Shown here in pieces: positions 1 through 31,933 of a DNA stretch of 31,933 nt; within the stretch, counting starts at the first letter, position 1; each line of letters begins with the position of its first letter. The notes under the pieces are model-generated. The model was not told where the DNA came from. It worked only from the letters and a program-made list of their open reading frames with translations, and did no database searches. Position numbers and translations under genes: made by a program. The DNA lies in the NCBI GenBank assembly GCA_946479075.1, contig CAMLDT010000013.1, positions 1 to 31,933 of the forward strand, given 5' to 3'. This DNA is from an uncultured Polaromonas sp. Lineage in GTDB: Bacteria; Pseudomonadota; Gammaproteobacteria; Burkholderiales; Burkholderiaceae.

Positions 1-49
1 CGCTGGAGACCGGGTGGATGAAACCGCTGTGGGGGGTCTTGATCAGCAT
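1..49 (-). CDS. msrP: Start of a probable methionine sulfoxide reductase catalytic subunit MsrP (partial)
   Basis: Only the first 16 codons are present; the gene runs off the left edge. The ATG at 49-47 is preceded on the minus strand by AAGGA six bases upstream, a good ribosome binding site, and the peptide begins MLIKTPHSGFIHPVSS. This opening resembles what I recall of betaproteobacterial MsrP (YedY) precursors, the periplasmic molybdopterin enzyme that repairs oxidised methionine, and msrP is a usual downstream neighbour of ccsB in Comamonadaceae. It lies 83 bases after the ccsB stop on the same strand. Sixteen residues cannot prove the family, so the name rests mainly on context. The next few hundred bases to the left should show the Tat twin-arginine signal and the molybdopterin domain if the call is right. 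Confidence 0.42.
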   Translation of the reverse strand, partial: MLIKTPHSGFIHPVSS

Positions 50-132
50 CTTGCGTCCTTGTCGTGGTTTTGGTGAGGAATTGGCAGTTAGTCTGGATAC
101 GCAGCCACTTCTTACAAGGATTCAAAGGGCGC

Positions 133-1494
133 TTACAAGGTTCCGTAGCTGTGCAGGCCCGAGAGAAACATGTTCACGCCCAGGAAAGCAAAGGTCGTCA
201 CGGCCAGCCCGACCAGTGCCCACCAGGAGGCCACGGTGCCGCGCAAGCCCTTGACCAGCCGCATGTGCAGCCAGGCCGCATAGTTGAGCCAGACAATCAG
301 CGCCCAGGTTTCCTTGGGGTCCCAGCTCCAGTAACCGCCCCAGGCTTCAGCCGCCCAGAGCGCGCCCAGCACCGTCGCAATGGTGAAGAAGGCAAAGCCC
401 ACCGCAATCGCCTTGTACATGACGTCGTCCAGCACCTCGGCCGCAGGCAGGCGCGCCGCAATCCGCTTGCGGCCAATCAGGATGCCTGCCGCAATCAGGC
501 CGGAAACCAGCAGGTAGCCGATCCAGTAGCTGCCGCCGCCCACATCGGCCGGAGACTTGCGGAAAACAATCGGCACAAAACACAGCACCACGCCCAGCAG
601 CCACAAGGGCGTGAGTTTGTACCAGCGGGTCTCCGCGGCCTGTTGCTTGATGAGGTAAGCCAGCGCCACCATGGCCGACAGCGAAAACATGCCGTAACCG
701 ATGAAGTTGGCCGGCACATGCAGCTTCATCCACCAGCTTTTGAGGGCCGGCACCAGGGGCTGGATCTCGTGCGCCTCGCGCACCACCGTGTACCAGAGCA
801 AAAAGCCCACTGCGGCACTGACCACCAGCATCACAAAAGCGCCCATGGCGCGGGTGTTGTACTGCGCTTCGAAGTACAGATAAAACGCCGCCGTCATCCA
901 GCAAAACAGCACGAAGACTTCGTAGAGGTTGCTCACCGGGATGTGGCCGACGTCAGCACCAATCAGGTAACTTTCGTACCAGCGCACCATGGTGCCGATC
1001 AGCGCCATGCCGACCGCCACCCATGCGATCTTGCTGCCCAGCGACTCCAGCGCATCGCCCTGCTTGCGGATGAACATGCCCAGCCAGTAAAACACCGTGC
1101 TCATGAAAAACAGCACACTCATCCAGAGGATGGCCGACTGGCTGGACAGGAAATACTTGAGCCAGAACACCTGTTCGGCGCGCGCCAGATCGCCCTGATA
1201 GGACATGATGCCCAGCAGCGAGAACACCGCCACGGCGCCCATCAGCACCCGCAACGGACGCCAGAACCAGCCCATGGCAATGGCCGCCGGCATGGCGGCC
1301 AGCAAGATGCCTTTTTCATAGACATCCATGAAGCCGTGGTAACGGGCAAAGGCAAACAGGCCGCCGGCCAGCACCAGCGCCGCAAAAATCCAGTCGGCCA
1401 GACTGCGTTTGGCAAAGTAGCCCTCGTGCAGGCTGATGGTGTTCGCGTTATTGCCGCGCGAACTCAAGGTGGTGGTGGTCGTGGTGGTGTTCAT
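133..1494 (-). CDS. ccsB: Cytochrome c biogenesis protein CcsB (CcsA-type haem-handling protein)
   Basis: Integral membrane half of the system II cytochrome c synthase, which exports haem and joins it to CXXCH motifs in the periplasm. The 453-residue protein has many hydrophobic segments. Near residues 380-398 it carries the tryptophan-rich WWD signature (AWGGYWSWDPKETWALIVW), which defines this family, and conserved histidines that can act as haem ligands at H259 (KLHVPAN), H410 (AAWLH) and H448. The frame is open further upstream, but the start at 1494 is preferred because its ATG overlaps the resB stop as ATGA, the usual coupling of this pair. The N-terminus MNTTTTTTTL is a short threonine run. 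Partner: ResB immediately upstream. Together with the cytochrome c4 gene at 3859-4503 this forms a cytochrome c maturation locus. Confidence 0.95.
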   Translation of the reverse strand: MNTTTTTTTLSSRGNNANTISLHEGYFAKRSLADWIFAALVLAGGLFAFARYHGFMDVYEKGILLAAMPAAIAMGWFWRPLRVLMGAVAVFSLLGIMSYQGDLARAEQVFWLKYFLSSQSAILWMSVLFFMSTVFYWLGMFIRKQGDALESLGSKIAWVAVGMALIGTMVRWYESYLIGADVGHIPVSNLYEVFVLFCWMTAAFYLYFEAQYNTRAMGAFVMLVVSAAVGFLLWYTVVREAHEIQPLVPALKSWWMKLHVPANFIGYGMFSLSAMVALAYLIKQQAAETRWYKLTPLWLLGVVLCFVPIVFRKSPADVGGGSYWIGYLLVSGLIAAGILIGRKRIAARLPAAEVLDDVMYKAIAVGFAFFTIATVLGALWAAEAWGGYWSWDPKETWALIVWLNYAAWLHMRLVKGLRGTVASWWALVGLAVTTFAFLGVNMFLSGLHSYGTL

Positions 1495-3677
1495 CGTGTC
1501 ACCTGTAAAAGTTTGGTCTTCAGCATCTCGAATTCCTTGTCGCCTTCCAGGGTCTGCCGGTTGGTTGACAAGGCCATGGTTGCCTGGCTGCCAGGCTCCG
1601 ATTCTGGTCCTTTTCCGGTGTCCGCGCCGCCAGCCGGTGCGAGCCAGACCCACAGGCGGCGTTCACGCACATACAGCATGGCAAAAATGCCAAGGATCAG
1701 CAGCGCACAGCCGAGGTAAACAATGTTTTTGCCCGGCGTACGTGTCACCTGAAAGACGCTGGCCTGCACCTGCGTGAAATCCTTGAGCTCAAACGCCATG
1801 GGCGCCGGATAGTGGTGGGCATCGCTGAGCGACAACACCGCCTGCGCCATCCAGGCCTGGGTCCTGTCATCGATGGCCAGTGGCGGCAAGCCGTTTTGTT
1901 CACGCGTCAACTGGGTCAGCTCGAACAACACGCCGTTGAGGATGCGCACCAGCACTTCGCCGGCGCGGTTGCGCTCGGCCTCGGGCACATTGGCTTCCAT
2001 GAAATCGGAGATCGCCTGCAGGCCTGCCGGCGGCGCTTTCTGACCCAGGGTGGCGGGCTGGTCCGGCCCGGCGAACAGCGCGAGCGCGCGCGACGCCGAC
2101 GCCGACAACTGCTGCGCCAGGTCCGGCCGGTCCGCAGCCACCGCCTGCCGCACATAACGCTGAACCGCTTTTTCACGCTGGACCGGATCGGCAAGCGCGC
2201 GGCGAACCCGCAGAAAGCCTTCCATGCTGCCCTGCTCGTCGGCCGGGATGCGCAGGTACTGGAAAGGCTCGGCCGGAGATTCACGCACGCCCAGCAGAAA
2301 AAGTGCCGGGGTTGACTCGGCGCTGTCCATCTTCACCGGCAGCATGTAGTTGTGGAACTCCCGCGCCTGGCCGGCGGCGTCGCGCAGCTTGTAGGTGAGG
2401 CTGGGCCCGACGTTGCGCAGCTCTTTTTGCTCTTTGGTCTTGTTGGCCGCACCCAGCCGGTCATCGATGGACTGGCGCAGGTCCACCTTGCGCACGTCGG
2501 CACCGGAACCGCCTAGGTTGCCGGAGCCACTGAAATTTTCGACGTTGATGACGCGCAGCGCGGTGTATTCCAGCGTCATTTTTTCAGCACCATTGGTCAG
2601 ACTGCTGGAGCCGCCAATCGTGCCCTGAATCTCGAAGGGTTTGCTGGATGGCTGCGCACCAACGGCCATGGGCACCGCCTTGAGCGTGACGCTGGAGCCG
2701 CCATCGTCAAAGCTGGACTGGTAAATCTCGATGCCCTTGTAATGCGCCGGGTGGTTGACCTCGACACGGGCGGGAAGCTTGTCGCCGGTTTCGTGGTCGT
2801 GGATCACGATCTCGCTGGCAAACAGCTTGGGCATGCCGGTCGAGTAATACTCAACGATGAACTTCTTGAGTTCCACCGAAAAGGGCAGATCCTGCAGCAG
2901 CACGCCGCCCGGCTGGTTCAAAATCGCCGTGCTGGACTGGGTGCTTTCGGCGACCAGCAGATTGGCGCGGAAGGTCGGGTTGCGCTCGCTCAGGCGATGT
3001 TGTGCCGGCACATCGGCAATCAGTCCGCCGCCGGTGTAGATGGACTTGTTGTTGAGCCACATCTGCGCACGCACCACGAGGTCGCCGTCCAGCAGGCCGC
3101 CCACACACACCAGCACGATGGCCCCGTGGGCAGCGATGTAACCGAGCTTGTTGGCAGCGCCGGCCTTGGCAGCCACCATCCAGCCGCTGCCGCCGGGCGT
3201 CTCCCGCTGCTGCAACTTGACCTTCCAGCCGCCCTGCACCAGGGTCTGGCCGATGCGCCGGGCGGCCGCTTCGGGCGCTTCAGCCAGCGCCTGCTCAGCA
3301 CGGTGGCCAAAGGCCTTGAGGCTTTGCTCGCGGACGTTTTCCTTGAGCTGGTTCCAGTCGGCCAGGATCTTGGGCGTGTTGCGGGCGATGCACAGCGAGG
3401 TGGACAACACCAGAAATCCCAGGATCAGCATGAACCACCAGGCGCTGTACACCGTGTTCAGGCTCACGGTCCGGAAAACTTCCGCCCAGAACGGGCCGAA
3501 CTGGTTGACGTAATTGGACAGCGGCTCCCCCTGCTTGAGCACAGTCCCGATCACCGAAGCGATGCAAATGACCGTCAGCAGCGAGATGGAAAACCGCATC
3601 GATGACAGCAGTTCCACGCTGGAGCGCAGGGCGTGGGAGCCGGACTTGAGCCGCAGGCCGTGGGTGGAAACTGTCAT
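1491..3677 (-). CDS. resB: Cytochrome c biogenesis protein ResB (Ccs1)
   Basis: Second half of the system II synthase; ResB/Ccs1 binds apocytochrome c and works in complex with CcsB. The 728-residue protein has three N-terminal membrane segments (about residues 28-47, 76-97 and 178-197), a large periplasmic domain, and a fourth membrane segment near 648-670, the family's usual topology. A histidine at the start of the third segment (AAHGAIV, H184) is at the place where a haem-ligand histidine is expected. The start MTVSTHGLRLKSGSHALRSS is followed by the typical SSMRFSISLL opening, but no clear ribosome binding site precedes it. Only 33 bases separate it from the terminator of the upstream cytochrome gene, so its own promoter is not obvious. 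The stop overlaps ccsB by four bases. Confidence 0.95.
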   Translation of the reverse strand: MTVSTHGLRLKSGSHALRSSVELLSSMRFSISLLTVICIASVIGTVLKQGEPLSNYVNQFGPFWAEVFRTVSLNTVYSAWWFMLILGFLVLSTSLCIARNTPKILADWNQLKENVREQSLKAFGHRAEQALAEAPEAAARRIGQTLVQGGWKVKLQQRETPGGSGWMVAAKAGAANKLGYIAAHGAIVLVCVGGLLDGDLVVRAQMWLNNKSIYTGGGLIADVPAQHRLSERNPTFRANLLVAESTQSSTAILNQPGGVLLQDLPFSVELKKFIVEYYSTGMPKLFASEIVIHDHETGDKLPARVEVNHPAHYKGIEIYQSSFDDGGSSVTLKAVPMAVGAQPSSKPFEIQGTIGGSSSLTNGAEKMTLEYTALRVINVENFSGSGNLGGSGADVRKVDLRQSIDDRLGAANKTKEQKELRNVGPSLTYKLRDAAGQAREFHNYMLPVKMDSAESTPALFLLGVRESPAEPFQYLRIPADEQGSMEGFLRVRRALADPVQREKAVQRYVRQAVAADRPDLAQQLSASASRALALFAGPDQPATLGQKAPPAGLQAISDFMEANVPEAERNRAGEVLVRILNGVLFELTQLTREQNGLPPLAIDDRTQAWMAQAVLSLSDAHHYPAPMAFELKDFTQVQASVFQVTRTPGKNIVYLGCALLILGIFAMLYVRERRLWVWLAPAGGADTGKGPESEPGSQATMALSTNRQTLEGDKEFEMLKTKLLQVTR

Positions 3678-3710
3678 GCGTGTGGGGCAGTAGGCAGGAT
3701 GAACTGCAAT

Positions 3711-3742
3711 AAAAAAAGGCGGGCCTTCGTCGAGCCCGCCTT
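3711..3742 (-). terminator. Rho-independent terminator after the cytochrome c4 gene
   Basis: On the minus strand the stem AAGGCGGGC / GCCCGCCTT closes over a nine-base loop and is followed by seven T. It lies 117 bases past the cytochrome c4 stop and 33 bases before the resB start, so it separates the cytochrome transcript from resB-ccsB unless it is leaky. Confidence 0.9.
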
Positions 3743-3858
3743 GGTATGGAGTGTTTATGCCGGCCGGGGTTCAATGCAAGCGCAGGAAAAGCGCCGGATT
3801 CTGCCAACAAACGGCCCCGATTCCAGCCCTGCCCTGCACGTGCAGGCCATGGGCGGGC

Positions 3859-4503
3859 TCAGCGCAAACCGGCGATGTAGTCGGCCACCGCGCGAATCTC
3901 GCGGTCGTTCAGCTTGGCAGCGACCTGGTTCATGGGCAGGCTGTTGGTACGTGCCCCGTCGCGGAAAGCCGTCAACTGGGTGGTGGTGTATTCCGCGTGC
4001 TGGCCGCCCAGGCGCGGGTACTGCGCGGGAATGCCGGCACCGGTCGGGCTGTGGCAACCGGCGCAGGCCGGAACCTGGCGGTCAGCAATGCCGCCGCGGT
4101 AAATGCGCTCGCCCAGGGCGACCAGCGCCTTGTCCTTGGCAAAACCAGGTTTGACCTTTTTGGAGCTCACCCAGTACGCGATGTTTTTCATGTCGTCGTC
4201 CGACAGCGCGGCGGCGAAGCCCTGCATGATGGGGTTCTTGCGTTTGCCGGCCTTGAACTCCTGCAGTTGCTTGACCAGGTATTCCGGATGTTGCTGTGCC
4301 AGCTTGGGATTGGCGGCAATGGCCGAGTTTCCGTCGGCTGCATGGCAGGCCACGCACACCGCGGTGTAGGTTGCTTCGCCCTTGACAAGGTCAGGTTTGG
4401 CGACCTTGGCCGGAGCCGCTTCACCGGCCGCCATCGACAGTGCGGGAACGGCCATCAGGGCGGCAAACAAACAGGTAATCAACGAAGTGGAAACTGGCTT
4501 CAT
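3859..4503 (-). CDS. Di-haem cytochrome c4 family protein
   Basis: A 214-residue periplasmic electron carrier. Residues 1-26 form a signal peptide (MKPVSTSLITCLFAALMAVPALSMAAG), then come two cytochrome c domains with haem-binding motifs CVACH (C50-H54) and CAGCH (C147-H151). Met residues in NPIMQG (M93) and in NSLPMN are likely distal haem ligands. The repeated layout and length match cytochrome c4, which passes electrons from the bc1 complex to terminal oxidases. The frame extends upstream to 4599, but only the ATG at 4503 gives a clean signal peptide; no good ribosome binding site precedes it. It sits next to resB-ccsB, which would mature it, but the strong terminator at 3711-3742 lies between them. 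Divergent from engB. Confidence 0.93.
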   Translation of the reverse strand: MKPVSTSLITCLFAALMAVPALSMAAGEAAPAKVAKPDLVKGEATYTAVCVACHAADGNSAIAANPKLAQQHPEYLVKQLQEFKAGKRKNPIMQGFAAALSDDDMKNIAYWVSSKKVKPGFAKDKALVALGERIYRGGIADRQVPACAGCHSPTGAGIPAQYPRLGGQHAEYTTTQLTAFRDGARTNSLPMNQVAAKLNDREIRAVADYIAGLR

Positions 4504-4590
4504 ATCGGGGGATGTAATGGTTGACTCTAAAAGGGACCTGGCAATGGGCGCACGCCTCAAGCTCAATAAAAGCCCGGCCGGAACAGCGAC

Positions 4591-4618
4591 TTCACGCAAA
4601 ACTCCCTGATTTTACAAT
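4591..4618 (+). promoter_or_regulatory. Probable sigma70 promoter for engB
   Basis: TTCACG (4591-4596), a 16-base spacer and TACAAT (4613-4618). Transcription would begin near 4625, just before the engB start chosen at 4641. Because the ATG at 4617 overlaps the -10 box, it is unlikely to be the real start. Confidence 0.5.
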
Positions 4619-4640
4619 GGCTTGGGGGACAATCCCAAAT

Positions 4641-5438
4641 ATGAGCATATCTCCGCGATCCACCCCCATCAAAACGGCGAAGCCCAGCCACAAGCGCCCC
4701 ACACCCAAGGTGGCGGCGGCCAAAATGGCGGCTGCGCTGGCGGCGCAGCCGCCACAGTCTGCGGAGGCGAAAACCGCCATGGGCTGGTTGCACACCGCCA
4801 AATTCCTGACCACGGCACCTGAGCTCAGGCACCTGCCGCCGCTCGACGTGCCGGAAATCGCCTTTGTCGGCCGCTCCAATGCCGGCAAGTCCACCTGCAT
4901 CAACACCCTGACCCAGATCAACCGCCTGGCCTTTGCGTCCAAAACGCCGGGCCGCACCCAAAGCATCAATTTGTTCTCGTTGGGCAAACAGGGCGTGATG
5001 GACGCCGTGCTGGCCGACCTGCCGGGTTACGGCTACGCGGCGGTGCCCAAGGCGGCCAAATTCCGCTGGCAACAGGTGATGGGCAACTATCTGCAAACGC
5101 GCGAAACGCTGCGCGGCGTGGTGCTGCTGTGTGACCCGCGCCACGGCCTGACCGAACTCGATGAAATCCTGCTCGACGTGATCCGTCCCCGGGTGGAGGA
5201 GGGCCTGAAGTTCCTGGTGCTGCTGACCAAGTCCGACAAGCTCAACAAGACCGAAGCAGCCAAGGCGCTGTCGATTGTGCGACTGCAGGCCGGCGGCGGC
5301 GATGTCAAACTGTTTTCATCGCTGAAGCGGCACGGTGTCGAGGAAGTGGCCCAGCATTTGTGGCAGTGGGCGCACCCCGCGGTTCAGCAAGACGTTGCAG
5401 GCGCCGCGCCTGCGGATGGAGAGGCCGGCGCCTCCTGA
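4641..5438 (+). CDS. engB: Ribosome biogenesis GTP-binding protein EngB (YsxC/YihA)
   Basis: A TRAFAC-class GTPase needed for late assembly of the 50S ribosomal subunit. With the start at 4641 it is 265 residues: a basic, alanine-rich extension of about 45 residues, then the GTPase domain. The motifs are G1 GRSNAGKS (77-84), the G2 threonine in the KTPGRTQ segment (T102), G3 DLPG (126-129) and G4 TKSD (196-199). The frame stays open back to 4521, but an ATG at 4617 falls in a likely -10 box. The ATG at 4641 follows a GGGGGA stretch 11 bases upstream, which is a loose ribosome binding site. A later start at MGWLHTAKF (residue 47) would give the minimal family length, so the extension is the uncertain part. 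It is followed by a dispersed repeat at 5470-5528. Confidence 0.94.
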   Translation: MSISPRSTPIKTAKPSHKRPTPKVAAAKMAAALAAQPPQSAEAKTAMGWLHTAKFLTTAPELRHLPPLDVPEIAFVGRSNAGKSTCINTLTQINRLAFASKTPGRTQSINLFSLGKQGVMDAVLADLPGYGYAAVPKAAKFRWQQVMGNYLQTRETLRGVVLLCDPRHGLTELDEILLDVIRPRVEEGLKFLVLLTKSDKLNKTEAAKALSIVRLQAGGGDVKLFSSLKRHGVEEVAQHLWQWAHPAVQQDVAGAAPADGEAGAS

Positions 5439-5469
5439 GACGCGGCCGGCCGGCTTCTGCATTTTTTTG

Positions 5470-5528
5470 AGTCAAATCTGCCTCCAGCCCTTGATTGACG
5501 GGCGAGAGCAGCTACCAAATTCATAGCG
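5470..5528 (+). repeat. Dispersed repeat copy A (between engB and the hydrolase)
   Basis: Contains CCTCCAGCCC, TTGATTGACGGGCG, AGAGCAGCTA and AATTCATAGC in order, the same blocks as copy D at 23818-23884 and, reversed, copies B and C. It ends three bases before the ATG of the alpha/beta hydrolase and so forms that gene's leader. Confidence 0.8.
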
Positions 5529-5530
5529 CC

Positions 5531-6457
5531 ATGATCCAGACCCGCCTCCTGACCCTGCCCCACGGCATCACCCTGTCCTGCCGCATGGCGGGCGAGGAAG
5601 GCCGGCCGGCGCTGATGTTTCTGCACGGTTTCCCGGAAGCGGCTTTTGTCTGGGACGGCCTGCTGGAACACTATGCACGGCCGGAAAACGGCGGCTACTT
5701 CTGCATCGCCCCCAATCTGCGCGGCTTTGAGCAATCGAGCGCACCGGTGGACCCGGCGGCCTACCGGCCCAAACACCTGATGCAGGATATTTCTGCGCTG
5801 ATTGCGCGGGTGGCGCCGGCCGGGCAGCTTGACGCACTTGTCGCCCACGACTGGGGCGGCGCCGTCGCCTGGAACGTGGCGGCGACGCTGCCGCAGTTGA
5901 TGCACAAACTGGTGATCATCAATTCGCCGCACCCCGGCACCTTTTTGCGCGAGCTGAAGCATTCGCCGGCCCAGCAGGCCAGCAGCGCCTACATGAATTT
6001 TTTGATCCGCCCGGACGCCGAAACCCTGCTGGCTGAAGACGACTTCCGCCGGCTCTGGCAGTTTTTGACCAAGGGCAAGGATCCGCAGGCCAGCAGCACG
6101 CCGGCCTGGCTCACGGAAGACGTCAAGGACCAGTACCGTGCCGTCTGGCGCGCCGGGCTGACCGGCGGCTGCAACCTCTACCGCGCCTCCCCCTTGCGTC
6201 CGCCGCGTCCGCACGACCCGGCCGCTGCCGCGGTGACGTTGCCACCGGAGCTGCTGACTGTGCGGCTGCCAACGCTGGTGCTCTGGGCCATGGACGACAT
6301 CGCCCTGCCGCCGGCGCTGATCGAGGGGCTGGACGCCTGGGTGCCCCGGATGCAGTTGCAGAAGATTCCCGGCGCCTCGCACTGGGTGGTGCACGAACAA
6401 CCGGCGCTGGTCGCCAGCGCACTGCAAGGCTTCTTCAGCCAGGATGAAGCCGCCTAG
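5531..6457 (+). CDS. Alpha/beta hydrolase, epoxide hydrolase / haloalkane dehalogenase-like
   Basis: A 308-residue cytoplasmic hydrolase. The oxyanion-hole motif HGFPEAAFVW (32-41) is followed by the nucleophile elbow VAHDWGGAVAW, whose Asp (D107) replaces the serine of esterases. That Asp marks the branch that includes soluble epoxide hydrolases, haloalkane dehalogenases and fluoroacetate dehalogenases. The acid is probably in LWAMDDIALPP and the catalytic His in GASHWVVHEQP. The substrate cannot be told from the sequence. The start at 5531 gives a normal N-terminus; no ribosome binding site is visible because a dispersed repeat occupies the leader right up to the start codon. A second repeat copy follows the stop. 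Confidence 0.85.
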   Translation: MIQTRLLTLPHGITLSCRMAGEEGRPALMFLHGFPEAAFVWDGLLEHYARPENGGYFCIAPNLRGFEQSSAPVDPAAYRPKHLMQDISALIARVAPAGQLDALVAHDWGGAVAWNVAATLPQLMHKLVIINSPHPGTFLRELKHSPAQQASSAYMNFLIRPDAETLLAEDDFRRLWQFLTKGKDPQASSTPAWLTEDVKDQYRAVWRAGLTGGCNLYRASPLRPPRPHDPAAAAVTLPPELLTVRLPTLVLWAMDDIALPPALIEGLDAWVPRMQLQKIPGASHWVVHEQPALVASALQGFFSQDEAA

Positions 6458-6462
6458 CTCTC

Positions 6463-6521
6463 TTTTTGATAGCTACTCATGCACGCCAGACGGGGGCTGG
6501 AGCCCTAAAAGGCACTTAAAA
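6463..6521 (-). repeat. Dispersed repeat copy B (after the hydrolase)
   Basis: Read on the minus strand it gives TTTTAGGGCTCCAGCCC, a variable middle, then GCATGAGTAGCTATC. The first block matches copies A and D; the second shares GCATGAGTAGCT with the half copy E inside the dppDF-like gene. It lies between two convergent genes. Confidence 0.75.
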
Positions 6522-6544
6522 GCCTGAGGGCCCGCCCACCCTGC

Positions 6545-7441
6545 TCAATAAATCGAGGGGTCGCCTTCAGGCCGGCTCTTGAAGCGCTTATGCACCCAGT
6601 AATACTGCGCCGGCATGGTGTTGATGTAGTCCTGCAGCTGCACATTCATGAACGCGGTATCCGCCACCGCATCGTCCGAAGGGAAGTGGCGCCAGGCCGG
6701 CAGAACCTCCACCTCGTAGCCCCAGGGCGTGAGACGAGGCACCAGCGGCACGACCTTGGCGCGGCCCAGGCGGGCAAAACGGGTCAGCGACGGCACCGTG
6801 GCGGTCGGCAGACCGTAAAACGGCACAAACACGGAGTCATCCGGGCCAAAGTCCATGTCGGGCAGCAGGTACAGCGGCTGCCCTTCGCGAAGCGCCGTCA
6901 CGATGGGCTTGACGCCGTCGGCCCTCCCAAACAGCCGCAGGTGTCCAAAACGCTGCCGGCCACGCAGGATCCACCGGTCCACCAGTTGGTTCGACTGGTT
7001 GGTGTAGATGGTGGTCGACGGGCGTGGCGCATACAGGGCCGCAGCGGCCCAGGCGGCATCCAGGCCGACAAAATGCGGCAAAAAGATCACCGTGGGATCC
7101 GTGCCGGCGAGTTCGTGCACGGCGCCTGTCAAGCGCACACGCCGCCGTACCCAGGCCTGTGGCGCATGCCACAGCCAGGCGCGGTCCAGCCAGGCCTGCG
7201 CAAAATAAACAAAGGTCTGGCGTACCATCACGCGCCGTTCAGACTCCGGCAGCCCGGGAAAACACTGGCGCAAATTGATGGCCACGACACGCCGGCGCGG
7301 CACGGCCAGAAGATAAAGCAGCCAGCCCAGCAACACCCCCATGGCGCGCACCACCGGCAGTGGCAGGGCCGCGAGCACCTGCATGAACAGGATGCCGCTG
7401 CGGGTGAACAGGCGGCTGGCGAGCTGGCGCGGCGTTTTCAC
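6545..7441 (-). CDS. LpxL/HtrB-family acyltransferase, second of a tandem pair
   Basis: A 298-residue member of the lipid A secondary acyltransferase family, which moves a fatty acid from acyl-ACP onto the lipid A precursor at the inner membrane. An N-terminal hydrophobic segment (about 16-47) precedes the catalytic H(X4)D motif HFVGLD (H123 to D128). The GTG at 7441 overlaps the stop of the upstream paralogue as GTGA and has GGAGG eight bases before it, so the long open frame up to 7744 is a shadow of that paralogue. The pair may add the two secondary acyl chains (LpxL and LpxM roles), but sequence alone does not say which is which. Another possible role is in an ornithine lipid or other lysophospholipid pathway. 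Confidence 0.88.
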   Translation of the reverse strand: MKTPRQLASRLFTRSGILFMQVLAALPLPVVRAMGVLLGWLLYLLAVPRRRVVAINLRQCFPGLPESERRVMVRQTFVYFAQAWLDRAWLWHAPQAWVRRRVRLTGAVHELAGTDPTVIFLPHFVGLDAAWAAAALYAPRPSTTIYTNQSNQLVDRWILRGRQRFGHLRLFGRADGVKPIVTALREGQPLYLLPDMDFGPDDSVFVPFYGLPTATVPSLTRFARLGRAKVVPLVPRLTPWGYEVEVLPAWRHFPSDDAVADTAFMNVQLQDYINTMPAQYYWVHKRFKSRPEGDPSIY

Positions 7442-8301
7442 AACGCGCCTCCGTCGGCGTCCTGCTGGCGCGGCTGCTTGTAACGCGCATAACCCCACAG
7501 GTACTGGCCCGGCTGCGTCCGCACAATCGCCTCGATCGCCTGGTTGATGACGGTCACCGCCGGCAGCAGGTCGGTTTTGGGCAGGCGGTCCAGTGCCGCC
7601 AGTGCGGGCCAGATTTTCAGGAAGTAGCCCTGCCCGTGCGCCAGACGCTCGCAACTGACGGGCAACACCACCGCGCCGCTTTGCAGCGCCAGCCGCGCCG
7701 CCAGCGTCATGGTGTACGCCGGTTTGCCGAAAAACGGCGCCCACACGCCCTGCCCCTCGGGCGGCACCTGGTCGGTCAGCAGCGCCACCGCCTGGTTGTT
7801 CTTGAGCGTGCGAAACATCTGGCGGATACCGCTGAGGCTGGCGGGCACCACCGTGAGGCCGGGCCGGCTGCGCGCCAGCCGTTCGAGCCGGGCCAGCCAG
7901 GGCTTGCGCGCCGGCCGGTAAATCGCCGTGATGGGGCCATACAGCTCGGCCAGCGCCTGCGGCCCGAGTTCAAAACTACCGCAGTGAGGGCCGAAAAAAA
8001 TCACGCCCTGGCCGCGCGCAAAAGCTTCGGTCACATGGCCCTGTCCCTCGATGCGCACATTGCCCAGGCAGGATTCACCGGCCGGGCGCATCCACAGTTT
8101 GGGCAGCTCCGCCACAAACCGCCCGGCTTCGCCGATGGCGGGGCGCGCAGCATCGAAAGCCAGGCCGGCTTGCGCCACATTGGCACGAAATTGCCGCCGG
8201 TAACCGGGGCTCAGCCACCACACCAGCCAGCCCAGTCCGGCACCCAGCGCGTGCAGGGCGGCCAGCGGCCAGTGGGAGAAAAACCGGAACAAAAGAATCA
8301 T
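7438..8301 (-). CDS. LpxL/HtrB-family acyltransferase, first of a tandem pair
   Basis: A 287-residue lipid A acyltransferase-family protein with the catalytic H(X4)E motif HCGSFE (H106 to E111), a hydrophobic N-terminus (1-31) that anchors it in the inner membrane, and the family segment LTDQVPPEGQG further on. It is the first gene of a two-gene unit and its stop overlaps the next start. The ATG at 8301 has no clear ribosome binding site. The gene diverges from metK across about 158 bases. Compared with its neighbour it keeps the more usual Glu in the catalytic motif, so it is the better candidate for the LpxL (lauroyl/myristoyl transferase) role, but this is inference. Confidence 0.9.
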   Translation of the reverse strand: MILLFRFFSHWPLAALHALGAGLGWLVWWLSPGYRRQFRANVAQAGLAFDAARPAIGEAGRFVAELPKLWMRPAGESCLGNVRIEGQGHVTEAFARGQGVIFFGPHCGSFELGPQALAELYGPITAIYRPARKPWLARLERLARSRPGLTVVPASLSGIRQMFRTLKNNQAVALLTDQVPPEGQGVWAPFFGKPAYTMTLAARLALQSGAVVLPVSCERLAHGQGYFLKIWPALAALDRLPKTDLLPAVTVINQAIEAIVRTQPGQYLWGYARYKQPRQQDADGGAL

Positions 8302-8335
8302 GAAGGCAGGTGCAGACAGCAGGAAGTGCGGACGA

Positions 8336-8341
8336 TATAAT
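8336..8341 (+). promoter_or_regulatory. -10 box of the metK promoter
   Basis: A perfect TATAAT on the plus strand 118 bases before the metK ATG. No good -35 hexamer is seen at 16-18 bases upstream, so the promoter may be activator-assisted. The predicted transcript starts at the structured leader described at 8348-8382. Confidence 0.6.
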
Positions 8342-8347
8342 GGCGGC

Positions 8348-8382
8348 TGTCGCCGAGTTACTGAACAACTTGCAGGGCGACA
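8348..8382 (+). promoter_or_regulatory. Hairpin in the metK leader RNA
   Basis: The outer stem TGTCGCC (8348-8354) pairs with GGCGACA (8376-8382). Inside it GAGTT (8355-8359) can pair with AACTT (8367-8371) using one G-U pair, around a seven-base loop; five bases are unpaired on the 3' side. It lies at the 5' end of the predicted metK message, about 78 bases before the start codon. I do not recognise it as one of the known SAM or SAH riboswitch classes. No T-run follows it, so it is not a terminator. Confidence 0.45.
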
Positions 8383-8459
8383 TTAAACCAAACTGCTAAA
8401 GCGTTCGCCGAGGCACCCCAAGCCGGCAACGCGCCGACTAACTTCATGGAGTGTACGCA

Positions 8460-9644
8460 ATGGCGAACGATTTTCTCTTTACTTCCGAATCCGTCTCCGA
8501 GGGCCATCCCGACAAGGTCGCCGACCAGATTTCCGATGCCATCCTCGATGCCATCTTCAAGCAGGACCCGCTGTCCCGCGTCGCCGCCGAAACCCTGACC
8601 AACACCGGCCTGGTCGTGCTGGCTGGCGAGATCACCACCAACGCGCATGTGGATTACATCCAGGTGGCCCGCGACACCATCAAGCGCATCGGCTACGACA
8701 ACACCGACTACGGCATCGACTACAAGGGCTGCGCCGTCATGGTCTGCTACGACAAGCAGTCCAACGACATCGCCCAGGGCGTGGACCATGCGTCGGACGA
8801 CCACCTGAACACCGGTGCCGGTGACCAGGGCCTGATGTTCGGTTATGCCTGCGACGAAACGCCGGACCTGATGCCCGCGCCAATTTATTACGCCCACCGC
8901 CTCGTCGAGCGCCAGGCCCAGCTGCGCAAGGATGGCCGCCTGCCTTTCCTGCGCCCGGACGCCAAGAGCCAGGTCACCATGCGTTATGTGGACGGCAAGC
9001 CGCACAGCATCGACACCGTGGTGCTGTCTTCCCAGCACAGCCCCGACCAGAGCGAAACACCCAAGAAGATGAAGCAGAGCTTCATCGACGCGGTGATTGA
9101 GGAGATCATCAAGCCGGTGCTGCCCGCCGGCATGATCACCAAGGACACCAAGTACCTGATCAACCCGACCGGCCGCTTCGTCATCGGCGGCCCGCAGGGC
9201 GATTGCGGGCTGACCGGCCGCAAGATCATCGTGGACACCTATGGCGGCGCCTGCCCGCACGGCGGTGGCGCCTTCAGCGGCAAGGACCCTTCAAAGGTTG
9301 ACCGCTCGGCCGCTTATGCCGCACGTTACGTGGCCAAGAACATCGTGGCGGCCGGCCTGGCCAAGCAGTGCCAGATCCAGGTCGCGTATGCGATTGGTGT
9401 GGCCAAACCCATGAACGTGACGGTGTATACCGAAGGCACGGGCGTGATCTCGGACGACAAGCTCTCGGCACTGGTACAGGAACACTTCGACCTGCGCCCC
9501 AAGGGCATCATCCAGATGCTGGACCTGCTGCGCCCGATCTACGAAAAAACCGCCGCCTACGGCCACTTCGGCCGCGACGAGCCGGAGTTCACCTGGGAGA
9601 AGACCGATAAAGCTGCTGCCCTGCGGGCAGCAGCCGGCCTGTAA
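8460..9644 (+). CDS. metK: S-adenosylmethionine synthetase MetK
   Basis: Makes S-adenosylmethionine from methionine and ATP; a cytoplasmic tetramer in known members. The 394-residue protein has the three-domain family pattern: [17 protein letters not shown] near the N-terminus (ATP and metal binding), the signature [12 protein letters not shown], and the glycine-rich phosphate loop [20 protein letters not shown]. Length is normal (E. coli 384). The start at 8460 ([19 protein letters not shown]) is chosen over the in-frame GTG at 8451 because GGAG lies eight bases before it and the N-terminus fits the family. It is preceded by a promoter with perfect -10 box and a structured leader of about 110 bases. 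It converges with the histidine kinase gene; no intrinsic terminator is visible in the 66 bases between them. Confidence 0.98.
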
Positions 9645-9710
9645 GGCGTGCAGGACCTCTGAGCCGTCCAGCGCGGCGAGCCGGCACGCCTGGCGCGCGG
9701 ACCGGCGTTC

Positions 9711-11239
<1,529 letters not shown>

Positions 11240-11240
<1 letters not shown>

Positions 11241-12757
11241 TACCGGACTCCGGGTTCACTGCCCGCCGCCTCGCCCCCATTGCCTCCATTTCCCAGGTAA
11301 ACGGGCACGCCGGTCAAAATGCCGCGGAAGCCGCGCAAGACCTCGCCAACATGGATGCCGTCGGCCGACATGGAAAACTGGCGGATGGTCCGCTCATGAA
11401 GGCTGCCGCGCTTCTTGAACACGGAAACGGCCTGCTTGACCTCGCCGTCATGTTCGAAATAGCGCAGCATCAGCACGTTGTCGGCCAGGTAACTCGCATC
11501 CACGGTGGTGGACATCTGTCCGCCCAGCATGCCCTGCTGGACGCCGACCAAAATGGTGACCACCCCGCGCTGCCCCAGGTAAGTCAGCAACTCGTGCAGG
11601 TGGGTGGTCAGAAAGCGTTCGTCGGGCATCGCATTGAGGTAGCCGTTGATGCTGTCGATCACCACCACCTTAGCGCCATTGTCCGCAGCCTTGCACACGG
11701 CCGTCGCAAACTCTCCCGGCGACAGCTCGGCCGGATCGATTTGCTGGATGGTCAGCAAACCTTTGTCATAGGAGTCCCGCACGCCCATGCCCAGACCGTC
11801 AGCGCGATTGAGCAGGTTGTTGGCGGCTTCCTCGAAAAGAAACATGGCACTGCGCTGGCCGCGTTTTGCTGCTGCGGCCACAAACTGTGATGCCAGGGAG
11901 GTCTTGCCGGTGCCGGGCGGGCCGGCAATCAGCGTGCTGGCACCCTCTTCCAGTCCACCACCCAGCAGGGCGTCGAGCGCGGCCAGGCCGCTTTTGAGCT
12001 GCTCGCGTTTTTCCATGACACGCGATTCCGCCGCGACCAGCCGGGGATAAACACACAGTCCGCCGTACTGGATGTCGTAGTCGTGCATGCCGCCGCGAAA
12101 AGCCATGCCGCGGTACTTCACCACGCGGACCCGGCGCCGCTCAGCGCCATATTCCTTGACCGACTGCTCCAGAGTGATCACACCGTGCGCGATGCTGCGC
12201 ACCTGCAAATCGATGCCGGCGGCCGTGCGGTCATCCAGCATCATCACGGTGCAGGAGCGGCTGGCGAAAAACTGCTTCAGGGCCAATACCTGGCGCCGGT
12301 AGCGCAAGGGCGTATCGGCCAGCAATTGCAGCTCGGACAGCGAGTCGATGACCACGCGGGTGGGTTTGCGCTCCTCAATGGCCGCAAGAATCAGTTGCAT
12401 GGTGGTGCCCATTTCCACCTCAGAAGGATGGAACATGGTGTACTGCGCTTCGGGTTGCAACAGGTTCTCGGACGGCAGGACTTCCTGGATGTGAATGCCC
12501 TCCATGTCCCAGCCATGCGACTGGCCCACCCCCTCCAGTTCCGCCCTGGTCTCGGCAAGGGTGATGTAAACCACCGATTCCCCGTGTTTGGCGCCTTCCA
12601 CCAGGAATTGCAGTCCGGTGGTGGTTTTACCCGTTCCTGGCTCACCTTCGATCAGGTAGATGCGGTCCCTGGTCAGGCCCCCGCCAAGGATGTTGTCCAG
12701 TCCCGCAACGCCTGTGGACAGGAGCGATGATGCCGTGGGTTTTTCCTGAATCTTCAT
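11240..12757 (-). CDS. KaiC-like double RecA-domain ATPase
   Basis: A 505-residue protein with two KaiC domains, the same number as cyanobacterial clock KaiC. CI has Walker A GEPGTGKT (38-45), Walker B VVIDSL (D138) and a single catalytic-position Glu (LAE, E69). CII has GPPGTGKT (279-286), EE at 309-310 and VVVIDSI (D368). By aligning YLADNVLMLRYFE with clock KaiC, the pair that carries phosphorylation in clock KaiC (S431/T432) falls on S422 and Y423. The C-terminal segment VFKKRGSLHERTIRQF matches clock KaiC well, but the extreme C-terminus is glycine-rich and lacks an obvious KaiA-binding tail. No kaiA or kaiB lies nearby. Its partner is the overlapping hybrid kinase gene. There is no clear ribosome binding site before the ATG at 12757. 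Non-cyanobacterial KaiC proteins have been tied to stress tolerance and signalling; the function here is unknown. Confidence 0.93.
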
Positions 12758-12913
12758 TGATGCAATGCGAAGTTATTCTTGAAAAAAGAATACCCAGCAG
12801 CACCGGAAAATTCCAGTTTTGCCTTCACAGCTTGCTGTAGGACTGAAGGCCAATCGCGTATCACCAAATGGCGTAACGGCTCCAGGCCGCTGCCAGCCAG
12901 GACACCTGCGTAC

Positions 12914-12943
12914 CAAACGACAAAGCCACCGCATGCGGTGGCT
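12914..12943 (-). terminator. Probable terminator of the small gene 12988-13182
   Basis: The perfect 20-base palindrome AGCCACCGCATGCGGTGGCT (12924-12943) is followed on the minus strand by TTGTCGTTT, a modest T-rich tail. It lies 45 bases after the small gene's stop and ahead of the kaiC-like gene, so it would separate the two transcripts. The self-complementary centre leaves only a minimal loop. Confidence 0.55.
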
Positions 12944-12947
12944 GGTC

Positions 12948-12977
12948 GGCATTGGCGTTGGCGTTGGCGTTGTTGTT
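12948..12977 (+). repeat. Hexanucleotide tandem repeat
   Basis: Four units of GGCRTT (GGCATT once, GGCGTT three times) followed by GTTGTT, between the stop of the small gene and its likely terminator. On the minus strand another frame would read alternating Asn-Ala. Such tracts are prone to slippage. Confidence 0.7.
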
Positions 12978-12987
12978 CGCGTCAGGC

Positions 12988-13182
12988 TCAGCGCGTGAAG
13001 GGCGTGGGCTCAATAAATTTTCCGCCGTTGCCCACATCGGAAGGCCGGGCATTCGGATCGGGTTCGGGTTGCGTCTTGTTTGTGCCTTCCTCGCCAAAGG
13101 TCTTGCTGGGCTTTGAATCCTTGCGCACCTTGTTTTCGTTGTCATCTTCGGGGCGGCCCTGCCCCACGCTTGCTTCAGCCAT
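12988..13182 (-). CDS. Small hydrophilic hypothetical protein
   Basis: Encodes 64 residues starting MAEASVGQGRPEDDNENKVR. The ATG at 13182 is preceded by GAGGAAA at a good distance, a strong ribosome binding site, and a probable terminator follows the stop, which together make the gene likely. The protein is charged and rich in Gly, Asn, Pro, Glu and Lys, with no hydrophobic core, so it is probably largely disordered. I do not recognise a family. It sits on the same strand just upstream of the kaiC-like/kinase pair and 44 bases after another small ORF, in a locus that also abuts groESL; a stress-linked role would be guesswork. Confidence 0.6.
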   Translation of the reverse strand: MAEASVGQGRPEDDNENKVRKDSKPSKTFGEEGTNKTQPEPDPNARPSDVGNGGKFIEPTPFTR

Positions 13183-13226
13183 GGTGTTTCCTCAGTTGAT
13201 GCTCAAGTGGTGAACAGTGGCCCGGA

Positions 13227-13433
13227 TCAGCTGGCAAAGCCGGAAGGGTTGCATGGGGTTTTCGCCGCCTGCACGGTGGTGGTGTGACCGGAGTTCACCA
13301 AAAACGGCCAGCTCTGGCGAACCGTCCCGCTGGCGCCAGCCGGCGATTTCGGGGCGTGCCCGGACGTGAACATGTTGTGACGCGAACCCGTGGGGCTGGC
13401 GCGCGTGTGCATATGAATCACAAACTGGGTCAT
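13227..13433 (-). CDS. Possible small hypothetical protein (frame uncertain)
   Basis: A 68-codon frame beginning MTQFVIHMHTRASPTGSRHN. The ATG at 13433 has GGAGG with a four-base gap, an excellent ribosome binding site, and this is the main support. The body is rich in Ser, Thr, His and Pro and does not look like a folded protein. A second frame over the same stretch (13192-13506) contains SQHVHVRARPEIAGWRQRDG, which faintly recalls the short DUF2188 proteins, so the locus may hold a frameshifted relic whose start is in one frame and body in another. I cannot settle this from one sequence. Confidence 0.33.
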   Translation of the reverse strand: MTQFVIHMHTRASPTGSRHNMFTSGHAPKSPAGASGTVRQSWPFLVNSGHTTTVQAAKTPCNPSGFAS

Positions 13434-13640
13434 AAGTCCTCCAGGGCGTGGGCTGTGCCCCCGATTTATTGGGTTTTGTGGGTTGTGGGTTCTGCCGATC
13501 TTTCATCTTGACTGTATGAAGGCGTTCGGCTCCGTCCTGTCAGACGCCACCGGATTTTTTGTAGGACAGGCCGCGGCCCTTGCATCCCCCGCAAAAGCCC
13601 CACGGAGGCAAGCCCGCGCCAGATTTTTTCATCGGCCCGG
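13434..13640. other. Intergenic stretch upstream of groESL
   Basis: Together with the promoter region this makes 350 bases without a convincing gene. Here I see only the ribosome binding site of the small minus-strand ORF at its left end, a short inverted repeat CCTGTC/GACAGG around 13536-13571, and two T-rich patches. No RNA gene is recognisable. Confidence 0.4.
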
Positions 13641-13670
13641 CTTGAAACTCGGTATAAACCCCCTTATGAT
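13641..13670 (+). promoter_or_regulatory. groESL promoter, overlapping sigma70 and sigma32-like elements
   Basis: TTGAAA (13642-13647), 17 bases, TATGAT (13665-13670) fits sigma70 well. The same bases also fit a heat-shock promoter: CTTGAAA (13641-13647), 11 bases, CCCCCTTAT (13659-13667). The -10 hexamer abuts the CIRCE operator. This suggests both basal and heat-induced transcription of groESL. Confidence 0.8.
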
Positions 13671-13696
13671 TAGCACTCGATGGTATTGAGTGCTAA
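13670..13696 (+). promoter_or_regulatory. CIRCE operator (HrcA binding site)
   Basis: A perfect inverted repeat TTAGCACTC (13670-13678), nine bases, GAGTGCTAA (13688-13696). This is the consensus operator of the HrcA heat-shock repressor, whose activity depends on GroEL, giving feedback on chaperonin supply. It starts within the last base of the -10 box. Confidence 0.97.
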
Positions 13697-13783
13697 CAAC
13701 CACTCCATCCAGCCCACTCACTGCAGGCGCTCATGCGCTTGTTTTTGATTCAAAAAACCACTGTTTCTCTTCAGGAGCCATCC

Positions 13784-14074
13784 ATGAAACTTCGTCCCCT
13801 GCACGACCGCGTGATCGTCAAACGTGTTGAAAACGAGACCAAAACTGCTTCTGGCATCGTCATTCCTGACAGCGCCGCCGAAAAGCCTGATCAGGGCGAA
13901 GTGCTGGCCGTCGGTCCGGGCAAGAAGAACGACAAGGGCGATGTGAGCCCTGTTGGCGTGAAGGTCGGTGACCGCGTCCTGTTCGGCAAGTACAGCGGCC
14001 AGACCGTCAAGGTCGATGGCGACGAATTGCTGGTCATGAAAGAAGAAGACCTGTTCGCAGTGGTCGAAAAGTAA
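13784..14074 (+). CDS. groES: Co-chaperonin GroES
   Basis: The 96-residue lid of the GroEL folding chamber. The start [21 protein letters not shown] is the family's N-terminus and is preceded by AGGAG seven bases upstream; the open frame back to 13733 is leader. The mobile-loop region ([24 protein letters not shown]) and the conserved [10 protein letters not shown] and [12 protein letters not shown] blocks are all present. It lies downstream of the CIRCE operator and 54 bases before groEL in the standard two-gene operon. Confidence 0.98.
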
Positions 14075-14113
14075 GTTTTCGCTTACTTATTCACTGCAAC
14101 CCTTATTAACTGA

Positions 14114-15787
<1,674 letters not shown>

Positions 15788-15825
15788 TCCGGCTACTGCT
15801 ACGCCGTCCGCAGATTTCGGACAAC

Positions 15826-15862
15826 AAAAAACCCGCAGGGCGCGAGCCCTGCGGGTTTTTTT
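15826..15862 (+). terminator. Bidirectional rho-independent terminator after groEL
   Basis: Stem ACCCGCAGGGC (15831-15841), loop GCGA, GCCCTGCGGGT (15846-15856), with a run of T after it and a run of A before it. It therefore ends transcription from groEL on plus and from the DUF3047 gene arriving on minus. Confidence 0.97.
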
Positions 15863-15892
15863 ATGGCCCCCGGGTACGGATCTGGTGCCCGC

Positions 15893-16753
15893 CTATTTTT
15901 GTGCCATCGCGGCCGCAGGCAAGAGCTTCAACGGACCATAAAAAGCCTGCAACTGGCCCTCATTTTTTTCGCCTTCGGTAAACACCGCAAAGCTCAGCAG
16001 GGCCCCGGGCTCCTCACCAAAGGCCTTGCGGTAATCGGCCCGGATGTCGCGCTCGTGGCTTAACCACTGGTTGTAACCGCGGTCGCCCGCATCCACCACG
16101 ATCTTGCGAATGCGGTCGGTGCGGTCATTGAGCACCACATCGCCGGGCTTGTTCACGCGCGACCAGCTGTAAATCAGGGTCGCAAAAGGCAGTTCTTCGC
16201 CGGTCAGCAGCAGGCTCAACTCCGACAACAAGGCATTCTTGACGGAAAAACGGGACCGGTCGCCCTCGAAGGCCAGCACCACGCGCACCGGCACATCTTC
16301 CAGTGTCGCCAGCGACGCATTGGTATCGGCCCCGGGCGTCGGCACATTCCACGAAAAACTGATGTTGCCCAGGTCGGCAGGCTCGATGCGATGGCGGTGC
16401 CGCAGAATGCTGCCCGCTGCATCCGCCACAGCGCGCACCGAGTCCCGGCCTTCGTGCCGCACATAGCTGTAGCGTGTGGCTTGTTTGCCGGGTACCCGGA
16501 AGATCTCCCAGACCAGGTCATCCTCCCTGAGCCCGCCCTTCCTGGCGGGAACGCTCAACTGCGCCCAGGCCGTGCCGGTGACCTCAGGCGCCGGTCCCAG
16601 CGTTCCGCCCTGGGACACCGGCTCGTCGGTGTCGGCGTCGGCATCCGGGCCGGGGCTCGTGGCGCAGCCGGCCACAAGGCCCAGCACCAGCGCCAGGGCA
16701 ACAAGGCCGCTGAAACAGCGGAGCGGGAAGGCAGGAGCGATGGGAGGCAGCAT
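15893..16753 (-). CDS. DUF3047 domain lipoprotein
   Basis: A predicted 286-residue lipoprotein: hydrophobic segment 13-28 ends in the lipobox LVAG-C30, followed by a Pro/Asp-rich linker and a DUF3047 domain (about 60-275) with the family blocks LIYSWS, the KIVVDAGDRGYNQW segment and RADYRKAFGEEP. DUF3047 has no established function. The start at 16753 is chosen because it gives a compact lipoprotein signal; an in-frame ATG at 16804 would add 17 residues, and neither has a clear ribosome binding site. It follows pgi by 88 bases on the same strand and may be the last gene of that transcript; the groEL terminator serves as its end as well. Confidence 0.8.
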   Translation of the reverse strand: MLPPIAPAFPLRCFSGLVALALVLGLVAGCATSPGPDADADTDEPVSQGGTLGPAPEVTGTAWAQLSVPARKGGLREDDLVWEIFRVPGKQATRYSYVRHEGRDSVRAVADAAGSILRHRHRIEPADLGNISFSWNVPTPGADTNASLATLEDVPVRVVLAFEGDRSRFSVKNALLSELSLLLTGEELPFATLIYSWSRVNKPGDVVLNDRTDRIRKIVVDAGDRGYNQWLSHERDIRADYRKAFGEEPGALLSFAVFTEGEKNEGQLQAFYGPLKLLPAAAMAQK

Positions 16754-16841
16754 GAGGCGTGAAGGGTTGCAGACAGATGCGGGCAGTTGACCACGAAGGT
16801 CCATGGCCCCGCAACGGAATACTTCACGCAAGCGCTGACAA

Positions 16842-18419
16842 TCAGTTCGAAGTGATTTTTTGCAACAGTCCGGCTGTCGATCCGTCGAGGCCGCTGCTGT
16901 CCCCTGTGGCCAGCCGGGGTTCCAGGTCGCGTGCCAGCACTTTGCCGAGCTCGACGCCCCACTGGTCGAAACTGTTGATGCCCCAGATCGCACCGCTGAC
17001 AAATACGCGGTGCTCCTGCAGTGCGATCAACGCACCGAGGCTGGCCGGGTCCAGGCTGTCCAGCAGCAGGAAGGTGCTGGGACGGTTGCCGGGGAAATGC
17101 CGGTGGCCGCCTGGATCGTCCTTGCCCTGCATCAGCGCCTGTGCCTGCGCCAGCACGTTGGCCAACAACTTGTCATGGTGGCCCGGCAGGCTGCGCGCCG
17201 CTTTCCGGACGGCGACAAATTCCACCGGCACCACCTCGGTGCCCTGGTGCAGCATCTGGAAGTAGGCATGCTGGCCGTTGGTGCCGGGTTCACCCCACAG
17301 CACCGGCGCGGTCGCAAACGGCAGGGCCTGCCCCTGCAGGTCAACACGTTTGCCATTGCTCTCCATTTCGAGCTGCTGCAGGTAGGCCGGCAAGCGTCGC
17401 AAGGGGCTGCTGTAGGGCGCAATGCTGCGGCTGGTGAAGCCATGGAAGTTGCGGTACCAGACGTCCAGCAGGCCCAGGCGTACCGGCAGGTTGTGGGCCA
17501 GCGGCGCGGTCCGGAAATGCTCGTCCATCGCATGGGCGCCAGCCAGAAAGTCGCGGAAACCCTGCGCGCCAATGGAAATCGCCAGCGGCAAGCCGATCGC
17601 CGACCACAGCGAATAACGCCCGCCCACCCAGTCCCAGAAGCCGAAGGTGGTGCTGATGCCGAAGTCCCGTGCTGCCGCGACGTTGGTGGTCAGGGCGGCG
17701 AAATGGCGGGCGATGTCGGTGCCGCCCTGCGCCTCGAACCACTGCTTGGCCGATGCCGCGTTGGTCATCGTCTCTGTCGTGGTGAAGGTCTTGGAGGCGA
17801 TCAGGAACAGCGTGCTTTCGGGCTTGATCCGGGCCAGCACGGTGGCCAGTTCCTGACCGTCGATGTTGGAGACAAAGTGCAGGCGCTTGCCCGGCAGGCG
17901 AAATTCATCCAGCGCCAGCACCGCCATCTGCGGGCCCAGGTCCGAGCCCCCGATGCCGATGTTGACGATGTCGGTGAGGGCCTCGTCGCTGCGCACCTGC
18001 TCGGCGTACGCCAGCATGGCGTCCAGTGTCCGATGCACTTCGGCAAGCTCGTTTGCTATGTTTTCAGGAGCTGCTTGCGCCCGTCCAGCAAGGGCTGTAG
18101 CCGGATTTCTTAACAAGAAGTGCATCACGGCACGGTTTTCGGTGCGGTTGATGCGGTCTCCCGCGAACATCGCGTCGCGGCGTTCCTCTAGCCCGCACTG
18201 GCGCGCCAGGTCCAGCAGCAGCGTCTGCGCGGGCCCGTCGATCAGGTTTTTCGACAGGTCGGCAAACACATGGGGCGCGTCCTGGCTGAACTCGGCAAAA
18301 CGCTGCGGATTGGCCGCAAACGCATCACGCAGATCAAAGGGTTTGCCCGCCGTGGCGTAGTACGCCTGCAGCGCCGCCCACGCCGGTGTCTGGTCGCAGC
18401 GAATCATGGCTTCACTCAT
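16842..18419 (-). CDS. pgi: Glucose-6-phosphate isomerase
   Basis: Interconverts glucose 6-phosphate and fructose 6-phosphate in the cytoplasm. The 525-residue protein has the family signature blocks: [11 protein letters not shown] (90-100), [31 protein letters not shown], and [15 protein letters not shown] near the C-terminus. The ATG at 18419 overlaps the tal stop as ATGA, so the two are coupled. The odd part is residues about 105-122 ([18 protein letters not shown]), which are encoded by a reversed copy of the dispersed repeat seen elsewhere in this window; they replace or lengthen a loop just after the INRTENRAV block. The reading frame is intact and all motifs are kept, so the enzyme is probably active. 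Confidence 0.97.
18054..18108 (-). repeat. Dispersed repeat copy C, in frame inside pgi
   Basis: Read on the minus strand it gives GGCTACAGCCC, TGGACGGGCGCAAGCAGCT and, after nine bases, ATAGCAA, matching copies A and D block by block. It encodes roughly pgi residues 105-122 without stop or frameshift. Confidence 0.8.
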
Positions 18420-19363
18420 GCGGCCAGCATCAGTTTTTCAAGCTTGACTGCATCCGCAGCAAACGCGCGTATGCCCTCAGCCAGCTTCTCGGTCGCCATC
18501 GCGTCTTCATTGAGCGCGTAACGGAAGGTCACCTCGTCGAAGTTGACGGCCGGCAGATCCAGCGCCTGCGCGGCTTTCGCGTCCAGCGCGGGCTGCAGCG
18601 GCGCGTCGCTGGCGGCCAGTTGCGCCAGCAGTTCCGGGCTGATGGTCAGCAGGTCGCAGCCGGCCAGCGCGGTGATCTGGCCGAGGTTGCGAAAACTCGC
18701 GCCCATGACTTCGGTGGTGATTCCGAAATGTTTGTAGTGGTTGTAGATCTCGCGCACCGATTTCACACCGGGATCGTTGGCCCCGGCCTGGGCCGCTTCA
18801 TCCCAGCCGCTACCCGCCGATTTCTTGTACCAGTCGTAAATGCGCCCCACAAACGGCGAGATCAGCTGCACCTTCGCCTGGCCGCAAGCCACGGCCTGGC
18901 AAAACGAAAACAGCAGGGTCAGGTTGGTGTGGATGCCGCGGTCTTCCAGGCGGCGCGCGGCCTCGATGCCTTCCCAGGTCGCCGCCACCTTGATCAGCAC
19001 GCGGTCGATGTGGATGCCTTCGGCTTCGTACAGCTCGATGATGCGTTCGCCGCGCGTGAAGGTCGCATTGCTGTCAAAACTCAATCGCGCATCAACCTCG
19101 GTGGAGACGCGGCCCGGGATGATGGACAGGATTTCGCAGCCAAAACGCACCAGCAGGCGGTCCATGGTCTCGTCCAGCGCCCGGCCGCGGAATGTGGCCA
19201 TGGTCTCGGCCAGCAGCGGCTGGTACTCGGGTTTTTGCACCGCCTTGAGGATCAGTGAGGGATTGGTGGTGGCGTCCTGCGGCTTGAAGGCATCGAGCTG
19301 CTTGAAGTCGCCGGTGTCGGCCACCACGGTCGTGAACTGTTTGAGCGCGTCGAGTTGGTTCAT
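18416..19363 (-). CDS. tal: Transaldolase
   Basis: Moves a dihydroxyacetone unit between sugar phosphates in the non-oxidative pentose phosphate pathway. The 315-residue protein (E. coli TalB 317) carries the Schiff-base lysine K125 in [12 protein letters not shown], the N-terminal VADTGDF block and DATTNPSLI, and the segment TLLFSFCQA. The same frame stays open far upstream through the antisense of zwf, but the ATG at 19363 gives the exact family N-terminus MNQLDALKQ. It is the first gene of the tal-pgi unit and diverges from zwf across 105 bases that hold a HexR-like box, so the two arms of glucose 6-phosphate metabolism may be controlled together. Confidence 0.97.
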
Positions 19364-19441
19364 GGTCAAAGTGTAGAGGGCTGGTGTCGGCAAGGCTGTC
19401 GGAAAGGGCCTCGATTGAGTTACGATTATGCGCACAGAATA

Positions 19442-19456
19442 TGAAACTTTATTACA
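19442..19456. promoter_or_regulatory. HexR-like operator between tal and zwf
   Basis: TGAAACTTTATTACA is an imperfect palindrome that matches my recollection of the HexR consensus TGTARTWWWAYTACA at 13 of 15 positions. It ends 12 bases before the zwf ATG. On the minus strand CATAAT (19430-19425) is a possible tal -10 box whose -35 would fall within this site. A HexR-type gene lies directly downstream of zwf. Confidence 0.55.
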
Positions 19457-19468
19457 TGGCGATTCACT

Positions 19469-20935
19469 ATGAGCTTTGACCTGGTCCTGTTTGGCGGCAC
19501 CGGCGACCTGACCTGGCGCAAGCTGATGCCCGCGCTGTTCCAGGCCTTCCGGCACGGATCCCTGCCCGCAAATGGACGCATCATCGGCGTCGGCCGGGAC
19601 AGCATGAGCGACGAGCAGTACCGCGCGTTGATTCAATCGCGGTTTGACAGCGTGGAGCTCGCCAAGCGGCCCAGCGGCGACGAGTTCGAGCGTTTTGCCG
19701 CCCTGCTGCACTACCTGCGCATGGACCTGTCCCAGGCGGCCGACTACGCGCAACTCGCTGAAACCCTCAAAGCCCGCCAGGCCGACACCGTGGTGATGTA
19801 CCTGGCCACGGCACCAGCGCTGTTCACCGGCATCTGCGAAAACATGGCCGCCGTGGGACTGAACGGTCCGCAAACCCGGGTGGTGCTGGAAAAGCCGCTG
19901 GGCCACGACCTGGCCTCGAACCGCGCCATCAACGAGGCGGTGCTGAAGGTGCTGCCCGAAAAGCAGATCTTCCGCATCGACCATTACCTCGGCAAGCCCT
20001 CGGTCCAGAACCTGTTTGCCATGCGTTTCGGCAACTCGCTGTTCGAGCCGCTGTGGCGGCGGGAAACCATTGCCAACATCCAGATCACGATTGCCGAAGA
20101 ACTCGGCGTTGAAAAACGCGGTGCCTTTTACGACAGCACCGGCGCGTTGCGCGACATGGTGCAGAACCATGCACTGCAACTGCTGTGCGCCATCGGCATG
20201 GAGCCGCCCATCAATGCGCATGCCGACGCCATCCGCGACGAAAAGCTCAAGGTGCTGCGTTCGCTCAAGCCCTGGACGCCGGAAAGCCTGAAGCAGCACG
20301 TGGTGCGCGGGCAGTATGCGGCCGGCACCATCGATGGCGAGGCGGTGCCCGGCTATCTGCAGGAAAGTGGTGTGAATCCCGAGAGCCGCACCGAGACCTT
20401 TGTGGCCCTGCGTACCGAGATTGCCAACTGGCGCTGGGCCGGCGTGCCGTTTTACATCCGCACCGGCAAACGCCTGGCGGATCGCGACGCGCACATCGAG
20501 GTCAATTTTCGGCCCACGCCGCACGCGATCTTCAAGTCACCGCAAGGCGCGGGCAACCGGCTGGTGATCAACCTGCAGCCCAAAGACGGGCTGGAACTGC
20601 ACCTGTTCGCCCAGGGCCAGGACAACCGCGCCGGAGGACGTGCTGCGAGCCAGACGCTGGCGCCGGTGCAACTGGACCTGGATTTTGACAAGCGCTTCGG
20701 CGCCGAACGTGTCGGCGCCTATGAGCGCCTGCTGCTGGACGTGATCAACGGCCGGCTCAATCTGTTTGTGCGCAGCGACGAACAGGAAGAAGCCTGGCGC
20801 TGGGTCGAACCCATCCTCGACACCTGGCAGCAAGACCCCTCCGCGCCGCGTCCCTATGCGGCGGGCACCTGGGGACCGAGCGCCTCTAGCGCGATGATTG
20901 CCAGGGACGACTATTGCTGGAGCGAGGAGTGTTAG
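19469..20935 (+). CDS. zwf: Glucose-6-phosphate 1-dehydrogenase
   Basis: Oxidises glucose 6-phosphate to 6-phosphogluconolactone with NADP+, the entry to the pentose phosphate and Entner-Doudoroff routes. The 488-residue protein starts [19 protein letters not shown], with the nucleotide-binding GGTGDL motif (9-14), the lysine-containing EKPLGHD block (141-147) and the active-site signature RIDHYLGK (169-176). Length is normal. No clear ribosome binding site precedes the ATG; the leader is occupied by the HexR-like box. The stop lies 22 bases inside the following regulator gene, so zwf and hexR are co-transcribed and probably coupled. Confidence 0.97.
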
Positions 20936-21777
20936 ACCGGATCAAGGCGTCGCTTCCCTCGCTGGCGCCGGCGGAGCAGCGGGTCGCGCACCTGGTGCTG
21001 GGCGATCCGCGGGCTTTTGCAAATCTGCCGGTGACGGAGCTGGCCTCGCGCGCGCATGTGAGCAAACCGACGGTGATCCGCTTTTGCCGCAGCGTCGGTT
21101 ATGACGGGCTGTCGGACTTCAAGCTCAAGCTGGCCGGCAGTGTCAGTGAAGGTGTGCCTTTTATCCACCGCAGCGTCGATACCGACGACAAGACCAGCGA
21201 CGTGCTGGTCAAGGTCATCGACAACACCGTGGCGGCCTTCCTCAAATACCGCAATGACGCCAGCTCGGCAGCCATTGAAAAAGCCGCGCAGGCACTGGCC
21301 GCCACCTATAAAACCGGGCACCGCATCGAGTTTTTCGGCGCCGGCAACTCCGGCATCGTCGCGCAGGACGCACAGCACAAGTTTTTCCGCCTGGGTGTGC
21401 ACGCCATCGCCTACAGCGACGGGCACATGCAGGTCATGAGTGCCTCGATGCTGGGGCCCGGGGACTGCGTGGTGATCATCTCGAATTCGGGCCGCACGCG
21501 CGACCTGATGGACGCCGAAAGCATTGCGCGCAAGAATGGCGCAACCACCATCGTCGTCACCGCCAGCGGCTCACCACTGGCTTCGGCCGGCCACATCCAT
21601 CTGGCCGCCGACCATCCCGAAGGCTACGACCGCTACAGCCCCATGGTGTCGCGCCTGCTGCACCTGATGATCATTGACATTCTGGCCACCTGTGTCGCGC
21701 TGCGCATCGGTGGAGAAAAACTGCAGCCGCTGCTCAGGGAAATGAAAAACAACCTGCGCAGCAAGCGCTACGCCTGA
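20914..21777 (+). CDS. hexR: HexR-type RpiR-family transcriptional regulator
   Basis: A 287-residue regulator with an N-terminal RpiR helix-turn-helix domain (about 1-77; recognition segment VTELASRAHVSKPTVIRFCRSVGY) and a C-terminal sugar isomerase (SIS) domain (about 125-260; FFGAGNSGIVAQDAQHKF and IISNSGRTRDLM). In Proteobacteria HexR represses zwf, edd and eda and is released by 2-keto-3-deoxy-6-phosphogluconate; that function is known for the family and inferred here from the position after zwf and the operator upstream of it. The TTG at 20914 is preferred because AGGGA lies six bases before it; a GTG at 20929 is the alternative and would remove five residues. It overlaps zwf by 22 bases. 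It converges with the ACBP gene, with no visible terminator in between. Confidence 0.88.
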   Translation: MLERGVLDRIKASLPSLAPAEQRVAHLVLGDPRAFANLPVTELASRAHVSKPTVIRFCRSVGYDGLSDFKLKLAGSVSEGVPFIHRSVDTDDKTSDVLVKVIDNTVAAFLKYRNDASSAAIEKAAQALAATYKTGHRIEFFGAGNSGIVAQDAQHKFFRLGVHAIAYSDGHMQVMSASMLGPGDCVVIISNSGRTRDLMDAESIARKNGATTIVVTASGSPLASAGHIHLAADHPEGYDRYSPMVSRLLHLMIIDILATCVALRIGGEKLQPLLREMKNNLRSKRYA

Positions 21778-21813
21778 GGGACGTTCGGCGGCTTGCGGCG
21801 CCCCGGCTGGAGG

Positions 21814-22068
21814 TCAGCTCAGCGACTCGATCAGGTCAATGTATTGCTGCATCGCGTCTTCCTGCGAAGTGCCCTTGAGCTTGCTCCATGCATCCCACTT
21901 GGCACGGGCGACCATGTCGCTGAAGCCGGGTTTCTTCTCCGTGTTGTCACCGCCGCTGCCCTGTTTGTAGAGTGCGTAAATTTTCAGCAAGGTGGCGTTG
22001 TCGGGCCGCTCACTGAGGTTTTTGGAATCGGCCATGGCCTTGTCGAATGCGGCTTTGAGGTCTGACAT
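21814..22068 (-). CDS. Acyl-CoA-binding protein
   Basis: An 84-residue four-helix protein that binds and shuttles long-chain acyl-CoA. The family's core YALYKQGSGGDN and the KWDAWSKLKGTSQEDAMQQYI block are clear, and length is that of classic ACBP (about 86-90). The ATG at 22068 has GGAG eight bases upstream; the frame beyond it is leader. It diverges from a wax ester synthase/DGAT gene that consumes acyl-CoA, which supports a role in feeding storage-lipid synthesis. ACBP is common in eukaryotes and scattered in bacteria, mainly Proteobacteria. Confidence 0.95.
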   Translation of the reverse strand: MSDLKAAFDKAMADSKNLSERPDNATLLKIYALYKQGSGGDNTEKKPGFSDMVARAKWDAWSKLKGTSQEDAMQQYIDLIESLS

Positions 22069-22181
22069 GAAGTTGCTCCGTAAGGGTGGGGAAGGCCCCA
22101 TGAATTGGGGTAACTGCCCGGTATCTTAGCCACACCGTTGCCCGCAAAATAGACCCTTGCCCCCACGCTCGTGGCCAAGCC

Positions 22182-22206
22182 GTTCGCCCTGAGCCTGTCG
22201 AAGGGT
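22182..22206. repeat. Short dispersed repeat containing CCTGAGCCTGTCGAAGG
   Basis: The core TTCGCCCTGAGCCTGTCGAA is a sequence I recognise as a very common intergenic repeat in many proteobacterial genomes. A single copy sits in the 215-base divergent region between the ACBP and the wax ester synthase genes. Confidence 0.55.
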
Positions 22207-22283
22207 GCACAGGCCGCTTATTTTTCCCGGGGCGGCCCTGCGAAAGAGGGTCCCCTCGCCTTTGATGTTTATCTGGAGATTTC

Positions 22284-23807
22284 ATGGTCACACGCGTAAC
22301 GGCCCGGGCTGCGGGCAAAAAAGTCGCGAAGAATGTACAGAAAAACGTGACGCGTGCGGTCTCGGGCACCCTGGGTCTGTCGGGCGAGCGCATGAGCAAG
22401 GTGGACACCGCCTGGCTGCGCATGGATACGCCTTCCAACCTCATGATGATTGTCGGCGTCTGGCAGCTCACGCCGGGTGTCAGCCACGCCGCGGTGTGTG
22501 AACGCCTGGAAGGCAGCCTGCTCAAGTACGCGCGCTTCAAACAGCGGGTGATGGAAGACGCGGCCGGCGCCACCTGGGTCAATGACCGTTACTTCGACGT
22601 CAAAAACCACGTCATTGCCGAGAAGTTGCCCCGGTCCGCAAAGGGCAAGGCGCAGGAGCTGTTGCAGGACCGCGTGGCCGAACTCGCCATGCAGCCGCTG
22701 GACCGCAAGCGCCCGCTGTGGCAGATCCACCTGATCGAGGATTACACCGGCCCCGACGGTGTCAAGGGCAGCGCCATGATTGTGCGCATCCACCATTGCA
22801 TCGCGGACGGCATCGCCCTGATCTCGGTGACCATGTCACTGGTGGACGGCGGCGCCGCGCCCCCCGAGCGGCGCAAAAAGGACACGGGTGGCGGCGCCGA
22901 AGACTGGATTGCCGACACACTGCTCAAGCCGTTCACCGACCTGACGGTCAAGGCGCTGGGCGCGGCCGGCGAAGGGGCCGTGCGTTCGCTGCACCTGCTC
23001 AGTGACCCGCAAAAAGGCATGGCCGGCTCGCTCGACATGGCCAAGGTCATGCTGCAGGTGCTGAAAGACGGCGCAGCGCTGGCGCTGATGCCGGACGATT
23101 CGAAGACGCGGCTGAAGGGCAAACCGGGCACGACCAAAAAGGTGGCCTGGTGCCAGCCAATCCCGCTCGACGAGGTCAAGGCCGTTGGCAAGGCGCTGAA
23201 CTGCTCGATCAACGACGTGCTGCTGAGCTGCGTGGCCGGCGCCATCGGCGAATACCTCAAGTCGCATGGCGACGATGTGAAGGGCCAGGAAATCCGCGCC
23301 ATGGTACCGGTGAACCTGCGGCCCATGGAGCAAGCCTACAAGCTCGGCAACCGTTTTGGCCTGGTGCCACTGGTGCTGCCCATCGGCGTCGACAACCCCA
23401 TCGAGCGTGTGTATGAAGTGCGCAGGCGCATGGCCGCGCTCAAGGGCAGCTACCAGCCGCTGCTGGCCTTCAGCCTGCTGGCGATTGCCGGCCTGCTGAT
23501 CAAGCCTGCGCAGGACGCGATGCTGAACCTGTTCGCAAAAAAAACCACCGCCGTCATGACCAACGTGCCGGGCCCGCGCGACAAGCTCAAGTTTTGCGGA
23601 TCAACCCTGGAGCAAAGCATGTTCTGGGTGCCGCAGTCCGGCGACGTCGGGCTGGGCGTCTCCATCCTGAGCTACGGCGGCGGCGTGCAGTTTGGCGTGA
23701 TCACCGACAGCACGCTCTGCCCCGAACCCCAGCGCATCATCGACGAGTTCATTCCGGAGTTTGCCAAGCTGTCGATCGTGACCTTGATGCTGCCCTGGGG
23801 CGAGTAA
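22284..23807 (+). CDS. Wax ester synthase / diacylglycerol acyltransferase (WS/DGAT)
   Basis: Transfers an acyl group from acyl-CoA to a fatty alcohol or diacylglycerol to make wax esters or triacylglycerol, storage lipids formed at the membrane. The 507-residue protein carries the catalytic HHxxxDG motif as HHCIADG (170-176), preceded by the family block RKRPLWQIHLIEDY (141-154), and the C-terminal DUF1298 half with CSINDVLLSCVAGAI and TNVPGPR. A basic extension of about 35 residues precedes SKVDTAWLRMD, where most family members begin; the ATG at 22284 has GGAG seven bases upstream and is accepted. The divergent ACBP gene supports acyl-CoA supply. Confidence 0.95.
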   Translation: MVTRVTARAAGKKVAKNVQKNVTRAVSGTLGLSGERMSKVDTAWLRMDTPSNLMMIVGVWQLTPGVSHAAVCERLEGSLLKYARFKQRVMEDAAGATWVNDRYFDVKNHVIAEKLPRSAKGKAQELLQDRVAELAMQPLDRKRPLWQIHLIEDYTGPDGVKGSAMIVRIHHCIADGIALISVTMSLVDGGAAPPERRKKDTGGGAEDWIADTLLKPFTDLTVKALGAAGEGAVRSLHLLSDPQKGMAGSLDMAKVMLQVLKDGAALALMPDDSKTRLKGKPGTTKKVAWCQPIPLDEVKAVGKALNCSINDVLLSCVAGAIGEYLKSHGDDVKGQEIRAMVPVNLRPMEQAYKLGNRFGLVPLVLPIGVDNPIERVYEVRRRMAALKGSYQPLLAFSLLAIAGLLIKPAQDAMLNLFAKKTTAVMTNVPGPRDKLKFCGSTLEQSMFWVPQSGDVGLGVSILSYGGGVQFGVITDSTLCPEPQRIIDEFIPEFAKLSIVTLMLPWGE

Positions 23808-23817
23808 GCCAGCTGGA

Positions 23818-23884
23818 TTTACAAGGGTTTTAGGGCTCCCGCCCATACTGGGCGAGCGCGAGCAGCTATTGAATTTATAGCAAG
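23818..23884 (+). repeat. Dispersed repeat copy D (between WS/DGAT and coaX)
   Basis: The cleanest copy: TTTTAGGGCTCCCGCCC, then GGCGAGCGCGAGCAGCTATT and GAATTTATAGCAAG. It fills most of the 91 bases between two convergent genes, which have no other terminator-like structure; GGGCTCCCGCCC and GCCC-ATACT-GGGC can form small hairpins. Confidence 0.8.
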
Positions 23885-23898
23885 CCCCTTGCAGTGGG

Positions 23899-24672
23899 TC
23901 AGGCTTCCACCGGAAACCGCCGCGAGGCAATCTCCAGCAAGCCATCAAAAATCAGCCCTTCCACAAGTTCGAAGCGAACCGACATGCTGGGGCCCATCTT
24001 CCACCCGGCGCCGCCGGTCATGATGCATTCCGGCGCCTCGCCACAATGCCGCGTGACGTTTTCGACCATGCGTTGCACCGCCCCGGCAATCGCGAACGTC
24101 CCGCCGCTGGTCAGCGCGTCGCTGGTGTTGGTGGGGAAATCCTTCACGTCACCGGTGGGCACATGCAGGCCGGCCGTGCCGGATTCGAGCGCGCGCAGCA
24201 TGATGCCGTGGCCCGGCAGGATGATGCCGCCGAGGAAACGGCCGGATGCGTCGATGGCTTCGACGGTGACCGCCGTGCCGACCATCACCACCACACAGGG
24301 TTTGCGGATGCCGCGGGCCAGCAGGCGGTGCCGCGCGCCTATCATCGCGACCCAGCGGTCCGCGCCCAGGCGCGCGGGGTGGTCATAACCGTTGGTCACG
24401 CCGGCTTCCTGGGCACTCGGAATCACCCAGCGCGGGGCGACATCCCAAAGCTCCATCTGCTCGACCACGCGGCGCTTGACCGCGTCGCCGGCCACGATAC
24501 AACCGAGGATGCGCGTGGGTGCAGGCAGGTTGTTCCATTCTTCATCGGCGAGCTTGTCGATGTTCTCCAGGAACACCGCGCCGTGGGCCAGCACGCGCGA
24601 TCCCGCGAGCGGGGCCTCGTACTGGGCCCACTTCAGGCGGGTGTTGCCCACGTCAAGTGCTAGAAAAGTCAT
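23899..24672 (-). CDS. coaX: Type III pantothenate kinase CoaX
   Basis: First step of coenzyme A synthesis, phosphorylation of pantothenate. The 257-residue protein of the ASKHA fold has the ATP-binding opening [12 protein letters not shown] (4-15), the catalytic Asp in RLGADRW (D105), [11 protein letters not shown] and GGIILPG. The length is usual. The ATG at 24672 lacks a good ribosome binding site; CATAAT just before it on the minus strand could be a -10 box, in which case the gene may have its own promoter with a very short leader. It is the last gene of the minus-strand string starting with the peptide transporter, 32 bases after the amidase. It is not beside birA, its usual partner in many relatives. 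Confidence 0.96.
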
Positions 24673-24704
24673 GTGACAGGATTATGAACAGGTTGAGGAC
24701 GGCC

Positions 24705-26147
24705 TCAGCGCGGTCGGAACGGCCGCCCGAAATCCACGGTGCCGGCACGCACCGCCTCATAGGCGCGCGAGGCACGCAGCACCAGCGCGTCACCAAACAT
24801 CGGTCCGACGAACTGCAGGCCGACCGGCAGGCCATCGGCGGTCAGTCCGCAGGGCACGGTGCTGGCCGGCTGCTGGGTCAGGTTGAAAGGATAGGAAAAC
24901 GGCGTCCAGCCCAGCATGGCCACCGGGTCCATGGGCGTGTGGCCGGCGGGCCGCGCCTCGAAAGCCGGCACCGCCACACTGGGCGTGACCAGCAGGTCAA
25001 AACGCTGCATGAACTGGCGCATGTGCGAGCCCAGTGCGCCGCGCTGCAAATTCAGGCGCTGGATGTCCAGCAGGCTGAGCTTTTCACCCAGCATCGCCTC
25101 GGCGCGGAAGTCGGGATCGGTTTGATCCTGCTGTGCCGGCGTCAGCGTGTTCCAGACCGTCCATGCGCCGGCAAACCACAGACCGGTGGTGATCTCCAGC
25201 GGATCGTCGAAGCCGGGATCGATTTGTTCAACATGGGCGCCCAGGTCCGACAGCAATTCCACCGCCTGCGCCACCAACCGCGCCACCTCGGGGTGCACGT
25301 TTTTGGCGTAGCCCAGTGTGGGCGACCACGCAATGCGCAGGCCACGAATGCCGTCCTCCAGGCCCTGCAGGTAGTCTCTGCTGTCGGGCGGCAGCGCCGT
25401 CCAGTCGCGCGCATCGGGCTTCTTCAGCACATTCATCATCAGCGCCGCATCACGCACGCTGCGGCTGTGCGGCCCCAGATGCGCCACCGAACCGAAAGGC
25501 GACAGCGGATAGGCGGGCACACGCCCAAAACTCGGCTTGAAGCCGAAGTTGCCGCAAAACGCGGCCGGGATGCGCACCGAACCGGCGCCGTCGGTGCCGA
25601 CGGCCAGCGGCCCCATGCCCGACGCAACCGCGGCCGCCGCGCCACCGGACGAGCCGCCCGGCGTTTTCGACACATCCCAGGGATTGCGCGTGATGCCGGT
25701 GCGCGGCGAATTGGTTTCGCCCTTGCAGCCGAACTCAGGGGTGTTGGTCTTGCCCAGGATGACGGCGCCGGCTTCGCGCAGCCGGGCGGTGACGGGCGCG
25801 TCCACCTCCCAGGGCTGGTTCGCATCCACCGTGTGACTGCCGCGCAGGGTGGGCATGCCGCGCGTAAGAATCAGGTCCTTGATGGAGACCGGCACACCGT
25901 CGAGTTCAGCGCATGCGGCACCGCCCTCGCGTGAGCGCTTCCAGCGGGCCTCGCTGTCGCGCGCGGCTTGCAGGGCGGTTTCGTGCGTTACCAGGCAGAA
26001 GGCATTGAGCTGCGGATTCAGCGCCTCGATGCGGGCCAACACCGCACGGGTGGCCTCCACCGGCGAGGCCTCACCGCTTTGGTAAAGCTGCAACAGTTCT
26101 GTCGCGCTGCAGTCGGCAAGGTCGATGCGATGGGCAGAAGGCGTCAT
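24705..26147 (-). CDS. Amidase-signature family hydrolase
   Basis: A 480-residue cytoplasmic hydrolase of the amidase signature family, which cleaves amide bonds by a Ser-cisSer-Lys triad. Lys K90 (PVSIKDL), the glycine-serine stretch TPGGSSGGAAAAVASG with the bridging Ser at 166-167, and the nucleophile S190 in GTDGAGSVRIPA are all visible. The member is not GatA by context (no gatB or gatC nearby) and the exact substrate is unknown. The ATG at 26147 has GGAG seven bases upstream. It follows the M81 metallopeptidase gene by 28 bases and precedes coaX by 32, so it belongs to the transporter operon; cleavage of an amide imported by that transporter is the natural guess. Confidence 0.92.
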   Translation of the reverse strand: MTPSAHRIDLADCSATELLQLYQSGEASPVEATRAVLARIEALNPQLNAFCLVTHETALQAARDSEARWKRSREGGAACAELDGVPVSIKDLILTRGMPTLRGSHTVDANQPWEVDAPVTARLREAGAVILGKTNTPEFGCKGETNSPRTGITRNPWDVSKTPGGSSGGAAAAVASGMGPLAVGTDGAGSVRIPAAFCGNFGFKPSFGRVPAYPLSPFGSVAHLGPHSRSVRDAALMMNVLKKPDARDWTALPPDSRDYLQGLEDGIRGLRIAWSPTLGYAKNVHPEVARLVAQAVELLSDLGAHVEQIDPGFDDPLEITTGLWFAGAWTVWNTLTPAQQDQTDPDFRAEAMLGEKLSLLDIQRLNLQRGALGSHMRQFMQRFDLLVTPSVAVPAFEARPAGHTPMDPVAMLGWTPFSYPFNLTQQPASTVPCGLTADGLPVGLQFVGPMFGDALVLRASRAYEAVRAGTVDFGRPFRPR

Positions 26148-26175
26148 CGGTTACTCCAAAAAGCTGCAAATCGAA

Positions 26176-27684
26176 CTAGGGTTTGCGCCGCATCGAAGCA
26201 GGCAGGTTTTTCCACGGCAGGTCGGTCGGGTCGGCCGCCATCGGGCCGGCGGCTTTCGCCACGATGATGTCGCGGCCTGCATCGGCCACCAGCGGCGTGA
26301 AGTCGGCGCGGAAGTGGTTGGAGCTTTTGACCACGATGATCTTCATGGCTTCGGGCGCGATGCCGACCATGCGAAACAGTTCGCGGTCCAGCATCTGCAT
26401 CTGCCCGCTGGCCACCACCACCAGCACGCCGGCTATCTCCAGGCAGGCGCAGGGCCCCAGCGTGGCGGCCATGCCGGTCATCATCGGGCCTTTGAGCGTG
26501 ACCCGGCCGTCGCTGAGCGCGCGCACGGTGAACTGGCCGGTGACCGGCGGATCGCTGGACTGGCCGGTGAAGGTCGGCACCGACTGTCCCAGGCTGAGGA
26601 TGACGGTGGCCCCCACGCCGGCGGCATGCGCAGCCTCGGCTGCTTGCGGATCAAACATCAGCCCCAGCGCCACCTGGCCAGCGAACTGGCGGCCCGCGCC
26701 CTGCGCCAGCAAGGCATGCAGCAAGCCGGTGGTGTTGCTGCTGCCACCGGCGCCCGGATTGTCCTGGGTGTCGGCGATGACCAGTGGCGTCTGCAGGCCG
26801 GCCGCACGGGTCAGCGCCAAGGCGACCGCGTCCTGCGCCGGCAAAAAGTCCAGCGTCCATTGCGACGGCTCGGCCACGCGGTCGTAAAGGTGCGCAAGCG
26901 CCTCCTTCGCGCGCTCGCCATGAGCCCAGACCATGGGTCCGCACTCGCCGAAGTCGGAGGCAGGAAAACCCATGCAAAAACTCAGGCGCACACCGAACTG
27001 CGCATCGGCTTTTGCGAGCGCGTCATACAGGCCTTGCGCCGGCGCCATCCAGGTGCTTTGTGCATTCAGGGGAATCAGGAAAGGCAGGCGCCGGAATTGG
27101 CCATCCTCCTTGCGCCCCCGCGCCATGCGGCGCGCCAGCAATTCGGCGGTGAGTTCGCCGGTGGAAGCCATGTCGATGTGCGGGTAGGTGCGGTAGGCCA
27201 CCAGCGCATCGGCCTGCGCCAGCATGGCTTCGGTCACATTGGCGTGCAGGTCCAGGCTGGCGACGATGGGCAGGTCCGGGCCCACCAGCGCGCGGATGCG
27301 GGCGATCAGTTCGCCCTCTGTGTCGTCCACGTGGTCGGCCACGCCGGCCCCATGCAGGTCCAGGTAAACGGCATCAAAGCCGCCCTTCGCCACATCGGCC
27401 AGCACCGCGGCGCTGATGCGTTCAAAGGCGTCCTGCGTGACGTAAGAAGAAGGCGAAGCGCCGCACCAGGAAGCTGGCACAAGCGCCCAGCCGCGCGCCT
27501 GGGCAGCCGCGATAAAACCGCCGGCCGGCAGGTTCACGCCCGTGAGCTGGTCCAGCATGGCCTGGCCTTGCATGAAGGCCGGAAACACGTCACCGCGATT
27601 GAATGCTGCCCAGTCGGCCTTCAGGGGCGCAAAGGTGTTGGTTTCATGCTGGTAGCCGGCGATCAGGACTTTCAGTGGTGTCAA
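26176..27684 (-). CDS. M81 family metallopeptidase (MlrC-like)
   Basis: A 502-residue zinc hydrolase of the family of microcystinase C (MlrC), which in Sphingomonas opens linear microcystin fragments. Likely metal and catalytic residues are E14 (YQHETNTF), H111 (YLDLHGAG), D145 and H147 (SLDLHANV) and H169 (YPHID); the spacings 34, 2 and 22 agree with those I recall for MlrC. The C-terminal half has the family block ADTQDNPGAGGSSNTT. The start is a TTG at 27684 that overlaps the stop of the ABC ATPase gene as TTGA, with GGGAG eight bases upstream; no other start fits. The genes before it import peptides and the next one is an amidase, which points to an intracellular peptidase for an unusual peptide. 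Most family members have unknown substrates. Confidence 0.92.
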   Translation of the reverse strand: MTPLKVLIAGYQHETNTFAPLKADWAAFNRGDVFPAFMQGQAMLDQLTGVNLPAGGFIAAAQARGWALVPASWCGASPSSYVTQDAFERISAAVLADVAKGGFDAVYLDLHGAGVADHVDDTEGELIARIRALVGPDLPIVASLDLHANVTEAMLAQADALVAYRTYPHIDMASTGELTAELLARRMARGRKEDGQFRRLPFLIPLNAQSTWMAPAQGLYDALAKADAQFGVRLSFCMGFPASDFGECGPMVWAHGERAKEALAHLYDRVAEPSQWTLDFLPAQDAVALALTRAAGLQTPLVIADTQDNPGAGGSSNTTGLLHALLAQGAGRQFAGQVALGLMFDPQAAEAAHAAGVGATVILSLGQSVPTFTGQSSDPPVTGQFTVRALSDGRVTLKGPMMTGMAATLGPCACLEIAGVLVVVASGQMQMLDRELFRMVGIAPEAMKIIVVKSSNHFRADFTPLVADAGRDIIVAKAAGPMAADPTDLPWKNLPASMRRKP

Positions 27685-29327
27685 AAGGCAGCTCCCGGCG
27701 CCGCAGCCAGCAGCCGGCGCGTGTAGTCATGTTGGGGATGGGCATACAGCTGGGCCGTCGGCCCCTCTTCGACAATTTGTCCCTGGTGCATCACGATCAC
27801 GCGGTCGCACAACTGCGCGGCCACACGCAGGTCATGCGTGATAAAGAGCAGCCCCAGGCCAAGCTCGGCCTGAATCTCACGCAGCAAGGCGAGGATCTGT
27901 GCCTGCACACTGACGTCGAGCGCGCTGACGGCCTCGTCGGCGACCAGCACATGCGGGCGGCAAGCCAGCGCACGCGCAATGGCGATGCGCTGGCGCTGGC
28001 CCCCCGAGAACTGGCTGGGGTAACGTTGCAGGCCTTCAACCGGCAGCCGGACTTTATGCATCAATTCGGCCGCAAGCCTCGCCGCTTCTGCATGAGTAGC
28101 TCCGAAATTAATAGCACCCTCCATCAGGGAGTCACCCACCTTGCGACGCGGATTGAGTGAACGGTTGGGGTCCTGGAACACCACCTGAATCTGGCTGCGC
28201 AAGGGCCGCAGGCGGCCTTCGTTGAATCCGGCGACATCGATCAGCGACGCATCCGCATCCCCGCTGGACCGGCGCCACCACACCTGGCCGCCGCTCGGGT
28301 CGATCAGGCGGATCAGGCAGCGCGCGAGGGTGGACTTGCCGGATCCCGACTCGCCGACCACACCCACGGTTTCGCCGGCTGACACCGCCACCGATGCGGC
28401 CTGCAGGGCGTGCGTGAACCGCTGGCGGCCCAGCCAGTCGCGCGCGCCATAGGTCTTGCTGACCTCGTGGCCGCGCAGCAGCGGCCCCCCTTGGGGCGCA
28501 GGTCGCGCTGGCGGCGGCGTCATGCCAGGCACCGCGGCCAAAAGCATCTTGGTGTAGTCCGCCTGGGGATTGCGCAGCACTTCATCCCGTGTGCCGTATT
28601 CAACGGCCCGGCCCTGGTGCATCACCAGCACTTCGTCGGCAATGTCAGCCACCACGCCCATGTCGTGCGTGATGAACAGCACGGCGCAGCGGTGGCCGCC
28701 GGACAGGTCGGCCTGCAACTCCTCAATCAGCTTGAGGATGTCCTTTTGTGTGGTGACATCGAGCGCCGTGGTCGGCTCGTCGCAGATCAGCAGGGCCGGC
28801 TGCAGGATCACGGCCATCGCAATCACGATGCGCTGGCGCTGGCCGCCCGAAAGCTGGTGCGGATAGCTGCGCATCATGCGTTCAGGCTCCGGCAGCTTCA
28901 CGCGTTGCACGATGTCCCGTACGGCCTGATGGCGTTTTTTGGCGTTCCAGTCGGTGTGCTGGCGTAGCAGTTCATCAATCTGGTCGCCGCAGGTCATGAC
29001 CGGGTTCAACGCCGTCATGGGCTCCTGGAACACCATGCCCATGGCCTGGCCACGCAGGGCACGCAGGCGCTGCGGACTGGCCTCCAGCAGCGACTCTCCC
29101 TGCAGCACGATGCGTCCAGGGCCGGGCTTCAGCTCACGCGCCAGCAGACCCATGACCGCCGTGGCCATGACCGATTTCCCAGAACCGGATTCACCGACCA
29201 CACACAATGTTTTGCCGGCATGGATGCGCAGGCTGATATCTTCAACCGCATATGCGCGGTCGCTGCCGGGCGGCAGGGCCACATGCAGGCGGTCGATCAC
29301 AAGAACAGGTTCGATGTCGCTGCTCAT
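27681..29327 (-). CDS. Fused DppD-DppF-type ABC transporter ATPase
   Basis: A 548-residue protein with two complete nucleotide-binding domains, joining what are often two genes. Domain 1: Walker A GESGSGKS (45-52), signature LSGGQ (159-163), Walker B LLICDEP (179-185), H-loop H221. Domain 2: Walker A (325-332), Q-loop Q385, signature FSGGQ (440-444), Walker B LVADEA (461-466) with Ala in place of the usual Pro after DE, H-loop H498. Both halves are likely active and would power the two permeases upstream. The ATG at 29327 overlaps the dppC-type stop as ATGA; the open frame to 29753 is a shadow of dppC. Residues about 403-415 (EGAINFGATHAEA) are encoded by a half copy of the dispersed repeat, in the helical domain between Q-loop and signature. 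Confidence 0.95.
   Translation of the reverse strand: MSSDIEPVLVIDRLHVALPPGSDRAYAVEDISLRIHAGKTLCVVGESGSGKSVMATAVMGLLARELKPGPGRIVLQGESLLEASPQRLRALRGQAMGMVFQEPMTALNPVMTCGDQIDELLRQHTDWNAKKRHQAVRDIVQRVKLPEPERMMRSYPHQLSGGQRQRIVIAMAVILQPALLICDEPTTALDVTTQKDILKLIEELQADLSGGHRCAVLFITHDMGVVADIADEVLVMHQGRAVEYGTRDEVLRNPQADYTKMLLAAVPGMTPPPARPAPQGGPLLRGHEVSKTYGARDWLGRQRFTHALQAASVAVSAGETVGVVGESGSGKSTLARCLIRLIDPSGGQVWWRRSSGDADASLIDVAGFNEGRLRPLRSQIQVVFQDPNRSLNPRRKVGDSLMEGAINFGATHAEAARLAAELMHKVRLPVEGLQRYPSQFSGGQRQRIAIARALACRPHVLVADEAVSALDVSVQAQILALLREIQAELGLGLLFITHDLRVAAQLCDRVIVMHQGQIVEEGPTAQLYAHPQHDYTRRLLAAAPGAAF
28089..28116 (+). repeat. Half copy E of the dispersed repeat, inside the dppDF-like gene
   Basis: GCATGAGTAGCT, then CCGAAATTAATAGCA, corresponding to the right half of copies A and D and sharing twelve bases with copy B. 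It is in frame in the ABC ATPase gene. The left half is not recognisable. Confidence 0.5.
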
Positions 29328-30211
29328 GGACTGCGCTTGGAGAACTTCGGATCGAGCACATCGCGCAGGCCGTCGCCGAGGAGGTTGATGGCCAGCACGG
29401 TGGGCACCAGGAACAGCGCCGGGAACAAGACGTTGCCCGGGTACTGCGTAAACTGCACCCGGCCTTCGGCCATGATGTTGCCCCAGGTCGGGATGTCGGC
29501 CGGCAGGCCCAGCCCGAGAAAGCTCAGGATGGCTTCGGTCAGGACCGCAGACGCGGCGACAAAAGTACCCTGGACGATCAGTGGGGCCATGGCGTTGGGC
29601 AGGATGTGGCGCCACAAAATGACCGGCGTTGGCGTCGCCAGCGCGCGCGCAGCCTCGACAAACGGTTCCTCGCGCAGCGTCAGCACCATGGAGCGCACCA
29701 GGCGCGTGACGCGCGGAATTTCCGGGATGGCGATAGCCACCACCACTGTCCACAGCTGCGCGCCCAGCGCGGCCACCAGCGCAATCGCCAGCAGGATCGC
29801 CGGAATGGCCATCAGCCCGTCCATGAAGCGCATGAGCACCGCATCAACGATGCGGAAATAACCGGCCAGCATGCCCAGCAGCGCCCCTACACCGATGGCC
29901 ACGGCGGCGGTGAAAAAGGCCACCAGCAAGGACGTGCGTGTGCCGTAAAGCACGCGGCTGAAAATGTCGCGGCCGAAATTATCAGCGCCCATCCAGAAAG
30001 TGTGCGCAACGGCAGTACCATCGAGTTGCGCAAACTCGCCATGGACGCCCGCGGCGGTATTGATGTGTGCCGAATCCATCGCGGCCGGGTTCACCGTGCC
30101 GAGGAAGGGCGCCATTGCAGCGATCAACAGCAGGGCACCCAGGACACCCACGCCAAAACGGAAGGCGCTGTTGGCCCAGAGGCGCCGCCAAAGACCTGAT
30201 TGACGCTGCAT
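29324..30211 (-). CDS. Peptide-type ABC transporter permease, DppC-like
   Basis: A 295-residue inner-membrane permease. It has the DppC-type N-terminal segment, a membrane helix at about 18-37, the family block FWMGADNFGRDIFSRVLYGTRTSL (72-94), five further helices and the EAA loop EEPFVEAARALATPTPVILWRH (181-202) that docks on the ATPase. The start overlaps the dppB-type stop by one base (TGATG) and the end overlaps the ATPase gene by four, so it is tightly coupled. Opp/Dpp/Nik-class transporters carry di- and oligopeptides, nickel or glutathione; context with two hydrolases favours peptides. Confidence 0.95.
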   Translation of the reverse strand: MQRQSGLWRRLWANSAFRFGVGVLGALLLIAAMAPFLGTVNPAAMDSAHINTAAGVHGEFAQLDGTAVAHTFWMGADNFGRDIFSRVLYGTRTSLLVAFFTAAVAIGVGALLGMLAGYFRIVDAVLMRFMDGLMAIPAILLAIALVAALGAQLWTVVVAIAIPEIPRVTRLVRSMVLTLREEPFVEAARALATPTPVILWRHILPNAMAPLIVQGTFVAASAVLTEAILSFLGLGLPADIPTWGNIMAEGRVQFTQYPGNVLFPALFLVPTVLAINLLGDGLRDVLDPKFSKRSP

Positions 30212-31164
30212 CAGTAACGGATCCTCGGATCCAGAAACAGGTAGCTCACATCCACCAGCAGGTTGACGCCGACATAGAGCAGGCTGAAAAACAGCACCAG
30301 CCCCTGGATCACGGGAAAGTCCCGGTTCAGTACCGCATCAACCGTCAGTGAGCCGAGGCCGGGGATCGAGTACACCGTTTCGGTCACCACCACGCCGCCG
30401 ATCAGCAAGGCCATGCCGATGCCAATCACGGTCACGATGGGCACCGCGGCATTGGCCAGTGCATGACGCATCAACACCGCGGATTCGGCCAGGCCCTTGG
30501 CCCGCGCGGTGCGGATGTAATCCTCGGTCAGCGCTTCCGAAACGCTGGCGCGGGTCACCCGCGCGATCAGCGCCACGTAAATCATGGCCAGCGTGACCCA
30601 GGGCAACACCAGCTGACGCGCCCAGGTCCAAACGCCCTGCCCGTCATGGCCGAGCAGACGCCGGTAGCCCTGCACCGGAAACCAGTCGAGCTGCACGGCA
30701 AACACGTAGATCAGCAGGTAGCCGGTGACGAACACCGGAATGGAAAATCCTGCGACCGAAAAGCCGGACAGCAAGCGGTCCAGCCAGCCGCCCATGCGCC
30801 ACGCCGCGATGGTGCCCAGCGGCACCGCCACCAGCACGGCGAGCACCAGCGTGCCGCCTGCCAGGCTGAGCGTGGGCTCCAGCCGTTGCGCAATCAATTC
30901 GGTAACCGGTTTGTTAAGGTAAAAGGAATAACCCAGGTCGCCCTGCAAGACACCGCTGAACCAGATCCAGAACTGGACCAGCAGCGGCTTGCTGAGACCC
31001 AGGGTCTCGCGGATTTTTTCGATGTCCTCGTTGGTCGAGTTGTTGCCGGCAATCACGGCCGCCGGATCACCCGGCGTGAGCCGCAGGATCAGGAACACCA
31101 CCACAGCAACCACCAGCAGCACCGGAATGGTCGCCAGCAGCCGCTGTAGCAAAAACCTCAGCAT
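30211..31164 (-). CDS. Peptide-type ABC transporter permease, DppB-like
   Basis: A 317-residue inner-membrane permease with the family's opening MLRFLLQRLLATIPVLLVV, six membrane helices and the EAA loop TEDYIRTARAKGLAESAVLMRHA (213-235). The block LTPGDPAAVIAG (29-40) and the conserved VQFWIWFSGVLQGDLGYSF after the first helix are typical of DppB. It pairs with the DppC-like permease immediately after. The ATG at 31164 is the natural start. About 120 bases separate it from the substrate-binding protein gene; I see no terminator there, so read-through from that gene is expected. Confidence 0.95.
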   Translation of the reverse strand: MLRFLLQRLLATIPVLLVVAVVVFLILRLTPGDPAAVIAGNNSTNEDIEKIRETLGLSKPLLVQFWIWFSGVLQGDLGYSFYLNKPVTELIAQRLEPTLSLAGGTLVLAVLVAVPLGTIAAWRMGGWLDRLLSGFSVAGFSIPVFVTGYLLIYVFAVQLDWFPVQGYRRLLGHDGQGVWTWARQLVLPWVTLAMIYVALIARVTRASVSEALTEDYIRTARAKGLAESAVLMRHALANAAVPIVTVIGIGMALLIGGVVVTETVYSIPGLGSLTVDAVLNRDFPVIQGLVLFFSLLYVGVNLLVDVSYLFLDPRIRY

Positions 31165-31288
31165 GGGAATGTCCCGGGCGCCACCACGACCAGACCCGTC
31201 AGCGTGCCGCGACCCTCAGCACCACCGGTATAAACCAGCCGACGCCGCGGGAGGCAGCGCAGTACACGAGGTGACAAGCGTGGAGGCC

Positions 31289-31933
31289 CTAGTTCTTTTT
31301 GATGTTCCAGTACACCTGAGCGCCGCCGGGCACCAGGCCCGAGATGTTGCTGCGCAAGGCCGCCGGGTTGTTGTACTGGCCCAGATGCACATGCGACGCC
31401 GTCTCAATCGCACGCAGTTGCAACTGTTCGGCAAGTTTCTTCTTTTCGGCTTCTGTGCCGGCCTGGGCAAACTTGACTTTCAGGTCTTCGATCACCTTGT
31501 CATCCTGCCAGCCGAACCAGCCCTTGTCGCCGGTGGCATTGAGCATGGCCATCGTCAGGGGGTTCTGGATATCACCTGCGGTCCATGCCGTCATGAAGGC
31601 ATTCCAGCCACCCTTGTCCGGTGCATCCTTCTTGGCGCGGCGTGCCAGCAGCGTGGCCCAGTCCGACTGCTGCATGTCAACCTTGAAGCCTGCGGCTTCA
31701 AGTTGTTGCTTGGCCACCAGCGGCAGCTTCGCAATCGATGCGAGGTCGGTGGGCCGCATCAGGACGACAGGTTCCCCCTTGTATCCGGCCTCGGCCAGCA
31801 TCTGTTTGGCTTTTGCAGGGTTGGCCATGCCGGTGTAGATGCCGGCGTTGTCGCTGGCATACGGCGTACCGCAGGGGAAGATGCTCTTGCAGAACTTGTA
31901 CATGCCGGGAGCGCCAACCTGGGTTTTCAGGAA
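31289..31933 (-). CDS. Substrate-binding protein of the peptide ABC transporter (C-terminal part)
   Basis: The last 214 residues of a periplasmic family 5 (SBP_bac_5) extracellular solute-binding protein; the gene begins beyond the right edge. The visible part includes the YTGMANPAKAKQMLAEAGY block, a hallmark of the second lobe of DppA/OppA-type proteins, then GWNAFMTAWTAGDIQNPLT and a C-terminus ending QVYWNIKKN. It captures the substrate in the periplasm and hands it to the permeases encoded downstream. The ligand cannot be inferred. The 124 bases between its stop and the dppB-type start show no terminator or gene. Confidence 0.92.
   Translation of the reverse strand, partial: FLKTQVGAPGMYKFCKSIFPCGTPYASDNAGIYTGMANPAKAKQMLAEAGYKGEPVVLMRPTDLASIAKLPLVAKQQLEAAGFKVDMQQSDWATLLARRAKKDAPDKGGWNAFMTAWTAGDIQNPLTMAMLNATGDKGWFGWQDDKVIEDLKVKFAQAGTEAEKKKLAEQLQLRAIETASHVHLGQYNNPAALRSNISGLVPGGAQVYWNIKKN

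Follow-up and report, generated by a model that had tools for sequence, protein, structure and literature searches.

A dispersed ~57-bp DNA motif of many Comamonadaceae, putatively a protein recognition site, is translated within a loop of glucose-6-phosphate isomerase

The pgi gene of the window, by which we mean the whole 31,933-nt stretch analysed, raises the question of why a core enzyme should owe part of its sequence to a dispersed DNA repeat. A sequence-only reading of this DNA had proposed that Pgi residues about 105–122 are encoded by a copy of such a repeat, read in frame without a stop, and had interpreted it as a mobile repeat accommodated as protein sequence, comparable to the palindromic elements found within genes of Rickettsia. 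Using an nhmmer model of 58 positions made from 189 non-pgi copies of Polaromonas CG9_12 (G003, the genome of locus L004), we found a near-full copy at this place (Table 1), and its translation, Pgi residues 104/105–122, is in frame and contains no stop. Given that the model holds no pgi sequence and that other copies lie in the window, the original observation stands, with the coordinates 18055–18108. The pgi copy deviates from the family consensus at model positions 45–46. Besides it, the window carries three clear copies and one weak copy according to nhmmer, and the same model gave no match better than E 1 in the reversed window. The window ORFs and their limits are those of a mechanical ORF listing. 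Simpler searches missed the family because its copies are too diverged: the element was absent among the 20 of 48 direct families and 25 of 44 inverted pairs listed by a general repeat search of the window, and a search of the window with 3 mismatches recovered the pgi copy alone. An early profile from three window copies had found 10 copies in the locus flanks and the window, the 3 seeds included.

Table 1 Motif copies and the pgi gene in the 31,933-nt window
Feature	Position	Strand	Evidence
pgi, glucose-6-phosphate isomerase, 525 aa	16842..18419	-	ORF; Pfam PF00342 in listed homologues; solved PGIs with E down to 4.5e-152
Motif copy within pgi (Pgi residues ~105–122)	18055..18108	-	25.7 bits, E 3.5e-7, model positions 5–58 of 58
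3' core of the pgi copy, GCT CCT GAA AAC ATA GC	18055..18071	-	family consensus GCTATTAATTTAATAGC
Dispersed copy, mainly between the ORF that ends at 5438 and the one that starts at 5495	5471..5527	+	32.8 bits, E 2e-9
Dispersed copy at and past the end of ORF 5495–6457	6457..6508	-	24.4 bits, E 8.5e-7
Dispersed copy past the ORF ending at 23807	23831..23881	+	32.0 bits, E 3.7e-9
Weak partial copy (model positions 24–58) in ORF 27681–29753 (-)	28081..28115	+	12.6 bits, E 0.0045

We next asked how the match is distributed among Pgi relatives. The 80 loci fetched were mostly from Comamonadaceae, the named closest Pgi relatives being mostly Polaromonas, and the resulting set held 80 Pgi rows (79 of the 80 loci plus the window; L076 was left out, its frame not having been found). 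Whole-Pgi identity to these relatives, taken from alignment summaries, was 73–90% for 32 aligned and 64–88% for 47 aligned sequences. In 20 of the 80 rows the motif matched the coding strand of the same loop with 9 bits or more, always in one common codon phase as read from the match coordinates, and the best match on the opposite strand reached 8.2 bits. As the sequence-only reading had pointed out, a coincidental match would be expected to leave the same residues in relatives lacking the repeat. Instead, the motif was present in pgi (at least 9 bits) in 13 of the 24 genomes with at least 30 copies of a 20-base motif pattern (described below) and in none of the 32 genomes with at most 16, a count that leaves out L062 (22 matches) and L076.

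The loop itself appears permissive. The earlier reading had suggested placing residues 101–125 on a structure. In an AlphaFold model (mean pLDDT 87.5, superseding an earlier, poor model with a pLDDT of 65.7), residues 111–119, lying between a short helix (109–113) and a long one (119–144), are the sole internal segment with a pLDDT below 50. Compared with the two best solved PGIs shown, the loop is unrelated in sequence, partly gapped against 4em6 and about equal in length in 6bzb. The loop evolves fast with or without the motif: its pN/pS was 0.09–0.76 in 11 motif-bearing pairs and 0.13–0.80 in 6 other pairs, as against 0.05–0.22 for the rest of Pgi overall and 0.08–0.22 in the 11 motif-bearing pairs. 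Such fast drift is the one point in favour of these residues being ordinary protein sequence that resembles the repeat by chance. Set against it are the E value of 3.5e-7 with the pgi-free model, the matches in the same loop of a quarter of the rows, their restriction to copy-rich genomes and the retention of rare codons (see below), on which grounds chance resemblance can for practical purposes be ruled out.

Loop length was less easily interpreted. It ranged from 23 to 40 residues in the 17 Pgi rows with at least 12 bits and from 11 to 28, with one loop of 55, in the 60 rows with less than 9 bits, the 3 rows of 9–12 bits being left out of the comparison. The usual motif-bearing loop has 23 residues, and 49 of the 60 motif-free rows have at most 22, none fewer than 11. 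Since the motif codes for 18–19 residues, the gain is smaller than a full insertion into most of the motif-free loops would give, and the loop may either have received an insertion that was later trimmed or have grown in place. Four rows (L034, L013, L046 and L074) carry the motif in another register, which is compatible with separate insertions. On the Pgi tree, the product of a short search with many weak branches, element presence takes 13 state changes, of which the starred branches force only 2. Two further observations concern what the loop can hold. In L029 (Rhodoferax MAG palsa_997) the pgi loop has 55 residues and contains a different dispersed-repeat-like sequence (peptide HCEERSDAAI, DNA CGTCATTGCGAGGAGCGAAGCGAC...) that resembles a CGTC-tagged REP, so that the Pgi loop accepts unrelated sequences. 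In two Curvibacter pgi genes, sisters in the tree, L023 retains motif-like codons and L021 has most of the same residues in GC-rich codons, indicating that the peptide can outlive the DNA motif.

To place the pgi copy in its family, we turned to the chromosome of Polaromonas CG9_12. The motif is ~57 bp long and holds ~55 bits, with 26 of the 58 model positions at 1 bit or more; its outline is AAA...GCGC...GC...AGCTATnnAAnnnnATAGC, the consensus runs AATCAAAT...ATAGC with a palindromic 3' end (GCTAT...ATAGC), and its GC content is 45% (142 copies outside gene interiors). In the 1.6 of about 4.9 Mb of this genome that were analysed, with gene calls from an in-house gene finder, the profile detected 190 copies at E 0.01, compared to 0 in the reversed sequence. 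They comprised 132 intergenic copies, 48 within predicted genes and 10 overlapping gene ends. Genes are thus depleted of the motif, with 48 of 190 copies inside them against 75% expected by chance. Within genes, 26 of the 30 coding-strand copies share one codon phase, as do 14 of the 18 on the opposite strand. A 13,841-codon repetitive ORF (G003:C5:723535-765058) contains 5 reverse-strand profile matches that inflate the intragenic count; 3 of them have equal score and lie 1335 nt apart, and all 5 may represent one event. A 3555-codon ORF of the same genome (L111:2829-13493, minus strand) has three in-frame motif copies.

Counts across 58 genomes (20 + 38) were obtained with a 20-base pattern from the 3' end of the motif, allowing up to 2 mismatches. 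At least 30 matches were present in 25 of the 58 genomes, with 222 in the whole Polaromonas CG9_12 genome and 538 in a Comamonadaceae MAG, compared to 0–3 in the six Limnohabitans and Ramlibacter genomes included (three of each) and 0–4 per strand with the reversed pattern. Among plasmids, 13 of 72,556 records matched, the best being from Polaromonas naphthalenivorans CJ2 (E 6e-4), in a search of low sensitivity, as the consensus at that bit score finds just 34 copies in the 1.6 Mb of CG9_12. Among 42 carrier genes listed, 20 had their proteins scanned, and 20 of 20 matched Pfam families, many of them housekeeping, including TruB, HemD, Nif3, a YfiH-type protein, MetRS, IleRS and a DUF3418 helicase.

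Along the CG9_12 stretch, copies favour the space between converging genes, with 0.84 copies per kb in convergent gaps, 0.43–0.48 in tandem gaps and 0.13 in divergent gaps; 38 of 119 convergent gaps bear the motif as opposed to 10 of 161 divergent ones, and 49 of the 81 tandem-gap copies are nearer the upstream gene. Enrichment in convergent gaps, proximity to upstream genes and the palindromic GCTAT...ATAGC end would all suit an RNA-level element, that is, a terminator or an mRNA-stabilising hairpin. Against such an element speak the strand use in tandem gaps, which shows no preference (41/40), the 48 copies within predicted genes, a search of the window in which no Rfam family reached its gathering score and the absence of pairing covariation in the 190 copies (see below), and we consider it very improbable.

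The same survey revealed a balanced use of strands overall (95/95) and fewer copies in the lowest-GC quartile (1.05 per 20 kb, versus 2.55–3.1). Seven motif deserts of 32–72 kb occur in the stretch (G003:C5 1-1600000), four of them with a GC content of 0.577–0.594 against a mean of 0.613; they are possibly acquired islands. Copies are not uniformly spaced (CV 1.21, against 1.10 for random placement). Spacings under 1.5 kb are rarer than expected (20 versus 38.6, with 0 of 500 shuffles as low), which may be explained by there being one site per gap.

Given that the earlier interpretation called the repeat mobile, we compared copies between close relatives. All 60 alignable comparisons of CG9_12 copies showed a copy in the relative (42 with G039 and 18 with G044, presence being counted at E 0.1 and one copy possibly entering both comparisons). 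In the reverse direction 61 of 73 copies were matched. The 12 unmatched ones include many weak copies, and 9 of them have sites equal in length within 1 nt, two differ by 16–18 nt and one, badly aligned, is 140 nt shorter; a clean loss of 57 bp, as an empty site would show, was found in none of these 73 comparisons. Nor did the variable positions covary as those of a hairpin would, with no clear excess of Watson–Crick covariation at any column pair over 190 copies (best z 2.9), in a test that is blind to invariant positions, including the GCTAT/ATAGC arms. All 8 genomes searched, of which two are copy-poor, contained the Y1 transposase family PF01797, and copies of at least 15 bits lay near only 2 of 12 Y1-transposase loci (L195 and L200), so that no regular linkage to a REP-type transposase was apparent at these 12 loci. 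The motif consensus also lacks a GTAG or CGTC tag, as such tags are defined in the part of PMC3733652 that we drew on.

The host proteins gave a mixed picture as to whether the motif adds length. In nif3, the 8 motif-bearing rows (at least 13.1 bits) are equal in length to 7 of 12 motif-free rows, the remaining 5 being 1–4 residues longer, and the conserved residues in and beside the motif (R.V..V, WC) are largely retained, E. coli YbgI being included in the comparison; at least one coding copy thus comes without added length. One nif3 row, L310 of Variovorax OK212, has a 14.2-bit match with GCT...ATAGC although its genome is motif-poor (16 matches); this match is perhaps left over from a system that Variovorax has lost. 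HemD, by contrast with nif3, shows a clean block of 20 residues that is absent in 2 of 23 rows (L254 and L255, from wider relatives), and the Pgi loops are longer, as described above. The truB gene of CG9_12 (L118:913-1899) holds the motif at 47.2 bits, and the TruB peptide pattern fits the rows of 16 of 30 relatives, the motif score coming from the CG9_12 row only. Across this work and the relevant part of PMC3733652, truB is a recurrent target of unrelated dispersed sequences. Comparisons of an ABC transporter and MetRS were not counted, their motifs lying in linkers too variable to align.

These data bear most directly on the proposal of a short mobile palindromic repeat (REP- or RPE-like, with its transposase acting in trans) that inserted into pgi and whose copies are now old and immobile. 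Copy numbers in the tens to hundreds for 25 of the 58 genomes counted, longer motif-bearing Pgi loops, the presence or absence of the HemD block among relatives, the different registers in the four Pgi rows and the depletion in genes all speak for it, and intragenic REPs and RPEs are known (PMC3733652, in the part considered here). It is at odds with the 60 of 60 and 61 of 73 shared copies and the missing clean loss, with the lack of covariation, with the nif3 copy, with a transposase found in copy-rich and copy-poor genomes alike and seldom near copies, and with the conservation of core positions described next. We regard this origin as the strongest of the competing explanations and nevertheless as unlikely. 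Of the sequence-only reading, a dispersed copy translated in frame in a tolerant loop is supported. Its mobility and its likeness to Rickettsia palindromic elements are not supported, in view of the shared copies, the missing covariation, the lack of a regularly linked REP-type transposase at the 12 loci, the nif3 rows without added length and the conserved core.

Conservation was assessed on orthologous copies of at least 28 bits with alignable flanks, at positions where CG9_12 has the consensus base, between this genome and two relatives. The test draws on 27 aligned pairs (12 intergenic, 9 at gene edges and 6 intragenic) from three genomes that belong to a single close group, and a copy can count in both comparisons. 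High-information positions were retained in 239 of 252 cases between genes, 185 of 193 at gene edges and 126 of 130 inside genes, compared to 167 of 214, 125 of 162 and 89 of 109, respectively, for the other motif positions. Core bases are therefore retained far above other positions and flanks, both between and inside genes (95–97% versus 77–82%, with flanks at 0.77–0.79; Fisher's test, 6e-8 intergenic, 1e-7 edge and 1e-4 inside genes). Taken as a whole, the element is kept no better than its flanks (0.766 versus 0.759 retained in 23 intergenic pairs), so that the constraint is confined to the core.

Codon use within host genes pointed in the same direction. Rows for this analysis were chosen by amino-acid pattern, without regard to codons (26 Pgi rows, including some under the motif threshold, 15 of 23 HemD rows and 16 of 30 TruB rows). 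The motif alanine is encoded by GCT in 25 of 26 Pgi, 15 of 15 HemD and 14 of 16 TruB rows, compared to a mean of 7%, 10% and 12% GCT at conserved alanine columns (motif column included) and to 0.24, 0.25 and 0.54 at the next-highest alanine columns. Sharing of GCT between rows was 0.96, 1.00 and 0.87 at the motif alanine, as opposed to 0.17, 0.23 and 0.25 at other alanines, for Pgi, HemD and TruB, respectively; because the rows are related, the probabilities of these codon counts are not independent. Pgi codon +4 ends in A in all but one of the 26 rows even though its residue is variously I, V, E, L or G, the opposite of how coding sequences normally evolve. If copies had recently been inserted one by one from a shared pool, similar codon sharing could appear across genera, but hardly in the TruB series of close relatives or in the orthology test.

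A DNA-uptake or recombination signal (DUS/USS-like), spread in place by biased transformation, would accumulate in core genes and would need no transposition. It would suit the nif3 rows without added length, the equal use of both strands, the housekeeping genes among the 20 scanned carriers and the scarcity of copies in low-GC windows, which may be foreign. A motif of 57 bp and ~55 bits, with scattered conserved positions, is much longer than the known short cores of such signals, and none of the open-access papers searched combines 'DNA uptake sequence' with Comamonadaceae; we hold this explanation to be improbable, less so than an RNA element.

The account that we find somewhat more probable than its competitors taken together is that the motif is a putative DNA recognition site, kept by selection and written into a disordered loop of Pgi. 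Selection would act on the DNA, which would most likely be bound by an abundant nucleoid or chromosome-organising protein. New sites would appear in places that tolerate sequence change, such as intergenic 3' regions and loosely structured protein loops; some would be built by substitution of existing bases and others would come with a gain in length. Pgi residues ~105–122 would then be a by-product of the DNA signal, which the enzyme would tolerate owing to the disorder of this loop. The convergent-gap enrichment, the strand balance, the scarcity in low-GC regions and the core conservation would fit a site on the resident chromosome to which a protein binds. As to its role, a site for a chromosome-organising protein is our first guess and a DNA-uptake or recombination signal our second. 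The longer motif-bearing Pgi loops and the 20-residue HemD block, which are as insertion would give, argue against the recognition-site account, as do the other register in four Pgi rows and the depletion of the motif in genes, the latter being as for any disturbing sequence; in the light of the Pgi loops and the HemD block, insertion may have been the origin at some sites.

In its widest form, to which we give about an even chance, the proposal is that many Comamonadaceae (25 of 58 genomes) carry a chromosome-wide ~57-bp DNA signal, putatively read by a protein and selected even in housekeeping genes, where it gives rise to a recurring peptide, A-Q-x-A-[ITP]-x-x-[IV]-A, in enzymes that are unrelated to one another (Pgi, HemD, TruB, Nif3, YfiH and others). 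If so, a junk-like repeat would be a working chromosome address label, and DNA recognition, rather than the function of the protein, would determine part of the sequence of core enzymes. The motif offers a ready bait for finding the putative reader protein, with motif-poor Limnohabitans and Ramlibacter as control. It also serves as a warning that a dispersed repeat read in frame is not always a mobile element.

How does this motif compare with known systems? DUS and USS likewise occur in hundreds of copies on both strands and inside genes, with short, nearly exact cores, whereas the present motif is far longer and more degenerate (58 positions, of which 26 reach 1 bit). The Betaproteobacteria repeat element (BRE) is similarly dispersed in Comamonadaceae chromosomes and lies partly in coding sequences; as described in the part of PMC3110155 used here, it measures 75–91 bp, has 69% GC in Bordetella and reaches at most 29 copies (Polaromonas JS666), unlike the ~57 bp, 45% GC and 190 copies in 1.6 Mb found here, a distinction drawn by description and not by alignment. 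The BIME-2/REP gyrase sites of E. coli are also dispersed and intergenic, and a role in genome organisation has been proposed for them (PMC6379681, sections on these sites). The motif differs from them in its lack of hairpin covariation and of gyrase-type GC phasing (~10.75 bp) on the right flank; the left flank has a 10-bp signal that exceeds the null and may stem from an AT-rich edge. With Rickettsia palindromic elements and GTAG/CGTC-tagged REPs, of which the portion of PMC3733652 concerned reports intragenic copies, including REPs or RPEs within the truB genes of Rickettsia, Stenotrophomonas and other taxa, the motif has in common that it is short, dispersed, in frame inside genes and hosted by truB; it departs from them in that it shows neither covariation nor a tag nor a regular RAYT link, that the compared pairs yielded no clean empty site and that nif3 gains no length from it.

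The closest counterpart is a pattern that is already published, ATAGCT(N)22CAAAAG, reported in 2017 from Polaromonas naphthalenivorans CJ2 and listed there as potentially new, without an assigned function (PMC5217627, in the section concerned). In the open-access papers searched we found no further description of the family, no paper pairing Comamonadaceae with 'interspersed repeat', and the hairpin 13–14-mers in only two unrelated papers, and the main text of the RepRanger paper (PMC12306157) names neither Polaromonas, Comamonadaceae nor Acidovorax. The reverse complement of our 190-copy consensus has exactly ATAGCT, 22 bases and CAAAAG. Of the 125 copies given in that section of PMC5217627, 101 are intergenic, 18 in genes and 6 overlapping gene ends, with 34 between convergent genes, and the CG9_12 copies are likewise mainly intergenic and frequent in convergent gaps. 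Where that section gives location counts only, the present analysis adds the motif's extent of 57 bp, the conservation of its core, its copies in the coding sequences of pgi, hemD, truB, nif3 and yfiH and the counts across 58 genomes.
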